Shown here in pieces: positions 1 to 64,000 of a stretch of 64,000 nucleotides of DNA. The DNA comes from Allocatelliglobosispora scoriae (GTDB lineage Bacteria; Actinomycetota; Actinomycetes; Mycobacteriales; Micromonosporaceae): assembly GCF_014204945.1 (NCBI RefSeq), contig NZ_JACHMN010000002.1:1688503-1752502 (forward strand), given 5' to 3'. The first letter of the stretch is position 1; every line of letters begins with the position of its first letter. The notes beneath the pieces are model-generated. The model saw nothing but the letters and a program-made list of their open reading frames with translations. It made no database searches and had not been told where the DNA came from. The position numbers and the translations under genes are program-made.

Positions 1-884
1 GAGTCGCTCGCGTCGGGCGAGCAGACCGGGAAGAGGCGGCGCAGGTTGCCGGGGATCAGCGGGCTGGCGAGGAGGGCCTCGCGGGCCTGCATCCAGTTCT
101 TGTTGCCCCGGATGGTGTTGATCTCGCCGTTGTGCGCGATGTAGCGGTAGGGGTGGGCCAGCGGCCAGCTCGGGAACGTGTTCGTCGAGAAGCGCGAGTG
201 GACCAGCGCCATCGCGCTCACCACGCGCCGGTCGGACAGGTCGGCGAAGAAGGTGGCGAGCTGGTCAGGCGTGAGCATGCCCTTGTAGACGATGGTCCGC
301 GCCGAGAGCGACGGGAAATAGGCCGGGACGCCGCGCTCGCGGGTCTCCCGCTCGGCTTGCTTGCGCACGCAGAAGGCGACGCGCTCCAGCTCCAGCCCGC
401 TCAGCGGCTCGGCAGATCCCAGATGGTGGGCGGCGATGAACACCTGTCGGATGCGCGGACGGGCCCGCTCGGCCGTGGCGCCCAGGCCGCGCGGGTGCAC
501 CGGAACGTCTCGCCAGCCGAGGATCTCAGCGCCCTCGACCAGGGCGTACTTCTCCAGCACGGTGATCGCCCGGGCCTCGTCCGCGCCGTTGCCGGGCAGG
601 AAGACCAGGCCCGTCGCGTAGGCACCGGGGGCGGGCAGCGGGAAGTCGACGACCTCGCGGTAGAACGCGTCCGGGATCTGCAGCAGGATGCCGGCGCCGT
701 CACCGGTCTCCTGCTCGGCACCGCGCGCGCCCCGGTGGTCGAGGCGCCGGAGTGCGGAGAGCCCCTTGGCCACCACATCATGGCTGCGACGGCCGTGGAG
801 GTCGGCGACGAAGGCGACGCCGCATGCGTCACGCTCCTGCGACGGGTCGTACAGCCCCTGGGGGTGAGGGTACGCGGACACCAC
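1..884 (-). CDS. gltB: Glutamate synthase (NADPH) large subunit, N-terminal part
   Basis: The reverse strand encodes about 294 residues of the class II glutamine amidotransferase domain that opens the GOGAT large subunit, which makes glutamate from glutamine and 2-oxoglutarate. The expected Cys nucleophile is in the motif DACGVAFVADLHG at about residue 21, so roughly 20 residues would be removed as a propeptide. Other family blocks are LRRLDHRGA and HSRFSTNTFPSWPLAHPYR, followed by NGEINTIRGN. An AGGAGG lies 5 nt before GTG 884 and 8 nt before a second in-frame GTG at 881, so either could be the start. A TAGACT at 998-993 could be a -10 box, but no good -35 was seen. The gene runs off the left edge. 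Confidence 0.93.
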   Translation of the reverse strand, partial: MVSAYPHPQGLYDPSQERDACGVAFVADLHGRRSHDVVAKGLSALRRLDHRGARGAEQETGDGAGILLQIPDAFYREVVDFPLPAPGAYATGLVFLPGNGADEARAITVLEKYALVEGAEILGWRDVPVHPRGLGATAERARPRIRQVFIAAHHLGSAEPLSGLELERVAFCVRKQAERETRERGVPAYFPSLSARTIVYKGMLTPDQLATFFADLSDRRVVSAMALVHSRFSTNTFPSWPLAHPYRYIAHNGEINTIRGNKNWMQAREALLASPLIPGNLRRLFPVCSPDASD

Positions 885-1102
885 GCCGGCCTCCTGTCGT
901 CGTTCTCGAATGAACATCGGGACGACGTCGGCCCTGGGGGCGAGAACCTGAGGCTCTCGGGAACGACAACTTTAGGGGTCGCCGTGCAAGTGAGTCTACG
1001 TTAACCCCCTGGACATAGCGCCAGACACAGATAGATCACACCGTCCACCTGCTGAGATGTGCTATTTGGGCGATTTATCGCTTAAAAAGCCTTTACCGTC
1101 TT

Positions 1103-1108
1103 TATCCT
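1103..1108 (+). promoter_or_regulatory. -10 box TATCCT, probable leaderless promoter
   Basis: TATCCT fits the actinobacterial TANNNT pattern. It ends 6 nt before ATG 1115, so transcription would begin at or next to the start codon. There is no Shine-Dalgarno sequence, and the -35 region is weak. Confidence 0.5.
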
Positions 1109-1114
1109 CGTGAT

Positions 1115-1840
1115 ATGGATTTCTCGGACACCTTTGGTAACACGCTGAATGGCATCGCCAACGTCCTTCTCAAGGTATTGGTGTTCCTCGCCATCGTCTT
1201 CGTCGGCTGGCTCGTGGCCCGGGCGCTGGACAGCCTCGTCACCAAGCTCCTGACCCGCGTGGGCTTCGACCGGCTCGCGGAGCGCACCGGGCTGCGCCGG
1301 TGGACCGGGAACTACACGCCGAGTGCGCTCGTCGGGCGGCTCGTGCGGTACATAGTGCTGCTCTTCACGCTGCTCGTGGCGTTCGCGGTCTTCGGACCCA
1401 ACCCGGTCACCTCCCTGATCAACACGATCATCGCGTGGCTGCCCCGCCTCATCGTCGCCTGCGTGATCGTGGTCGTCGCGGTCGCGATCGCCAACGCCGT
1501 CTTCGACATCATCCGCAACTCGCTGGCGCAGTTCTCCTACGGCAAGGGGCTGGCCCGGGCCGCCCAGGTGCTGATCATCGCGCTCGGTGTCATCGCCGCG
1601 CTCAACCAGGTCGGCATCGGCACCACGGTCACCATGCCGATCCTCATCACGGCACTCGCCACCGTCGGCGGCATCCTCATCGTCGGTGTCGGCGGTGGCT
1701 TGATCCTGCCGATGCGGCACCGCTGGGAGCGGATCCTCAACTCCGCCGAGACCGAGTACGCCAAGGTCAGCACCCACCTCAAGACCGGCCAGTCCCCCGA
1801 CACGATCGTCCTGCCGAAGGAGCCGCCAGCCGCCTCCTGA
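1115..1840 (+). CDS. Small membrane protein of the mechanosensitive-channel TM-helix type
   Basis: The 241-residue protein has about five hydrophobic segments, near residues 15-37, 75-95, 108-133, 145-165 and 170-200. The last is glycine-rich (VGGILIVGVGGGLILP). This resembles the conserved TM helix repeats found in MscS-related proteins, but the soluble beta domain of true MscS channels is missing. After the last segment comes a short polar tail. A membrane role, possibly as a pore or scaffold, is inferred from the family; gating by tension cannot be claimed. ATG 1115 is chosen because a -10 box sits 6 nt upstream. It is monocistronic, bounded on the right by strong hairpins. Confidence 0.75.
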   Translation: MDFSDTFGNTLNGIANVLLKVLVFLAIVFVGWLVARALDSLVTKLLTRVGFDRLAERTGLRRWTGNYTPSALVGRLVRYIVLLFTLLVAFAVFGPNPVTSLINTIIAWLPRLIVACVIVVVAVAIANAVFDIIRNSLAQFSYGKGLARAAQVLIIALGVIAALNQVGIGTTVTMPILITALATVGGILIVGVGGGLILPMRHRWERILNSAETEYAKVSTHLKTGQSPDTIVLPKEPPAAS

Positions 1841-1867
1841 CGGGAGTGAGGCACCACGGCGCCACCG

Positions 1868-1980
1868 CGCTTTGCTCTGCTTACACGGACGCATCACCGG
1901 GAAAGTCCGGACTTGTCGGGTGATGCGTCCGTGTAAGCAGAGCTTGTCGGGTGATGCGTCCGTGTAAGCAGAGCAAAGCG
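1868..1980. repeat. Long inverted repeat with duplicated right arm
   Basis: The left arm at 1868-1897 (30 nt) is the exact reverse complement of 1951-1980. The right-arm core is also present at about 1918-1944, because a 31-bp unit is tandemly duplicated at 1912-1942 and 1943-1973. The left arm can therefore pair with either right copy. It lies between convergent genes, so a bidirectional terminator role is plausible. There is no U-tract. Confidence 0.85.
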
Positions 1981-1983
1981 TCA

Positions 1984-2037
1984 CGCAACGACATGGTGGG
2001 TGCCGCCCGGCCGGGCGGCACCCACCATGTCGTTGCG
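1984..2037. terminator. 54-bp perfect palindrome, bidirectional terminator candidate
   Basis: Positions 1984-2010 are the exact reverse complement of 2011-2037 with no spacer, centred on GCCCGGCCGGGC. It lies 10 bp from the stop of the FAD monooxygenase gene and between convergent genes. As RNA it would form a very stable stem on either strand. Confidence 0.8.
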
Positions 2038-2046
2038 ACGATCCGG

Positions 2047-3249
2047 CTACTTCGGGGGGAACCAGTTGGCGGCGCTCGCGCGGGCCTTGTCGAGCACACG
2101 GGGCTGCAGGAGGCCGAAAGCGGCGTCGCGAGCCCGGGTCGCGACCCGGCCCCGGTCGGCGAGCAGCGCACCGACCCGCTTGCTCTGGCGGGCCACCTCG
2201 GCGCCCCGGGACGCCCGGGCCGCCGAGTAGGCGCTGACGCTCGCCCGCAAACCCTGCCCCGGCAGCGTCTCCTTCGTCAGCGACGCCAGGATCGCGGCGT
2301 CCTCGAAGGCGAGGCACGCGCCCTGGGTCAGGTGATGGGCCATACCGTGCGCGGCATCGCCGAGCAGCACGATCCCGCCGGTCCCGGACGGCACGCCGAC
2401 CCGCAGCGGGCTCGGCGTCACCTCCCGGACGTCGTGCTGCACGACATCGCCGGCCTCGGTCGCCGCGAGCAGCTCGCTCACCGGCGACGGCCAGCGCTCG
2501 AACCACCGGCGCAGCAGGTTGAGCTGGGTCGCCGCCGACTCCGGCCGGGCCGCGCCCGCCACCGTCGCCTGCCAGTAGATGCCGCCCCGGGTGGAACCGC
2601 CGGCCGAGCCCCGGTCGCCCAGGGACGCGGCGAAGAACCGGTAACCGCTGCCCATCGTCTCGCCGCCGAAGACGACGTCGCCGCCGAGCTGCGGAGCCCG
2701 GTACCAGGGGATCACGGCCCGCCAGGCCGCGTACCCGCTGCTCGCCACACCGGCCTCGGGGGCGACGATGCGGCGCAGCGTGCTCGACGTGCCGTCGGCC
2801 GCGACGATGAGGTCCGCGTCCCAGGTGGTCCGGCCGTCGGTGACGCTGGGCCGGTCGTGGTTGTCGCCCCGGCCGGACTTCACCGTGATGCCGGTGCGGA
2901 TCTCGACCCGGTCGGTGAGCTTCGCGATGAGCACATCGTGCAGGTCCTCGTGGTGCACCACCACCGGGATCTGCCGATCCGCCGCCGCGACGCCGGGCTG
3001 GACCAGCCAGGACCCGTCCGCCCGGCGCAGACCGCCGGGCGGAACGGGCGTGCCGATCGCGGCGAGCCCGTCACCGAGCCCGAGCGATCGCAGCGCCCGC
3101 AGTCCGTTGGGCCAGATGAGCAGCGCGGCCGGGTCGGTACGCAGCCGATCCGCCTGCTCGATCAGCGTGACACGCCACCCGGCCCGGGCCAGCGCTCCGG
3201 CGGCGGCGAGCCCGCCGACGCCGGCACCGACCACCACCGCTTGACCCAC
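2047..3249 (-). CDS. FAD-dependent monooxygenase, aromatic-ring hydroxylase type
   Basis: About 400 residues. The N-terminal FAD-binding fold is VVGAGVGGLAAAGALARAGW (near residues 5-24). The middle motif WDADLIVAADGTSSTLRR is the DG motif, and the late GIVLLGDAAHGMAHHLTQG is the GD motif that binds the FAD ribityl chain. This is the group A flavin monooxygenase pattern (PHBH and salicylate hydroxylase relatives); the substrate cannot be told. GTG 3249 starts 4 nt after the lgt stop and immediately before the Rossmann strand. The frame stays open further upstream, but that part overlaps lgt and is Arg/Ser-rich. Probably cotranscribed with lgt. Confidence 0.85.
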   Translation of the reverse strand: MGQAVVVGAGVGGLAAAGALARAGWRVTLIEQADRLRTDPAALLIWPNGLRALRSLGLGDGLAAIGTPVPPGGLRRADGSWLVQPGVAAADRQIPVVVHHEDLHDVLIAKLTDRVEIRTGITVKSGRGDNHDRPSVTDGRTTWDADLIVAADGTSSTLRRIVAPEAGVASSGYAAWRAVIPWYRAPQLGGDVVFGGETMGSGYRFFAASLGDRGSAGGSTRGGIYWQATVAGAARPESAATQLNLLRRWFERWPSPVSELLAATEAGDVVQHDVREVTPSPLRVGVPSGTGGIVLLGDAAHGMAHHLTQGACLAFEDAAILASLTKETLPGQGLRASVSAYSAARASRGAEVARQSKRVGALLADRGRVATRARDAAFGLLQPRVLDKARASAANWFPPK

Positions 3250-3253
3250 CAGC

Positions 3254-4300
3254 TCAGCCCTTCTCCGCGGCCTTCGACTTCGCCGGGGCGTCGTCGTCGC
3301 CCGGCGAATCGCCGCCGCTCGGAGAGGCGTCGTCGGACTCTTCGTCGGCGTCGGACTCGAGCTCCTCGACGACGGGGATCTCCGGGACCACACCGGTCTC
3401 GCGGTAGGCGGTGAACTCCTCCTCGGTGAGGACCTGGTAGCCGCGGCCCTCGGCGAGCGGGGCGACGTACTCCCGGGGGCCCTTGACCCGCACGAAGTAG
3501 ATGAGCGCGGCCAGGAAGACGATGATCGAGACCCACACGTTGATGCGCCAGGGGCCGATCACCGTGGCCTCATCGGTACGGATGGACTCGATGACGCCCC
3601 GGCCGAGCGTGTAGAGCATGACGTAGAGCGCGAACGCGCGGCCCTTGCCGAACTTGTACTTCCGGTCGGCCCAGAGGACCACCCCGGCGATGCCGAGGTC
3701 CCAGATGAGCTCGTAGAGGAAGGTCGGGTGGAACGGGCCGCCCTCGAGGAGCTGCGGCGCGTTGTCGGGTGCGGGGCCCACCTCGGCCTGGCCGTTGGGG
3801 CCCATCTGGTGCACCTCGAGGCCCCACGGCAGATCGGTGTGGCCGCCGTGCAGCTCGTTGTTGAACCAGTTGCCGAGCCGGCCGATGCCCTGCGCGACCG
3901 GCAGGCCGACGGCGAGGGTGTCGGCGACGAGCGCGAACGGCAGGCGGAGCTGCCGGCAGGCGAGCCAGGCGCCGAGCGCGCCGCCCGCGACCGCGCCCCA
4001 GATGCCGAGGCCGCCCTCCCAGATGTAGAGCGCCTTGATCGGCTCGCCGCCCTCACCGAAATAGCCCTGCGGCGAGGAGATCACGTGATAGATCCGCGCA
4101 CCGATGATGCCGAAGGGAACCGCGTAGACCGCGACGTCGAGAATCACCCACGGCTGCACGCCCCGGGCGCGCATGCGGCGATCGGTGATGAAGCACGCTG
4201 CGATGATGCCGGCGATGATGCAGAGCGCGTAGGCCCGGATCGGCACCGGGCCGAGGTGCCAGACGGCCGTCGTGGGGCTCGGGATAGAGGCGAGGTTCAC
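3254..4300 (-). CDS. lgt: Phosphatidylglycerol--prolipoprotein diacylglyceryl transferase
   Basis: Lgt moves diacylglycerol from phosphatidylglycerol to the lipobox Cys of prolipoproteins at the membrane, the first lipoprotein maturation step; lspA at 40833-41438 is the second. The 348-residue protein is multi-spanning and carries the Lgt signature GRLGNWFNNELHG at about 140-152, with the conserved Arg and Glu. The block EGGLGIWGAVAGG at 95-107 is also typical. Compared with short Lgt proteins it has an acidic, Ser/Asp/Glu-rich cytoplasmic tail of about 70 residues. It follows the trp genes, the order also known in Streptomyces. Confidence 0.95.
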   Translation of the reverse strand: MNLASIPSPTTAVWHLGPVPIRAYALCIIAGIIAACFITDRRMRARGVQPWVILDVAVYAVPFGIIGARIYHVISSPQGYFGEGGEPIKALYIWEGGLGIWGAVAGGALGAWLACRQLRLPFALVADTLAVGLPVAQGIGRLGNWFNNELHGGHTDLPWGLEVHQMGPNGQAEVGPAPDNAPQLLEGGPFHPTFLYELIWDLGIAGVVLWADRKYKFGKGRAFALYVMLYTLGRGVIESIRTDEATVIGPWRINVWVSIIVFLAALIYFVRVKGPREYVAPLAEGRGYQVLTEEEFTAYRETGVVPEIPVVEELESDADEESDDASPSGGDSPGDDDAPAKSKAAEKG

Positions 4301-4406
4301 GGGCGTAGACGCTACCCGGCTTTGCGGAAAAGTGAAGAGGCGGGTGATTGTCCGACCGGCGCTCGTCCCGTTTCGACATCATCGAGCGGATCGAGCGCCG
4401 ACCGGC

Positions 4407-5075
4407 CTAGGGCAGCGCGTCGTAGGCCTCCCGGTAGCGCTGGACGCGCTCCCGATCGGGGCTCAGGCCATAGCCGGCGAAGAATGCCTCCTCGTGGCCC
4501 GGACCGCAGTTGCGGGTGATGCTCGCCGAGCCCACCGCGAGGTCCCACCAGCGATCGCCGATGCCGAGCCGGCCCACGTCGATGAAGCCGGTCACGACCT
4601 CACCGGTGAGCAGCACGTTGGGCAGGCAGAAATCCCCGTGCAGGACCACCTGGTCGCCGTCGTCGGCCTCCGGCAGGGCGAAGGGGCACTCCCGCACCGG
4701 TACGCCGTCGTGCAACCCCCGCAGCGCCGCGCCCAGCACCGTGGCGAGCCGCTCGGGGTCGCCCTTGCACCACGGGTGAACCGACGCGTCCACCCCCGGC
4801 AACGCCCGCGTCATCAGCCAGGAGAGCTCGCCGTCGGTGCCGTGCTCGACGAGCTCCGGCACCGACAGCCACTCGGCCGCCCAGCGCAGCCGCATCACCT
4901 CGTCGATGAGCACGCGCTCCAGCGACGCGGGGAGCACCTTGACGAAGCGGGTCTCCGCCACCCCGTCCAGCCGATAGGTCGGCCGGCCCGGGGTGTGGTG
5001 GTACGCCTCGTCGAAGGACCAGTCGGCGTAGCGTTCCAGCAGGTCCCGGGGCAGATCGATGAGCGGGTCGATCAC
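4407..5075 (-). CDS. Aminoglycoside phosphotransferase-like kinase
   Basis: The 222-residue protein has the catalytic loop HGDFCLPNVLL and the metal-binding block GFIDVGRLGIGDRWWDLA, which match the APH(3')-like kinase fold (classical enzymes: HGD.C.PN and GFIDCGR). A reduced N-terminal lobe keeps GRPTYRL and FVKVLP with the likely ATP-binding Lys. It is about 40 residues shorter than typical APH(3') enzymes. GTG 5075 overlaps the trpA stop (GTGA), so the two genes are translationally coupled. It may phosphorylate an aminoglycoside or an unrelated small molecule; resistance is not shown by the sequence. Confidence 0.75.
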   Translation of the reverse strand: MIDPLIDLPRDLLERYADWSFDEAYHHTPGRPTYRLDGVAETRFVKVLPASLERVLIDEVMRLRWAAEWLSVPELVEHGTDGELSWLMTRALPGVDASVHPWCKGDPERLATVLGAALRGLHDGVPVRECPFALPEADDGDQVVLHGDFCLPNVLLTGEVVTGFIDVGRLGIGDRWWDLAVGSASITRNCGPGHEEAFFAGYGLSPDRERVQRYREAYDALP

Positions 5076-5875
5076 CGGATGGCGGCGGCCACACCGGCCC
5101 GCAGCTCGGTGGTGAGCGAGCGGATCCCGGCGAGCCCCTCCTCGGGGGTCGACGCGTCGAGCAGGGCGCTGACGAGAGCGCTGCCCACGATCACCCCGTC
5201 GGCGAAGGCGCCGACCTCGGCGGCCTGCTTCCCGTTGCGTACCCCCAGGCCGACACTGACCGGCGGCGCACCCGGAACGGCCTTGGCCCGCGCGACCAGC
5301 GGCTGGGCCAGGCTGGAGGTCGCGTCCCGCGCACCCGTGACGCCCATGACGGCCGTGGCGTAGACGAAGCCGCGGCAGTGCCGCACGGTCATCGCGAGGC
5401 GCTCGTCGGTCGACGAGGGCGAGACGAGGAAGATCCGGTCGAGCCCGTGCACGTCGGAGGCGGCGAGCCACTCGTCGGCCTCGTCGGGGATGAGGTCCGG
5501 CGTGATCAGGCCCGCGCCACCGGCACCGGCGAGGTCCCGGGCGAAGGCGTCGACACCGTATCGCTCGACGGGGTTCCAGTAGGTCATGACCAGAATGGGT
5601 ACGCCCTGCCCGGTGACCTGGTCGACGGTGCTGATGATGTCGCGGGTGCGTACGCCGGCCTCGAGCGCGACCTGGCACGCGCGCTGGATGACGAGGCCGT
5701 CCATGACCGGGTCGGAGTAGGGCATGCCGATCTCGACGATGTCCACGCCTGAGTCGATCATGGCGTTGATCGCGTCGACGGCACCGGCGACCGTCGGGAA
5801 CCCGGCGGGCAGGTAGCCGACCAGGGCGGCCCGGCCGTCGGCGGCTGCCTTCTCGTAGGCGACAGCGACATTCAT
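5072..5875 (-). CDS. trpA: Tryptophan synthase alpha subunit
   Basis: TrpA cleaves indole-3-glycerol phosphate to indole and glyceraldehyde 3-phosphate inside the alpha2beta2 tryptophan synthase. The 267-residue protein has the catalytic Glu in [16 protein letters not shown] and the second acid in the same block. Further family blocks are [14 protein letters not shown] and [15 protein letters not shown], with a phosphate loop near [11 protein letters not shown] and [13 protein letters not shown] 5875 overlaps the trpB stop by 4 nt (ATGA). Length and spacing are standard. Confidence 0.97.
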
Positions 5876-7086
5876 CGGGCGTCCTCCGCCTTGAACAGGC
5901 CGAAGTACTCCCCGGCGGTGTGCATGTCCTTGTCGCCCCGGCCGGAGAGGTTGACGATGATGACCGGCGGGCGGCCGAGCTCCGCGGTCAGGGCGGGCAC
6001 GATCCGCAGCGCACCCGCGATGGCGTGCGAGCTCTCGATCGCCGGGATGATCCCCTCGGTGCGGCAGAGCAGCTGGAACGCGGCCATCGCCTCGGCGTCG
6101 GTGACCGGCTCGTAGACCGCCCGGCCGGTGTCGTGCAGCCAGGCGTGCTCGGGGCCGACGCCCGGGTAGTCCAGACCGGCCGAGATCGAGTGCGAGTCGA
6201 TCGTCTGGCCGTCCTCGTCCTGCAGCAGGTAGGTGCGGGCGCCGTGCAGCACACCCGTGTCGCCGCCCGTGATGCTCGACGCGTGGCGACCGGTCTCGAT
6301 GCCGTCACCGCCCGCCTCGAAGCCGTAGAGGCGCACGCCCGTGTCGGGCACGAAGGCATGGAAGGCGCCGATCGCGTTGGAACCGCCGCCGATGCAGGCG
6401 CAGACCGCGTCGGGCAGCTCGCCGGTCAGCTCCAGCACCTGCGCCCGCGCCTCGGTGCCGATGCCCGCGACGAAGTCGCGCACCATGACCGGGAACGGGT
6501 GCGGCCCGGCGGCCGTGCCGAGCAGGTAGTGCGTCTTGTCCACTGTGGTCACCCAGTCGCGGAGCGACTCGTTGATCGCGTCCTTCAACGTCCGCGAGCC
6601 GATCGTCACCGGGATCACCGTCGCGCCGAGCATCTTCATCCGGGCCACGTTGAGCGACTGGCGCTGCGTGTCCACCTCGCCCATGTAGATCACGCACTCG
6701 AGGTCGAGCAGCGCGGCGGCGGTGGCGGTGGCGACGCCGTGCTGACCGGCCCCGGTCTCGGCGATCAGGCGGGTCTTGCCCATCCGCTTCGTCAGCAGGG
6801 CCTGGCCGAGCACGTTGCGCACCTTGTGCGCGCCCGTGTGGTTGAGGTCCTCGCGCTTGAGCAGGATGCGGGCGCCCGCTTCGGCGGAGAGCCTCGTGGC
6901 GTCGTAGAGCATCGACGGCGTACCCGCGTAGTCCCGCAGCAGCCGGCCGAACTCGGCCTGGAAGTCGTCGTCGGTCTGTGCCTTGCGATAGGCGGCGTCG
7001 AGCTCGTCCAGCGCCGCGATCAGCGCCTCCGGAACGAATCGACCGCCATATTTGCCGAAGTGACCCTTGTCATCGGGCTGTGACAC
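5872..7086 (-). CDS. trpB: Tryptophan synthase beta subunit
   Basis: TrpB condenses indole with serine using pyridoxal phosphate. The 404-residue protein has the PLP Lys in [15 protein letters not shown] at about residue 88. The catalytic Glu lies in [13 protein letters not shown], the phosphate-binding loop is [12 protein letters not shown], and the C-terminal block is [13 protein letters not shown]. The family usual length is about 400. It follows trpC by 20 nt on the same strand and is coupled to trpA. Confidence 0.98.
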
Positions 7087-7106
7087 GACGCCTCCCTGGT
7101 AAAGAG

Positions 7107-8003
7107 TTAGCGGGCCGGACGCGGGGTCGCGGGGTGGTTGCCGGCGTTGACCAGCTCGGCCACCGCCTCCCGCGGGCTCTTCTGGGTCACCAGACCCTCA
7201 CCCACCAGCACCGCATCGGCGCCGGCGGACGCGTAACGGATCAGGTCGAGCGGTCCCCGCACGCCCGACTCCGCGATCTTGACAACGTGGTTGGGCAATC
7301 CGGGCGCGATGCGCTCGAAGACGGATCGATCCACCTCAAGGGTACGCAGGTCGCGCGCATTGACTCCGATGACGCGGGCACCGGCCTCGAGAGCCCGGTC
7401 CGCCTCCTCCTCGGTGTGCACCTCGACGAGCGCGGTCATGCCGAGCGACTCGATCCGCTCCAGCAGGCCGACGAGCACCTTCTGGTCCAGCGCCGCCACG
7501 ATCAGCAGGACGAGATCGGCACCATAGGCCCGAGCCTCGTGCACCTGGTAGGTCGAGACGATGAAGTCCTTGCGCAGCACCGGGATGTTGATGGCGGCAC
7601 GGACGGCGGCTAGGTCGTCCAGGGATCCGCCGAACCAGCGGCCCTCGGTCAGCACGCTGACGCATCGGGCACCGCCATCGGCGTACTGGGCGGCGAGCTC
7701 GGACGGGTCGGGGATGTCCGCGAGCGCTCCCTTGGAGGGGGACGAGCGCTTGACCTCGGCGATCACGCCGACCCCGGCCTTGCGAAGTGCGGCATAGGCA
7801 TCGAGTGCTGCCGGTGCCGCTGCGGCGATCCGCTTGATCTCCTCCAGGGAGACCAGTTGCTGACGTGCTTCGACATCTTCACGGACGCCCGCGATGATCT
7901 CGTCGAGTACGCTTCCCTGCACTGCGTCAACGCCTCCGGCCTTCGGCGGAGAGGTCGGTTCATCGGCCTCCGCGCTGATCAGCCCCTCTCCGGGTGTCGT
8001 CAT
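7107..8003 (-). CDS. trpC: Indole-3-glycerol phosphate synthase
   Basis: TrpC cyclises carboxyphenylaminodeoxyribulose phosphate to indole-3-glycerol phosphate. Visible blocks are [13 protein letters not shown] (catalytic Lys), [35 protein letters not shown] and KIAESGV. From ATG 8003 the protein has 298 residues, with a polar extension of about 30 before the family start. That ATG has no Shine-Dalgarno but has TAGCAT 6 nt upstream, as expected for leaderless mRNA. The alternative GTG 7922 has GGAGG 10 nt upstream and would give 271 residues, the usual family size. Both remain possible. No trpF is present in this cluster (see the PriA gene). Confidence 0.93.
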
Positions 8004-8009
8004 GGCCAG

Positions 8010-8015
8010 ATGCTA
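8010..8015 (-). promoter_or_regulatory. -10 box TAGCAT for trpC
   Basis: TAGCAT (reverse strand) fits TANNNT and lies exactly 6 nt before ATG 8003. With the hairpin behind it, trpCBA and the downstream genes probably have their own transcript, separate from trpE. No clear -35 was seen. Confidence 0.45.
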
Positions 8016-8092
8016 GGTCGAGTCGTCCGACATACATCCCCCGGGGTATGAGAGCGCCCACCCATTGGCCTAGTGCATAATGCGCACCCCTC

Positions 8093-8177
8093 CCGCCAAG
8101 ATCGCCGCAACTCTTCAAGAGTTGGTCCTAACGGGGTTGTAGGACCAACTCTTGAAGAGTTGCGGCGATCTTGGCGG
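8093..8177. terminator. 38-bp perfect inverted repeat, hairpin between trp genes
   Basis: Positions 8093-8130 are the exact reverse complement of 8140-8177, with a 9-nt loop. Each arm contains the odd-centred palindrome CAACTCTTCAAGAGTTG, so each arm could also fold on itself. The stem begins directly after the stop of the Trp-associated membrane protein and separates it from the trpC promoter, both genes reading leftwards. The core recurs in the hairpin at 44327-44399. Confidence 0.85.
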
Positions 8178-8588
8178 TCAGCGGGTGGTGGGGTCCTCGC
8201 CCCGGTCCAGGGCGTCCCAGATGTCCTTGGAGGTCTCGGGGTCCGCCGTGGGGGTGGGGCGATCGTAAGTCGAGGACATGCCGGTCCAGGCGGGGCTGTG
8301 GCGGATCACCAGCCAGCCCGAGTAGGCGACAGCGGTTCCACCGAGCGACACCAGGAGCATTTTCGGGGCGGCGTCGGCACTGGCGGCGTACACCCCGATG
8401 GCGACCAGCGCGAGGCCGATGGCCGCGAGGAGGCCGCCCAGCGCGCGGCGCGCCGTGCCGGACAGGGCCAGCAGCGCCAGCGAACCGGCGAGCGCGACCA
8501 GGGCGAGTGCCCTCGACCAGCCGGAATCGGCGACGAGCGCCGCGAGCCCGGCACCGGCGAGGCCGACGACGATCGCGCGACCCTTCAT
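8178..8588 (-). CDS. Trp-operon-associated membrane protein
   Basis: The 136-residue protein has about four hydrophobic segments (near 5-22, 26-43, 50-68 and 78-96) and a polar C-terminal tail with TYDRPTP. Its size, topology and position between trpE and trpC match the conserved trp-region membrane protein of actinomycetes (TIGR02234 family). Its biochemical role is unknown. ATG 8588 overlaps the trpE stop by 4 nt, so translation is coupled to trpE. The last codon abuts a 38-bp hairpin. Confidence 0.85.
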   Translation of the reverse strand: MKGRAIVVGLAGAGLAALVADSGWSRALALVALAGSLALLALSGTARRALGGLLAAIGLALVAIGVYAASADAAPKMLLVSLGGTAVAYSGWLVIRHSPAWTGMSSTYDRPTPTADPETSKDIWDALDRGEDPTTR

Positions 8589-10111
8589 CGGGCGGCGCGC
8601 AGGGTTTGCGCGGCGGCGATCGCCGAGAGCACCGCCATCGCCTTGTTGCGCGTCTCCTGCTCCTCCGCGACCGGATCCGAGTCGGCGACGATCCCCGCCC
8701 CTGCCTGCACATATGCCTTGCCGTGCCGGAGCAGCGCGGTCCGGATCGCGATCGCCATGTCGAGATCGCCACCGAACCCCAGATAGCCGACCGTGCCGCC
8801 GTAGAGGCCGCGGCGGGTCGGTTCGAGCTCCTCGATGATCTCCATCGCCCGTACCTTGGGCGCGCCCGAGAGCGTGCCGGCCGGGAACGTCGCGGCGAGC
8901 GCGTCGAAGGCCGTGTGCTCGGGGCGCAGCTCGCCGGTGACGGTCGAGACGATGTGCATGACGTGGCTGTAACGCTCGATCGCCGCGAACTCCGGCACCT
9001 CCACCGTGCCCGGTACGCTCACCCGGCCCAGGTCGTTGCGGCCCAGGTCGACGAGCATGACGTGCTCGGAGCGCTCCTTCGGGTCGGTGATCAGCTCGGC
9101 GGCGAAGATCGCGTCCGCCTCGGGATCCGCGCCCCGGGGCCGGGTGCCCGCGATCGGGTGCAGCAGGGCCCGCCGGGTGTCGCCCTCGATCGTGACCTTG
9201 ATGTGCGCCTCCGGCGACGAGCCGACCACGTCGAAGTCGTCGTAGCGCAGCAGGTACATGTAGGGGCTCGGGTTCGTCGTGCGCAGCACCCGGTAGACGT
9301 CGAGCGCGTCGGCCTCGCACGGCGTCTCGAACCGCTGCGACACCACGATCTGGAAGCAGTCGCCGGCCCGGATCGCCTCCTTGGCGGCCTCGACCGCCTT
9401 GCCGTACTCCCCCGCCGCGGTGCGGCTGTGCAGCTCCGGCGCACCGATGCGGTCGACCGTCGAGACGAGCGGCGGCGTCGGGCGCGACAGCGAGGTCGTC
9501 ATCGCGTCGAGCCGGCCGATCGCGTGGTGATAGGCGGCGGCCGACTCGGTGTCGTCGTGCTCCACCGGCAGGATCGCGTTGGCGATGAGGATCGCCGCGC
9601 CCGCGAAGTGGTCGAGCACCACCAGGTCGGTCGCGAGCATCAGGCCCAGCTCCGGCAGGTGCAGGTCGTCCTCGGCGAGCACCGGCAGCCGCTCCAGCCG
9701 CCGCACGATGTCATAGCCGAGGTAGCCGACGAGGCCGCCGGTGAGCGGCGGCAGGTCGTCGTCGATGTGGCCGTGGCTGAGCGCCTTCAGCGTCGCCCGC
9801 AGCACCTCGATCGGATCGCCGTCGGTGGGCAGGTCCGCGGGGGGCGCGCCGAGCCACACCGCACGGCCGTCGCGCTCGGTCAAAGTCGCCAGCGAGCGTA
9901 CGCCGATGAAGCTGTACCGCGACCACGCAGCACCCGCCGCCGGCTCCGCCGACTCCAGGAGGAACGTGCCGGGCCCCCCGCCGAGCTTGCGGTAGACGCC
10001 GACCGGGGTCTCCCCGTCGGCGAGCACCCGCCGGGCGATGGGAACCACGCGGCGGCCCCGGGCGCGGCGGGTGAATTCGGCAAGATCAGGGGTGACGGCG
10101 CCGCTGGTCAT
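8585..10111 (-). CDS. trpE: Anthranilate synthase component I
   Basis: TrpE uses chorismate and ammonia (supplied from glutamine by TrpG) to make anthranilate, the committed step to tryptophan. The protein has 508 residues. The N-terminal LLESAE motif belongs to the tryptophan feedback site. The chorismate-binding domain shows IAGTRPRGADPEADA, ELITDPKERSEHVMLVDLGRND, FPAGTLSGAPKVRAMEII and GKAYVQAGAGIVADSDP. ATG 10111 has AAGGGA about 7 nt upstream and gives the family length; the frame is open further upstream into hisI and was not used. No trpG or trpD is in the window. Confidence 0.97.
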   Translation of the reverse strand: MTSGAVTPDLAEFTRRARGRRVVPIARRVLADGETPVGVYRKLGGGPGTFLLESAEPAAGAAWSRYSFIGVRSLATLTERDGRAVWLGAPPADLPTDGDPIEVLRATLKALSHGHIDDDLPPLTGGLVGYLGYDIVRRLERLPVLAEDDLHLPELGLMLATDLVVLDHFAGAAILIANAILPVEHDDTESAAAYHHAIGRLDAMTTSLSRPTPPLVSTVDRIGAPELHSRTAAGEYGKAVEAAKEAIRAGDCFQIVVSQRFETPCEADALDVYRVLRTTNPSPYMYLLRYDDFDVVGSSPEAHIKVTIEGDTRRALLHPIAGTRPRGADPEADAIFAAELITDPKERSEHVMLVDLGRNDLGRVSVPGTVEVPEFAAIERYSHVMHIVSTVTGELRPEHTAFDALAATFPAGTLSGAPKVRAMEIIEELEPTRRGLYGGTVGYLGFGGDLDMAIAIRTALLRHGKAYVQAGAGIVADSDPVAEEQETRNKAMAVLSAIAAAQTLRAAR

Positions 10112-10125
10112 GGGTGTCCCTTGTC

Positions 10126-10467
10126 TCAGGTCAGAGGTAGGTGGTCGTTGAAGCAGGTCCGCTCGCCGGTGTGGCAGGCGGCGCCGACCTGGTCCACGCT
10201 GACCAGCAGGGCGTCGCCGTCGCAGTCCAGCGCGACGGACTTCACGTGCTGGGCGTGCCCCGACGTCTCGCCCTTGACCCAGTATTCGCCACGGCTGCGC
10301 GACCAGTAGGTCGCCCTGCCCGTGCTCAGTGTCCGCGCCAGCGCCTCGTCGTCCATCCACGCCAGCATCAGCACCTCACCGGTGTCGTGCTGCCGGACGA
10401 TGGCCGCGACGAGACCGTGCTCGTCCCGCTTCAGCTTCTCGGCGATCGTGGGATCTAGCTCAACCAT
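10126..10467 (-). CDS. hisI: Phosphoribosyl-AMP cyclohydrolase
   Basis: HisI opens the purine ring of phosphoribosyl-AMP, the third step of histidine synthesis. The protein has 113 residues, the usual length of the single-domain enzyme. The blocks [42 protein letters not shown] and [10 protein letters not shown] carry the metal-binding Asp and Cys residues. Its start overlaps the HIT gene by 13 nt and it ends 14 nt before trpE. It therefore links a histidine gene to the tryptophan operon. Confidence 0.96.
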
Positions 10468-10880
10468 GACCCGATTCTCCCTCGGATGCGGTCGGCGTAG
10501 TCGGCGGCCTCCGCGCTGTCCGCGTAGGTGGTGCGCGGCCAGAAGAACCCCCGCAGCCCGTCGCCCTTGCGCCGGGGCACCACGTGTACGTGCAGGTGAG
10601 CAACACTCTGGCTGATCCTGTTGTTCATCGCCACGAAGGTGCCGCCCGCGTCGAGACCCTGCTCGACCGCACCGGCGATCGCCTGGACCCGGGTGAAGAA
10701 CGGGCCTAGCCGATCTGCCGGCAGGTCGGTGAGGGTGATCACGTGCTGCCTCGGCACGACGAGCACGTGCCCCTTGAACACCGGCCGCGTATCCAGGAAC
10801 GCCACGGCGACGTCATCGGCGTGGACGACGATGGCCGGCGTACTCCCGGCGATCACGGCACAGAACAGGCACTCGGTCAC
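10455..10880 (-). CDS. HIT family nucleotide hydrolase/transferase
   Basis: The 141-residue protein begins with CLFCAVIAG and carries the histidine triad HLHVHVVPR (HxHxH) with the conserved upstream [13 protein letters not shown] proteins cleave or transfer nucleotide phosphates (Hint, Fhit or related); the substrate cannot be inferred. GTG 10880 follows a TAGGCT -10-like box (10894-10889) by 8 nt with no Shine-Dalgarno, suggesting a near-leaderless transcript that continues into hisI and trpE. Confidence 0.9.
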
Positions 10881-11032
10881 GGTGATCGAGCCTATCCCCG
10901 GTCGGCGCTCGTCACCGGCACGCCGGACTGGCTCGCCGGTTGTCCGGTCACGCCCCCTTCAGCTTCCTAGGGTGCTAGGTGAGTGGCCTGTGGGCGGGGC
11001 ATTCCGGTCCCGCTCTCGTCGGCGCGGAGCGG

Positions 11033-11413
11033 CTTGATCGCGTTGTTTCCCGGAAACAGGGCGGTCGCGCGCCCTCGCAGGGGATTGTTTCCCGGAAACA
11101 ACGCGATCAAGCGCCCGCGACAGCGCCTAGCAAGCACCCAGCAAGCATGCTGTTGGCGTGCGTCGCTCGCGGCGACCAGCCCGCTTGATCGCGTTGTTTC
11201 CCGGAAGTAAGGCGGTCGCGCACCCCCGCAGGGGACTGTTTCCGGGAAACAACGCGATCAAGCGCCCGCGACAGCGCCTAGCAAGCACCCAGCAAGCATG
11301 CTGTTGGCGTGCGTCGCTCGCGGCGACCAGCCCGCTTGATCGCGTTGTTTCCCGGAAGTAAGGCGGTCGCGCACCCCCGCAGGGGACTGTTTCCCGGAAA
11401 CAACGCGATCAAG
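11033..11413. repeat. 151-bp tandem repeat, three hairpin units
   Basis: Units start at 11033, 11184 and 11335, a period of exactly 151 bp. Each begins with a 79-bp stem-loop (11033-11111, 11184-11262, 11335-11413). The 25-nt arms start with CTTGATCGCGTTG and end in the odd palindrome GTTTCCCGGAAAC. The first two units are followed by a nearly identical 72-bp spacer that holds AGCATGCT; after the third the spacer diverges. Arm mismatches are limited to the palindrome centre or edge. The array lies between divergent genes, so simple termination does not explain it. Confidence 0.9.
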
Positions 11414-11572
11414 CCCCGTCGACAGCGCCCGACAAGCACCCAGCGCCCCAGCAAGTGCCAGCGCCCAGCCATGCGGGCGCCGTCTCACGCAGGCGCCGTG
11501 TCGCGCCGGCGCAGCCTCACGCGGGCGCCGGCTCACGCAGGCGGGCGGGAGGTGTCGGGAAAGGGCGGTGTG

Positions 11573-11601
11573 TTGACGCGTCCGGCTAACTCATCTAGCG
11601 T
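11573..11601 (+). promoter_or_regulatory. Promoter TTGACG-N17-TAGCGT for the ABC-TetR operon
   Basis: TTGACG at 11573-11578 and TAGCGT at 11596-11601 are separated by 17 bp, a good vegetative sigma factor pattern. The -10 box lies inside the left half of the adjacent palindrome. The ABC ATPase start is about 45 bp downstream. Confidence 0.7.
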
Positions 11602-11621
11602 TGAATTCATCAAGCGATGAG
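11590..11621. promoter_or_regulatory. 32-bp palindromic operator candidate
   Basis: The dyad is CTCATC-N20-GATGAG, with inner conserved bases G.TGAATTCA.C centred on GAATTC (11603-11608). It covers the -10 box and the likely transcription start, so a bound repressor would block initiation. The TetR gene at 13143 in the same operon is the obvious candidate; binding is inferred. Confidence 0.6.
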
Positions 11622-11646
11622 ATAGACCAGACCCGGGAGGAACCCC

Positions 11647-12354
11647 ATGATTGAGGTCCACGACCTCGTGGTCGACCGAGGCAAGCGCACCGTGCTGCCC
11701 GGTCTGACCTGCTCGATGCCGTCCGGCGGCCTCACGGGCCTGCTCGGTCCGAGCGGCAGCGGCAAGACCACCCTGATGCGCGCCATCGTCGGCGTGCAGG
11801 TGGTGAAGAGCGGCACGGTCACGGTGCTCGGCAAATCGGCCGGCGACAAGGAGCTCCGCTCCAAGATCGGCTACCTGACGCAGGCGCCGAGCGTCTACGC
11901 CGACCTCACCGTCCGGGAGAACGCCCGCTTCTTCGGCAGCCTCTACGGCCTCGACGCGGGCAAGGCCGATGAGGCGGTCCGCAATGTCGGGCTGGAGCAG
12001 CAGGCGCACCAGCTCGTCGGCGACCTCTCCGGCGGGCAGCGCAGCCGGGCCTCGCTGGCGTGCGCGATCGTCGGCGACCCGAAGGTGCTGATCCTGGACG
12101 AGCCGACGGTCGGACAGGACCCGGTGCTGCGCGACGAGCTGTGGCACCAGTTCCGGGCGCTGGCGGCGGGTGGCGCGACGGTCGTCGTCTCCAGCCACGT
12201 CATGGACGAGGCGAATCGGTGCGACCGGCTGCTGCTGATCCGCGAGGGCAGGCTGATCGCGGACGACACCCCGGCCGCGGTGAAGGCCTCCGCCGGGACG
12301 GACGACCTTGACGAGGCGTTTCTTACCTTGATCAAGCGCGGGGAGTCGGCATGA
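11647..12354 (+). CDS. ABC transporter ATP-binding protein (ABC-2 exporter type)
   Basis: The 235-residue ATPase has Walker A GPSGSGKTT at about 35-43, Q-loop LTQAPSVY, signature LSGGQRSR, Walker B VLILDEPTVGQDP and the H-loop VVVSSHVMDEANRCDR. This set and the VGQDP block match DrrA-like ATPases that pair with one ABC-2 permease to export drugs or lipids. The start ATG 11647 has GGGAGG 7 nt upstream. It is followed by its permease and a TetR regulator; the cargo is unknown. Confidence 0.92.
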   Translation: MIEVHDLVVDRGKRTVLPGLTCSMPSGGLTGLLGPSGSGKTTLMRAIVGVQVVKSGTVTVLGKSAGDKELRSKIGYLTQAPSVYADLTVRENARFFGSLYGLDAGKADEAVRNVGLEQQAHQLVGDLSGGQRSRASLACAIVGDPKVLILDEPTVGQDPVLRDELWHQFRALAAGGATVVVSSHVMDEANRCDRLLLIREGRLIADDTPAAVKASAGTDDLDEAFLTLIKRGESA

Positions 12355-12392
12355 GGAGTGAGCGAAGCGAGCCCCGCAAGGCGCTCCAGGGA
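12353..12392 (+). repeat. Dispersed stop/start element, copy 1
   Basis: Directly at the ATPase stop codon begins TGAGGAGTGAGCGAAGCGAG, followed by CCCCGCAAGGCG. The same kind of sequence recurs on the reverse strand at 28768-28885, 29697-29752 and 38941-38984. Here it spaces the ATPase from the permease start. Confidence 0.6.
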
Positions 12393-12403
12393 CGGAGTAA
12401 GTC

Positions 12404-13132
12404 ATGATCCTGCTGCACACGACCGGGCGCATCCTGCGTCAGCTGCGCCACGACCGGCGTACCATCGGATTGCTCGTGGCCGTGCCCACCCTCCTGCTGA
12501 CGCTGCTCTATTTCATGTTCGACGACCAGCCGCAGGTCTTCGACCGGATCGCGCTGATCATGTTGGGGGTCTTCCCCTTCGTCATCATGTTCCTGGTGAC
12601 GAGCATCGCGATGCTGCGCGAGCGCACCACCGGCACGCTGGAGCGGCTGCTCACGACACCGCTGCGCAAGACCGATCTGCTCTTCGGCTACGGTCTCGCG
12701 TTCGGGCTGGCCGCCGCGGTGCAGGCGACGGTGGCGAGCGCGCTCGCCTACTGGCTGCTCGACCTCGACACGGCCGGCAATCCGGCGTTGGTGATCGGAA
12801 TCGCGATCACCAACGCGGTGCTCGGTGTCGCGCTGGGCCTGCTGGCGAGCGCATTCGCCAAGACGGAGTTCCAGGCCGTGCAGTTCATGCCGGTGATCGC
12901 GCTGCCGCAGCTGCTCCTGTGCGGACTCTTCGTCCCGCGGGACGAGATGGCCACCTGGCTGCAGCGGATCAGCGACGTGCTGCCGCTGACCTATGCGGTC
13001 GAGGCGCTGCAGGAGGTGGGCGCGAACGCGTCGGCGACCGGCACGATGTGGCGCGACGTCGCGATCGTCGCCGGAGCGATCATCCTCGCGCTGGTCGCGG
13101 CCGCGGCGACCCTGCGGCGCCGCACCCCTTAA
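12404..13132 (+). CDS. ABC-2 type transporter permease
   Basis: The 242-residue protein has six hydrophobic segments (roughly 22-40, 48-72, 100-122, 128-150, 160-178 and 215-235). The ABC-2 motif ERTTGTLERLLTTPL, typical of DrrB-like permeases, lies between segments 2 and 3. It forms the membrane half of the exporter with the preceding ATPase. The gene starts 49 nt after the ATPase stop, separated by the dispersed element, with GGAG about 9 nt before ATG 12404. Confidence 0.9.
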   Translation: MILLHTTGRILRQLRHDRRTIGLLVAVPTLLLTLLYFMFDDQPQVFDRIALIMLGVFPFVIMFLVTSIAMLRERTTGTLERLLTTPLRKTDLLFGYGLAFGLAAAVQATVASALAYWLLDLDTAGNPALVIGIAITNAVLGVALGLLASAFAKTEFQAVQFMPVIALPQLLLCGLFVPRDEMATWLQRISDVLPLTYAVEALQEVGANASATGTMWRDVAIVAGAIILALVAAAATLRRRTP

Positions 13133-13142
13133 GGTCATCATC

Positions 13143-13766
13143 GTGGTACGCCGAACCGGCCGCCGTCCCGGCGCCCCCGACACTCGCGAGACGATTCTCG
13201 TGGCTGCTCGGGAGACCTTCGCCGAGAAGGGTTTCGACGGCGCGACCATGCGGCAGATAGCGACCAGGGCCGGTGTCGATCCGGCCCTGGTCCACCACTA
13301 CTTCGGCACCAAGGATCAGCTCTTCCAGGCGGCGGTGCAGATCCCGCTGAACCCGGCCGAGATCCTGCCGATGGTGCTGGCGGACGGCATCGACCACCTC
13401 GGCACCAACCTGGTGCGGACGTTCCTCAAGGTCTGGGACTCCCCCGCCGGGCCGGCCGCGGCGGCGGTGCTGCGGTCGGCGATGAGCAGCGAGTGGACGG
13501 TGAAGCTGCTGCGGGAGTTCCTGGTCACCCAGGTCCTGCGGCGCGTGGTCAACGAGTCCGATCTCGACTCGGTGGAGGCGCCGCTGCGGATCAGCCTCGT
13601 CGCGACGCAGATGGCGGGGCTCGCCTTCATGCGCTACATCATCAAGCTGGAGCCGCTGGCGTCGCTGCCGTCGGAGCAGGTGGTCGCGTTGATCGCGCCC
13701 AACGTCCAGCGCTACCTGACCGGCGAGCTGCCCTCGCCCTCGGCGATCGGCGACGCCGCGGCGTAA
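13143..13766 (+). CDS. TetR family transcriptional regulator
   Basis: The 207-residue protein begins with an Arg-rich arm. The TetR helix-turn-helix follows: TRETILVAARETFAEKGFDG, then ATMRQIATRAGVDPALVHHYFGTKDQLF. The C-terminal half is the ligand and dimer domain with a TetR_C-type layout. It is the last gene of the exporter operon, starting 10 nt after the permease. It probably represses the operon through the palindrome at 11590-11621. GTG 13143 is chosen because the frame upstream overlaps the permease. Its 3' end overlaps the convergent DUF2470 gene by 55 nt. Confidence 0.9.
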   Translation: MVRRTGRRPGAPDTRETILVAARETFAEKGFDGATMRQIATRAGVDPALVHHYFGTKDQLFQAAVQIPLNPAEILPMVLADGIDHLGTNLVRTFLKVWDSPAGPAAAAVLRSAMSSEWTVKLLREFLVTQVLRRVVNESDLDSVEAPLRISLVATQMAGLAFMRYIIKLEPLASLPSEQVVALIAPNVQRYLTGELPSPSAIGDAAA

Positions 13767-14272
13767 GCGGCCACGTCGATGTCGACCATCCGACGGCGGC
13801 AGGAGCGGTGCCCGGGGTCGCTCTGCATGTGCTCGCAGGTGTTGGTCTCCAGCCGCACCTCCACCACGTCGAGGTGGTGCAGCTCGAAGCCGTTGCCGAG
13901 GGCGAGCAGGTCGCTGACCGGGTTGGTGGTGGCGAACTCGATCGCCGCCGCGCGGGTGGCGTCGCCGCAGATCGGGTGCGCCCAGCCGGAGACCCAGACC
14001 CGCCCGACCGAGAAGTCCACCGCGAGCACGACGGCGACATCGCCGTTGCCGTGGCTGGGGTGCCGGTTGATCCCCGAGCCGTTCTCGCGCTGGGCGAGCG
14101 CCCGCGCCAGGCCGCCGGAGGAGCGGCAGAGCAGGATCGGGTTCCCCTCGGCGTCGTTGGCGTGGCGCACCCGGAAGGGCCGGGGAGACCAGGCGACCTG
14201 CGCGGTTCCCAGGTACCTGCCACTCGCCACGGTTCGAGCGATCTCTGCGTAGGTCGCGTTCGCCAGCTGCAT
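13712..14272 (-). CDS. DUF2470 domain protein
   Basis: The 186-residue protein carries GDVAVVLAVD, GRVWVSGWAHPICGD, AIEFATTNPVSDLLALGNG and LDVVEVRLE, which I recognise as the DUF2470 pattern of actinomycetes. DUF2470 is also the C-terminal domain of HugZ-like haem utilisation proteins, so a link to haem or iron is plausible. ATG 14272 has GAGG 6 nt upstream; an in-frame GTG at 14284 is the alternative. It is divergent from the S4 gene around iron-box-like sites, and its end overlaps the TetR gene. The Cys/His content late in the chain (TNTCEHMQSDPGHRSCRR) is unusual and could bind a metal. Confidence 0.72.
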   Translation of the reverse strand: MQLANATYAEIARTVASGRYLGTAQVAWSPRPFRVRHANDAEGNPILLCRSSGGLARALAQRENGSGINRHPSHGNGDVAVVLAVDFSVGRVWVSGWAHPICGDATRAAAIEFATTNPVSDLLALGNGFELHHLDVVEVRLETNTCEHMQSDPGHRSCRRRMVDIDVAAYAAASPIAEGEGSSPVR

Positions 14273-14289
14273 CGGGGGCCTCACTCTTG

Positions 14290-14323
14290 TTAGGGTAGCC
14301 TTTGTAAGGCCAGCCTAACCTAA
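14290..14323. promoter_or_regulatory. Iron-box-like sites between DUF2470 and S4 genes
   Basis: Positions 14305-14323, read on the reverse strand, are TTAGGTTAGGCTGGCCTTA. This matches 16 of 19 bases of the iron-box consensus (TTAGGTTAGGCTCACCTAA) used by DmdR1/IdeR/DtxR regulators. A weaker half-site, TTAGGGTAGCCT, starts at 14290 on the forward strand in opposite orientation. Both lie in the short divergent gap, so an iron-dependent repressor could control both genes. Confidence 0.65.
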
Positions 14324-14333
14324 AGGAGCACGA

Positions 14334-14942
14334 GTGAACCAGCCCCGGCCCAAGGCGAAGATTTCGCGGGCGCTCGGCATTCCGTTGACCCGCAAGTGCG
14401 TGCGGTACTTCGAGCGGCGGCCGTTCCCGCCCGGCGTACACGGGCGGGCACGCAAGAAGCCCAGCGACTTCCAGGTGCGACTGCTGGAGAAGCAGCGGCT
14501 GCGGCATCAGTACAACGTCAGCGAGGTGCAGATGCGCCGGGCGTTCGAGCTGGCGCACCGCAAGGCGGGCAAGACCGGCGAGAACCTGGTCGCGCTGCTG
14601 GAGACGCGGCTGGACGCGCTCGTCGCCCGGGCCGGGTTCGCCCGGACGATCTACCAGGCCCGGCAGGTGGTCGGGCACGGGCACATCACGGTCGACGGGG
14701 ACAAGGTCGACATCCCGTCCTACCGGGTGGTGCCGGGGCAGGTCATCGCGGTCCGCGAGCGGAGCCGGACGAAGGCGCCCTTCCAGATCGCGGCGGCGGG
14801 GGCGCATGTGGACGGCCCGACGGCGCCCTACCTGGCGACGGAGATCGGCGAGCTCACGACCACGCTGCTGCGCCGGCCCGAGCGCCGCGAGATCCCGGTC
14901 ATCTGCGACGAGCAGCTCGTCGTCGAGCACTACTCCCGCTGA
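14334..14942 (+). CDS. rpsD: 30S ribosomal protein S4, Streptomyces-type
   Basis: The 202-residue protein is full-length S4, which nucleates 30S assembly on 16S rRNA. It opens with RPKAKISRALGIPLTRK and FERRPFPPGVHGRARK. The S4 RNA-binding domain is LETRLDALVARAGFARTIYQ followed by ARQVVGHGHITVDG, and the end is REIPVICDEQLVVEHYS. It resembles the S4 of Streptomyces more than the mycobacterial form (which opens MARYTGPVTRKSRR). It lacks the Cys cluster of zinc-binding S4. It stands alone, not in the rpsM-rpsK-rpsD-rpoA operon, so a second copy may exist elsewhere (inference). GTG 14334 has AAGGAG 5 nt upstream. Confidence 0.93.
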   Translation: MNQPRPKAKISRALGIPLTRKCVRYFERRPFPPGVHGRARKKPSDFQVRLLEKQRLRHQYNVSEVQMRRAFELAHRKAGKTGENLVALLETRLDALVARAGFARTIYQARQVVGHGHITVDGDKVDIPSYRVVPGQVIAVRERSRTKAPFQIAAAGAHVDGPTAPYLATEIGELTTTLLRRPERREIPVICDEQLVVEHYSR

Positions 14943-14948
14943 GCCTCG

Positions 14949-15014
14949 GTCACGTTTTGCAGCAAAGCGTGGCTATTTCGCTGTGCGATGCCACGCTTTG
15001 CTGCAAAACGTGAC
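14949..15014. terminator. 25-bp perfect inverted repeat between convergent genes
   Basis: Positions 14949-14973 pair exactly with 14990-15014 around a 16-nt loop. The arm contains TTTGCAGCAAA, an odd-centred palindrome. The stem starts 7 nt after the S4 stop and touches the stop of the convergent ABC exporter gene, so it can serve both strands. Confidence 0.85.
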
Positions 15015-16792
15015 TAGCGGGTCTGCTCCAGCCAGGAGGCGTAGAGGCGGCCGTAGATCGAGTCGGGGTCCTGGACCAGCTCATGGTGCGGGCCACGCTG
15101 GACGACGACGCCCTTGTCGACCACGATCACCTCGTCGGCGGCCTGGGCGGTGGAGAGGCGGTGGGCGATCGCCACCGTGGTCCGGCCGCGGGTGACGGCG
15201 TCGAGGGTCCGCTGGAGGCGTACCTCCGTGGCGGGATCGACAGCGCTCGTCGCCTCGTCGAGCACGAGCAGGTCGGGGTCCGCGACGTACGCCCGGGCCA
15301 GCGCGACGAGCTGCCGCTCCCCCACGCTCAGCGCCTCGCCCCGCTCACCCACCCGGGTCTGGAGATCTTCCGGCAGACCGGCGAGCCAGTCGGCGAGCCC
15401 GAGCTCGGTGAAGGCGAGCCAGAGCTGCTCGTCGGTGAGGTCCGGCTTGGCGAAGCGGACGTTCGCCGCGATCGTGTCGTCGAAGAGGAAGCCGTCCTGC
15501 GGCACCATCACCACCCGCGAGCGCAGCGAGCCGAACGACAGCGTCCGCAGCGCCACCCCGGAGAGCAGCACCTCCCCCTCGGACGGGTCCATCAGGCGGG
15601 TGAGCAGCTTCGCGAAGGTGGTCTTGCCGCTGCCGGTCTCGCCGACGACGGCGACCTTCGTCTTCGCCGCGATCTCCAGATCCACCTCGTGCAGCACGCG
15701 CGGGCCGTCCGGGTAGTGGAACGAGACCCGGTCGAAGCGCACGTCGAGCGCGCCCGGCGGCAGGTCGACACCGTTGACGCCGGGGTCGGCGACGTCGGGC
15801 GCCTCGTCGAGGACATCGAGCACGCGGCGCCAGCCGGCGACGGCGTTCTGCGCCTCATTGAGGACCTCGGTGGCGATCTGCACCGGCTGGATGAAGAGCG
15901 TCACCAGGAAGAGGAAGGCCGCGAGCTCGCCCACCTCGAGCTGGTTGTCGACGCCGAGCAGCACGCCCACCACGACGACCGCGCCGAGCGCCAGGCCGGC
16001 CGCGATCTCGCCGGTGGAGAAGCTGGTCACGCTCATCCGCATGGTGCGCTTCTGAGCCTTCTGATAGGTGTCGATCGTCTCGTCCAGCTTGCTCTGGGTC
16101 CGCTCGCCCACCCCGTAGGCCCGGATCACGGTGGCGCCGACGACCGCCTCGGAGACCGCGCCGTAGAGCATGCCGACCCGCTTGCGTACCTCGGCGGCGG
16201 AGGCGGACAGGCGCTTCTGGAACGCCTTGACGACGAAGACCGCCGGCAGGAAGGAGACGAGCACGACGAGCGTCAGCTTCCACGAGTAGAAGCTCATCAC
16301 CAGCGCGGTCACGATGAGCTGCCCGCTGTTGACGAGCAGGATCACGCCGCCCCACTGGAGGAACTGGGTGATCGAGTCGACGTCGCTGGTGACCCGGGCG
16401 ACGAGGACGCCGCGCCGCTGCGTCTGCTGGTGCAGCATCGACAGGTCGTGGATGTGCCTGAAGGTACGCACCCGCAGCGAGGCGAGCGCCGTCTCGCTGA
16501 CCGTGAACAGGCGCCGCATCATCCAGTAACCGCAGGTCGTGGTGATGACGAGGATGCCGACGGTGATCGTCGCGATGGCAGCGATCAGGGCCAGGTCGGG
16601 TGCGCCGCCCGTGCCGCGGATCCCCTTGTCGATGCCCTGCTGGATCGCGACCGGGACGACGGCTCGGCCGATCATCGAGACGATCGCGAGTGCGAGCGTG
16701 CCGATCAGGCCCGTGCGCAGCTCCGGGGAGAGCGCCAGGCCCCGCCGGAGCGTCTTCCAGGAGGACTCGGACGCGGTAGCGGCTTCGGTCAT
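15014..16792 (-). CDS. ABC exporter half-transporter, catalytic-site subunit
   Basis: A 592-residue fusion of six membrane helices (residues 1-330) and an ATPase domain. Walker A is VVGETGSGKTT; the Q-loop is MVPQDGFLF. The signature is degenerate (LSVGERQ). Walker B keeps the catalytic Glu (LLVLDEATSAVDP) and the switch His is present (AIAHRLST). Together with the upstream gene this gives one consensus and one degenerate ATP site, as in heterodimeric exporters such as TM287/288. The substrate is unknown. ATG 16792 overlaps the partner stop (ATGA). Confidence 0.92.
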   Translation of the reverse strand: MTEAATASESSWKTLRRGLALSPELRTGLIGTLALAIVSMIGRAVVPVAIQQGIDKGIRGTGGAPDLALIAAIATITVGILVITTTCGYWMMRRLFTVSETALASLRVRTFRHIHDLSMLHQQTQRRGVLVARVTSDVDSITQFLQWGGVILLVNSGQLIVTALVMSFYSWKLTLVVLVSFLPAVFVVKAFQKRLSASAAEVRKRVGMLYGAVSEAVVGATVIRAYGVGERTQSKLDETIDTYQKAQKRTMRMSVTSFSTGEIAAGLALGAVVVVGVLLGVDNQLEVGELAAFLFLVTLFIQPVQIATEVLNEAQNAVAGWRRVLDVLDEAPDVADPGVNGVDLPPGALDVRFDRVSFHYPDGPRVLHEVDLEIAAKTKVAVVGETGSGKTTFAKLLTRLMDPSEGEVLLSGVALRTLSFGSLRSRVVMVPQDGFLFDDTIAANVRFAKPDLTDEQLWLAFTELGLADWLAGLPEDLQTRVGERGEALSVGERQLVALARAYVADPDLLVLDEATSAVDPATEVRLQRTLDAVTRGRTTVAIAHRLSTAQAADEVIVVDKGVVVQRGPHHELVQDPDSIYGRLYASWLEQTR

Positions 16793-18621
16793 CGCGCGCC
16801 CTCCAGTTCATCGGCGGCGAACTCCTGCTCGCGCTCGGCTTCGGCCTTCTCATAGGCCGTCACCAGGTTGACGTATCCGGGCACGCTCGCGAGCAGCTCG
16901 GCATGGGTGCCGTGCGCGACGACGCGGCCGTGCTCGACGTAGACGACCTCGTCGGCGAGCGCGATCGTGGCCCGGCGGTAGGCGACGACGAGCACCGAGG
17001 AGGCCGATTCGCGCAGCGACTGCAGGATCGCCGCCTCGACGCGGGGGTCGACGGCGCTCGTCGCGTCGTCGAGAACGAGCAGCCGGGGGTGTCCGGCGAG
17101 CGCGCGGGCGAGGACCAGCCGCTGGCGCTGGCCGCCGGAGAGGGTGGTGCCGCGCTCGCCCAGCTCGGTCTCGAGCCGCAGCGGCAGCCGCTCCACGAAG
17201 GTGCGGGCCTGCGCGGTGTCGAGCGCCGACCAGACGTCGTCCTCGTCGATGCCGTCACGGTCCAGGGTCACGTTGACCCGGACCGACTCGTCGAAGGCGA
17301 AGGAGAGCTGCGGCACGAGCGCCACGGTGCGGGGCAGCTCGACGGCGGAGAGGTCACGGGCGTCGACGTCGCCCAGGAGGACCCGGCCCTGGGTGGGGTC
17401 GAGCAGCCGGGCGGCGATCGTGGCGATGGTGGACTTGCCGGAACCGGTCGGGCCCACCAGGGCCACCGTCCGTCCCGCTCCGACGGTGAAGGTCACGTCG
17501 TGCAGGACCGGCTCGTCGTCGTACGCGAAACTGACGTTCTGGAAGGTGAGCGCGACCGGACCGCCGCCCGTGACCGACGACGTGCCGTAATCCATCTCGC
17601 CCGTGGCGTCGAGGACCCTGGCGACCCGGTCCCAGCCGGCGACGCTGCGCGGGACCTCGCCGAGGACCCAGCCGATCGCCCGCACCGGGAAGGCCATCAC
17701 CGTGAAGAGCAGGGTGACCGCGATGAGGTCGCCGAGCGTGATGTCACCGGCGGAGATGCGCCAGGCGCCCACGACGAGGGCGGCGAGGGTGCCGAGGCTC
17801 GGCAGCGAGTCGAGGGTGGGGTCGAAGATGCCGCGCAGCTTGCCGACCCGGATCAGCGCGTCGCGCAGCTCGTCGGCCTTGCGCGCGAAGCGCTCCGTCT
17901 CGGCCGTCTCCCGGCCCATCGTCTTGACGACAACCGCGCCGTCGAAGCTCTCGTGCGCGATCCCGCTGAGCTCGGCCCGCAGCTGCTGGGCCCGGGCCTG
18001 GCGGGGCGCCATCCGCCGGGAGAAGAAGACGTTGAGCGCGAAGAGCAGGGGGAAGAGCCCGAGCCCCACCAGCGCCAGGACCCAGTCGGTGACGAAGAGC
18101 GCGGCGACCGCGACCACCATCATCACGATGCTGCCGATCGCGAACGGCAGCGGCGCGATCGGCCACCAGGCCGCCTCGACATCGGAGTTGGCGTTGGAGA
18201 GCAGCGTGCCGGTGGAGTGCCGGGCGTGCCAGGCCGGCGGCAGCGCCATGTAGCGCCGCGTCACCAGCCGCCGGTAACGGGCCTGGAGCCGGAACTGCAT
18301 GAATCCGGCGCCGAGCCGCCGACCGAAGATGCCGAGCACCTTGCCGACGCTGACCGCCATGATCAGGCCGGCCGCGGCCAGCAGCGCGCCCAGGTCATAG
18401 TCGCCACCGTCGATGGCCGGCTGGGCGAGATCGCTGATCACCCAGCCCATGACGTAGGCCGAGGAGATGACGAGGAGGCCGAACAGGATGCTGCCGAGCG
18501 TCGCCAGGGCGAAGATGCGGGGCTCCGTGCGGATCGCGATCCAGAGGACCCGCATCCCGCGCCCGATGACGTCCCGGCCGGTGATCTCGGGTTTGCCGCT
18601 CTCCGCTGCGTCTGCTGCCAC
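16789..18621 (-). CDS. ABC exporter half-transporter, degenerate-site subunit
   Basis: About 610 residues with an N-terminal membrane domain and an ATPase domain. Walker A is LVGPTGSGKST and the signature is canonical (LSGGQRQ). Walker B ends in Asp (LLVLDDATSAVDP) instead of Glu, and the switch position is VVAYRRAT with no His. It therefore supplies the non-hydrolysing half-site and the good signature to its partner. GTG 18621 is chosen for a GGCGG 7 nt upstream; GTG 18627 and TTG 18669 are alternatives. It is the first gene of the pair, divergent from the TIGR03085 gene. Confidence 0.9.
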   Translation of the reverse strand: MAADAAESGKPEITGRDVIGRGMRVLWIAIRTEPRIFALATLGSILFGLLVISSAYVMGWVISDLAQPAIDGGDYDLGALLAAAGLIMAVSVGKVLGIFGRRLGAGFMQFRLQARYRRLVTRRYMALPPAWHARHSTGTLLSNANSDVEAAWWPIAPLPFAIGSIVMMVVAVAALFVTDWVLALVGLGLFPLLFALNVFFSRRMAPRQARAQQLRAELSGIAHESFDGAVVVKTMGRETAETERFARKADELRDALIRVGKLRGIFDPTLDSLPSLGTLAALVVGAWRISAGDITLGDLIAVTLLFTVMAFPVRAIGWVLGEVPRSVAGWDRVARVLDATGEMDYGTSSVTGGGPVALTFQNVSFAYDDEPVLHDVTFTVGAGRTVALVGPTGSGKSTIATIAARLLDPTQGRVLLGDVDARDLSAVELPRTVALVPQLSFAFDESVRVNVTLDRDGIDEDDVWSALDTAQARTFVERLPLRLETELGERGTTLSGGQRQRLVLARALAGHPRLLVLDDATSAVDPRVEAAILQSLRESASSVLVVAYRRATIALADEVVYVEHGRVVAHGTHAELLASVPGYVNLVTAYEKAEAEREQEFAADELEGAR

Positions 18622-18745
18622 GCCCACCCCGCCGTAAGTTTCAAATGATCGCTTAATCCTTACCGACAACGCGGCCCAGCGCTATCGGGTATCAGCTGTG
18701 CGTGCCGTCACACATTCGATATCCGCCCAGCTCCCGTGGATGGAT

Positions 18746-19387
18746 ATGATCAGCCGCGTGACCGGGCCCGCGCGCATCGAACGACTTGCCCTTGCTGACC
18801 TCTTGACGGACGTGGGACCGGATGCGCCGACCCTCTGCGAGGGCTGGACCACCCGGGACCTCGCCGCCCACCTGATCCTGCGGGAACGCCATCCGGTCGC
18901 GGCCGCGGGGATCGCCTTCCCGCGCCTGCGGGAGCGGACGGCACGACACCAGGCAAAGGTAGCTCGCCGGGACTTCACGAAACTCCTGCACGACCTGCGC
19001 CGCCCACCGGTGTGGAGCCTGCTGAGCAACCCGCTGCTCGACGAGGCGGTCAACGTCAACGAGATGTTCGTCCACCACGAGGATGTCCGGCGAGCTCAAC
19101 CCGGCTGGTCGCCGCGCACGCTGTCGCCGCAGCTCCAGGCCGAGCTTTTCAGCCGGGTACGCAAGACCGCGCGCCTCTTCCTGCGCAAGCTGCCCCTGAG
19201 CGTGGTCCTCGACGCGCCGAGACACGGCGTCATCGAGGCCGGCGGCGGCGGACCGGCCGTGAAGGTGACCGGCGACCCGGCGGAGCTGGCGCTGTTCATC
19301 TACGGCCGCCAGCAGGTCTCGAAGGTGGAGATCACCGGTGATCCGGCCGGTGTCGAGCGGTTGCGCAACGCCCGGCTGGGCGTGTGA
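18746..19387 (+). CDS. TIGR03085-type metal-binding protein (DinB/MDMPI fold)
   Basis: About 213 residues. ARIERLALADLLTDVGPDAP, followed by TLCEGWTTRDLAAHLILRER, is the N-terminal four-helix block of mycothiol-dependent maleylpyruvate isomerase-like proteins. His in AAHL and NEMFVHHEDVRRAQPGW are likely metal ligands. The C-terminal SCP2-like part has VKVTGDPAELALFIYGR. This matches the actinobacterial TIGR03085 family, whose reaction is unknown. ATG 18746 is preferred; ATG 18740 is also in frame. No strong ribosome site was seen. Confidence 0.8.
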   Translation: MISRVTGPARIERLALADLLTDVGPDAPTLCEGWTTRDLAAHLILRERHPVAAAGIAFPRLRERTARHQAKVARRDFTKLLHDLRRPPVWSLLSNPLLDEAVNVNEMFVHHEDVRRAQPGWSPRTLSPQLQAELFSRVRKTARLFLRKLPLSVVLDAPRHGVIEAGGGGPAVKVTGDPAELALFIYGRQQVSKVEITGDPAGVERLRNARLGV

Positions 19388-19523
19388 CGACCGTTCACAT
19401 ATCTCACTCACCGTGAGCCCACGCTTCCCAGCGGTGACACAGCGAAAACGCTTACTCTGGCCGAGTGGAGGGCTAGCTCTCCCGCTGCCTGGCGGCTACG
19501 CTCCGGTAACCGTTACGAAACCT

Positions 19524-19537
19524 GTGTTCTAGAACAC
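19524..19537. promoter_or_regulatory. 14-bp perfect palindrome upstream of acyl-CoA ligase
   Basis: GTGTTCTAGAACAC is a perfect dyad 31 bp before the ATG, placed where it could overlap a promoter or the transcription start. A GTAACCGTTAC dyad lies 15 bp further upstream. It may be an operator for a TetR- or GntR-type lipid regulator; no such regulator is adjacent, so the partner is unknown. Confidence 0.5.
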
Positions 19538-19568
19538 GGTCGACGCGTCTGGGAGGGCAATACCAGCC

Positions 19569-21392
19569 ATGGGCCTTGAGGTTCCCTACCGGTCTATTCC
19601 GGATATGTTTCTCCAGCGTGTCGCGGCGACGCCCGACACGCAGGCCTTCGGCGGCCCCGGCCCCGACGGCACTCCCGTCTGGTTCACCTGGCGACAGATC
19701 AGCGACCGTGCCAGCGCCATCGCGGCCGGTCTGACGACCCTCGGTGTGGGCAGCGAGGAGCGGGTCGCGATCCTCGCCTCCACCCGTCTCGACTGGGTCG
19801 TCACGGACCTCGGCATCATGTGCGCGGGCGGCGCCACCACGACCGTCTACCCGACGACCGAGCCCGAGGACGCCTGCTTCATCGTGAGCGACTCCGGCTC
19901 CACGGTGCTCTTCGCGGAGAACCCGGACCAGGCGGCCAAGATGGACCCGGCTGCCGTACCGGCCCTGCGCCAGATCATCCTCTTCGACGGCGAGGCCGAC
20001 CCCGAGGCCGCGATCCCGCAGATCACCCTGGCCGAGCTGGAGCTGCGCGGCGCCGGTGTGCTCGCGGAGCGCCCCGGCCTGGTCAGCGAGATCGTCGCCG
20101 GCATCGAACCGTCGGCGCTCGCCACCCTGATCTACACCTCCGGCACGACCGGCCGCCCCAAGGGCGTCGAGCTGCTGCACCGGGGCTGGTGCTGGGAGGG
20201 CGTCGCGCAGGGCGACGTCGGCGTGCTGCTCGGCTCCGACACGCAGTTCCTCTGGCTGCCGCTGTCGCACTCGTTCGGCAAGACGCTGCTCTGCGGCATC
20301 ATCCACGTCGGGGTGCCGACCTACGTGGACGGCCGGGTCGACAAGATCATCGACAACCTCGCCCTGATCAAGCCGACGCTGATGTGTGCCGCTCCCCGCA
20401 TCTTCGAGAAGGTCTACAACCGAGTGGTCACCCAGGCGACCTCCGCCGGTGGCGCCAAGGCGAAGATCTTCGGCTGGGCCGTGCGTACGGGTAAGGCGAA
20501 GCTGGCGCTGGAGCAGGCGGGCAAGCCGGTCCCCGGCGGCCTCAACTTCAAGTACGGCATCGCGCACAAGCTGGTCTTCTCCAAGCTGCACGAGCGTCTC
20601 GGCGGCAACATCCGCTACATGGTCTCGGGCTCCGCACCGCTCTCGGTGCCGATCGCGGAGTTCTTCGCCGCGGCCGGGCTGCCGGTGAGCGAGGGCTACG
20701 GCCTGACCGAGTCGAGCGCGGGCAACACCGTCAACCGGCCCGGCGCGCTGAAGATCGGCACGGTCGGCCCGCCGCTCGCGGACCTCGAAGTCAAGATCGA
20801 CACCGACGGCGAGATCCTGCTGCGCGGCGCCCCGGTCATGCGCGGCTACCACAACCTGCCCGAGGAGACGAAGGCCGTCTTCACCGAGGAGGGCTTCTTC
20901 CGCACCGGCGACATCGGCGAGATCGACGCCGACGGCCACGTCAAGATCACGGACCGCAAGAAAGACCTGGTCAAGACGTCGGGCGGGAAGTACATCGCGC
21001 CGAGCCACATCGAGGGGCTCTTCAAGGCGCTCTGCCCGCTCACCTCGCAGGTGCTCGTCATCGGCCAGGCCCGCAACTACGTCACCATGGTGATCACGCT
21101 CGACCCCGAGTCGGTGACCGCCTGGGCGGCGAACGGTCCGCTCGCCGGCAAGCCCTATGCCGAGATCGTGGCGTCCAGCGAAGCCGAGGCGTATGTCGGC
21201 GGCTTCGTCAAGGAGCTCAACACCAAGGTCAACCGCTGGGAGACGATCAAGAAGTTCATCATCCTCCCGCGCGACCTCACCATCGAGGACGGCGAGATCA
21301 CCCCGTCGCTGAAGCTCAAGCGCCGCGTGGTCGAGGAGAACTTCAAGCCCCAGATCGAGGCCATGTACGCCGGCAGCCTCGCGGAGATTTAA
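19569..21392 (+). CDS. Long-chain fatty-acid--CoA ligase
   Basis: The 607-residue AMP-forming enzyme activates fatty acids to acyl-CoA via acyl-AMP. The ATP-binding motif is TLIYTSGTTGRPKGVEL (about 190). The second motif is SEGYGLTESSAG. The hinge block is FFRTGDIGEIDADGHVKITD, followed by RKKDLVKTSGGKYIAPSHIE with the catalytic Lys region. The mid-chain blocks PLSHSFGKTLL and RYMVSGSAPLSV are typical of FadD15-like enzymes. GGGAGG lies 11 nt before ATG 19569. It appears monocistronic, bounded by a nested hairpin. Confidence 0.94.
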   Translation: MGLEVPYRSIPDMFLQRVAATPDTQAFGGPGPDGTPVWFTWRQISDRASAIAAGLTTLGVGSEERVAILASTRLDWVVTDLGIMCAGGATTTVYPTTEPEDACFIVSDSGSTVLFAENPDQAAKMDPAAVPALRQIILFDGEADPEAAIPQITLAELELRGAGVLAERPGLVSEIVAGIEPSALATLIYTSGTTGRPKGVELLHRGWCWEGVAQGDVGVLLGSDTQFLWLPLSHSFGKTLLCGIIHVGVPTYVDGRVDKIIDNLALIKPTLMCAAPRIFEKVYNRVVTQATSAGGAKAKIFGWAVRTGKAKLALEQAGKPVPGGLNFKYGIAHKLVFSKLHERLGGNIRYMVSGSAPLSVPIAEFFAAAGLPVSEGYGLTESSAGNTVNRPGALKIGTVGPPLADLEVKIDTDGEILLRGAPVMRGYHNLPEETKAVFTEEGFFRTGDIGEIDADGHVKITDRKKDLVKTSGGKYIAPSHIEGLFKALCPLTSQVLVIGQARNYVTMVITLDPESVTAWAANGPLAGKPYAEIVASSEAEAYVGGFVKELNTKVNRWETIKKFIILPRDLTIEDGEITPSLKLKRRVVEENFKPQIEAMYAGSLAEI

Positions 21393-21397
21393 CCCGC

Positions 21398-21510
21398 ATT
21401 TTAATGCTGGACACGCCGGCAAATCTGCAATAAAAGTCAGGATCGACTGGGAGCCCCTCGGTCGATCCTGACTTTTATTGCACCTCGTGCGGCGTGTCCA
21501 GCATTAAAAT
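21398..21510. terminator. Nested double hairpin between convergent genes
   Basis: An outer pair of 21-nt arms (21398-21418 with 21490-21510) encloses an inner pair of 22-nt arms (21426-21447 with 21461-21482, loop 13 nt). All arms are perfect complements. It begins 5 nt after the ligase stop and ends 9 nt before the stop of the convergent regulator, fitting a bidirectional terminator, though much longer than one needs. Confidence 0.85.
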
Positions 21511-21519
21511 TCAGGGAGG

Positions 21520-22974
21520 TTAGGCGATCAGGGTGGGCTCGGTCCAGTGCGGGCGGGGGGTGCCCCGGTCCAGGTCGAAGCGGGCAGCGGCGATCCGGCC
21601 CACCGCCTCCGTCAGGTCCACCGGCGGCAGCGTGAAGGGCAGCCGCAGGAAGCGCTCCAGGGTGCCGTCCAGGCCGAAGCGCGGGCCGGGCGCCAGGCGT
21701 ACGCCATGGGCCTCCGCCGATCTCGCCAGCGCACTGGAGACCGGCGCGTCCAGCTCCGCCCAGAGCGTCAGCCCGCCCCGGGGAATCGTGAAGCTCCACT
21801 CGGGCAGCCGATCGCGCAGCTCCGTGACGAGCGTGTCCCGCCGCACGCCGAGCGAGGCCCGCCGGGCGGCCACGATGCCCTCGGCCTGGTCCAGCAGCCG
21901 CACGGCGACGAGCTGATCGAGCACCGGTGAGGCCATGTCGACGCCGACCCGCACCGCGGCGAGCCGCTGCACCAGGGGCGCCGCGGCCCGGATCCAGCCG
22001 ATCCGCATGCCGCCCCAGAAGGGCTTGCTCATGCCGCCGATGGTGAGCACCCGGCTGTGCCGGTCGAACGCGGCGACCGGCGGCGGCAGCGGATCATCGG
22101 TGAGCTGCAGGTCCACGAAGGACTCGTCGATGACGAGGTCGGTGGCGGCGGAGTGGGCGGCGGCGGGCAGCAGCTCGCGCAGCCGCAGCGGCATCAGGTG
22201 GCCGGTCGGGTTCTGGAACTCGGGAATGAGGTAGGCGAGCTTCGGCCGGGTCTGCCGGATCGTGTCGAGCAGCAGTTCGCCGTCCCAGCCCTGCGCACCG
22301 AGGCCATGGGTGGCGATCCGGGCCCGGCTGCCCGCCAGCGCCGCCAGCGCCCCCGGATAGGTCGGCGACTCGACCAGCACCGGCGCGCCGGGGTGCACGA
22401 TGAGCCGGACGACCAGGTCGAGGGCGTGCTGGGTGCCGTTGGTGATGAGGATCTGCTCCAGCCGCGTCGGCAGGCCCCGGGCGGTGTAGCGCGCGGCGAC
22501 CACCTCGCGCAGCTCGTCGAGCCCGCACGGGAAATAGCCGGGGCCGCCGAGATAGCGCGGCAGGTCCTCGACGGCGGCGCGGGCGGCGGCGGCGAGCTCG
22601 ATCGGTGCGGCCGGTGCGGCGCTGCTCAGATCGATGAGGCCGGGGTCGTCGGAGGGCGCCCAGAGACCGCTGCTGCCGACGCGCAGGCCCTCGGGCAGTG
22701 CCGTCCAGCTCCCGGCACCGCGGCGGCTGACCAGGTGGCCGGAGTCGCGCAGCTCGCGATAGGCGGCCGAGACGGTGGTACGCGAGATGGCGAGCGACTC
22801 CGCCAGCTCACGTTCAGCGGGGAGCCGTACCCCGAGGGCGAGCCGGCCGTCGGCGAGCAACCCGCGCACGGCGGAGGCGAGGGCGACGTAGTCCGGACTG
22901 CGGCGGCGGGCGGGCAGGGCATGCCACTGGCCGAGAAGCCGGCCGAGCTGCGCGCCCCGGACAAGTCCGCCCAT
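21520..22974 (-). CDS. MocR/GntR family PLP-dependent regulator, YczR-like
   Basis: The 484-residue protein is a GntR winged helix fused to an aminotransferase-like domain. The winged helix reads YVALASAVRGLLADGRLALG, then VRLPAERELAESLAISRTTV. The aminotransferase part has LITNGTQHALDLVVRL, PTYPG, PEFQNPTGHLMP, DESFVDL and the PLP Lys in GGMSKPFWGGMRIGWIR. MocR regulators use PLP as a sensor. Divergence from a YczE-like membrane gene matches the known yczR/yczE arrangement. ATG 22974 has GAGGGG 6 nt upstream; ATG 23028 is also in frame. Confidence 0.88.
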   Translation of the reverse strand: MGGLVRGAQLGRLLGQWHALPARRRSPDYVALASAVRGLLADGRLALGVRLPAERELAESLAISRTTVSAAYRELRDSGHLVSRRGAGSWTALPEGLRVGSSGLWAPSDDPGLIDLSSAAPAAPIELAAAARAAVEDLPRYLGGPGYFPCGLDELREVVAARYTARGLPTRLEQILITNGTQHALDLVVRLIVHPGAPVLVESPTYPGALAALAGSRARIATHGLGAQGWDGELLLDTIRQTRPKLAYLIPEFQNPTGHLMPLRLRELLPAAAHSAATDLVIDESFVDLQLTDDPLPPPVAAFDRHSRVLTIGGMSKPFWGGMRIGWIRAAAPLVQRLAAVRVGVDMASPVLDQLVAVRLLDQAEGIVAARRASLGVRRDTLVTELRDRLPEWSFTIPRGGLTLWAELDAPVSSALARSAEAHGVRLAPGPRFGLDGTLERFLRLPFTLPPVDLTEAVGRIAAARFDLDRGTPRPHWTEPTLIA

Positions 22975-23036
22975 CGCGATCCCCTCATCGACTCGCAAAC
23001 GGCTGGTGTGCCGCTCGGAAGGAGCCATCCAGCACG

Positions 23037-23069
23037 AATTGGCCCTTCCCTTATCCTAAAGTGGCCCTC
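23037..23069. promoter_or_regulatory. Direct-repeat operator candidate in the yczR-yczE gap
   Basis: AATTGGCCCTT (23037) and AAGTGGCCCTC (23059) are direct repeats 22 bp apart, two helical turns, the spacing type known for MocR regulators. Between them lies TATCCT (23052-23057), a possible -10 for yczE, and the reverse strand reads TAGGAT (23058-23053) for the regulator gene. A bound YczR dimer could control both. Confidence 0.5.
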
Positions 23070-23081
23070 AGAGTGGCATGT

Positions 23082-23738
23082 ATGCACCTCCCGAGCAAGC
23101 CACATCGACTCGCCCGCCGCCTCGTCCAGCTCTACGCCGGCCTCCTCGGCTACGGGATCAGCATGGCCCTGATGGTCGAGGCGGGCCTCGGCAACCAACC
23201 CTGGGACGTGCTGCACCAGGGGGCCGCCGGGCTCACCGGCATCTCGATCGGCACGGTCGCCATCGTCGTCGGCGCGCTGGTCCTGCTCTGCTGGATCCCG
23301 CTGCGGCAGCGCCCCGGACTCGGGACCATCTCCAACATCCTCGTCATCGGACCCACCCTGGACATCGTGATGGTGGCGCTGCCGACGCCGCACGGGTGGG
23401 CGCTGCGGGTGGCGTACCTGCTGATGGGCATTGTGCTCTGTGGTTTTGCCAGTGGCCTTTACATCGGGGCCAATCTGGGGCCGGGGCCGCGGGACGGCCT
23501 GATGACCGGCCTCGCCGCGCGGGGTTACTCGGTCCGCGTCGTGCGGACCGCCATCGAGATCACCGTCGTCGCGATCGGCTTCCTGCTGGGCGGGGTCTTC
23601 GGCCTCGGGACGCTGCTCTACGCGGTGACGATCGGGCCGCTCGCCCACGTCTTCATCCCGATGTTCACCATCGACGTGCCGGGCAAACCATCCCTCGGTG
23701 CTCCCCGCGAGCCGGACCCGGCCCTCCCGGCCGCGTGA
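23082..23738 (+). CDS. YczE/YitT family integral membrane protein
   Basis: About 218 residues with five hydrophobic segments: near residues 12-32, 48-68, 76-96, 102-125 and 150-190. The family blocks are LYAGLLGYGISMALMVEAGL, GNQPWDVLHQG and GANLGPGPRDGLMTG. YczE-type proteins have no proven function; some may transport a substrate related to PLP or sulfur metabolism (literature inference). ATG 23082 is preferred, since the upstream in-frame GTG 23061 falls inside the operator repeat. It is the divergent partner of the YczR-like regulator. Confidence 0.82.
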   Translation: MHLPSKPHRLARRLVQLYAGLLGYGISMALMVEAGLGNQPWDVLHQGAAGLTGISIGTVAIVVGALVLLCWIPLRQRPGLGTISNILVIGPTLDIVMVALPTPHGWALRVAYLLMGIVLCGFASGLYIGANLGPGPRDGLMTGLAARGYSVRVVRTAIEITVVAIGFLLGGVFGLGTLLYAVTIGPLAHVFIPMFTIDVPGKPSLGAPREPDPALPAA

Positions 23739-23740
23739 GA

Positions 23741-23780
23741 TGACTCGGCACCGACCCGCCGCCAGGTCGGTGCCGAGTCA
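23741..23780. terminator. 16-bp perfect hairpin between convergent genes
   Basis: TGACTCGGCACCGACC (23741-23756) pairs with 23765-23780 around an 8-nt loop. It begins 2 nt after the YczE stop and 14 nt before the M23 peptidase stop. Confidence 0.8.
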
Positions 23781-23794
23781 GCCAATGGGCGGAC

Positions 23795-24994
23795 CTAGGG
23801 GCAGGTCGCGCCGACCGGACCGCTCAGGCCGGTCCACATGTACGCGTCGGAGAGCCAGGTCCCGTCGGTGAACTTGTTCCACAGGCTGGTCGTGCCCCAG
23901 CGGCCGGTGTGCGTGGTGCCCGTCTTGGAACAGGAGATCGTCATCGTCGTGCCGTCCGCGACCGTGCCCGCCGCGGCGAAGTTGCTGCCGGGACCGGTGC
24001 GCTTGGTCAGGGTCAGCGTGCCGTTGCCGTCGACGATGCCCTGGTTGAAGTCGAGCGGGCCGTAGTTGTAGAGCGAACCGCCCTGCCCGACCGCGGTCGA
24101 GCCGTGCCGCGCGGTGCCGCCGTAGGCAGCCGACCCGGCGACGATCGTCCACTTGCCGAAGTTGTGCTGGGAGATCGCGACGTAGCCGCCGTTCTGGCGG
24201 AGGGCGAAGTGGACGTGGTTGCCGGAGGCCTGCCCGCCGCAGGTCACGTCGGTGCCGATGTTGCCCAGCGGCAGACCCTGACCCGCCGGTACGCCGTCCG
24301 CGTCCGAGACCAGGCTGTTGAAGAGGTGGTAGTAGTCGGTGGCGTAGTTGCGATCGTGGTAGACCCGGATCCAGCCCTGGCACATCCGGAAGGCGGTGCC
24401 CGCACGGGCCGCCCGGACGATGCCGTCGCCGCCCGCGAGATCCAGCGCGGTCCACGGGTTCTCGGTTGTGCTCCAACCGTGCGGGCCGCTCGACATCCGC
24501 CACGACTGGCCGACGGCGTAGGGCAGGGCCATCCCGGTGCGGTAGTCACCACCCGCGAAGAGGGCGTTCTCGGTGGCGAACAGCGAGCGCTCATCGCCCC
24601 TGGTCAGCGGGGATGCGGTGACGAGCTCGCGGAAGAGCGCCTCGTCCTCCAGCGCGATCTGCCAGGTGCCCCTGACGGAGCGGGCGTGGAAGAGCCAGCC
24701 CAGCGGGTAGGCGCCCTCCTTCTGCGGCGCGACGATGACCGCCGTGCCGAAGGCCCAGCTCGTACCCGCTGTGCGCAGGACGGTGACCCGGGTCTCGGCG
24801 GCCGTCGCGGCGCGCAGGGTGGCGTCGGTCAGGGTCGCGGCTCGCTGGAGCAGTTTCGAGGTGACGGCCGTGGTGACCGCGCTCGTGGCGGCCGCGGCCG
24901 GGGCGGCGACGCCCGCGGTCGGGGCGGTGAGGGTGAGCCCGGTGCCGAGCACCAGGGCGAGCAGACAAGCGGTACGGCGTCGCGGAGACACCAT
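23795..24994 (-). CDS. Secreted M23 peptidase, LasA-like
   Basis: The 399-residue protein has a signal peptide (RRRTACLLALVLGTGLTLTA, cleavage near residue 30). The M23 metal site is His172 (GPHGW), Asp185 (TALDLAGG) and the pair His260/His262 (NHVHFAL). The 13-residue spacing and sequence resemble LasA-type lysostaphin-family endopeptidases, which cut glycine bonds in cell walls or elastin. A beta-rich C-terminal domain (about 290-399) may bind a substrate. ATG 24994 has TTAGGAGG 5 nt upstream. It is monocistronic and probably extracellular. Confidence 0.85.
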   Translation of the reverse strand: MVSPRRRTACLLALVLGTGLTLTAPTAGVAAPAAAATSAVTTAVTSKLLQRAATLTDATLRAATAAETRVTVLRTAGTSWAFGTAVIVAPQKEGAYPLGWLFHARSVRGTWQIALEDEALFRELVTASPLTRGDERSLFATENALFAGGDYRTGMALPYAVGQSWRMSSGPHGWSTTENPWTALDLAGGDGIVRAARAGTAFRMCQGWIRVYHDRNYATDYYHLFNSLVSDADGVPAGQGLPLGNIGTDVTCGGQASGNHVHFALRQNGGYVAISQHNFGKWTIVAGSAAYGGTARHGSTAVGQGGSLYNYGPLDFNQGIVDGNGTLTLTKRTGPGSNFAAAGTVADGTTMTISCSKTGTTHTGRWGTTSLWNKFTDGTWLSDAYMWTGLSGPVGATCP

Positions 24995-25425
24995 GCCAGC
25001 CTCCTAAGATCGATCGGCGTATCTATTGACCGCAATCTTAAGAAGAGATCACCTTGCCGTCAGGGTGCGAATCTGCACCTGTTGCGGGCTTTCCTGGCAC
25101 GACCGCACCTTGACCGCCGCCGCGCTGCGAGCGCGGGGCGCGGCTGCGGGTGCGGCGAGCGGCTGCGGGCGCGGGGCGCGACTACGAGCGCGAGGCGCGC
25201 CTACGAGAGCGAGGCGCGCCTACGAGCGCGGCTGCGGCTGCGAGCGCGGCTGCGCCGAAGATCACGCCTTCTTCGGGGAAAATGGTGTGATCACGCGCCT
25301 TGATCACACCATTTTCCCCGAAGAAGGCGTGATCTTGCACGCGCGCAGCGATCCAGCAGGCGTGCGGAACGCACGGCGAGAACACACGTCAAGCGGGGCA
25401 AGCGGGGCAGGCGGGTGCGAGCGCG
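24995..25425. other. Gene-free stretch with GC-rich repeats and a hairpin
   Basis: No gene is supported. It contains the upstream region of the M23 gene and a low-complexity GC tract at about 25118-25257 with repeats such as GAGGCGCGCCTACGAG (25192 and 25211). A 36-bp inverted repeat at 25258-25336 and a short spacer before the hisF stop complete it. Confidence 0.65.
25258..25336. terminator. 36-bp perfect inverted repeat downstream of hisF
   Basis: Positions 25258-25293 pair exactly with 25301-25336 around a 7-nt loop. It lies about 90 bp after the hisF stop and before the M23 gene, both reading leftwards. The loop is flanked by TGATCA on both sides. Confidence 0.8.
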
Positions 25426-26187
25426 TCAGCGGACGGCGTGGCCGGAGTCGGACAGGGCGGTCTTGACCTCGCCGATCGTGACCTCGCCGAAGTGGAAGAC
25501 GCTCGCCGCCAGCACCGCGTCCGCCCCCGCGTCGACGGCGGGCGGGAAGTCCACCGCCGCGCCCGCGCCGCCCGAGGCGATCACCGGGATGTCGACGACC
25601 GCGCGCACCGCTCGGATCAGCTCCAGGTCGAACCCGGCCTTGGTGCCGTCGGCGTCCATCGAGTTGAGCAGGATCTCGCCCGCACCGAGCTTGGCGACGC
25701 GTGCCGCCCACTCGATCGCGTCGAGCCCGGCCGAGGTCCGCCCGCCGTGGGTGGTGACCTCGAAGCCGCTGCTGCCGTGGCCGCCGCGCCGCACGTCGAG
25801 CGAGAGCACCAGCACCTGGTTGCCGAAGCGCTCGGCGATCTCGCTGATCAGCTCCGGCCGGGCGATCGCGGCGGTGTTGACGCCGACCTTGTCGGCGCCG
25901 GCTCGCAGCAGCACGTCGACATCGGCGACACTGCGCACCCCGCCGCCGACGGTGAGCGGGATGAAGACGGTCTCGGCGGTGCGGCGGACCACGTCGAGCA
26001 TGGTGCCGCGACCGGCGGAGGAGGCGGTGACGTCGAGGAAGGTCAGTTCGTCGGCCCCGGCCGCGTCATAGGCGGCGGCGAGCTCGACGGGGTCGCCCGC
26101 GTCGCGCAGGTCGACGAAGTTGACGCCCTTCACGACCCGGCCGGCGTCCACATCGAGGCAGGGGATGACCCTCACGGCGATCGTCAC
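25426..26187 (-). CDS. hisF: Imidazole glycerol phosphate synthase, cyclase subunit
   Basis: HisF joins ammonia from HisH to PRFAR, giving IGP and AICAR. The 253-residue TIM barrel has the catalytic Asp in [16 protein letters not shown] (about residue 11) and the second Asp in [15 protein letters not shown]. Phosphate loops are [13 protein letters not shown] and VIASGGAGA. The length is standard. It stands apart from hisH and hisA, behind the CBS-domain gene and a hairpin, so it probably has its own promoter. Confidence 0.97.
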
Positions 26188-26269
26188 ACTGGTGAACCTA
26201 CCGTGGCGGGCCGCTGGAGCGCTGTCGGCGTGGGTGCGCGGTCCGCTTCCTGAGAAGCATGACCGCTCA

Positions 26270-26343
26270 TGATCGCGTTAAACCCGGAAAGAAGCCCCTC
26301 ACCATGCAGCGGAAGGGCTTCTTTCCGGGTTTCTACGCGATCA
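26270..26343. repeat. Imperfect long hairpin upstream of hisF
   Basis: TGATCGCGTT at 26270 and the matching end near 26343 bound an inverted repeat of about 28 bp with one bulge; the inner part AAACCCGGAAAGAAGCCC is complementary to its partner. The loop is about 18 nt. It lies 36 bp after the stop of the transporter gene and 83 bp upstream of the hisF start, both genes reading leftwards. Confidence 0.75.
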
Positions 26344-26379
26344 CGCCGAGCGCCGAGCGGCGAGCGCCGCAGAGCGGCG

Positions 26380-27669
26380 TCAGTGGTGGTTGGTCCTCGT
26401 CGCCACCAGGCGCAGCCGGACCTTGCTGATCGCGCGGCCGGTGACCTCGGTGACCTCGGCGGTGCAGCCCGGCAGCGTCACCGTCTCGCCCGGCTCGGTC
26501 GGGATGTGCCCCAGCTTCGCCAGGACCAGCCCCGCCACCGTCGTGTAGTCGACATCGGCGAACCGCGTCGTGTCGATGCCGAGGTCGGGCAGGTCGTGGA
26601 TCGGGAAGGACCCGGGCACCACGAAGACGTCGTCGGCCTCGCGTACGACAGCGGCCACATCGGCGTCGGTCTCGTCGTAGATCTCGCCGACGACCTCCTC
26701 CACCAGGTCCTCCATCGTCACGATGCCGTCGATCGAGCCGTGCTCGTCGACGACCATGGCGAACTGCTCGCGCCGGTGGCGGAGCTGGCGCATCGCCTCG
26801 GCGACCGGCAGGGTCTCCGGCATCAGCAGCGCCGGACGGGCCCGGTCGGCGGCGGTCGCGCCGCCCCGATCGGGCAGCAGGTCGCGCAGGTGGACCACGC
26901 CGATCAGGTCGTCGATGCCGCCGGGACCGACCACCGGGGCGCGCGTGTGCCCGGAGTCGGCGAGCTCCCGCAGCGCCTCGTCGGCCGTCAGGGAGCCGGC
27001 GAGCAGCGTCACCTCACCCCGCGGGATGAGGATCTCCCGGATGCCGCGCTCGGCGATCTCGAAAGCACCGGAGATGATCTCCCGCTGCTGTGCGGTGAAG
27101 CCCCGCTGCGCCACGACCAGCTCCCGGATCTCCTCGGCGCTGATCTCCTCCCGGCCGGCCTTCGGGTCGCCGCCGGTGATCCGCACGATCAGGTCCGTCG
27201 ACTTGCCGAGCAGCCACACGACCGGCCGCGACGCCGTCGCGAGCAGGTCCAGCGGCTTCGCCGCCGCCAGCGCCCAGCCCTCCGCCCGCTGCATCGCGAT
27301 GCGCTTGGGCGCGAGCTCCCCCAGCACCAGCGTCACGAAGGTCAGCGCCAGCGTCAGCAGGATGATCGCCACCGACTCCGCCGCCGAACCCAGGAAGCTC
27401 AGCGGCTCCACCAGCGGCTTCGCCAGCGAGGTCGCCGCGAACGCCGACGCCAGGAACCCGGCGAGGGTGATGCCGATCTGGATCGTCGCCAGGAACCGGT
27501 TGGGGTCCCGGGACAGGCGCGCGAGTGTGCGACCGCCCCTCGACGTCCGCTCCAACCGCTGGATCTGGCTCTCCCGGAGCGAGATGAGTGCCATCTCGCT
27601 GCCCGAGAGAGCGCCGTTGAGCAAAATCAGGACCAGCACCAGGATGACCTGGGTGCCATAGCCGCCCAC
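26380..27669 (-). CDS. Hemolysin C/CorC-type CBS-domain membrane protein
   Basis: The 429-residue protein has an N-terminal DUF21/CNNM membrane region of about four segments (residues 3-25, 58-85, 95-120 and 130-150). A pair of CBS domains follows (about 205-330; IREILIPRGEVTLLAG and IDGIVTMEDLVEEVVGEIYD). The C-terminal CorC_HlyC domain includes GLVLAKLGHIPTEPGETV. This family is linked to magnesium or cobalt efflux; the name hemolysin is historical. GTG 27669 has GGAG about 10 nt upstream. It lies 50 nt after the PriA gene, possibly in the his transcript. Confidence 0.9.
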   Translation of the reverse strand: MGGYGTQVILVLVLILLNGALSGSEMALISLRESQIQRLERTSRGGRTLARLSRDPNRFLATIQIGITLAGFLASAFAATSLAKPLVEPLSFLGSAAESVAIILLTLALTFVTLVLGELAPKRIAMQRAEGWALAAAKPLDLLATASRPVVWLLGKSTDLIVRITGGDPKAGREEISAEEIRELVVAQRGFTAQQREIISGAFEIAERGIREILIPRGEVTLLAGSLTADEALRELADSGHTRAPVVGPGGIDDLIGVVHLRDLLPDRGGATAADRARPALLMPETLPVAEAMRQLRHRREQFAMVVDEHGSIDGIVTMEDLVEEVVGEIYDETDADVAAVVREADDVFVVPGSFPIHDLPDLGIDTTRFADVDYTTVAGLVLAKLGHIPTEPGETVTLPGCTAEVTEVTGRAISKVRLRLVATRTNHH

Positions 27670-27719
27670 GGGCGTTCACTCCACTCGAATCAGGGTCACC
27701 GGACCCCGCGAGCGAGCCC

Positions 27720-28445
27720 TTAGAGCTGGGCCAACGCGTCGAGTGCCTCGGCGACGGTGAAGGCACCAGCGTAGAGGGCCTTGCCCGTGATGACACCCTC
27801 CACCCCGATCGATTCCAGCGCCGCGAGGGCACGCAGATCGTCCAGTGTGGAGACGCCGCCGCTCGCGACGATCGGCTTCGGGGTCGCCGCGCAGACCGAA
27901 CGCAGCAGCTCCAGGTTGGGTCCGGTCAGCGTGCCGTCGCGGTGCACGTCGGTGAGGACGTAGCGCGCGCAGCCCGCCTTCTCCAGGCGTTCCAGCACGT
28001 CGAAGAGGTCACCGCCGTCGCGGGTCCAGCCCCGCGCCGAGAGGGTGTGACCCCGCACGTCGAGGCCCACGGCCACCCGGTCGCCGAACTCGCCGACGAT
28101 CCGGTCGCACCACTCCGGGTCCTCCAGCGCCGCCGTCCCGATGTTGACCCGGGCCGCGCCGGTGGCGAGCGCCCGGCGCAGCGACTCGTCGTCGCGGATG
28201 CCACCGGAGAGCTCGACCTTGACATCGAGGGCGGCCACGACCGAGGCGAGCTGCTCGGCGTTGGATCCGCGCCCGAACGCCGCGTCGAGGTCCACGAGGT
28301 GGATCCACTCGGCACCCTGCCGCTGGAAGTCCATCGCCGCGTCGAACGGATCACCATAATCGGTCTCCGAACCCGCGGCGCCCTGGACCAGCCGGACCGC
28401 CTGACCTCCTGCGACGTCGACGGCGGGCAGCAACTGCAGGGTCAT
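27720..28445 (-). CDS. priA: PriA: bifunctional HisA/TrpF isomerase
   Basis: This 241-residue TIM barrel is the ProFAR isomerase of histidine synthesis. In actinomycetes the same enzyme (PriA) usually also does the TrpF step in tryptophan synthesis. The N-terminal general base Asp is in [15 protein letters not shown], and the second catalytic Asp is in [16 protein letters not shown]. The loop [17 protein letters not shown] carries the Arg associated with dual substrates. No trpF is seen near trpCBA, which supports PriA. ATG 28445 overlaps the stop of the 106-residue gene (ATGA). Confidence 0.93.
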
Positions 28446-28762
28446 GCACTTCTCCGATCCCAGGCGATCGTCATCAGCACCGGCAGCGCCATGACGGTCA
28501 AGATGGTGAGCAGCACGGCGAGCGCCGTGGTCTGCACGAGAAACCAGATCACCAGCAGCAGCAGCACGACCACGATCGCGGTCACGGCGAGCTGTCCGCG
28601 GCTGTGCCGGCGCAGGCGGCCGACGCGGCTGGGGCGGAGGGTCAGCTTGCGGCGTACCCGCCGGATTGTGACCCGTCGGGCCTCGGCCCGGTCGATCTTG
28701 CGGCGGCGCTTGGCCTCGGCCGCCTCGCGCTCGGCGCGGCGCAGCGCGCGCTCCTTGCTCAC
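28442..28762 (-). CDS. Small basic membrane protein in the his operon
   Basis: The 106-residue protein begins with a strongly basic, Arg-rich stretch of about 55 residues ([20 protein letters not shown], then [20 protein letters not shown]). Two close hydrophobic segments, about 55-75 and 77-95, follow. I do not recognise a family. It starts with GTG 28762 directly after the duplicated dispersed element and overlaps the priA start by 4 nt. This placement suggests coupling with the histidine genes. A role in membrane tethering is only a guess. Confidence 0.65.
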
Positions 28763-28767
28763 CGCGT

Positions 28768-28885
28768 CACCCTTCGCTCGCGCTTGCGGGGCTCCGCTGC
28801 GCTCCACTCCTCGCGCCTCACAGCGTCATCCTTCGCTCGCGCTTGCGGGGCTCCGCTGCGCTCCACTCCTCGCGCCTCACAGCGT
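28768..28885 (-). repeat. Dispersed element, 59-bp tandem duplication
   Basis: Units at 28768-28826 and 28827-28885 are identical except for one base. Read on the reverse strand, each carries GGCGCGAGGAGTGGAGCGCA and GCGGAGCCCCGCAAGCGCG, then GAAGG and a start-like triplet. ACGCTGTGA (or ACGCGGTGA) occurs before, between and after the units. It supplies the hisH stop, a mini-ORF ATGACGCTGTGA, and the GTG of the 106-residue gene. Confidence 0.8.
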
Positions 28886-29518
28886 GCCCACCCAGTTGCG
28901 CAGCAGGTGCGCGCCGACCGCGCCGGACTTCTCCGGGTGGAACTGGGTGACGCTGAGCGAGCCGCGCTCGGCCGCCGCGACGAAGGTCGCGTCCTCGTGG
29001 GTCACGGTCGTGACCAGCGACTCCGGGTCGTCGAAGGCCGCGGCCGCGTAGGAGTGCACGAAGTAGCACCGAGCCGCCGGGTCGATCTGCGCGAACAGGC
29101 GCGAGGCCGCGGGGGCCGCGACCGTGTTCCACCCCATGTGGGGTACGCGCTGCGCCTCGATCCGCCGCACCCGGCCCGGCAGCAGCCCCAGACCCGGCGT
29201 GACGACCCCGTGCTCGTCGCCGACCTCGAACATGATCTGAGCGCCGACGCAGATCCCCAGGACCGGCCGGCCCGCGGCGACCCGCTGCTGGACGACCGGA
29301 CCGGCACCGAGCTCGTCGATGCCCGCCATGCACGCAGCGTAGGCACCGACCCCCGGCACGACCAGCCCGTCCGCAGCTGCAGCCGCGTCGAGGTCGCTCG
29401 TCACCGTGACATCGACACCCGTCGCCGCCAGGGCGCGCTGCGCGGAGCGCAGATTGCCCGATCCATAGTCGAGCACCACCACCGAAGCCATTTTTCCGGC
29501 GCGCTCTGCGGGGCTCAT
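28877..29518 (-). CDS. hisH: Imidazole glycerol phosphate synthase, glutaminase subunit
   Basis: HisH releases ammonia from glutamine for HisF. The 213-residue protein has the nucleophile Cys in VLGICVGAQIMFE, the His-Glu pair in TQFHPEKSGAVG and the N-terminal VVVLDYGSGNLRSA. The block VPHMGWNTV is also typical. ATG 29518 overlaps the stop of the upstream 56-residue gene (TGATG); the in-frame ATG 29491 would give 204 residues. Its last codons lie inside the duplicated dispersed element. Confidence 0.95.
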   Translation of the reverse strand: MSPAERAGKMASVVVLDYGSGNLRSAQRALAATGVDVTVTSDLDAAAAADGLVVPGVGAYAACMAGIDELGAGPVVQQRVAAGRPVLGICVGAQIMFEVGDEHGVVTPGLGLLPGRVRRIEAQRVPHMGWNTVAAPAASRLFAQIDPAARCYFVHSYAAAAFDDPESLVTTVTHEDATFVAAAERGSLSVTQFHPEKSGAVGAHLLRNWVGTL

Positions 29519-29688
29519 CACACCTCGCCCGGCATCAGCCACGCGACGCCACCGGCGGCGGAGACGAGCGCGAACAGCCCGACGACCGCGACGACACCCC
29601 GGTGCGCACCCTGCTTGTAGAGCGACCACGCACCGCCGACGAGGATTCCGGCCAGCGCGAAGAGCACCACCGGCACCGCGCCGCTCAC
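29518..29688 (-). CDS. Small two-helix membrane protein between hisB and hisH
   Basis: GTG 29688 opens a 56-residue frame starting MSGAVPVVLFALAGILVGGA. A second hydrophobic segment is GVVAVVGLFALVSAAGGVAW, with the connecting loop SLYKQGAHR. The stop overlaps the hisH ATG (TGATG), so the frame is coupled to hisH. It fills the gap between hisB and hisH exactly. Function unknown; it may be a small subunit or a membrane anchor. The start lies just after a copy of the dispersed element. Confidence 0.65.
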   Translation of the reverse strand: MSGAVPVVLFALAGILVGGAWSLYKQGAHRGVVAVVGLFALVSAAGGVAWLMPGEV

Positions 29689-29696
29689 AGCGTCTT

Positions 29697-29752
29697 GCTC
29701 CGTTCGTGCTTGCGGGGCTCCGCTGCGCTCCGCTCCTCGCGCTTCACAGCGT
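29697..29752 (-). repeat. Dispersed element, copy at the hisB stop
   Basis: On the reverse strand the hisB end ACGCTGTGA is followed by AGCGCGAGGAGCGGAGCGCA, CCCCGCAAGC and a second ACGCTGTGA that contains the GTG of the 56-residue gene. It is a diverged copy of the unit at 28768-28885. The flanking 9-mer is present on both sides. Confidence 0.75.
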
Positions 29753-30355
29753 CTCCTTCGTGGACGGAACCTGGCCGGCGTTGCGCGGATCGAGGGCGAC
29801 CGCCTCGCGCAGCGCGCGGGAGACCGCCTTGAACTGCGCCTCCGTCACGTGGTGCGCGTCGGCCTTGCCACCGGGGCGGCAGGCACGCAGCACATCGACG
29901 TGGAGGGTCATCCGCGCCGTCTGCCCGAAGGACTCCCAGACGTGCCGCGTCATGCTGGTCGGGTAGAGCGGGCCGATGTAGGGCGCCAGCTCCGGCTCGT
30001 CGTGCACCACGTACGGCCGGCCGGACAGATCGATGGCAGCCCGGACCAGCACCTCGTCCATGGGGATCGTCGCGTCGCCGTAGCGGCGGATGCCCTTGCG
30101 GTCGCCGAGCGCCTTGTCGACCGCGGTGCCGAGCGCGAGCGTGGTGTCCTCGATCGTGTGGTGAGCGTCGATGACGAGGTCACCAACAGTCTCGACCCGC
30201 AGGTCGAAACCGCCGTGCCGGGCGATCTGGTGCAGCATGTGGTCGAAGAAGCCCACGCCGGTCGAGATCTCGGCCTGGCCCGTGCCGTCGAGGTCGAGCT
30301 CGACCAGCACCTTCGTCTCCGCGGTGATCCGCTCAACGGTGGCGGTTCTCGTCAT
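29744..30355 (-). CDS. hisB: Imidazoleglycerol-phosphate dehydratase
   Basis: HisB dehydrates IGP to imidazole acetol phosphate. The 203-residue protein, the single-function type, has [20 protein letters not shown], then [14 protein letters not shown] with the manganese-binding His residues. [16 protein letters not shown] and [17 protein letters not shown] follow, then the later metal block [17 protein letters not shown] 30355 overlaps the hisC stop by 4 nt. It ends inside the dispersed element. Confidence 0.97.
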
Positions 30356-31428
30356 TGCTGCTCCATCGCTGTGAGGAAAGCGTCAGTCTCGGCCGGTGTC
30401 CCGGCGGTGACCCGCAGCCAGCCCTTCAAGCCGACATCGCGGACCAGCACACCACGCTCCAGCAGCGCGCGCCAAACGGCCTGCTGATCGCCGCCGGTCT
30501 CGAAGAGCACGAAGTTGGCGTCGGAGTCGGCGACCCGCAGCCCGCGCTCGCGCAGCGTCGCGACGATCCGGTCGCGCTGCTGCTTGATCGCCTCGACCGT
30601 CGCGAGCAGCACCGGCGTGTGCGCCAGCGCGGCCCGCGCAGCGGCCTGGGTGAGGGCGGAGAGGTGATAGGGCAACCGCACCAGCTGCACCGCGTCGATC
30701 ACCGCCGGGTGCGCCACCAGGTAGCCCACCCGAGCGCCGGCGAAGGCGAACGCCTTGCTCATCGTGCGGGTCACCACCAGGCGCGGGTGCTCGGCGAGCA
30801 GGCTCAACGCGCTCGGCGTGCCGGGCCGGGCGAACTCGGCGTAGGCCTCGTCGACGACGACGAGCCCCTCGGTCGCGGCGAGCACCGCCCGCACGACGTC
30901 GAGGTCGAGCGCGGTGCCGGTCGGGTTGTTGGGCGAGCAGAGCATCGTCAGCGCGGGACGGTGCTCCCGGACCGCGTCGACGGCGTGCGCGGCGGTGAGC
31001 CCGAAGTCGTCGCCCCGGCCGGCGTCGACCCAGCCGGTCGCGGTGCCCACGGCGAGCAGCGGATGCATCGAGTAGGCCGGGCCGAAACCGAGCACCACCC
31101 GGTCCGGACCGCCGAAGGCCTGCAGGAGCTGCTGCTGCACCTCGTTGGACCCGTTGGCGGCGTAGACCCACTCCGCGTCGATGCCGTGGCCGAGGTAGGC
31201 GGCGAGGTCGGCGCGCAGCTTGACCGCATCGCGGTCGGGGTAGCGGTTGAGGTCGGCGATCTCGCTGGTCAGGGCGGTGGCGACCGCTCGGACCACCTCG
31301 TCGGGGACCGAGTAGGAGTTCTCGTTGGTGTTGAGGCGGACCGCCACGTCGAGCTGCGGCGCGCCGTAGGGCGACAGGCCGCGCAGCCCCGGCCGGAGCA
31401 GGCCCTGGATCTCGTCGGCGACGGTCAT
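30352..31428 (-). CDS. hisC: Histidinol-phosphate aminotransferase
   Basis: HisC transfers an amino group from glutamate to imidazole acetol phosphate. The 358-residue PLP enzyme has [16 protein letters not shown], the block [16 protein letters not shown], and [23 protein letters not shown] and the PLP Lys region [19 protein letters not shown] complete the core. ATG 31428 overlaps the hisD stop (ATGA). Fold type I and length are standard. Confidence 0.97.
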
Positions 31429-32765
31429 GACGCCTCCCGGCTGAATCGCGCCGTCACGGCCTGGCCGTGCGCGGGGAGGTCCTCCACCGTGGCGAGCGTG
31501 ACCACATGGTGCGCCACGTCGCGCAGCGCCTCCTGCGTGTATTCGATGAGGTGGATGCCGCGCAGGAACGACTGCACCGACAGGCCGCTGGAGTGCCGGG
31601 CGCAGCCGCCGGTCGGCAGCACGTGGTTGGAGCCCGCGCAGTAGTCGCCGAGGCTCACCGGGGCCCACGGGCCGACGAAGATGGCGCCGGCGTTGCGGAC
31701 GCGGTCGGCCACGGCGCGGGCGTCGCGGGTCTGGATCTCCAGGTGCTCGGCCGCGTAGGCGTCGACCACGCGCAGCCCTTGGTCGATGCCGTCGACGAGG
31801 ACCGTGCCCGACTGGGGGCCGCGCAGCGCCGCGAGGATGCGCTCGGTGTGCTTGGTCTCGCCGACCTGGCGGACCAGCTCGGCGTCGACCGCGTCGGCGA
31901 GAGCGACCGAGTCGGTGACGAGCACGCTCGCCGCGAGCGGGTCGTGCTCGGCCTGGCTGATCAGGTCGGCCGCGACGTGCACCGGATCGGCGGTCTCGTC
32001 GGCGAGCACCGCGATCTCGGTGGGTCCGGCCTCGGCGTCGATGCCGACCACGCCCCGGCACAGCCGCTTGGCCGCCGTCACCCAGACGTTGCCGGGGCCG
32101 GTGATGAGGTCGACCGGTGCGCAGTAGTCGTCGTCGGGCTCGTCACCGCGCTCGGCGGCGATCCGTCCCTGACTGCCGTAGGCGAGCATCGCGATCGCCT
32201 GGGAACCGCCGACGCCGTAGACCTCGTCGACACCGAGCAGCGCGCACGCCGCCATGACCCGCGCGTCGGGCAGCCCGGTCTCCTTCTGCGGCGGCGAGGC
32301 CACGACGAGGCCCTCGACGCCCGCGACCTGTGCGGGGACGACGTTCATGACGACCGTCGACGGGTACATGGCGAGGCCGCCGGGGACATAGAGCCCGACC
32401 CGGGAGACCGGCACCCAGCGCTCGGTCACCGTGCCGCCGGGGACGACCTGCGTCGTCACCTCGTGGCGCCGCTGGTCGGAGTGGACCTTGACCGCGCGGG
32501 AGATCGACTCCTCCAGCGCCGCCCGGACGGCGGGGTCGAGCTGCTCCAGGGCCTCGGCGAGCGAGGCGACGGGGACTCGCAGCCGCTCCGGGCGCAGACC
32601 GTCATAGCGCTCGGTCGCCTCGATGATCGCCTCGGTGCCACGCTGATGGACAGCCTCGATCACCGGCCGGATCGTCTCCGCCGCGACGGAGACGTCGAGC
32701 TGTGCACGGGGCAGCAGCCCCCGGGGGTCGGTCTTGCGACCACGCAGGTCGATCCGAGTCAGCAC
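31425..32765 (-). CDS. hisD: Histidinol dehydrogenase
   Basis: HisD oxidises histidinol to histidine in two steps with NAD. The 446-residue protein has [40 protein letters not shown], the zinc-site region around [18 protein letters not shown], and [10 protein letters not shown]. The C-terminal [15 protein letters not shown] is also typical. GTG 32765 sits 6 nt after a TAGAAT -10 box, so the his transcript probably begins leaderless here. It is the first gene of the his run. Confidence 0.97.
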
Positions 32766-32771
32766 GTGTCG

Positions 32772-32777
32772 ATTCTA
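32772..32777 (-). promoter_or_regulatory. -10 box TAGAAT, probable leaderless hisD promoter
   Basis: TAGAAT (reverse strand) ends 6 nt before GTG 32765. It fits TANNNT; the -35 region is poor. It would drive the hisD-C-B run. Confidence 0.55.
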
Positions 32778-32953
32778 GTGACCACCGCGCTGACCAGACC
32801 CGCCCGCCCACCTCCTGAGAAGTGACCCACATCTCGTGGGCTGCACGGAAGCCGTCGGCGGGGGTGGATTCCGCGCACGACCGGAGAGGCCGGTCCGCCA
32901 CGGTCGCTGAGAATCGATGGCTGCGCCGACCGGATTCGGCGATCCGAGAGCGC

Positions 32954-32959
32954 TAATGT
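32954..32959 (+). promoter_or_regulatory. -10 box TAATGT, probable leaderless promoter
   Basis: TAATGT ends 6 nt before ATG 32966, with no Shine-Dalgarno in between. It would drive the Lon-domain gene and is back-to-back with the hisD promoter. Confidence 0.5.
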
Positions 32960-32965
32960 GGCGGC

Positions 32966-33640
32966 ATGACGCAGCGGCTGCCCCTGTTTCCGCTCGGAAC
33001 GGTGCTCTTCCCGGGTCTGGTGCTGCCGCTGACCGTCTTCGAGGACCGGTACAGGCACCTCGTGCGGCACCTGATGGACCTGCCCGACGGGACCCCCCGC
33101 GAGTTCGGGGTGGTCGCGATCGAGCAGGGCCTGGAGGTGCTGCCGCCGACGACGGGCGGGATCGTGCACAGCGAGGTGAGCCTGCACAACGTGGGCTGCG
33201 TCGCCCAGCTGCGGCAGGTCACCGAGCACACCGACGGGCACTTCGAGATCGTCAGCGTCGGCGACCGCCGGTTCCGGATCACCGGGCTCGTCGCCGATCC
33301 GGCGCCCTACCCCGTCGCCTCCGTCGAGTGGTTCCCCGAACCGGCCGCCACCGAGCTCGCCGACGAGCTCGCACCGCAGGTGCTGGCCGCCTTCCGGGAA
33401 TACCTCGGCGTGCTGCGGGGCGGCCACGACGACCAGCTGCCCGACGATCCGACCGTGCTCTCGCACCTGATCGCGGCACTCACCGTCGCCGACCGGCAGG
33501 AGTTGCTCGCCACCCCCGACACCGACACCCGGCTCCGCGACGAGCTGAGGCTGCTGCAGCGGGAGACGGCGCTGCTGCGCCACGTGCGAGCGGTGCCCCT
33601 GACGCCGGGCGAGCTGGATCAGCGCTACTCGCCGAACTGA
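32966..33640 (+). CDS. Lon protease substrate-binding domain protein
   Basis: The 224-residue protein begins RLPLFPLGTVLFPGLVLPLT and VFEDRYRHLVRHLM, the Lon N-terminal (LAN/PUA-like) domain. There is no AAA or protease domain, as in stand-alone LonN proteins of actinomycetes. It may bind unfolded or damaged proteins, but the role is unknown. It is divergent from hisD and its 3' end overlaps the convergent DUF2567 gene by 16 nt. Confidence 0.88.
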   Translation: MTQRLPLFPLGTVLFPGLVLPLTVFEDRYRHLVRHLMDLPDGTPREFGVVAIEQGLEVLPPTTGGIVHSEVSLHNVGCVAQLRQVTEHTDGHFEIVSVGDRRFRITGLVADPAPYPVASVEWFPEPAATELADELAPQVLAAFREYLGVLRGGHDDQLPDDPTVLSHLIAALTVADRQELLATPDTDTRLRDELRLLQRETALLRHVRAVPLTPGELDQRYSPN

Positions 33641-34302
33641 CCCGGCCCCGGCTGCACCGGCTGCGGATAGGGCTGCCATGACTCCTGCGGCTCGGGGTTG
33701 AGCGAGGGCCACTGGGAGAAGCCGGCGAGCAGGGTCGTCGTCACCACCGCGCCGAGCGCGGGGACCAGCAGCACGCCCTGCAGGCGCCAGTCCTTCCAGG
33801 ACGCCGGCCACCAGGTGTCGGCCGTGATCCGCAGTTGCGACGGTTTGCTGAGCTCAGCGCCCGCCTTCGCGCTCTGCAGCGCGGCCTGGTAGTCCGCGAG
33901 GCCCAGGTTGCGGCCGAACCACCAGGCGACGAAGCCAGCGGCGAGACACCCGAGCAGCAGCGTGATCAGGCCGACCGGCCCGCGCAGGCGGCGGACCAGC
34001 ACCCAGACCAGGACCGCGACGAGGATGCCGAAGGCGAGCCCGAGCAGCGCGAACCAGCCGTCAGCGGCGGCGAACTCCTCCGGTTGCGACTCCGGGACGA
34101 TGCCGGAGAGCTTGCCGCCGTCCTCCACGATCTGCACCGGGACGTTGGGGGCGAGCTGCTGCCAGAGCCAGCCCAGCGGCAGACCCAGCAGGCCCAGCAG
34201 GGCGAAGACGCCGACCGCGAGACCCACGATCAGCGCCGGCCGCCTCTTCGGCGCGGGCGACGGCTCGGCGGTCATCCACGGCTGATCGTGATAATCGGTC
34301 AC
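33625..34302 (-). CDS. DUF2567-like membrane protein
   Basis: The 225-residue protein has four hydrophobic segments, about residues 23-45, 85-107, 112-130 and 175-197. A polar loop after the first segment contains VQIVEDGGKLSGIVPESQPE. The end is Pro/Gln-rich (WQPYPQPVQPGPGQFG). The layout matches the DUF2567 family of actinobacteria; function unknown. It starts 12 nt after the dnaE stop, so it probably reads through from dnaE. Confidence 0.75.
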   Translation of the reverse strand: MTDYHDQPWMTAEPSPAPKRRPALIVGLAVGVFALLGLLGLPLGWLWQQLAPNVPVQIVEDGGKLSGIVPESQPEEFAAADGWFALLGLAFGILVAVLVWVLVRRLRGPVGLITLLLGCLAAGFVAWWFGRNLGLADYQAALQSAKAGAELSKPSQLRITADTWWPASWKDWRLQGVLLVPALGAVVTTTLLAGFSQWPSLNPEPQESWQPYPQPVQPGPGQFGE

Positions 34303-34314
34303 CCACTGATCCTC

Positions 34315-37300
34315 TCAGACGATCGCGGCGGGCCCGAGGAGTGCCTTCAGATCCGCCATCAGCGCGGGTGAGGAGGCGACACGCAGCGGACCGAGCCGCA
34401 GCAGCGTCGCCCGGGTGCCGTTGGTCAGTTTCAGGTGCACCTCGGCCGAGCCGGGGTGGCTGGTCAGGACATCGCGCAGCCGCTCCACCAGCGGCGGGGT
34501 GCACTTGCTGGAGGGCAGCGCGACCACGACCGGCCGGACGTCGTCGGAGACCGTGATGTCCGGGATCGACAGGTCCATCGCCATCATCCGGGGCTGGTCG
34601 TCGCGGCGGTCGACGCGGCCCCGGACCACCACGATGGCGTCCTCGGCCACATATTGCCCGACCAGCTCATAGGTGTTGGGGAAGAAGAGCACCTCGACCG
34701 CGCCGCCCAGGTCCTCCAGCGTGCCCGAGGCCCAGGCCTTGCCCTGCTTGGTGATGCGCCGCTGCACGCCGGAGAGGATGCCCGCCAGGTTGACGATCTG
34801 CCCGTCGGAGACGTTGCCCTCCTCCGACAGCGCGGCGATGGACATGTCCGCGGCGCCGAGCAGGATGTGCTCGATGCCGAAGAGCGGGTGGTCGGAGACG
34901 TAGAGGCCGAGCATCTCCCGCTCGAAACCCAGCAGGTCGGTCTTCTCCCACTCCGTATCGGGGATCACCGGCGTGGCGAGCATGCTGCCCCCGGGCGTGG
35001 CGTCGCTGAACGCGCTCCCGAAGAGATCGAACTGGCCGACCTCCTCCTTCTTCTTGACATCGAGGAAGGAGTCGATCGCGTCGGCGTGGACCGCGAGCAG
35101 GCCCTTACGGCTGTGCTTGAGCGAGTCGAAAGCACCCGCCTTGATCAGTGATTCGATCGTGCGCTTGTTGCAGGCGACCGCCTCGACCTTGCGCAGGTAG
35201 TCGTAGAAGTCGGTGTAGGCGCCCTTCTCCTTGCGGCAGCGCATGATCGAATCCACGACGTTGACGCCGACGTTGCGTACGGCCGAGAGGCCGAAGCGGA
35301 TGTCGTTGCCGACCGGGGTGAAGCGCATCGTCGAGGCGTTCACGTCCGGCGGCAGCACCTTGATGCCCATCCGGCGGCACTCCGCCAGATAGACGGCCAT
35401 CTTGTCCTTGTCGTCGCCGACGCTGGTGAGCAGGGCGGCCATGTACTCCGCCGGGTAGTTGGCCTTGAGGAACGCCGTCCAGAAGGAGACGAGACCGTAG
35501 CCGGCGGTGTGCGCCTTGTTGAAGGCGTAGTCGGAGAAGGGGACGAGGATGTCCCAGAGGGTCTTGATCGCCTCGTCGGAGTAGCCGTTCTCCCGCATGC
35601 CGCCGGAGAAGGGGACGTACTCCTTGTCGAGGATCTCCTTCTTCTTCTTGCCCATGGCGCGGCGGAGCAGGTCGGCGGCGCCGAGGGAGTAGCCGGCGAG
35701 CTTCTGCGCGATCGCCATGACCTGCTCCTGATAGACGATCAGGCCGTAGGTGTCGCCGAGGATCTCCGAGAGCGGCTCGGCCAGCTCCGGATGGATCGGC
35801 ACGACCGGCTTGCGACCGTTCTTGCGGTCGGCGTAGTCGTTGTGCGCGTTGGCGCCCATCGGACCCGGCCGGTAGAGCGCCAGCACGGCGGAGATGTCCT
35901 CGAAGCCGTCGGGGACCATCGAGCGCAGCAGCGACCGCATCGGCCCGCCGTCGAGCTGGAAGACGCCGAGCGTGTCGCCCCGGGCGAGCAGCTCATAGGT
36001 GGGCTTGTCCTCCAGCGGCAGCTCCTCCAGCACCACCTCGATGCCCCGGTTGGACTTGATGCCCTCCAGGCAGTCGTCCATGACCGTGAGGTTGCGCAGG
36101 CCCAGGAAGTCCATCTTGAGCAGGCCGATGTATTCACACGCACCCATGTCCCACTGGGTGATGATCGCGCCGTCCTGATCGCGCTTGTGGATCGGCAGCA
36201 CGTCGAGCAGCGGCTCGCCGGAGAGGATGACACCGGCCGCGTGCACGCCCCACTGGCGCTTGAGCCCCTCCAGGCCCTTCGCCGTGTCGACCACCTTCTG
36301 CACGTCGTTGTCGGTCTCGTAGAGCTGGCGGAACTCGGCCGCCTCCGGGTAGCGGTTGTGCGAGGGGTCGAAGATGCCGCCGAGCGGGATGTCCTTGCCC
36401 ATGACGGCCGGGGGCATCGCCTTGGTGATCCGGTCGCCCATCGCGAACGGGTAGCCCAGCACCCGGGCGGCGTCCTTGATCGCGGCCTTCGCCTTGATGG
36501 TGCCGTAGGTGATGATCTGGGCGACGCGCTCCTCGCCGTAGCGCTCCGTCGCGTAACGGATCATGTCACCGCGCCGACGCTCGTCGAAGTCCATGTCGAT
36601 GTCGGGCATCGAGACGCGCTCGGGGTTGAGGAACCGCTCGAAGAGCAGGCCGTGCTGGATCGGGTCCAGCTCGGTGATGCGCAACGCGTACGCGATCAGG
36701 GCGCCGGCGGCCGAACCACGGCCCGGACCCACCCGGATCTTCTCGCTGCGGGCATAGGTGCACAGGTCGGCGGTGACGAGGAAGTAGCCGGGGAAGCCCA
36801 TCTGGGCGATGACGTCGAGTTCGTACTCCGCCTGGCGGGCGTGGCCCTCGGGGACGCCGTTGGGGAACCGCTCGGCGAGGCCGCGGCGGACCTCCTTGCG
36901 CAGGAAGGACTCCTCGGTCTCCCCCTCGGGCACCGGGAACTGCGGCATCAGGTTGCGGGAGGCGAAGACGCTGGCGTAGTCGCCGATCTTGTCCGCGATC
37001 TCCAGCGTGTTGTCGCAGGCGCCGGGGACCTCGGAGTCCCACAGGTCGCGCATCTCCGCCGGGCTCTTCAGATAGAAGTCGCGCGCGTCGAACTTGAACC
37101 GCTTGGGATCCGCCATCGTGGATCCACTCTGGACACAGAGCAGGACCTCGTGCGCCTCGGCGTCCTTGGCATAGGTGTAGTGCAGGTCGTTCGTCGCGAT
37201 CGGCTTGAGCCCCAGGCGCTTGCCGAGGTTGATCAGGTCCTGCCGGATCCGGGTCTCGATGTTGAGACCGTGGTCCATCAGCTCCAGGTAGAAGTTGTCC

Positions 37301-37842
37301 GCGCCGAAGATGTCGCGGAACTCCCCCGCGCTGGCACAGGCCCGCTCGAAGTCGCCGATGCGCAGCCAGGTCTGAATCTCGCCGGACGGGCACCCCGTCG
37401 TCGCGATGATCCCCTTGCCATAGGCGTTGAGCAGCTCACGGTCGGCACGGGGCTTGTAGAAGAAGCCCTCAAGACTCGCCTTCGACTGCATCCGGAAGAG
37501 GTTGTGCAGGCCGTCGGCGTCGATCGCGAGCATCGTCATGTGCGTGTAGGCACCGGAGCCGGAGACGTCGTTCTCGCCGCCGTCGGCCCAGCGGACCCTG
37601 GTGCGGTCGCGGCGATCGGTCCCGGGCGTGACATAGCTCTCGACGCCGATGATCGGCTTGATGCCCGCCGCGGTCGCCTGCTTGTAGAAGTCGAAGGCCC
37701 CGAACATGTTGCCGTGATCGGTCATGGCCAGCGCCGGCATCTCCAGCCGGCCCGCCTCCTTGAACAACTCCTTCAGCCGGGCCGCACCATCGAGCATCGA
37801 ATACTCGGTGTGATTGTGCAGGTGAACGAAGGAGTCAGCCAC
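34315..37842 (-). CDS. dnaE: DNA polymerase III alpha subunit
   Basis: This is the replicative polymerase of 1175 residues. The PHP domain opens [19 protein letters not shown] and has [12 protein letters not shown], keeping the metal-binding residues, so it may have proofreading activity. The catalytic Asp pair is in [14 protein letters not shown] at about 410-420. The tau- and clamp-binding region follows, and an OB fold is near 970-1060 ([20 protein letters not shown]). The length matches DnaE1. It precedes the DUF2567 gene. Confidence 0.97.
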
Positions 37843-37927
37843 CTTCTCGCCCCCTTTGTTTCCAACGTGCGCCAGCCAGCCTAGCCGCCGACGCCGATCG
37901 TTTTCGCGTGCCCCGCGCGGGGGTTTT

Positions 37928-38911
37928 CTATCCGCCGAAGGCAGACATCATGACCGAAGCCGCGGTGAGCCAAGCCCGACGTGTCGACGCCTGGAGCTGA
38001 CCGTATTCGATCGACGATCCTGGCTCGAGAGCCGGGTCGTAGGGAACCACCGCCACGGCGCGTGTCCGCGTGGCGAAGTGCTTGCGGAGATCCTCCAGCA
38101 TCGCCGACGGACCCGGCGTCGGGCACGACAGGAGCGTCACCGCGTTGGTGGCGAGCCTGCCCAGGCCGACCTCGTGCAGGATGTCGATCATCCAGTCGGC
38201 GGTGAAGGCGGCGTCCTCGCGCGGCACCGTGGTGATGACGAGCTGGTCGGCGGCCTGCAGCACCGTCTGCCAGTTGGCGCTCTCCACGTTGTTGCCGGTG
38301 TCGACGCAGATCACCTCGTGGGTCCGGGAGACCACGTCCAGCACCCGGCGCACGGTGTTGCGGTCGAGCTTCTGGGCGAAGCGCGGATTCTCCTCACCGG
38401 CGAGCACGTCATAGGAGGCGTCGGAGGCGTGGCGGAGGTATTCGTCGAGGCGGTCGGGCAGCTCCTGGGCCGGGAGGTTCTCCAGCTCGACCAGGTCGGC
38501 GAGGAGGTGCCGGATCGTCCGGGCATGCCGCGCACTGCCGGCCCGCAGGCCGAGCGTGCCGCGCAGCTCGTTGTCGTCCCAGGCGAGCACGCCGCGACCG
38601 CGGACGCTGCCGATCGTCGCGGCGGCGAGAACAGTCGCGGTGGTCTTGTGCACGCCGCCCTTGGGGTTGGCGAAGGCGAGCACCTTGGGGCCGCCGAGCG
38701 CCCGTTTGAGGATCGCCAGCTCCGCCTCGACGCCGCCGGGCGAGGGCGCCGGACGCCACTCGATCGGGCCGTTGATGCGCCCGGGCACCTGGCCGTCGGC
38801 CGCGCCGATCGTCGGCACGTCGGTCGGGCGGGGCGGACGGGCCTTGTCCAGGAGTGCACGCCAGCGCGGGCCCTGATCCGGCTTGTCCCAGCCGGCATCG
38901 GTGCGCTCCAC
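37928..38911 (-). CDS. ParA/MinD-like ATPase
   Basis: The 327-residue protein has the deviant Walker A KGGVHKTT at about 84-91 (ParA type KGGxxKT). The later segment [15 protein letters not shown] sits where ParA proteins have the DTPP switch; the typical Pro residues are absent. An N-terminal region of about 75 residues is Pro-rich and polar. No parB is seen, so plasmid-type partition is not claimed. GTG 38911 has GGGGAGG 6 nt upstream; the open frame further upstream runs through a dispersed element and is not used. Confidence 0.82.
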
Positions 38912-38940
38912 GCTTCGCCTCCCCGATCCTGTGATTCCTG

Positions 38941-38984
38941 CGCGCCTTGCGGGGCTCCCTCGCTGTGCTCGGTCACTCCTCATG
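38941..38984 (-). repeat. Dispersed element copy upstream of the ParA-like gene
   Basis: Reverse-strand sequence GAGGAGTGACCGAGCACAGC followed by GGAGCCCCGCAAGGCGCG resembles the units in the his operon and at 12353. It lies just before the leader of the ParA-like gene. Confidence 0.55.
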
Positions 38985-39121
38985 CCGGCGCGAGTTGCCT
39001 CAACCCTATGCGGAGCGCGCTGCGAAATGCATCCCGCCGTCGGCCGATTCCGCCCCTCGGAATGATCGTGCTGGACTGCAAGGATACCGAGTGCCCGACG
39101 ACCGACCGAGCGGAGCGAGGA

Positions 39122-39907
39122 TCAGCCCACCGGGATGGCCCGCTGCTTCTGCTCGGGCAGCGGCGGGAGGAACACCGTCCGGTCCAGGCGGTGGATCTCC
39201 GGCGCCGGGTCGACGGCCCGCACGCCCGGTCGGCCCGCGAGAGCCCGCAGCTCCGCCGGGGTCGCCGAAACCACCGCCGCGTACGCGCAGGAGCAGTGCT
39301 CGGCGTAGGCGGTCGCCTCGGCCTCGGCGGTGCGCGCCCCGGCGGAGTAGACGTCGGCGAGTCCGGGATCGGCCGCCTTGGCGAGCTGCTCACGATAGGA
39401 GGCTGCCTCCGCCGTCTTGCGGGCGGCGAGGGTGTCCATGCCCCGGACGACGTCCGCCGGGACCACGCTCGCCGACACCCGGACGATCTCGGTCTGGATC
39501 CGCTCGAGCGGGACCCGTACATAGACGTCAATGATCTTGACCTTGGCGAGGACCGGTGGCAAGCGGTCCGGCGCGAGGTAGGCGCTGAAGCTGACCAGCG
39601 CGTAGGCCGGCTCCCCCGCGTCGCCCAGCGCGGCGAGCTCGGCGCGGCTGGACAGCTCGTAGTCCGGGATCGAACCGCCCTGCGCCACGCCGACCCGGAC
39701 CACCTGGCCGACCGACGTGTCCGTGGTCGGCGCCGCCTGGTTGGCCTGCCAGACTGCGGCGACCAGCACGGCGGCGACGCTGAGGCCCGCCACGATCGTC
39801 AGCGCCGGGGGTCGCCGCCGCCCCCGGGCGAGCCGCCGGTAGCCGCGGGCAACCGGCATGAGCAGGGTCCGGTCGAGGTCTCGCAGGAATGACCCCGCAG
39901 CGGTCAC
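39122..39907 (-). CDS. Unknown membrane-anchored protein
   Basis: The 261-residue protein has a basic N-terminus and a single membrane segment at about 35-55 ([20 protein letters not shown]), so the rest probably faces outward. The remainder is charged and alanine-rich, with [20 protein letters not shown], including two Cys three residues apart. No family is recognised. ATG 39907 overlaps the rluD-like stop by 4 nt, and the gene lies upstream of the ParA-like gene in the same direction. A functional link to that ATPase is possible but unproven. Confidence 0.6.
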
Positions 39908-40836
39908 TGAACGTCCCGCAGAAGCTCCAGTGCGTGCGCGAGGTCACTCGGGTACTCGCTGACGAACGTGACCTGCTCCAGCGTCGTGGGGTGGACGAAG
40001 GAGAGCTGCCGCGCGTGCAGCCACTGCCGGGACAGGCCCAGCCGGGCGGCGAGCGTCGGGTCGGCGCCGTACTGCAGGTCGCCGACGCACGGGTGGCGCA
40101 TCGCGGAGAAGTGGACCCGGATCTGGTGCGTCCGGCCCGTCTCCAGGTGCACGTCGACGAGGCTGGCGGCGGGGAAGGCCTCCAGCGTGTCGTAGTGCGT
40201 GACGCTGGGCTTGCCGCCGGACATCACCGCGAAGCGGTAGTCGTGCTGGGGGTGCCGGTCGATCGGCGCGTCGATCGTGCCGCTGAAGGGGTCGAGATGG
40301 CCCTGGACGACCGCGTGGTAGCGCTTGTCGACCTCGCGCTCCTTGAAGGCCCGCTTGAGCGCGGTGTATGCGTGCTCGCTCTTCGCCACGACCATGATCC
40401 CGGTCGTACCGACGTCTAGACGGTGCACGACGCCTTGCCGCTCCGCCGCGCCGCTGGTGGAGATCCGGTGCCCCATCGCGGCGAGGCCGCCGATGACGGT
40501 CGGGCCGGTCCAGCCGGGGCTCGGGTGCGCCGCGACCCCGACCGGCTTGTCGACCGCCACGATGTCGTCGTCGGCGAAGACGACCCGCAGGCCCTCGACG
40601 TTCTCCACGACGATCGTCGGCGGCGCCGGTGGCGGCGGCAGGGTGACCTCGAGCCAGGCGCCGCCGGCGACCTTGTCGGCCTTCTGCTTGGTGACACCGT
40701 TGACGAGGGCACCGCCGTTCTCGATGAGATCGGCGGCGACGGTGCGGGACAGGCCGAACAACCGGGAGACCGCCTGGTCCATCCGCATGCCGTCGAGGCC
40801 GTCGGGGACCGGCAGTGATCGCTGCTCACCCGTCAT
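39904..40836 (-). CDS. RluA-family pseudouridine synthase, RluD-like
   Basis: The 310-residue protein has an N-terminal S4 domain ([20 protein letters not shown]). The catalytic domain shows [32 protein letters not shown] with the catalytic Asp at about residue 141, and [20 protein letters not shown]. These match RluA/RluD enzymes that make pseudouridine in 23S rRNA; the site is not predictable. ATG 40836 overlaps the lspA stop by 4 nt, a common lspA-rluD pair. Confidence 0.93.
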
Positions 40837-41438
40837 GCGGGCACTTCTCCGGCCGGCTTGTCGTCACGGCGCAGGCGACTGCCGTCGCGCTGCCGACCGG
40901 TCAGTTCCAGGTAGATCGCGAGGATGACACCGAAGGTCAGCGACATGTCGGCGACGTTGAAGACGGCGAAGACCTCGCCGTAGGGGCCGAAGAGGCTGAT
41001 GAAGTCCACCACATGTCCGTTGAAGGGGCTGGGCCAGCGGAAGATCCGATCCAGCAGGTTGCCGCAGGCACCGCCCGCGACGAGGCCGAGGGCGACGCCC
41101 CAGGCCGGCGACGCGAGCTTGCGCGCGTTCCACCCGATCCAGGCGAGCACGCAGAACGCGATCACCGGGAAGATGAAGGTGTAGTCCTTGCCCAGGCTGA
41201 AGGCGGCACCACCGTTGCGGGTGACCGACAGGTAGACGGCGCCGCCCAGCCACTTGACCGGCTCACCGCCCTCGAGATGGGCGATCACGAGCTGCTTGGT
41301 CAGCAGGTCGAGCCCGATCGCGGCGAGGGCGACGGTGACCAGTGTGGCCACCGCTCGCCGCCGCTTGCCCTGCCCGCCGTGGAGGGGCGCCGACACCGGT
41401 TCTGCCTCGATCACCGTCTGGCTCCCCTTGGTCTCCAT
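40833..41438 (-). CDS. lspA: Lipoprotein signal peptidase
   Basis: LspA cuts the signal peptide of prolipoproteins after Lgt has added the diacylglycerol. The 201-residue protein has four membrane segments and the two catalytic Asp residues, Asp130 in [10 protein letters not shown] and Asp164 in [22 protein letters not shown] is also conserved. An N-terminal extension of about 25 residues precedes the first helix. ATG 41438 starts 2 nt after the TraR/DksA-like gene. The frame is open further upstream but overlaps that gene. Confidence 0.95.
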
Positions 41439-41440
41439 GG

Positions 41441-42277
41441 TCAGCGCCGCTCCTCCAACTGCTTGCACGAGACGCACAGTGTCGCCGACGGGAATGCCGC
41501 CAGGCGCTCGACCGGGATCGGGTTGCCGCATCGCTCGCACCAACCGTAGCTTCCCTCATCGAGCCGCTCCAATGCGCGCTCGACCTGGGTGATCCGCTCG
41601 AGGATCGAGTTGGCCAGGGTGATCTCCTGCTCCCGCTCGAACGTCTTCGTGCCGGTATCAGCCTGATCGTCCCCGGCCGAGTCGGTGAGGCGGTCGCGCT
41701 GCAGCTCCGTGATCTCGGTCAGCGTGTGATCATACTCGGCGCGGAGTTCGTCGCGCCGGGCGGCGAGCGCGGACCGGATCTTCTCCGTGTCGGCTGCGCT
41801 GCGGGTGCCCTTGGTGGCGGTGGCGGCGCCTCGAGTGCCGGTCGCCTTCGAATCTGCTGGCTTCGCCATCGTCGCTCCCTTGGCCGCGCTGTCGGCGGCT
41901 ATCTCCGATGCATCAACTGGGGGGCGTGCCGAAGCCGTGGAGCGCTCCGACACCGGTTCCGCCGAGGCCGCTGGTGCCGACCCCGCCGGCACGGCCGCAC
42001 CACTGCGGACGACCGTGGTCTTCTTCGCAGCTGCCGGAGCAGCCGCTTTCTTCGCCGAACCCGCCGACCCCGTCTTGGCCTTCACCGTGGCCTTCTTCGC
42101 CCCGGTGGCGGCCTGTGCCGCGGTGGCCGCGGCGGCCGGGACAGCCGCTCGCTTCGTGCCCGCCGCTGTGGCGGCCTTGGTCGTGGCCGCCTTGGCGGTC
42201 GTCTTCGCGGGCTTCGCCGGGGCCGACGTGTCAGCCTCGGTCTTTCCCGCAGTCTTTCGCGCTCGCGGCTCGGCCAT
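41441..42277 (-). CDS. DksA/TraR-type zinc finger protein with long basic tail
   Basis: The 278-residue protein ends in a DksA/TraR zinc finger: CERCGNPIPVERL and LCVSCKQLEERR (four Cys). The preceding helical region ELRAEYDHTLTEITELQRDR resembles the coiled coil that enters the RNA polymerase secondary channel. The first about 150 residues are Lys/Ala/Pro-rich (KPAKTTAKAATTKAATAAGT), like a histone H1 tail, and could bind DNA. ATG 42277 lies 9 nt after a G-rich ribosome site. It is followed by lspA and rluD-like genes. Confidence 0.85.
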   Translation of the reverse strand: MAEPRARKTAGKTEADTSAPAKPAKTTAKAATTKAATAAGTKRAAVPAAAATAAQAATGAKKATVKAKTGSAGSAKKAAAPAAAKKTTVVRSGAAVPAGSAPAASAEPVSERSTASARPPVDASEIAADSAAKGATMAKPADSKATGTRGAATATKGTRSAADTEKIRSALAARRDELRAEYDHTLTEITELQRDRLTDSAGDDQADTGTKTFEREQEITLANSILERITQVERALERLDEGSYGWCERCGNPIPVERLAAFPSATLCVSCKQLEERR

Positions 42278-42425
42278 GATGGGAAACCCCCACATGCAAA
42301 ACGGGCGCGCGGCGGGTGCCGCGCACTCGGAGTAGGTTGGCAAGGATACGGAACCCTGAGGCGTCCGACAAACATGCAACACGTTCCGTGCCTAAACCGG
42401 ACACTCAGGTAAGCGACCTTAGCCG

Positions 42426-43949
42426 CTAATCCCCCATGTCGGCGCCATTTTCGCCAAACCACCTGGCGAGTCGCCCGCGCCTGCTAACGGCTCGCAGACG
42501 GCGCACGGTCGCCTCGCGTACCTGGTCGGAGGCGACGATCAGCAGGCCGTCACCGGCCTTGATCCGGGTGCTCGGCGTCGGCACGAAGCCGGTCTCGCCA
42601 CGCTGCACCATCGTCACCACCGCCCCGGTGGGCAGGCGCAACTCGTCAAGATGCACGCCGACGAGGTTGGACTCCGCCGGGACGTCGAGTTGCAGCAGGT
42701 CAGCACGCATTCGCTCGAGCGGCGCGGTCTCGACCCGCAGCTCCGTCGGCTCGGCGCCGGCGGTCACGCCGAGCCGTCGCGCGATCGGCGGAAGGGTGCT
42801 GGCCTGCACCAATGTGAAGATCACCACAAGCACGAAGACGACGTCGAAGAGCTCCTCCGCCCCCGGGACGGCGAGCGAGAGCGGAATCGTGGCGAAGACG
42901 ATCGGCACCGCACCGCGCAGCCCCGCCCAGGAGAGGAACGCCTGCTCCCGAAGGGTGACCGGGGTGGTCCACCGGAACGGCAGCACCGAGAGGAAGACCG
43001 AAACCGGGCGCGCGAGGAGAACCAGCGTCAGCCCGATGATCACCGCCGGGACGATCGCCTCGGGCAGCCGGGACGGCGAAGCGAGCAATCCCAGCAAAAC
43101 AAAGAGCCCGATCTGAGAAAGCCAGGCGATCCCGTCGGCGAAGCCGAGAATCGCCTGGCGGTGCGGCAGACGGGCATTGCCGATGAGGACACCGGCGACA
43201 TATACCGCGATGAAGCCCGAGGCGTGCACGACGGCGCCACCGGCGTACGCGATCAAGGTCAACCCCACCGCGGCGATCGGGTAGAGCCCGGCCGACGGCA
43301 GGGCCGCCCGGCGCAGCAGCCACCGGCCGGTGAAGCCCACGACCAGGCCGATCAGCGTGCCGACGGCGAGTTCGTAGACGAAGAGCAGGGCGTCCCACCA
43401 GAGCGGGTGCGGCGCGGCGGCCGAGGTCGCGGCGGTCGCCAGCAGCACCACCAGCAGGACCGCGGGCGCGTCGTTGATGCCCGACTCCGCCTCCAGGATC
43501 GCCACCAGCCGGGGCCGCAGCCGCAGCCGTCGCAGCGTGGAGAAGACCGCCGCCGCGTCGGTGGAGCTCAGCACGGCGCCGTAGAGCAGCGCGGTCGGCA
43601 GGTCCAGGCCGAGCAGGAGGTGCAGCACGCCGCCGACGATCGCGACGCTGATCATGACACCGGCGGTCGCGAGCGTGGCCGAGATCCCCAGGGACGGGCG
43701 CAGGCTGCTCCAGCGGGCCGTCAGTCCGCCCTCGGCGATGATCAGCACGAGGGCGACCGTGCCGAGGATGCGGGTCAGGTCGGCGTCGTCGAACTGGATG
43801 CCGAAACCCGACTCGCCGAGCATCATGCCGAGCGCGAGGTAGACGAGCAGACTCGGCAGCCCCAGGCGGGTGGAGAAGCGGACGGCCACGACGGCCACGA
43901 GCAGGACGAGCGCGCCGACCAGCAGGGCGGCCTCGAAGGAGCCGGTCAC
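42426..43949 (-). CDS. Potassium/proton antiporter with TrkA-C domain
   Basis: The 507-residue protein has about twelve membrane segments and the CPA1-type blocks GMMLGESGFGIQF, ALVLIIAEGGLTAR, LSSTDAAAVFSTLRRLRLRP and EAESGINDAPAVLLV. The last carries the ion-binding Asp. A C-terminal TrkA_C (RCK) domain, about 410-485 (NLVGVHLDELRLPTGAVVTM), would bind a nucleotide or cyclic nucleotide. It matches the NhaP2/CvrA K+/H+ antiporter type. Start ATG 43949 overlaps the DUF167 stop (ATGA). Confidence 0.9.
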   Translation of the reverse strand: MTGSFEAALLVGALVLLVAVVAVRFSTRLGLPSLLVYLALGMMLGESGFGIQFDDADLTRILGTVALVLIIAEGGLTARWSSLRPSLGISATLATAGVMISVAIVGGVLHLLLGLDLPTALLYGAVLSSTDAAAVFSTLRRLRLRPRLVAILEAESGINDAPAVLLVVLLATAATSAAAPHPLWWDALLFVYELAVGTLIGLVVGFTGRWLLRRAALPSAGLYPIAAVGLTLIAYAGGAVVHASGFIAVYVAGVLIGNARLPHRQAILGFADGIAWLSQIGLFVLLGLLASPSRLPEAIVPAVIIGLTLVLLARPVSVFLSVLPFRWTTPVTLREQAFLSWAGLRGAVPIVFATIPLSLAVPGAEELFDVVFVLVVIFTLVQASTLPPIARRLGVTAGAEPTELRVETAPLERMRADLLQLDVPAESNLVGVHLDELRLPTGAVVTMVQRGETGFVPTPSTRIKAGDGLLIVASDQVREATVRRLRAVSRRGRLARWFGENGADMGD

Positions 43950-44251
43950 CCGGCGGCCCGCAGGGATGTCAGGCGCTCCGCCAGGTCGGCCGGCGGGTCC
44001 GTGATCGCGAAGAGCTTGTCGCGGGAGGCGGCACCGCTGCGCAGCGACACGGCCGACGGCCGGAGACCCAGCGCGGCCGCGAGCGCCCGCCGGGCCGCCT
44101 CGGTCGCCTTGCCGTCCACCGGCGGGGACTGCACGGCGACGATCAGCTCCGCACCGAGCGGACCCTCGTGGACACCGCCCACGCGGGCACGGCTGACCCC
44201 CGGCTTCACCCGGATCGCAACCGTCACATCACCCTCGCCCGCCACCCCCAC
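43946..44251 (-). CDS. DUF167 family protein
   Basis: The 101-residue protein has IRVKPGVSRARVGGVHEG and VQSPPVDGKATEAARRALAA, the DUF167 (YggU) pattern. It is a small alpha/beta protein of unknown role. It is coupled to the antiporter gene by a 4-nt overlap, and a 28-bp hairpin lies 76 bp upstream of its start. Confidence 0.88.
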   Translation of the reverse strand: MGVAGEGDVTVAIRVKPGVSRARVGGVHEGPLGAELIVAVQSPPVDGKATEAARRALAAALGLRPSAVSLRSGAASRDKLFAITDPPADLAERLTSLRAAG

Positions 44252-44326
44252 ATCATCCCAGGTGGAAAGGCGCGCTCAGACCAGACCCTCAGACCGACCG
44301 CACCCCACCAAACGGTGCAACGCACA

Positions 44327-44399
44327 GTGACGCAACTCTTCAAGAGTTGGTGCTGAGGCCTGGCGGCCTGAAGCACCAACTCTTGAAGAGTTGCGTCAC
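44327..44399. terminator. 28-bp perfect hairpin sharing a core with the trp hairpin
   Basis: Positions 44327-44354 pair exactly with 44372-44399 around a 17-nt GC-rich loop. The arm holds CAACTCTTCAAGAGTTG, the same 17-mer as the hairpin at 8093-8177. It separates the 44412-45044 gene (ends 12 bp to the right) from the DUF167 gene, both reading leftwards. Confidence 0.85.
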
Positions 44400-44411
44400 G
44401 CGGAGGTGCGG

Positions 44412-45044
44412 CTAGACGCGGCGGGCGTCGGCCAGCAGAGCCGAATCGGGCTCGCAGAGACCGCAGGGCGTGAACCCGAGCTCCACCGCCTCGCCGACCG
44501 GCAACGGCTCATGCGGCCGTCCCAGCAGGTGCACGCACCCGGCGACGTGGTACCTCGGGCGGCCGTCGATCACGAGCACATCGGTGGCCATCCGGGCGAT
44601 CCGCGCCGCGTCCGCGGGCTGAACCCGCTGCGGGATCGGCTCGTCCGGCGGGTCTTCCTCATCGTCGATATCCTCCGGCGCGGCACTCGTGCCCTGCGCC
44701 GGGATGACGACCGTGGCCGTGTCGGACCGCTCGGCGCGGTCGTTGCGGTCCTGCCGGCGCTGCGACAGCGGCTCCGGTTCGATCAGGGGTTCGGCACCGC
44801 GTGCTGAACCCCGGCGTTCGCGTGGTTCTTCGTAGTCGTCGCTCTCGGCCCGCTCGTCCTCGATGTCGAGGAGGTCCGCCTCCGCTCGCGCGGAGGTGGC
44901 CTGACGCGCGCCCACTACCAGGGCGACCGCGGCCAGGAGACTGGTCCCGATCGAACCGACGAGCAGTCCGCTCGATCCGTTCGCCAGGCCCAGCACCAGC
45001 AGGCCGATAGCGACGGCAATGAGCAGCAGACTTGCGACTATCAC
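44412..45044 (-). CDS. Membrane protein with C-terminal Cys-rich module
   Basis: The 210-residue protein has two N-terminal membrane segments (IVASLLLIAVAIGLLVLGLA and LLVGSIGTSLLAAVALVVGA). A charged linker of about 100 residues, rich in Asp, Glu and Arg, follows. The C-terminal module YHVAGCVHLLGRPHEPLPVG then GFTPCGLCEPDSALL resembles Ada-type or similar Zn-binding C-x2-C folds. No family is assigned. GTG 45044 has GGGGGTGAG upstream. A redox or metal sensor at the membrane is possible. Confidence 0.6.
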   Translation of the reverse strand: MIVASLLLIAVAIGLLVLGLANGSSGLLVGSIGTSLLAAVALVVGARQATSARAEADLLDIEDERAESDDYEEPRERRGSARGAEPLIEPEPLSQRRQDRNDRAERSDTATVVIPAQGTSAAPEDIDDEEDPPDEPIPQRVQPADAARIARMATDVLVIDGRPRYHVAGCVHLLGRPHEPLPVGEAVELGFTPCGLCEPDSALLADARRV

Positions 45045-45198
45045 AGCTCACCCCCGCCGCATCGGCATCCAGAGGTCATCCCGACGCGCGTCTTCGCGCC
45101 GGGTCCAACGTGCAGTGCATCAACCGCTACGCGCGCTGCCGGTTACGGCGGCGTGAGAAAGCGGACACGTGCTTGCCGGGGTGGGCCATGTGTGCTGA

Positions 45199-45224
45199 GT
45201 CGACCGTGCCAGGGCATGGTCGAC
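45199..45224. terminator. Short inverted repeat downstream of divIVA
   Basis: GTCGACCGTGCC (45199-45210) and GGCATGGTCGAC (45213-45224) are near-perfect inverted repeats with one G-T mismatch; the loop is only 2 nt, so the innermost pairs would open. It lies about 70 bp after the divIVA stop and before the next gene on the same strand. Confidence 0.4.
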
Positions 45225-45293
45225 CCACGGCACGCCCGCATGCTGGTGCGAGGGGTCGCAGGGACATGCGGGCGGCGTGTGTGTCAGCGCGCG

Positions 45294-46094
45294 TCAGCGC
45301 GCGGTGCCGCCGAAGGAGCCGCCGGCACCCGTCGCAGCGGCGGCCAGATTGCCGCCGACCGCGCCGCGGCCGTTGTCAGCCCCACGGGTGACCTCGGTCT
45401 CCAGGCCCTGTGCCCGGCCTTCGAGGTCGCGGAGCTGGCTCTCCAGGTACGCCTTCAGGCGCGTCCGGTACTCGCGCTCGAACTGCTTGAGCTCTTCGAT
45501 GTGCTTCTGCAGTGCGGTGCGCTTGGCGTCGAGACCGCCCATCGCCTCCTGGTGCCGCTGCCGGGCGTCACGCTCCAGGGCGTCGGCCTTGGCCCGGGAC
45601 TCCCGGGTGACCTCCTCCGCCTTGGCGCGTGCCTCGGAGAGCACTTTGTCGGCTTCCCGACGCGCGTCGGAGACGTGGTCGTCGGCGGTGCGCTGAGCCA
45701 TCATGAGCACCCGCAGCGCCTGCTGCTCGCCATCGGGCCCCACGGGGCCGCCGGCGACAGCGCCGCGGAACTGCTCCAGCTCGCCCTGCATGGCGCGGGC
45801 AGCGCGCTCCGCCTCGCCCTTGTCCCGTTGGACACGGTCGAGCTGAGCCTTGAGCTCGTTGAGCTCGGCGGCGAGTCGTGGATCACCGCCACCGATGGCC
45901 ATCGGGGGTCCAGCCGGTGGACGTCCGCCCCGGTCGCCTTGGGCGCGAAGCTCGTTGTTTTCCTCGATCAGACGAGCAAGTTCGCGCTCAACCTCGTCCA
46001 GGAAGGCGTCAACCTCCTCCTCGTCGTACCCCCGTTTGCCGATCGGGGGCTTCTTGAAGGCGACGTTGTGCACGTCGGCCGGGGTGAGCGGCAT
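45294..46094 (-). CDS. divIVA: DivIVA/Wag31 polar growth scaffold
   Basis: DivIVA marks cell poles and directs tip growth in actinomycetes. The 266-residue protein has the conserved N-terminal membrane-targeting domain [20 protein letters not shown] and [21 protein letters not shown] Gly/Pro linker follows ([13 protein letters not shown]). Long coiled coils run from about 90 to 240 ([34 protein letters not shown]). It closes the dcw downstream block after yggT. Confidence 0.94.
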
Positions 46095-46137
46095 CGAAAC
46101 TCCTCGGGTCAGTTGCGGCCGCGTCAGGGTGCTGGTC

Positions 46138-46155
46138 AGCGGGCTAGGGCCCGCT
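46138..46155. terminator. Short hairpin between yggT and divIVA
   Basis: On the reverse strand AGCGGGCCCTAGCCCGCT forms a 7-bp stem with a 4-nt loop, overlapping the yggT stop. It is short and may only lower read-through to divIVA. Confidence 0.35.
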
Positions 46156-46444
46156 AAATCAGCCCCCTTACGATCTGCATCAGAACGTACAGGATAATCA
46201 GCAGGATAAGGTCAGCCAGCGCAACGCTCACGTTACCAAGTCGCAGTGGTGGGATCACACGCCTCAACGGCTTGAGGGCCGGATCAGTGACGCTCCACAC
46301 CACTTCGAGTCCGGCTGCCCCGTTACGACCCGGCCGCCAGTGCCTGGACCGCTGGAGGATGAACGACATCAGGAACCGGGCGATCAAGATCACCCAGAAC
46401 ATGTACAGCACCAGATAAACGACTTGCCACACGATCGATAACAC
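46154..46444 (-). CDS. YggT family membrane protein
   Basis: The 96-residue protein has two hydrophobic segments, about 5-28 and 70-92. The block [20 protein letters not shown] and [20 protein letters not shown] between them is the YggT signature. It lies between sepF and divIVA, the usual actinobacterial order. Its role in division or the membrane is unproven. Confidence 0.92.
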
Positions 46445-46467
46445 GACAGATGAGGTCCTTTGCCGAA

Positions 46468-47247
46468 CTAGCCCTGGCCGGTGTACCCACCTTCGGCGAT
46501 CTTGGCCTTCTCCTCCGCGGTCACCTGGACGTTGGCGGGCGAAAGCAGGAACACCCGGTGCGTAACGCGCTCGATCGTACCCCGGAGTCCGAATGCCAGA
46601 CCCGCTGCGAAGTCAACCAATCGCTTGGCGTCGGCCTCGTCCATCTCCGTCAGATTCATGATCACCGGCGTGCCGTCGCGGAAGTGCTCACCGATGGTGC
46701 GCGCCTCGTTGTAGGTCGTGGGGTGCAGCGTCGTGATCTGGTAACGCCGCTCCTCCTGCTTCGGCGCCATGGCCGAGCGCGGTGCGGCCGTCGGCTGCGG
46801 GCTCAGGGCGAGGTTGTCCCGCGTCGGGAAGGCGCTCGCGCCACCCGAGCCCGAACCGGCGGAACCAGTCGAACGGGTGATGGGACGCACCGTCGAACGG
46901 TCCGACCGCGGCTCGTCGTAGCGGGACGTCTCGGACCGCGAGGCATCGGCCCGGGCGCTCTCGCCCCGACCGAGGTCACCGCGCCCGGCGGAGTCGGCGC
47001 GGCCGAGGTCCGGCCGGGACCGGTCGGAGTAGCGGGTCCGCGGGACCACCGGAAGGTCGTCCTCGTCGTCCTCGTCGTCGAAGTCGTCGGCCACGCGCGC
47101 ATCGGCGTAGCGGGAGTCGCGACGGGAGTCCCGGTAGCTCGACCGCTCCCGGGTGCTCGCAGCACTGTAGCGCCGATCGTCGTACTCGCGGTCATCGTCA
47201 TCCTCGACGAGCCCGAGCCAGACACCAGCCTTTCGCAAAGCGCTCAC
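46468..47247 (-). CDS. sepF: Cell division protein SepF
   Basis: SepF anchors FtsZ to the membrane in bacteria lacking FtsA. The 259-residue protein starts with a membrane-targeting helix ([18 protein letters not shown]). A long charged linker rich in Arg, Asp and Ser spans about 20-165. The core SepF domain follows ([67 protein letters not shown]). GTG 47247 is about 9 nt after AAGGGGG. The linker is longer than in most SepF proteins. Confidence 0.94.
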
Positions 47248-47417
47248 GTGCCACCGCCCCCTTATGATCTTGCGAAAGCGACCGGCACCGCTGGAGTGAC
47301 CAGCAGCGATCTGTCACCTTCAACGGGACCGCGTTCGCGGCGCTGCCCCGGCTGGCCGCCGCACCGCCGCGATTGCCAGATGCGAACCACACACGTGTAG
47401 TTTCGCCCGCCGTCAGG

Positions 47418-48155
47418 CTACCGGAGCGGCGGTCTGTTTCCGAGCAATGCGCTGCCTATCCGCACATGTGTCGCGCCATTCGCAATCGCTTCCGCCAGGT
47501 CACCGCTCATTCCGGCGGAGATGATCGTCGCTGAAGGATGATCCTTTAGCAGGCGCTCCGCCACCCCGGCGAGGGATGCGAACGCCGCCAAGGGATTGAC
47601 GGACAGCGGTGCGACAGCCATCACACCGGCCAGTCTCAGCCCGCTGCTCCCGGCGATCGCCTCGGCCACCCGGTCGAAGCTCCGATCAGGATCGTCGGTC
47701 GCCAGGGCGGCGCCACCCCGGTCGAGATCACCGTCGAGACTCACCTGCACCAGCGCCTCCAGCGGCCGCTCCCGGCCGGCCGCCGCAGCGGTGGCCAGCG
47801 CCCGGACGAGCCGGACGCTGTCGACAGAGTGCACGACATCGGCGTAGCCGACCACTGATCGACACTTGTTGCGCTGGAGTTGGCCCACAAAATGCCACGT
47901 CGGCGCCGCCGCCTCGGCGAGGGCGGCAGCCACCTCGGCCGCCTTGGGAGCGGCGTCCTGGTCCCGGTTCTCGCCGACATCGCGTACCCCCAGCTGGGCC
48001 AGGTGCACGACGTCAGCCGCAGGGTAGGTCTTGGTGATCGCGACCAGGGTGACCGAGGACGGGTCGCGGCCCGCCGCAGCGCAAGCGGCGGCGATGCGCT
48101 CGCGCACCGCCGCCAGGTTCTGCGCGATCTGCTCGCGCCGCTCGTCAGAGTTCAT
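47418..48155 (-). CDS. YggS family PLP-homeostasis protein
   Basis: The 245-residue PLP-binding TIM barrel has the Lys in VTLVAITKTYPAADVVHLAQ. WHFVGQLQRNKCRSV and SVDSVRLVRALATAA follow, then LRLAGVMAVAPL and SAGMSGDLAEAIANGATHVR with GSALLG. YggS-type proteins keep PLP balance and have no known catalytic reaction. It starts 30 nt after the ftsZ stop, with no pgeF (YfiH) gene between, which is unusual for actinomycetes. Confidence 0.93.
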   Translation of the reverse strand: MNSDERREQIAQNLAAVRERIAAACAAAGRDPSSVTLVAITKTYPAADVVHLAQLGVRDVGENRDQDAAPKAAEVAAALAEAAAPTWHFVGQLQRNKCRSVVGYADVVHSVDSVRLVRALATAAAAGRERPLEALVQVSLDGDLDRGGAALATDDPDRSFDRVAEAIAGSSGLRLAGVMAVAPLSVNPLAAFASLAGVAERLLKDHPSATIISAGMSGDLAEAIANGATHVRIGSALLGNRPPLR

Positions 48156-48185
48156 GTGGAGACCCGAACCGACCGCAGCCGGTCC

Positions 48186-49292
48186 CTATGAACCGTTCTT
48201 CAGGAAGTCCGGTACGTCGACATCGTCGAAGAGCACCTTGCGGGGCTGCTTCGGCGGCTCGACCTGCTGCGGGTGCGGGTGCCGGATCGTGGTCTCCACG
48301 GTCGGCGTGACCCGGCGCGGAATCTCCACCGGCTTGTAGGTGGGCGAGCCGCCGTCGAAGCCGGCCGCGATCACCGTGACCCGGACCTCGTCACCGAGGG
48401 CGTCGTCGATGACGGCGCCGAAGATGATGTTGGCGTCGGGGTGAGCCGCGTCGGTGACGAGCTGCGCCGCGTCGTTGATCTCGAAGAGGCCCAGGTCGGA
48501 GCCGCCCGCGATGGAGAGCAGGACGCCACGTGCGCCGTCCATGCTCTGCTCCAGCAGCGGGCTGGAGATCGCCCGCTCCGCCGCCTCGACGGCCCGGCTG
48601 TCGCCCCGCGCGCTGCCGATGCCCATGAGGGCACTGCCGGCACCGCTCATGACGCTCTTGACATCGGCGAAGTCGAGGTTGATCAGGCCGGGCGTGGTGA
48701 TGAGGTCGGTGATGCCCTGGACACCGGAGAGCAGCACCTGATCGGCCTGCCGGAAGGCGTCCATCATGGTGATGCCACGGTCACCGAGGGCGAGGAGCCG
48801 GTCGTTGGGGATCACGATGAGCGTGTCGCACTGGTTGCGCAGCTCCTCGATGCCCGTCTCGGCCTGGACCTGACGGCGCTTGCCCTCGAAGGAGAACGGC
48901 CGGGTGACCACGCCGATGGTGAGCGCGCCCAGCTTGCGAGAGATGTTGGCGACCACCGGCGCGCCGCCGGTGCCCGTGCCGCCGCCCTCACCGCACGTCA
49001 CGAAGACCATGTCGGCGCCCTTGAGCACTTCCTCGATCTCGTCGCGGTGGTCCTCGGCGGCGTTCTTGCCGACGTCAGGATTGGCTCCCGCGCCGAGACC
49101 CCTGGTCAGCTCGCGGCCGACATCGAGCTTCACATCGGCGTCGCTCATCAGCAGCGCCTGCGCATCAGTGTTGATGGCGATGAACTCGACGCCCTTCAGG
49201 CCAACCTCGATCATCCGGTTGACGGCGTTGACGCCACCTCCGCCGATGCCGACGACCTTGATGACCGCGAGATAGTTGTGCGGAGGTGTCAT
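48186..49292 (-). CDS. ftsZ: Cell division protein FtsZ
   Basis: FtsZ is the tubulin-like GTPase that forms the Z ring. The 368-residue protein has [13 protein letters not shown], the GTP-binding loop [13 protein letters not shown] (about 101-113), and the later [21 protein letters not shown] variable linker precedes the C-terminal peptide [11 protein letters not shown] that binds SepF and other partners. Start ATG 49292 has GAAGGG upstream. A promoter lies about 50 bp upstream. Confidence 0.98.
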
Positions 49293-49339
49293 TCGGCCCT
49301 TCCCCTCTGTGGCGTGCGAGGGGGAGAGGAAACCCTCAC

Positions 49340-49368
49340 CCTCTACTAGAGGCTCAGAGTTATGTCAA
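49340..49368 (-). promoter_or_regulatory. Promoter TTGACA-N17-TAGAGG for ftsZ
   Basis: On the reverse strand TTGACA (49368-49363) and TAGAGG (49345-49340) are 17 bp apart in the ftsQ-ftsZ gap. This gives ftsZ a promoter of its own, as known in other actinomycetes. Confidence 0.6.
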
Positions 49369-49487
49369 CTACTGTGCCCTGTGGAAAACGTAGGCGCCCC
49401 ACGCTCGTGATCCAAGGACCACGTGCGGCGTGTCGAGAGCGCTCCTGTCTGCTCCACTGTGGATCTGATGCTTTATGTGGCGAGTGA

Positions 49488-50273
49488 TCAGGATATCGTG
49501 ACCACCTCAGGGGCTGTCACGTCGATTGTCTTGCCGGGCCGGTTGAGCAACGCAGTCGCCACCCGAGCCTTGAGATCACCCTCCGACGTGTCACCCCAGA
49601 GCACCACCCTATCGCGCCGGAGCTCGAGTCTGATGCGCGCGGGCGCGTCCACGACCAGGGTGACGAGCTGATCACGGAGCTGCGGCGTCAGCACACTGAG
49701 GACGGCGATCGCCGCCATCGTCTCCGGATCGTCCGGTCCGGGCTCGCCGACCCGCACCAGCGGCAGGTGCGCGGGCCGCTCATCGACCGTCAGAAACGCC
49801 ACTCCCGCGGCGTCTACCAGGGAAAACTTCTTCTCCCGAGGGACGGCGGCGACGGCCGTCCGCTCGGTCACCGCGATGGTGATCTCATGGGGCCAGGAGC
49901 GGCTCACGACCGCGTCGGCGGCCGGGACCAGCGCCGCCACCCGGTCGCGTACGGCCGCCAAATCCACTTTGAGCAGCGGCGTGCCGAGCGGGATCGCGGC
50001 GGCCGCGACCACCTCGTCCGGGTGCAGGATCGCCACGCCGGAGACACGGACGGAGTCCACGCCGAAGACCGAGGTCGCGAGCAGGACCCAGGCCGCCACC
50101 GCCCCGAGGGCCACGACGAGGGCGCCGATCCCCCACGGCGCCATCGACTTCAGCCGACGGCGCCGGGCCCGCCGCATGAAGCGCCGGACCGACGGCGGGA
50201 CGGCGTCGCGCCCCGCCCGGACCAGGCGCCAGCGCCGGATGCCGTCGGCGTCGGTCTCGCCGGCCACGCTCAC
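49488..50273 (-). CDS. ftsQ: Cell division protein FtsQ
   Basis: FtsQ is a bitopic divisome protein. The 261-residue protein has a basic cytoplasmic N-terminus (FMRRARRRRLKSMAPW), one membrane helix at about 45-70, and a POTRA domain starting VFGVDSVRVSGVAILHPDEV. The block SRSWPHEITIAVTERTAVAA is the FtsQ beta region. Start 50273 overlaps the murC stop by 4 nt. Confidence 0.92.
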   Translation of the reverse strand: MSVAGETDADGIRRWRLVRAGRDAVPPSVRRFMRRARRRRLKSMAPWGIGALVVALGAVAAWVLLATSVFGVDSVRVSGVAILHPDEVVAAAAIPLGTPLLKVDLAAVRDRVAALVPAADAVVSRSWPHEITIAVTERTAVAAVPREKKFSLVDAAGVAFLTVDERPAHLPLVRVGEPGPDDPETMAAIAVLSVLTPQLRDQLVTLVVDAPARIRLELRRDRVVLWGDTSEGDLKARVATALLNRPGKTIDVTAPEVVTIS

Positions 50274-51775
50274 CCCTCCGCGAGGCGGGAGTGCCGGGCG
50301 ATGTAGCCCTCGTCGGCGGGGTCGGCAGAACCGTCCGCCTCCTCCCGCAGGGCATCCGCCCGGCGGGCCAGGATCGTCAGGAGCTCGTCGCCCATGAGGG
50401 AGATCGGGGGCGCCCCCATCGTCACGACCACGTCGCCCTCACGGGCCCGGCGGGCCACCTCCGGCGGCACGTCCTCCCAGGACGGCACGAAGACCTTGGC
50501 ATCGGCGGGGAGTCCGATCGCACCGGTGAGCGCGACACCACCCTCGCCCGGGTGCCGGGTCTCCCCCGGTCCGAAGACCTCCAGCACGATCACCTCGTCG
50601 GCGATCGCCAACGCCTGCGCGATCTCGGCCTGCAGATCCCGGGTGCGGTAGACGCGGTAGGGCTGGAAGACGACGATCAGCCGCCCGGCCCCGGCCACCT
50701 CCTTCAGCGTGGAGATCGCCGCGGTCATCGAGGTGGGGTGGTAGGCGTACTCGTCGTAGACCTTGACACCGCCGACGATGCCCTTGAGCTCGAACCGGCG
50801 GCGTACGCCGGGGAAGACCGCCAGCGCCTCGACCGCCATCGGCGCGGGCAGCCCGAGTTTCACCGCCGTGAGCAGCGCCCCGGCACTGTTGAGCCCCAGG
50901 TGCCGCCCCGGCGACGGCAGGCTCACCTCGCCGAGCGACTCACCGTCCACCGTGGCCAGATAGCGCACCCCGGCGACCGAGGAGGAGACCTCGGTGAGGC
51001 GCAGGTCGGCGTCGGCGGACTCACCGTAGGTGTAGACGGTGCGCCCCTCGGCCCGCAGCGTGGCGGCGAGTTCCCGGGTGAAGTCGTTGTCGGCCCAGGT
51101 CACCACGAAGCCCGACGGATCGGTGAGCCGCCCGAACTCCCGGAACGCCTCGCGGAGCCCGTCGAGGTCGCCGTAGGTGTTGAGGTGGTCCGAGTCGATA
51201 TTGGTGACGATCGAGACATGCGGCCGATAGAGCAGGAAGGACCGGTCGCTCTCGTCGGCCTCGGCGACGAAGTAGTCGCCGCCGCCGTGGTGGGCGTTGG
51301 AGCCGACCTCGGAGATCTCACCGCCGATGACGAAGGACGGGTCCAGCCCGGCGTGCTGGAAGATGAGCGTCGCCATCGAGGTGGTGGTGGTCTTGCCGTG
51401 GGTGCCGGCGATCGCGATCGTCTGGCGGCCCGTCATCGCCGCGGCGAGCGCCTCGGCCCGGTGCAGCACCCGCAGCCCGCGCCGCCGCGCCTCGACCAGC
51501 TCGATGTGGTCGTCGGGGATGGCGGTGGAGTAGACGACCGTGTCCACGCCATCCAGATTGGACCCCTCGTGGGTCATGTAGATCGTGCCGCCCAGGGCGC
51601 GCAGCGCCGCCAGGGCGGGCCACTCCCGCAGCTCCGACCCCGAGACCGCGATGCTGCGGGTCAGGTAGAGCCGGGCCAGGCCGCTCATGCCGACGCCACC
51701 GACCCCGATGAAGTGCACGGTGCCCAGCTCCTCGGCGGTGAGCACGCCCGCCGGTGTCAACTCAGCAGTCTCCAT
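50270..51775 (-). CDS. murC: UDP-N-acetylmuramate--L-alanine ligase
   Basis: MurC adds the first amino acid to UDP-MurNAc in the cytoplasm. The 501-residue protein has HFIGVGGVGMSGLARL, the ATP loop IAGTHGKTTTTSMA (about 125), HLNTYGDLDGL, and DEYAYHPTSMTAAI with VVFQPYRVYRT. ATG 51775 has AAGGAGG 5 nt upstream; the frame continues upstream into murG and is not used. The C-terminal extension of about 35 residues is polar. Confidence 0.97.
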   Translation of the reverse strand: METAELTPAGVLTAEELGTVHFIGVGGVGMSGLARLYLTRSIAVSGSELREWPALAALRALGGTIYMTHEGSNLDGVDTVVYSTAIPDDHIELVEARRRGLRVLHRAEALAAAMTGRQTIAIAGTHGKTTTTSMATLIFQHAGLDPSFVIGGEISEVGSNAHHGGGDYFVAEADESDRSFLLYRPHVSIVTNIDSDHLNTYGDLDGLREAFREFGRLTDPSGFVVTWADNDFTRELAATLRAEGRTVYTYGESADADLRLTEVSSSVAGVRYLATVDGESLGEVSLPSPGRHLGLNSAGALLTAVKLGLPAPMAVEALAVFPGVRRRFELKGIVGGVKVYDEYAYHPTSMTAAISTLKEVAGAGRLIVVFQPYRVYRTRDLQAEIAQALAIADEVIVLEVFGPGETRHPGEGGVALTGAIGLPADAKVFVPSWEDVPPEVARRAREGDVVVTMGAPPISLMGDELLTILARRADALREEADGSADPADEGYIARHSRLAEG

Positions 51776-51785
51776 GCCGACCTCC

Positions 51786-52898
51786 TTAGTTTCCCGCCCG
51801 CTGGGCGGCGACGGCGTCCAGGACAAACCTGCGCAGGGCCTCGTCGCCGTCCCGCCGCCCGTACGCCGCAGCCGCCACACCCATCGCCGACAGGCGCTGC
51901 CGGTCCGTGACGAGCGGGATGATCTGCTGCCCGATCCACTCTGGACTCAGGTCGGCGTCGTCGACGATGACACCGCCACCAGCCTCAACGACTGGGAGCG
52001 CGTTGCGCCGCTGCTCGCCGTTGCCGTAGGGCAGGGGGACGTAGATCGCCGGCAGGCCCAGGGCCGCGGTCTCGGCGCAGGTCAGCGCGCCGCCACGGCA
52101 GAGCACGAGGTCCGCGGCGGCGTAGCCGAGCTCCATCTCGGAGAGGAATTTCACCGTGACGTAGGGCGCGGCGAGGCCGGTCGGGATCTCGACATCGTCG
52201 TTGCGGGCACCGATGACGTGCAGCACCTGGATCCCGGCGTCGGTGAGCGCCCGGGCGGCGCCGGCCATGGCGAGGTTGATCGAGCGGGCGCCCTGGGAGG
52301 CGCCGAAGACGAAGAGGGTGGGCCGGTGCGGGTCGAGCCCGAAGTGGGCCAGGGCCTTCTCCCGGGTGGCGGCCCGGTCGAGCGAGGTGATCGAGGTGCG
52401 CAGCGGTACGCCGACCACGCTCGCGTCGCGCAGCGCCTCGGACTGCACGGGCTGGTGCGGGAAGCCCACGGCGACGTTCTGGGTGAACTTCATGCCGAGC
52501 CGGTTGGCGACACCCGGCGGCACGTTGACCTCGTGGATCACGATCGGCGTGTGCCGGCGCCAGGCCGCGAGGTAGGCCGGGACGCTGACGTAGCCGCCGA
52601 AGCCGACGACGACATCGGCCGAGACCTCGTCGAGGATCTCCCGGGCGGCCCGGGAGGACTTCCACATCCGGTCCGGGGTACGCAGCAGGTTCATGTTGAC
52701 CGAGCGCGGGAGCTGATAGGCCGGGATGTGCCGCAGGTCGTAGCCGCGGGGCGGGATCAGCTCGGTCTCCAGGCCCTTCGGCGTGCCGAGGCACGTGATC
52801 CGCACGGACGGGTCGTGCCGGCGCAGGCAGTCGGCGAAGGCGAGCAGCGGATAGATGTGCCCGCCGGTGCCACCTCCCGCCAGCACTACCGACCGCAC
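51786..52898 (-). CDS. murG: UDP-GlcNAc--lipid I glycosyltransferase
   Basis: MurG turns lipid I into lipid II. The 370-residue GT-B enzyme has the N-terminal loop VVLAGGGTGGHIYPLLAFAD. FGGYVSVPAYLAAWRRHTPI and VIHEVNVPPGVANRL follow, then the donor site VFGASQGARSINLAMAGA with LCRGGALTCAETAALGLPAI. YVPLPYGNGEQRRNA is near the end. GTG 52898 has GAGGG 7 nt upstream, 10 nt after the ftsW stop. Confidence 0.96.
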   Translation of the reverse strand: MRSVVLAGGGTGGHIYPLLAFADCLRRHDPSVRITCLGTPKGLETELIPPRGYDLRHIPAYQLPRSVNMNLLRTPDRMWKSSRAAREILDEVSADVVVGFGGYVSVPAYLAAWRRHTPIVIHEVNVPPGVANRLGMKFTQNVAVGFPHQPVQSEALRDASVVGVPLRTSITSLDRAATREKALAHFGLDPHRPTLFVFGASQGARSINLAMAGAARALTDAGIQVLHVIGARNDDVEIPTGLAAPYVTVKFLSEMELGYAAADLVLCRGGALTCAETAALGLPAIYVPLPYGNGEQRRNALPVVEAGGGVIVDDADLSPEWIGQQIIPLVTDRQRLSAMGVAAAAYGRRDGDEALRRFVLDAVAAQRAGN

Positions 52899-52908
52899 CG
52901 CAGAGCCC

Positions 52909-54426
52909 TCACCTGTCTGAGTCAACCGTCTCGCCCCTTCCACGTCCCGCACGTCGTTGCCCATCGCCGGATCGGCGTCTCGCCGCAGGCGCCGCGGGGC
53001 GGCCGGTCCGGCGCTCCCCGGGCGCGGTGGACGCGTCAGCGGGGACAGCCGAGTCGGCCGGGCGGAACCGGGCGGACAGAGCGGGCAACGGCGCCCAGAG
53101 TAGCCGCACCCATCGGGCCGGTGGGCGGGCATGCAGGGCCCGGGCCGCTTCGGGCTCCGCCCGGGCGAACGAGGCGAGCATCCCGACCGCGCCCATGGAG
53201 ACGACGAGCGCCGATCCGCCGTAGGAGATGAAGGGCAGCACCAGGCCCGTGACCGGCAGCAATCCGACGACTCCGCCGATGTTGATCAATGCTTGGCCGA
53301 GCAGCCAGAGTGTCACCGCGGTCGCCGCGATCCGCCGGAACGGGTCCGGCACCCGGCTGGCGATCCGCAGCCCGGTGTAGCCGAGCACCCCGAACAGGAC
53401 CAGCACCATCACGCAGCCGACGACGCCGAGCTCCTCGGCGATGATCGCGAAGATGAAGTCGTTGCGGTTCTCCGGCAGGCGGCCCCACTTGAACACGCTC
53501 TGGCCGAGGCCCGCACCGAACCAGCCGCCGTCGAGCAGGGCCAGCTTGCCCTGGGTGATCTGGTAGCACTCCTCCATCTGATTGCACAGCTCCGGATGGA
53601 GGAAGGCGGTGAGCCGACCGAACCGGTAGCCCTTGCCCGGCGCCATCACCAGCGCGGCGACACCGGCGAGCGCGACGAGGATCATGGTGCCGAAGACCCG
53701 GAACCGCACCCCGGCGACCCAGAGCATCGAGACGAAGATGATCAGGATCGTCAGCATCGTGCCGAGGTCGTTGTATCCGACCAGGACGAAGAGCAGGCCG
53801 ACGACGGGGAAGAGCGGCGTCGCCAGCTCGCGCAGGCGGCCGATCTGCTCACCCTTGCGTACGAGCACGTCGGCGCCCCAGATGACCAGGGCGAACTTGG
53901 CGAGCTCGGACGGCTGGAGCTGGACCGGGCCGACGTTGAGCCAGAGCTCGTGCGCGACGAAGGGGCCGAGCTTCGGTGCGTTGATCTTGCTGGACCCGGC
54001 GAGCAGGTTGATCAGGTCCAGGATGGCGAGCAGGCCGATCGAGGTGCCGAGGGCGAGCCGCGCCAGGCCCCGGAACGTCCGCCGGGGCAGCCGCTGGCAG
54101 ATCCAGAAGGCGATCAGCCCGACCACCGCCGCGCCGAACTGCTGGATCACGTCACCGTAGGCGCTGCGGGTCTCCACGAAGGAGGTGATGCTCGTCGCGG
54201 AGAAGACCATCGTCAGGCCGATGATGAGCAGCAGGCCCGCGCTCGCGAGCAGCAGGTAGTAGGAGGCGAGCGGCCGGTCCAGCATGCCGCGCAGGGCGGA
54301 GACCCACCCCAGCAGGTCAGCGGGGCTCGGCCGGTGCCAGGTGGTCGGCTGGGCCTCGGTGGCGGCGGGCGGGGCCGCAGGCGCGGACTCAGGCGCCTCC
54401 GGCGTACCCCGGCCGGTCCCCGTCAC
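52909..54426 (-). CDS. ftsW: Peptidoglycan polymerase FtsW
   Basis: FtsW is a SEDS-family glycosyltransferase that polymerises septal glycan with FtsI. The 505-residue protein has about ten membrane helices, QLQPSELAKFALVIW, the later QSVFKWGRLPENRNDFIFAI and IAEELGVVGC, and LPFISYGGSALVVSMGAVGM. The N- and C-terminal tails are long, polar and Pro/Arg-rich. ATG 54426 overlaps the murD stop (ATGA). Confidence 0.95.
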   Translation of the reverse strand: MTGTGRGTPEAPESAPAAPPAATEAQPTTWHRPSPADLLGWVSALRGMLDRPLASYYLLLASAGLLLIIGLTMVFSATSITSFVETRSAYGDVIQQFGAAVVGLIAFWICQRLPRRTFRGLARLALGTSIGLLAILDLINLLAGSSKINAPKLGPFVAHELWLNVGPVQLQPSELAKFALVIWGADVLVRKGEQIGRLRELATPLFPVVGLLFVLVGYNDLGTMLTILIIFVSMLWVAGVRFRVFGTMILVALAGVAALVMAPGKGYRFGRLTAFLHPELCNQMEECYQITQGKLALLDGGWFGAGLGQSVFKWGRLPENRNDFIFAIIAEELGVVGCVMVLVLFGVLGYTGLRIASRVPDPFRRIAATAVTLWLLGQALINIGGVVGLLPVTGLVLPFISYGGSALVVSMGAVGMLASFARAEPEAARALHARPPARWVRLLWAPLPALSARFRPADSAVPADASTAPGERRTGRPAAPAARRRSGDGQRRAGRGRGETVDSDR

Positions 54427-55796
54427 GCCTCACCCGTTGGCGCGGCACCCGACAGCGCCGCCACGGCGGCGGCGAACGCCTTGCCGCGGTGCGCGTAGCT
54501 CTGGTACATGTCCAGGCTCGCCGCGGCCGGTGCCAGCAGCACGGTGTCGCCCGGTCCGGCCAGTGCCGACGCCGCCTTCACGACCTCCCCCATCGCCCCA
54601 TCATCGGTCCTCGCCACGTCGACGACCGGCACCCCGGGGGCGTGTCGGGCAAGCGCCGCGGCCACCTGGGCCCGATCGACGCCGAGCAGGACCGCCCCGG
54701 CGAGCCGGTCCGCGATCGAGATCACCAGCTCACTGATGTCGACGCCCTTGAGCTGACCACCCACGACCCACACCACCCGGGGGTACGCCGTGAGCGAGGC
54801 GAGGGCCGCGTGCGGGTTCGTCGCCTTGCTGTCATCCACATAGGAGACCTCGTCGACCGTGGCGACGAACTCGTTGCGGTGGTGCTCCGGCAGGTAGGCC
54901 TCGAGACCGGCCCGGATCGCCTCGACCGGCACCCCGTGCGCCACCGCCAGCGCCGCCGCGGCGAGGGCGTTGGCGACGTTGTGCGCACCGGCGGGCCTGA
55001 TCACGGCAGCCTCGACGATCCGGGTGCCGTCGGGCGTGACGAGCCAGCCGTCGACGACGCCGAAGGATCCCGAGGCGTCCGCGCCGAGCGTGAAGCCGAC
55101 ATGCCGCCCGGGTGCCTGGGCCAGCTGTGCGCGTACCCACGGATCATCGAGATTGCCCACCGCGACCGGGCCGCGCCAGACGGCGGTCTTGGCCCCGCCG
55201 TATGCGTCGATGTCGCCGTGCCACTCCAGGTGGTCGGGGGCGAGGTTGAGCAGCGCACCGGCCTGCGGCGCGAGCGTGGAGGACCAGTGCAGCTGGAAGC
55301 TGGACAGCTCCACGGCGAGCACGGCGTAGTCGTCGGGGAGGTCGACGAGCGGCTCGCCGATGTTGCCGAGCGCGGCGGTGCGCAGCCCGGCGGCGCGCAG
55401 GATCGAGGCGAGCATCGTGACCGTCGTGGTCTTGCCGTTGGTGCCGGTGACCGCGAGCCAGGGCGGCGAGTCGGGCCCGCGCAGGCGCCAGGCGAGCTCC
55501 GGCTCGCTGTAGACGTCGATGCCGCGCGCGATCGCCTCGACGACGAGCGGGTGGTGCGGCGGGATCCCCGGCGAGACGATCAGGTCGTCGGCCCCGTCGA
55601 GCAGATCGGCCCGGGGTTCCTCGGTGATGACGACGGTAGCGCCCGCGGCGGCGAGCTCAGCGGTCTGCGCGGTGTCGGTCCGATCGACGACGGTGACGAT
55701 CCCCCCGCGCCGCAGGACGGCCGAGGCGCACGCGCCCCCCGCCATCCGCGCTCCGACAACAACAACCCGACGCCCCGAAAAATCGGCCACCGTCAT
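54423..55796 (-). CDS. murD: UDP-N-acetylmuramoyl-L-alanine--D-glutamate ligase
   Basis: MurD adds D-Glu. The 457-residue protein has the N-terminal ADFSGRRVVVVGARMAGGA, the ATP loop LAVTGTNGKTTTVTMLASIL (about 115), and YVDDSKATNPHAALASL. The C-terminal VLLAPAAASLDMYQSYAHRG is typical. A 23-bp hairpin separates its start from mraY by 97 bp, the only long gap in the mur part of the cluster. Confidence 0.97.
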   Translation of the reverse strand: MTVADFSGRRVVVVGARMAGGACASAVLRRGGIVTVVDRTDTAQTAELAAAGATVVITEEPRADLLDGADDLIVSPGIPPHHPLVVEAIARGIDVYSEPELAWRLRGPDSPPWLAVTGTNGKTTTVTMLASILRAAGLRTAALGNIGEPLVDLPDDYAVLAVELSSFQLHWSSTLAPQAGALLNLAPDHLEWHGDIDAYGGAKTAVWRGPVAVGNLDDPWVRAQLAQAPGRHVGFTLGADASGSFGVVDGWLVTPDGTRIVEAAVIRPAGAHNVANALAAAALAVAHGVPVEAIRAGLEAYLPEHHRNEFVATVDEVSYVDDSKATNPHAALASLTAYPRVVWVVGGQLKGVDISELVISIADRLAGAVLLGVDRAQVAAALARHAPGVPVVDVARTDDGAMGEVVKAASALAGPGDTVLLAPAAASLDMYQSYAHRGKAFAAAVAALSGAAPTGEA

Positions 55797-55815
55797 CGCT
55801 CAACCCCTCGTTAAT

Positions 55816-55887
55816 TCGCGTTGATCAAGGGAAGACTCACCATGTCGGGTGTCCGATTCGCGGCGAGTCTTCCCTTGATCAACGCGA
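55816..55887. repeat. 23-bp perfect hairpin inside the mur operon
   Basis: Positions 55816-55838 pair exactly with 55865-55887, with a 26-nt loop. Each arm has the palindrome TTGATCAA. It lies 7 bp after the mraY stop and 20 bp before the murD start, both reading leftwards. A terminator or processing site here would separate mraY from murD. Confidence 0.85.
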
Positions 55888-55893
55888 TATCAG

Positions 55894-56997
55894 CTATGGC
55901 GAGACCGCTCTGAGGAACTCGCTGTAGAACAAGCCCAGGCCTACCGCCACGCCGATGCCGCCGATGATCCAGAAGCGGATGACGATGTTGACCTCGCTCC
56001 AGCCCGCTAACTCGAAGTGGTGCTGTAGCGGGGACATGCGGAAGACGCGTTTGCCGGTCGTCTTGAAGGAGATGATCTGGATGATCACGCTCATGGTGAT
56101 GATGAAGAAGAGGGCGCCGATGATCGCCAGGAGCATCATCGTGCGGGTCGCCATCGCCAGGCCCGCGATCAGGGCACCCAGGCCCAGCGCGCCGGTGTCG
56201 CCCATGAAGATCCGGGCCGGCGAGGCGTTCCACCAGAGGAAGCCGACGCAGGCGGCGGCCGCCGCGGCGGCGATCATCGAGATCTCCAGCGGGTCCCGGA
56301 CCTCGTAGCAGTAGTTGGCGGTGTAGGCGGGGTCCGCGCACCAGTGCCGGTACTGCCAGAAGCCGAGGAAGCTGTAGCACGCGAGCACCATCACCGAGGT
56401 GCCGGTCGCGAGGCCGTCGAGGCCGTCGGTGAGGTTCACCGCGTTGCTCGCCGCGAGCACCATGAAGATGAAGACGATGACCGCGCCGATCTTGCCGACG
56501 TTGAGCCAGTCGATGTCGCGGATGAAGGAGATCTTCGTCGAGCCGACGGTCGCCTGGTTGGTGCTCGGGTTGTAGAGCGCCACGACCGCGAAGATCGCAC
56601 CGACCAGGAACTGGCCGAAGAGCTTGCCGCGCTTGTTGAGGCCGCCGCTGTTGCGCTTGCGCACCTTGAGGAAGTCGTCGATGAAGCCGACCGCGCCGCA
56701 GAAGACGAAGAGTCCCAGCAGCACCAGCGCCGTGATCGTGGGCTTGACCTGCCCGATCTGCGCGGCGGGCAGCGTGGTGAGGGCGAGGTGGCCCGCGACG
56801 TAGGCGATCACCGTCGAGACGATGAAGACGACGCCGCCCATGGTGGGCGTGCCCTTCTTGCTCAGGTGGCTCTGCGGCCCGTCGGCCCGGATGGGCTGGC
56901 CGCCGGTCTTCAGCTTCGTGAAGACCCGGATCGCGAGCGGCGTGCCGAAGAGCGACACGAGGAACGCCACGATCACCGCGATGAACACAGCCCTCAT
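55894..56997 (-). CDS. mraY: Phospho-MurNAc-pentapeptide transferase
   Basis: MraY makes lipid I from UDP-MurNAc-pentapeptide and undecaprenyl phosphate. The 367-residue protein has about ten membrane helices, the blocks [13 protein letters not shown] and [20 protein letters not shown], and [18 protein letters not shown] with the catalytic Asp. [11 protein letters not shown] and [20 protein letters not shown] are also typical. ATG 56997 overlaps the murF stop by 4 nt. Confidence 0.97.
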
Positions 56998-58367
56998 GAC
57001 ACAGGCTCCCGGAGGGAGTCGACCACGTCCCAGGTCCGGTAGCGCGACCCCTTCACCAGGATCACATCACCCGGACTCAATCGCTGCCGCAGCACCTCGA
57101 TCGCGGCGTCCTGATCGTCGACCAGCACAGCCTCTCCTCCCCACTGCAATTGCGCTACCGCTCCGTCATGGATCGCCGCAGCGGGCGAACCCACCACGAT
57201 CAGCAGGTCAACCCCGGTCTCGGCGGCGGTCCGGCCCACTTCTTCGTGTCCGGACCGTTCGAAATCGCCGAGCTCCGCGTGGTATCCCAGCACCGCGATG
57301 GAGCGCCGACCGGTCGCCATCGCCGCGAGCGCGTGGAGCGCGGCAGCGGTGGAGCCCGGATTCGCGTTGTACGAGTCGTCGATCACCGTGACACCGTCGG
57401 CACGGTTGAAGACATCCATCCTTCGGCTGGAGACGAGCCGCGACTCGCCCAGCGCGGTCGCACATTCATCGAGCGGCAGGCCCACCGCGCGGGCGACGGC
57501 GACAGCGGCCAGGCTGTTGCCGACCTGATGCCCGCCGGCCACCGCGAGCCGCACCGGCACGGTCCCATCCAGGGTGTACGCCGCCCGCCCCGCCTCGTCG
57601 AGCGTCACGTCGGTGGCCCGGAGCCCGGCGTCGGCGGAGGTGCCGACGGTGAGCACCCGGGCGCGGGTGCGCGGCGCCATCGCAGCGACGAGCGGGTCGT
57701 CGGCGTTGAGGATCGCGAGCCCGTCCGGCGGCAGCGCCTCGATCAGCTCGCCCTTCGCCAGCGCGATCTTCTCCACCGAGCCGAACTCGCCGATGTGGGC
57801 GGAGCCGACGTTGACGACCACGCCGATCCGGGGCGGCGCGATCTCGCAGAGGTAGCGCAGGTGTCCGACCCCGCGGGCGCCCATCTCCAGCACCAGGAAG
57901 CGGGTCTGCTCGTCGGCGATGAGCACGGTGTGCGGCAGGCCGAGCTCGTTGTTGAAGGACCCGGCGGGCGCCACGGTCGGGCCGACCCGGGCGACGAGCT
58001 GCCCGATCAGGTCCTTCGTCGTGGTCTTGCCCGAGGAGCCGGTGATCCCGATGACGGTCAGCTCGGGCAGCCGGTCGAGCACGGCGCGGGCGAGCAGGCC
58101 GACCGCGGCGAGCACGTCGCCGACGACGATCATCGGCACGCCCTCGACGACCCGGCTGCCGAGCACACCGGCCGCGCCCTGGTCGACGGCCCTGGCGGCG
58201 AAGTCGTGCCCGTCCACCGACGCGCCGTCGAAGGCGAGGAAGAGCCCGCCCGGCCCGACCTTGCGGGAGTCGTACTCCACCGCACCCGTCACCGGGGTCG
58301 ACGGGTCGGCCGCGGACAGGGTGCCGCCGACCACCGCGGCGATCTCGCCGAGCGTCATCGTGATCAT
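56994..58367 (-). CDS. murF: UDP-MurNAc-tripeptide--D-Ala-D-Ala ligase
   Basis: MurF adds the D-Ala-D-Ala dipeptide. The 457-residue protein has the ATP loop [20 protein letters not shown] (about 112) and [40 protein letters not shown] and [20 protein letters not shown] follow. Start 58367 overlaps the murE stop by 4 nt. The length is standard. Confidence 0.97.
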
Positions 58368-59863
58368 CGGGTGCTCCGGGCGGTCAGGGCGTCGGCGAGC
58401 TCGATCCGGTCGTCGAAGGGCAGCACCTGGCCGTGGATCTCCTGGCCGCGCTCGTGCCCCTTGCCGAGGACGGCGATGACGTCACCGGGCTCGGCGCGGC
58501 GGACCGCCTCGTCGAGGGCGCGGCGGCGACCGGCCACCTCGACCACCTCGGTGGCGGAGCCGTGCGTTCCGGCGATCACCTCGGCCCGGATCGCGGCCGG
58601 GTCCTCGGTGCGCGGGTTGTCGTCGGTGACGAGGACCAGGTCGGCGGCGACGGCGGCCGCACCCATCATCGGGCGCTTGCCGCGGTCGCGGTCGCCACCG
58701 GCACCGATCACGCAGATCAACCGACCGTGCCGGTGCTCGGCGAGTTCCCGCAGGGCGCGCAGCGCCGCCACGATCGCGTCCGGCTTGTGGGCGTAGTCCA
58801 CGACACCGAGGATCTCCCCCGGCACGGTGACCCGCTCCAACCGCCCCGGTACGCCGGGGCAGGCGGCGATGCCCCGGGCCGCCGTGGCGGGGTCGACCCC
58901 GACGGCGGCGAGCAGGGCGAGGCCGAGCAGCGCGTTGGCGACGTTGTGCCGTCCGGCGATGGCGACACCCGCGTCGACCACGATCCCGTCCGGTCCCAGG
59001 GCGAGGAAGCTCTGGTCGTACCCCCCGGAGATCTTGTCCGCCCGCCAGGTGGCGGCGGGGTCACCCGCCGCCGAGTAGGTGAGCGTGCCCGGGCGCAGCA
59101 GCGGCTCCAGGGCCGGATCGTCGCGGTTGATGACCTCGGCGGCGGCGCGGCCGTCGAAGAGGGACGCCTTGGCCGCGAAATACTCCTCGGCGTCGGCGTG
59201 GAAGTCCAGGTGGTCCATGCCGAAGTTGGTCCAGCCCACGGCGGCGAAGCGGACCCCGCCGACCCGGCCCAGCGTCAGGGCGTGGCTCGACACCTCCATC
59301 ACCACGGCGGTGACGCCGCGCTCGCGGGCCACCGCGAGCAGCGCGTGCAGGTCGGCCGCCTCGGGCGTGGTGCGGGCACTGTCGATCACCAGATCGCCGA
59401 GACGGGTCTCGACCGTGCCGATCAGCCCGGTCACGTGTCCGGCCGCCCGCAGCCCCGACTCGACCAGATAGGCGGTCGAGGTCTTGCCCGCCGTGCCGGT
59501 GATGCCGATGACCGTCAGCGCGGCCGTCGGCGCCCCGAAGACCAGGTCGGCCACCGCGCCCAGCACCGCCCGGGGATCGGGCACCACGAGCACCGGCAGG
59601 CCGGTGGCCGCCGCCTGCTCGGCGCCTGCGGCATCGGTGAGGACCGCCACCGCGCCCGCGTCGCGCGCCTGGGCGGCGAACTCGGCGCCGTGCCGCCGCG
59701 AGCCGGGCAGGCCTGCGTAAAGGTCACCGGGACGGACCTCAGACCCGGCGTGCGTGACGCCCGTGACCTGCGGGTTGTCGGCTGGAAGCGGTGCACCTGC
59801 GAGCGCCGCGATTTCCCGCAGCGCGACCGGTGGCACGCCGCCAGGCCGTGGAGTTGCTGACAC
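58364..59863 (-). CDS. murE: UDP-MurNAc-L-Ala-D-Glu--meso-DAP ligase
   Basis: MurE adds the third amino acid. The 499-residue protein has the ATP loop VIGITGTAGKTSTAYLVESG. The substrate motif DNPR (VLVTDDNPRTEDPAAIRAEV, about 414-417) is typical of meso-diaminopimelate enzymes, while lysine types lack it. ATP loop Thr is replaced by Ser in GKTST, which is tolerated. GTG 59863 follows TAAGGT (59877-59872) by 8 nt, so an internal promoter is possible. Confidence 0.96.
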   Translation of the reverse strand: MSATPRPGGVPPVALREIAALAGAPLPADNPQVTGVTHAGSEVRPGDLYAGLPGSRRHGAEFAAQARDAGAVAVLTDAAGAEQAAATGLPVLVVPDPRAVLGAVADLVFGAPTAALTVIGITGTAGKTSTAYLVESGLRAAGHVTGLIGTVETRLGDLVIDSARTTPEAADLHALLAVARERGVTAVVMEVSSHALTLGRVGGVRFAAVGWTNFGMDHLDFHADAEEYFAAKASLFDGRAAAEVINRDDPALEPLLRPGTLTYSAAGDPAATWRADKISGGYDQSFLALGPDGIVVDAGVAIAGRHNVANALLGLALLAAVGVDPATAARGIAACPGVPGRLERVTVPGEILGVVDYAHKPDAIVAALRALRELAEHRHGRLICVIGAGGDRDRGKRPMMGAAAVAADLVLVTDDNPRTEDPAAIRAEVIAGTHGSATEVVEVAGRRRALDEAVRRAEPGDVIAVLGKGHERGQEIHGQVLPFDDRIELADALTARSTR

Positions 59864-59941
59864 GCCGTAGGACCTTACCCGTTGCTAGTAGGGAGCCCGC
59901 CGCTAGTGCTGGCCCATCGGTCGATGAGCGAGCCGACCGGG

Positions 59942-62113
59942 CTAGTAGGTGAGCTGGAACGTCGGCGGCTTCGTGCCCGTCGGCGGCACCCGGAAGTGCT
60001 TGAGGCTGAACTCCATCATCGCTTTGAAGGCCGGACCGCAGATCAGGCCGCCACCGCCGCCGGGCGTGTGCGCGAAGACCGCGACGACGTAGCGGGGCGC
60101 GTCGGCCGGTGCCATCCCGATGAAGGAGGCGACCTCGCCGGGCGCGTACTTCCCGTTGACGACGAGCTGCCCCGTGCCGGTCTTGGCGGCCACCCGGTAG
60201 CCGGGGATGGCCCCGCTGCGCCCGGTGGCGTCCTTGACCGTCGTGACCGCCTCCAGCATCGTGCGCAGCTGTGCGGCGTGCTCCTCGCTGATCACCCGGC
60301 GGGTGGTCGGCGGGGCGGCCGGGGTGACGGTGTTGCCCGGGGGCGGGCTGATGAACTCCCGGACCAGGTGCGGCTGCACCCAGACGCCGCCGTTGGCGAT
60401 CGCCGCGTAGACGGCGGCCATCTGGATCGGCGTCGTCGAGACGCCCAGCCCGATCGGGATCGAGCCGTAGGACGTCCCGCTCCAGTTCTCCGGCGGCTGC
60501 ACGAGTCCGGCGGCCTCGCCCGGGACGGAGATCCCGGTCGGGGTCCCCAGGCCGAACCTGCGCTGGTACTCATAGAGCTTCTCGGCACCGAGCTCGTTGG
60601 CGATCTTGATCGTGCCCACGTTCGACGAGTACGCCAGGATCGCCGGCACGCTGATCTTCGTGCCCTCGGCGAACGGGTGCGCGTGGTCCTCGTAGTCCTT
60701 GTCCTTCGGGCCGCCGACGTGGATCGACGGGCCGACGGTGATCGGCGTACCGGGGGTGATGACCCCCTCCTCCAGCGCCGCGGCCATGACGATCGCCTTG
60801 TGCACCGAACCGGGGTCCACGACGATGTTGGTCATGTTGTCGCCCCGGTCGGCCTGCTTGCTGGCGAAGGGGTTGCCCGCGTCGTAGGTCGGCCAGCTCG
60901 CCTGCGCCAGCACCTCGCCGGAGGCGATGTCGAGCACCACGGCGGCACCCATCGTCGCCTTGGCCTGTGCCATCTTGGCGGTGAGGATCCGCTGCACCTC
61001 ATATTGCAGGTCGCGGTCGATCGTCAGCTGCAGCGACGAGCCCGGCTTCGCGGGGGTGTTGCTGTGGAAGCCGCCGGGGATCTCCTCGCCCAGCATCGCG
61101 CCCTGGCCGACCTCGTAGATCCGCTGGCCCTTGACCCCGGCGAGCTTGTCGTCGAAGCGGGCCTCCAGCCCGGCGAGCCCGTTGAGCTCCTCGCCGGTGA
61201 AGCCGATGATGTTGGCGGCCAGGTCGCGGCCGGGCACGTCGCGGCTCTCGCCCCGGGTCACCACGACGCCCCGGATGGCGAGGGAGTTGACGGCGTCGCC
61301 GGTGGCGAGCTTCAGCCCGTGCGCGAGCCACTCGAAGCAGGTCGGACCGCTGCCGTCGGGCTGCTGGTGCGGGCTCAGCAGCGGCAGCAGCACCGAGGCG
61401 GGCCGACCGAGCAGTGGCGCCAGCTGACCGGCGACGGTGGCCGGGTCGAGCTTCGCCTCCTGGATCAGGCACGGGTCGGCGAAGATCGAGCGCGCCTCGA
61501 CGCTGCGGGCGAGCACCGCGCCGTTGCGGTCGAGGATCTGGCCGCGGGGCGCGGGCAGCTCCTCCACGCGGGTGCGGTCCTTGAGCCCCTGGGCCGCGAG
61601 CGCGGGGTCGCCGGTGACCTGAAGCTGCATCAGGCGCAGCCCGACCATGACGAGCATCAGCAGCACCAGCGCCGAGGCGAGGCGGATGCGGCGCCGCGGG
61701 TCGCCCAGCGGCGGCGGGCCGAGGTCGACGATCGGCTCCGGCTCGCGCGGCGGGCGCGGGGCGCGATCGCCCCGCCCCCGTGGTGCCCGCCGATCCCGGT
61801 CGGCACCGGCCCGCCCGCCGGTGACGACCTTCAGCTCGGGACGCGGCTCGCGCGTGGCGGCGTCCCGCTCACGCTGCGGCTCCCGAGTGGTCCTGCCCCG
61901 AGGTGTGTACGCCCGGGCGGCGCCCAATCCACCGCGACGCGGCTGCTCGGGTGCCCTGTCGGTGCTGCCCCGGGACTTGTCGCCGGTGCCTTTGGAATTC
62001 TCGCCGTCGGCCCTCGGGTTCTCGCCGCCGGTCCTCGACGACGACGTGCCGCGACCCGCGCCTGGCCTGCGGGCCTGGCGCGGGTCGTCGGGCTCGTCGG
62101 GTCGGCGCGGCAT
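59942..62113 (-). CDS. ftsI: Penicillin-binding protein FtsI (class B)
   Basis: FtsI is the septal transpeptidase partner of FtsW. The 723-residue protein has a long charged cytoplasmic tail of about 150 residues, one membrane helix near 155-175, a dimerisation domain, and the transpeptidase domain. The active Ser is Ser436 in DPGSVHKAI (S-x-x-K). The SxN motif is AYSSNVGT (about 497) and KTG is AAKTGTGQL (about 642). The N-terminal tail is unusually long and Arg/Gly-rich. ATG 62113 overlaps the upstream stop (TGATG). Confidence 0.95.
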   Translation of the reverse strand: MPRRPDEPDDPRQARRPGAGRGTSSSRTGGENPRADGENSKGTGDKSRGSTDRAPEQPRRGGLGAARAYTPRGRTTREPQRERDAATREPRPELKVVTGGRAGADRDRRAPRGRGDRAPRPPREPEPIVDLGPPPLGDPRRRIRLASALVLLMLVMVGLRLMQLQVTGDPALAAQGLKDRTRVEELPAPRGQILDRNGAVLARSVEARSIFADPCLIQEAKLDPATVAGQLAPLLGRPASVLLPLLSPHQQPDGSGPTCFEWLAHGLKLATGDAVNSLAIRGVVVTRGESRDVPGRDLAANIIGFTGEELNGLAGLEARFDDKLAGVKGQRIYEVGQGAMLGEEIPGGFHSNTPAKPGSSLQLTIDRDLQYEVQRILTAKMAQAKATMGAAVVLDIASGEVLAQASWPTYDAGNPFASKQADRGDNMTNIVVDPGSVHKAIVMAAALEEGVITPGTPITVGPSIHVGGPKDKDYEDHAHPFAEGTKISVPAILAYSSNVGTIKIANELGAEKLYEYQRRFGLGTPTGISVPGEAAGLVQPPENWSGTSYGSIPIGLGVSTTPIQMAAVYAAIANGGVWVQPHLVREFISPPPGNTVTPAAPPTTRRVISEEHAAQLRTMLEAVTTVKDATGRSGAIPGYRVAAKTGTGQLVVNGKYAPGEVASFIGMAPADAPRYVVAVFAHTPGGGGGLICGPAFKAMMEFSLKHFRVPPTGTKPPTFQLTY

Positions 62114-62610
62114 CAGCCGGCGCCTCCGCCCGTCGTCGTCGAATTCGTGTTCGTCTCGCTGGTGATCGCCGTCGACCCCGTGGCCGGCTGCGGCACGCCG
62201 ATGACCCGGCCGTCCGGCAGCCGGATGAAGGCCGGTGCGCCCGCCGGGACGAGGCCCAGCTTGCGCGCGTGCGCCGCCAGGTTGCCCGGCGCCTCGCTGT
62301 CGGCGATCTCCTGCTCGAGCTGCTGCTGGCGCTGATTGAGCTTCTGCTGCTCGGTCTTGAGGTCGCCCACGGTGAAGGCGCTCTCGTTGATCTTCGTGTT
62401 GAGCAGCAGGATGCCGATCGTGCCGCCGACGACGAGGAACACGATGAGCAGCACAAACGGCGCACGGGGTGCCGAGACCGGTGCCGGTGGCGCCAGCTTC
62501 AGCTTCGACCGCCGCTCGGCCGCCTCGTTGAGCTCAGCGCGCCGTGCCCTGGTGGTGTCGTAGTTGTCCTCGTCCCGCGGCGACCGTGCCGCATTACCGC
62601 GCGTGTTCAT
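62113..62610 (-). CDS. FtsL-like cell division protein
   Basis: The 165-residue protein has a polar N-terminus, one membrane helix at about 50-72 (PFVLLIVFLVVGGTIGILLL), then a coiled coil (KTEQQKLNQRQQQLEQEIAD). A Thr/Gly-rich end follows. Position between rsmH and ftsI and this topology fit FtsL/DivIC. These proteins connect FtsQ to FtsI and FtsW. Sequence identity in this family is low, so the name is by context. Confidence 0.82.
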   Translation of the reverse strand: MNTRGNAARSPRDEDNYDTTRARRAELNEAAERRSKLKLAPPAPVSAPRAPFVLLIVFLVVGGTIGILLLNTKINESAFTVGDLKTEQQKLNQRQQQLEQEIADSEAPGNLAAHARKLGLVPAGAPAFIRLPDGRVIGVPQPATGSTAITSETNTNSTTTGGGAG

Positions 62611-62625
62611 CTCTTCCCTCCCCCG

Positions 62626-63672
62626 CTAGCTCTCGTGCCGTGCCTGTCTGGTGCTGGTTGGTCCTGTGCCGGTGGTCCTTTTCCCGGCGCGCCCAGCGGG
62701 GCTGACGCCGGCGCTGTCGATGAGCTCCGCGGCTCGCAACTTCACCGACGCCGCTCGCGGGTTCGCGGCGACCTCGGCCTCGGTCGGCGGCTCGGCGCCC
62801 CTGGTGAGGAGCCGGACCGTGGGGCCCGTCCCGGGCAGCTCGACCGGCAGGTCGATCGGCCCGGTGGAGCGTGCCCGCTCCGTCAACGCCTGCTTGGTGA
62901 TCCGGTCCTCCAGCGAGTGGTAGGACATGACCACGATCCGTCCGCCCGGCGCGAGCGCGTCGAGCGCGGCCGGCAGGGCTGCCTCCAGCACCGCCAGCTC
63001 CCGGTTGACCTCGATCCGCAGCGCCTGGAACGTGCGCTTCGCCGGGTGTCCACCGGTCCGCCGCGTCGCCGCCGGGATCGCGTCCCGGACCAGCTCCGCC
63101 AGGCGGGCCGAGCTGGTGAGGCCGCCCGGCTTCGCCCGTTCCTTAACGATCGCCGAGACGATCCGGGTCGCGAACTTCTCCTCGCCGTAGACCCGCAGGA
63201 CCCGGACCAGCTCGCCGGGCGGGTATTCGTTGACCACCTGCGCGGCGGTCGTCCCCCGGCTCTGATCCATCCGCATGTCCAGCGGCGCGTCCTGCGCGTA
63301 GGCGAAGCCGCGATCCGCCTCGTCGAGCTGCAGCGAGGAGACGCCGAGATCGAAGAGGGCACCGTCGATGCGGTCGATGTCGAGCTTCGCGAGTACGTCG
63401 GGAAGCTCGTCATAGACCGCGTGGACGAGGTGGATGCGGTCGGCGAAGCGGGCCAGCCGGTGGCCCGCGTGCGCGAGCGCCTCGGTGTCCCGGTCCAGTC
63501 CGATGAGGATGGTGTGCGGGTGCCTTTCGAGCACCGCCTCGGCGTGTCCGCCGAGACCAAGCGTCGCATCGACGTGGTACGTGGTCCGATCAGCCCGGTC
63601 GAGCGCGGGTGCGAGCAGGTCGAGACAACGTTCGAGGAGCACCGGCACGTGCGTGCCGCGCGGTTCCTCCAT
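62626..63672 (-). CDS. rsmH: 16S rRNA m4C1402 methyltransferase
   Basis: RsmH methylates N4 of C1402 in 16S rRNA with SAM. The 348-residue protein has [17 protein letters not shown], the SAM site [49 protein letters not shown] and [23 protein letters not shown] 63672 has GAGGGGGG 5 nt upstream. The C-terminal tail is basic. It starts 212 bp after the mraZ stop, a wider gap than usual. Confidence 0.97.
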
Positions 63673-63884
63673 CTCGACCCCCCTCACATTGTTTCGAATG
63701 CCGTACCGCCAGATCCCCATCCGCTCCACCGCCGGAGTCCACCGCGCGGTGGGTCCGAAGCAGAGGCGCCTGGCACCGGGGAAGTGACGCCAGGTGGCCC
63801 CTCAAGCGGCTGGAGATCTCGCGGTACGCCAGTCGTGTCCGGTGCTGCGGCCTTCGCGGGGCCACTCGCCGAACGTCGCGCTTC

Positions 63885-64000
63885 TCATCGGCTGTCGGAC
63901 CACCCCCGCTCGTCCGCTGCGTCTCCCAGGCCTGGGCCCGCTTCGTCGACGTCGGCGAAGGCTTCCTCGCTCGCTGCCAGGTAGCTCTGCCAGGCCGTCG
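63885..64000 (-). CDS. mraZ: Transcriptional regulator MraZ, C-terminal part
   Basis: The last 38 codons read TAWQSYLAASEEAFADVDEA, then GPGLGDAADERGWSDSR and stop. The WQSYLAASEEAFAD run matches the MraZ C-terminus of actinobacteria, where MraZ is the first gene of the dcw cluster. The N-terminal DNA-binding part lies outside the window. Confidence 0.85.
   Translation of the reverse strand, partial: TAWQSYLAASEEAFADVDEAGPGLGDAADERGWSDSR

Follow-up and report, generated by a model that had tools for sequence, protein, structure and literature searches.

What purpose could three nearly identical, very stable stem-loops serve when they stand side by side between two genes that are read away from each other? 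We addressed this question for a 64,000-nucleotide stretch of the chromosome of Allocatelliglobosispora scoriae (here called the window). The three units of the array begin at positions 11032, 11183, and 11334, so that the exact period of 151 bp given in a preliminary description of this DNA holds. Each unit carries an 81-bp stem-loop (11032 to 11112, 11183 to 11263, and 11334 to 11414; no strand is assigned to these features or to the hairpins and spacers below), with minimum free energies of -52.6, -55.1, and -48.9 kcal/mol for units 1, 2, and 3 and z scores of -8.2, -8.9, and -7.4 against shuffled sequences. The stem-loop had been described as a 79-bp element that is the same in all three units; it is indeed present in every unit, but the hairpins are near-identical rather than identical, with 7 mismatches per 81 positions between units 1 and 2, 6 between units 1 and 3, and 1 between units 2 and 3. 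A covariance model matched the three copies with 73.5 bits (11031 to 11113), 72.7 to 73.1 bits, and 66.5 to 68.1 bits, respectively. Spacer 1 (11113 to 11182) and spacer 2 (11264 to 11333), previously reported as a shared stretch of 72 bp, agree letter for letter across the 73 bases compared, and homology fades 3' of the third hairpin (74% across the unit).

The array is one copy of the hairpin plus its flank, present three times in tandem. The preliminary description had proposed recent duplication or ongoing conversion, and local duplication is the part that our data bear out, since the two spacers match in full and a single base separates hairpin 2 from hairpin 3, whereas copies dispersed over the genome are only about 75 to 90% alike. 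The divergent setting was also described correctly: a HIT-domain gene lies on the left (10455 to 10880, minus strand) and an ABC ATPase gene on the right (11647 to 12354, plus strand), the latter in the company of genes for an ABC-2 permease and a TetR protein. The HIT gene stands directly behind hisI and trpE (10126 to 10880). A short way to the right of the array, a GC-rich 16-bp tandem repeat with the unit GGCGCCGTCTCACGCA occupies 11476 to 11543 in 4.2 copies, and two more tandem repeats are found in the window at 25124 to 25249 (periods of 19/38 bp) and 28758 to 28885 (59 bp).

The hairpin is a member of a dispersed family in this 9.15-Mb genome of the Micromonosporaceae. Matches to its arm number 6 in the 64-kb window, where 0.16 are expected from shuffles, and a solitary fourth member lies in a co-directional gap at 26266 to 26347 (68.7 bits). 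A further hairpin at 25255 to 25339 (53 bits) has equal length and the same GATC tips with another stem sequence. In the whole genome, there are at least 75 strong copies among the best 150 strand-wise matches of the covariance model, and the arm occurs with two or fewer mismatches at 95 forward and 98 reverse sites (control, 0). The core is exactly 75 bp long in 84 of 96 copies examined, and the whole hairpin, of about 83 bp, has the consensus (g)CaTGATCGCGttgtTTCCsGGAAacagtCCCCTC - 11 free bases - GAGGGGcctgtTTCCsGGAAacaaCGCGATCAtG(c). Single copies were present in 4 of 20 random 20-kb regions, and because all 4 fell outside the list of similar copies, the true family must be larger than that list. 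Nothing in the window matched Rfam above the gathering score, and no description of the family turned up in Rfam or in the literature that we searched.

The placement of the copies indicates where the family belongs. The 59 occupied intergenic gaps comprise 32 convergent, 25 co-directional, and 2 divergent ones, and the convergent share far exceeds that among control gaps of 80 bp or more from 464 kb (19 of 159; Fisher P = 5e-10), a sample slightly below its stated size, as roughly the first 5 kb of control region L203 (C2:2250000 onward) consists of N. Insertion of an element lengthens a gap, and this bias was checked: without a size limit the convergent share was only 16% (65 of 396). Genes were called with a home-made finder (a three-periodic Markov model), and single calls may err. 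Of the co-directional copies, about half are 50 bp or less from the upstream stop codon, and the convergent copies frequently have a stop codon within 40 bp. Among copies examined in other genera, 5 are convergent, 10 co-directional, and none divergent, and 2 overlap predicted genes; included here are 3 members of two sister palindrome families. Copies of this repeat occur across the chromosome, mostly behind gene ends and above all in convergent gaps, and it is the divergent location of our array that is atypical.

This bears directly on the proposal, made in the preliminary description, that the array is a special binding array, an insulator, or a recombination hotspot. The array does occupy one of only two divergent gaps found to hold the hairpin (the other, as called by the gene finder, is locus L036), and its copies are nearly identical. 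Nevertheless, its unit is one of at least 75 hairpins scattered over the chromosome at gene ends, and comparable short arrays, mostly with a spacing of about 120 to 220 bp, stand at more than 10 other loci, mostly convergent. Moreover, in the relatives' loci examined, HIT orthologues are not adjacent to hisI, trpE, or the ABC gene pair, which gives no sign of a conserved arrangement. A role specific to this locus is thus unsupported, and we regard it as very improbable. The accompanying remark that a terminator is superfluous between divergent promoters was sound, the divergent position being the exception for this family.

Both the letters and the pairing of the hairpin are constrained. Between loci, the GATCG, TTCC, and GGAA columns are about 90 to 100% conserved, and the 11 loop bases are nearly random (identity of 0.321 versus 0.303 expected). 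The TTCCsGGAA dyads, 42 bp apart, and the GATC tips are conserved beyond the rest of the element. This raises the possibility that the element is a double-dyad binding site on duplex DNA for a nucleoid protein, gyrase, or a chromosome-organizing factor, acting at convergent ends where supercoils build up, as has been proposed for REP/BIME elements; REP sequences bind Pol I, gyrase, and IHF and prefer convergent gaps (PMC1525189). In line with such a site, the complementarity of arms from the same element (2165 of 2688) only slightly exceeds that of arms from different elements (2119 of 2688), in a set of copies selected because they resemble the consensus, a choice that masks compensated changes. 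Clear compensated changes were present among the four random-region copies, and covariation among 60 copies from different loci (0.168 versus 0.124) was above all 500 shuffles. Across genera, the covariation score was 0.628 versus 0.199 for shuffled alignments, 88.9% of cells were paired versus 63.8% after shuffling, and both sides had changed in 33 of 36 pairs. The alignment was fitted to the model with both strands counted and so leans towards structure, but slid controls gave only 34 to 45% paired, and the raw sequences agree with kept pairing. Since covariation within the genome and across genera means that pairing is kept too, we set aside a pure duplex-binding site. Other genera also change the TTCC and GGAA letters while keeping length and pairing, which a fixed site would not allow unless its protein had co-evolved; overall, we consider the duplex-site explanation rather unlikely.

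The relatives of the hairpin show the same combination of turnover and constancy. Besides its own genome, the covariance model found matches in 12 of the 60 Micromonosporaceae genomes that were sampled, which cover about ten other genera, and in one genome from another family of the same order; it found none in 59 other genomes across the phylum. Absences in these runs are soft because the filters were strict. The relatives' hairpins have the same length and tip motif, and their stems differ with pairing kept. An exact-sequence search of 84,980 species genomes, a set that may lack records of the own genome, returned no relatives, and blastn with one copy as the query gave no match in 40 related genomes. 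As both searches were empty outside the own genome, the letters of the stem are replaced faster than the architecture changes. This likeness within a genome and turnover between genera raises the question of a homogenizing force. A bolder reading, which we hold to be less likely than not, is that the Micromonosporaceae harbor a class of gene-end hairpins of about 83 bp that keep their length, GATC tips, and pairing, with a stem that is fairly uniform in each genome but exchanged from genus to genus; this would imply concerted evolution of the whole set, driven either by some means of spreading or by a recognition protein, other than RAYT, that evolves along with the hairpins.

Many copies in one genome, a lineage-specific sequence, and tandem arrays would also be expected of a mobile or once-mobile palindrome, MITE-like or REP-like, that has no host role and is tolerated only behind genes. 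REP/RAYT mobility was rejected, as the Y1 transposase (PF01797) is absent from the own genome and present in five control genomes. A MITE with target duplication was likewise rejected: direct repeats of 4 or more bases are not in excess around 57 copies. A plasmid or viral origin was also rejected, plasmids and viral contigs containing no match to the hairpin. The loops of dispersed copies are unrelated despite their kept stems, and pairing is preserved across genera. We therefore judge a mobile palindrome without host function to be unlikely.

The hairpin family is not the only one of its kind in this genome. An unbiased scan of 464 kb detected several dozen long intergenic palindromes in about seven families, whereas shuffled sequence yielded 1; of the 149 rows in the raw output, about 100 were false and came from an N stretch. 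When 652 kb of DNA from other actinobacteria was scanned in a similar way, 9 were found, versus 2 after shuffling. One family, with the core CAACTCTTSAAGAGTTG, has 658 sites with one or no mismatch (control, 0); in the window it is found at 8107 to 8163 and 44331 to 44395, and its sites often pair up into a longer hairpin behind genes. More long, near-perfect palindromes of several other families lie mostly in convergent gaps, at 1875 to 1973, 1986 to 2035, 14950 to 15013, 21426 to 21482, and 55818 to 55885. Two of these families have relatives in two other genera; for the CAACTCTTSAAGAGTTG family, relatives are present in another genus. In this high-GC bacterium, many gene ends appear to be marked by long repeated palindromes that belong to a few families.

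The position at gene ends, the symmetry, and the pairing together fit a bidirectional terminator or a 3'-end hairpin. A canonical Rho-independent terminator was rejected, as a T-run (5 or more T in 12 nt) follows only 2 of 132 hairpin ends; because no T-run follows, a candidate terminator would be of the I-shaped type. Such terminators without poly-U, about 50 bp or less from the stop codon, have been described in mycobacteria, and their presence in Streptomyces has been proposed (PMC12288462, PMC8914203), although termination independent of U is itself under dispute (references 135 and 137 of PMC12288462). Transcription from either side would produce a highly stable RNA hairpin lacking a U-tract; this hairpin may stop RNA polymerase or set the 3' end of the transcript, and one symmetric element could in this way serve both convergent genes. 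The predicted role of the family is thus probably that of a bidirectional terminator lacking a U-tract. Besides the missing T-run and the dispute over U-independence, two points stand against it: the conservation of GATCG, TTCC, and GGAA exceeds the needs of an RNA hairpin, and the window array stands where no terminator is needed. On the transcribed strand, G-U mismatches did not significantly outnumber A-C mismatches (18 versus 14; P = 0.6). The array itself may have arisen by unequal recombination and would at most shield the two divergent units against stray transcription. Taken as a whole, the explanation that a dispersed gene-end palindrome of about 83 bp, serving as a U-less two-way terminator or 3'-end hairpin, was amplified in tandem at this locus is one on which we are evenly divided. 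If two-way stopping without a U-tract is true, it would bear directly on the dispute over U-independent termination in actinobacteria and would provide a source of compact bidirectional terminators.

Among known systems, MITEs are likewise short, present in many copies, and bounded by inverted termini, but the hairpin lacks a target-site duplication, and no parent element was identified among the transposases sought (Y1). Stem-loop sequence families of bacterial genomes, including uptake-signal terminators, are also intergenic and repeated with a common secondary structure, and some are thought to be terminators (PMC2267715); a term search of that paper returned no mention of Streptomyces or Actinobacteria. 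The I-shaped terminators of high-GC actinobacteria share with our family a stable hairpin shortly 3' of stop codons and the lack of poly-U, the window array in its divergent gap standing apart; they differ in that they are not described as a single repeated sequence family, and for our hairpin the stop function is predicted. In comparison with the REP/BIME elements of enterobacteria and Pseudomonas, the hairpin, at about 83 bp with two internal dyads, is longer than the 21 to 65 bases of REP (PMC1525189), and its genome lacks the Y1 transposase (RAYT/TnpA-REP). It is, like them, a multicopy intergenic palindrome that occurs in clusters and prefers convergent ends (PMC1525189), and it is in this placement that the family resembles REP/BIME.
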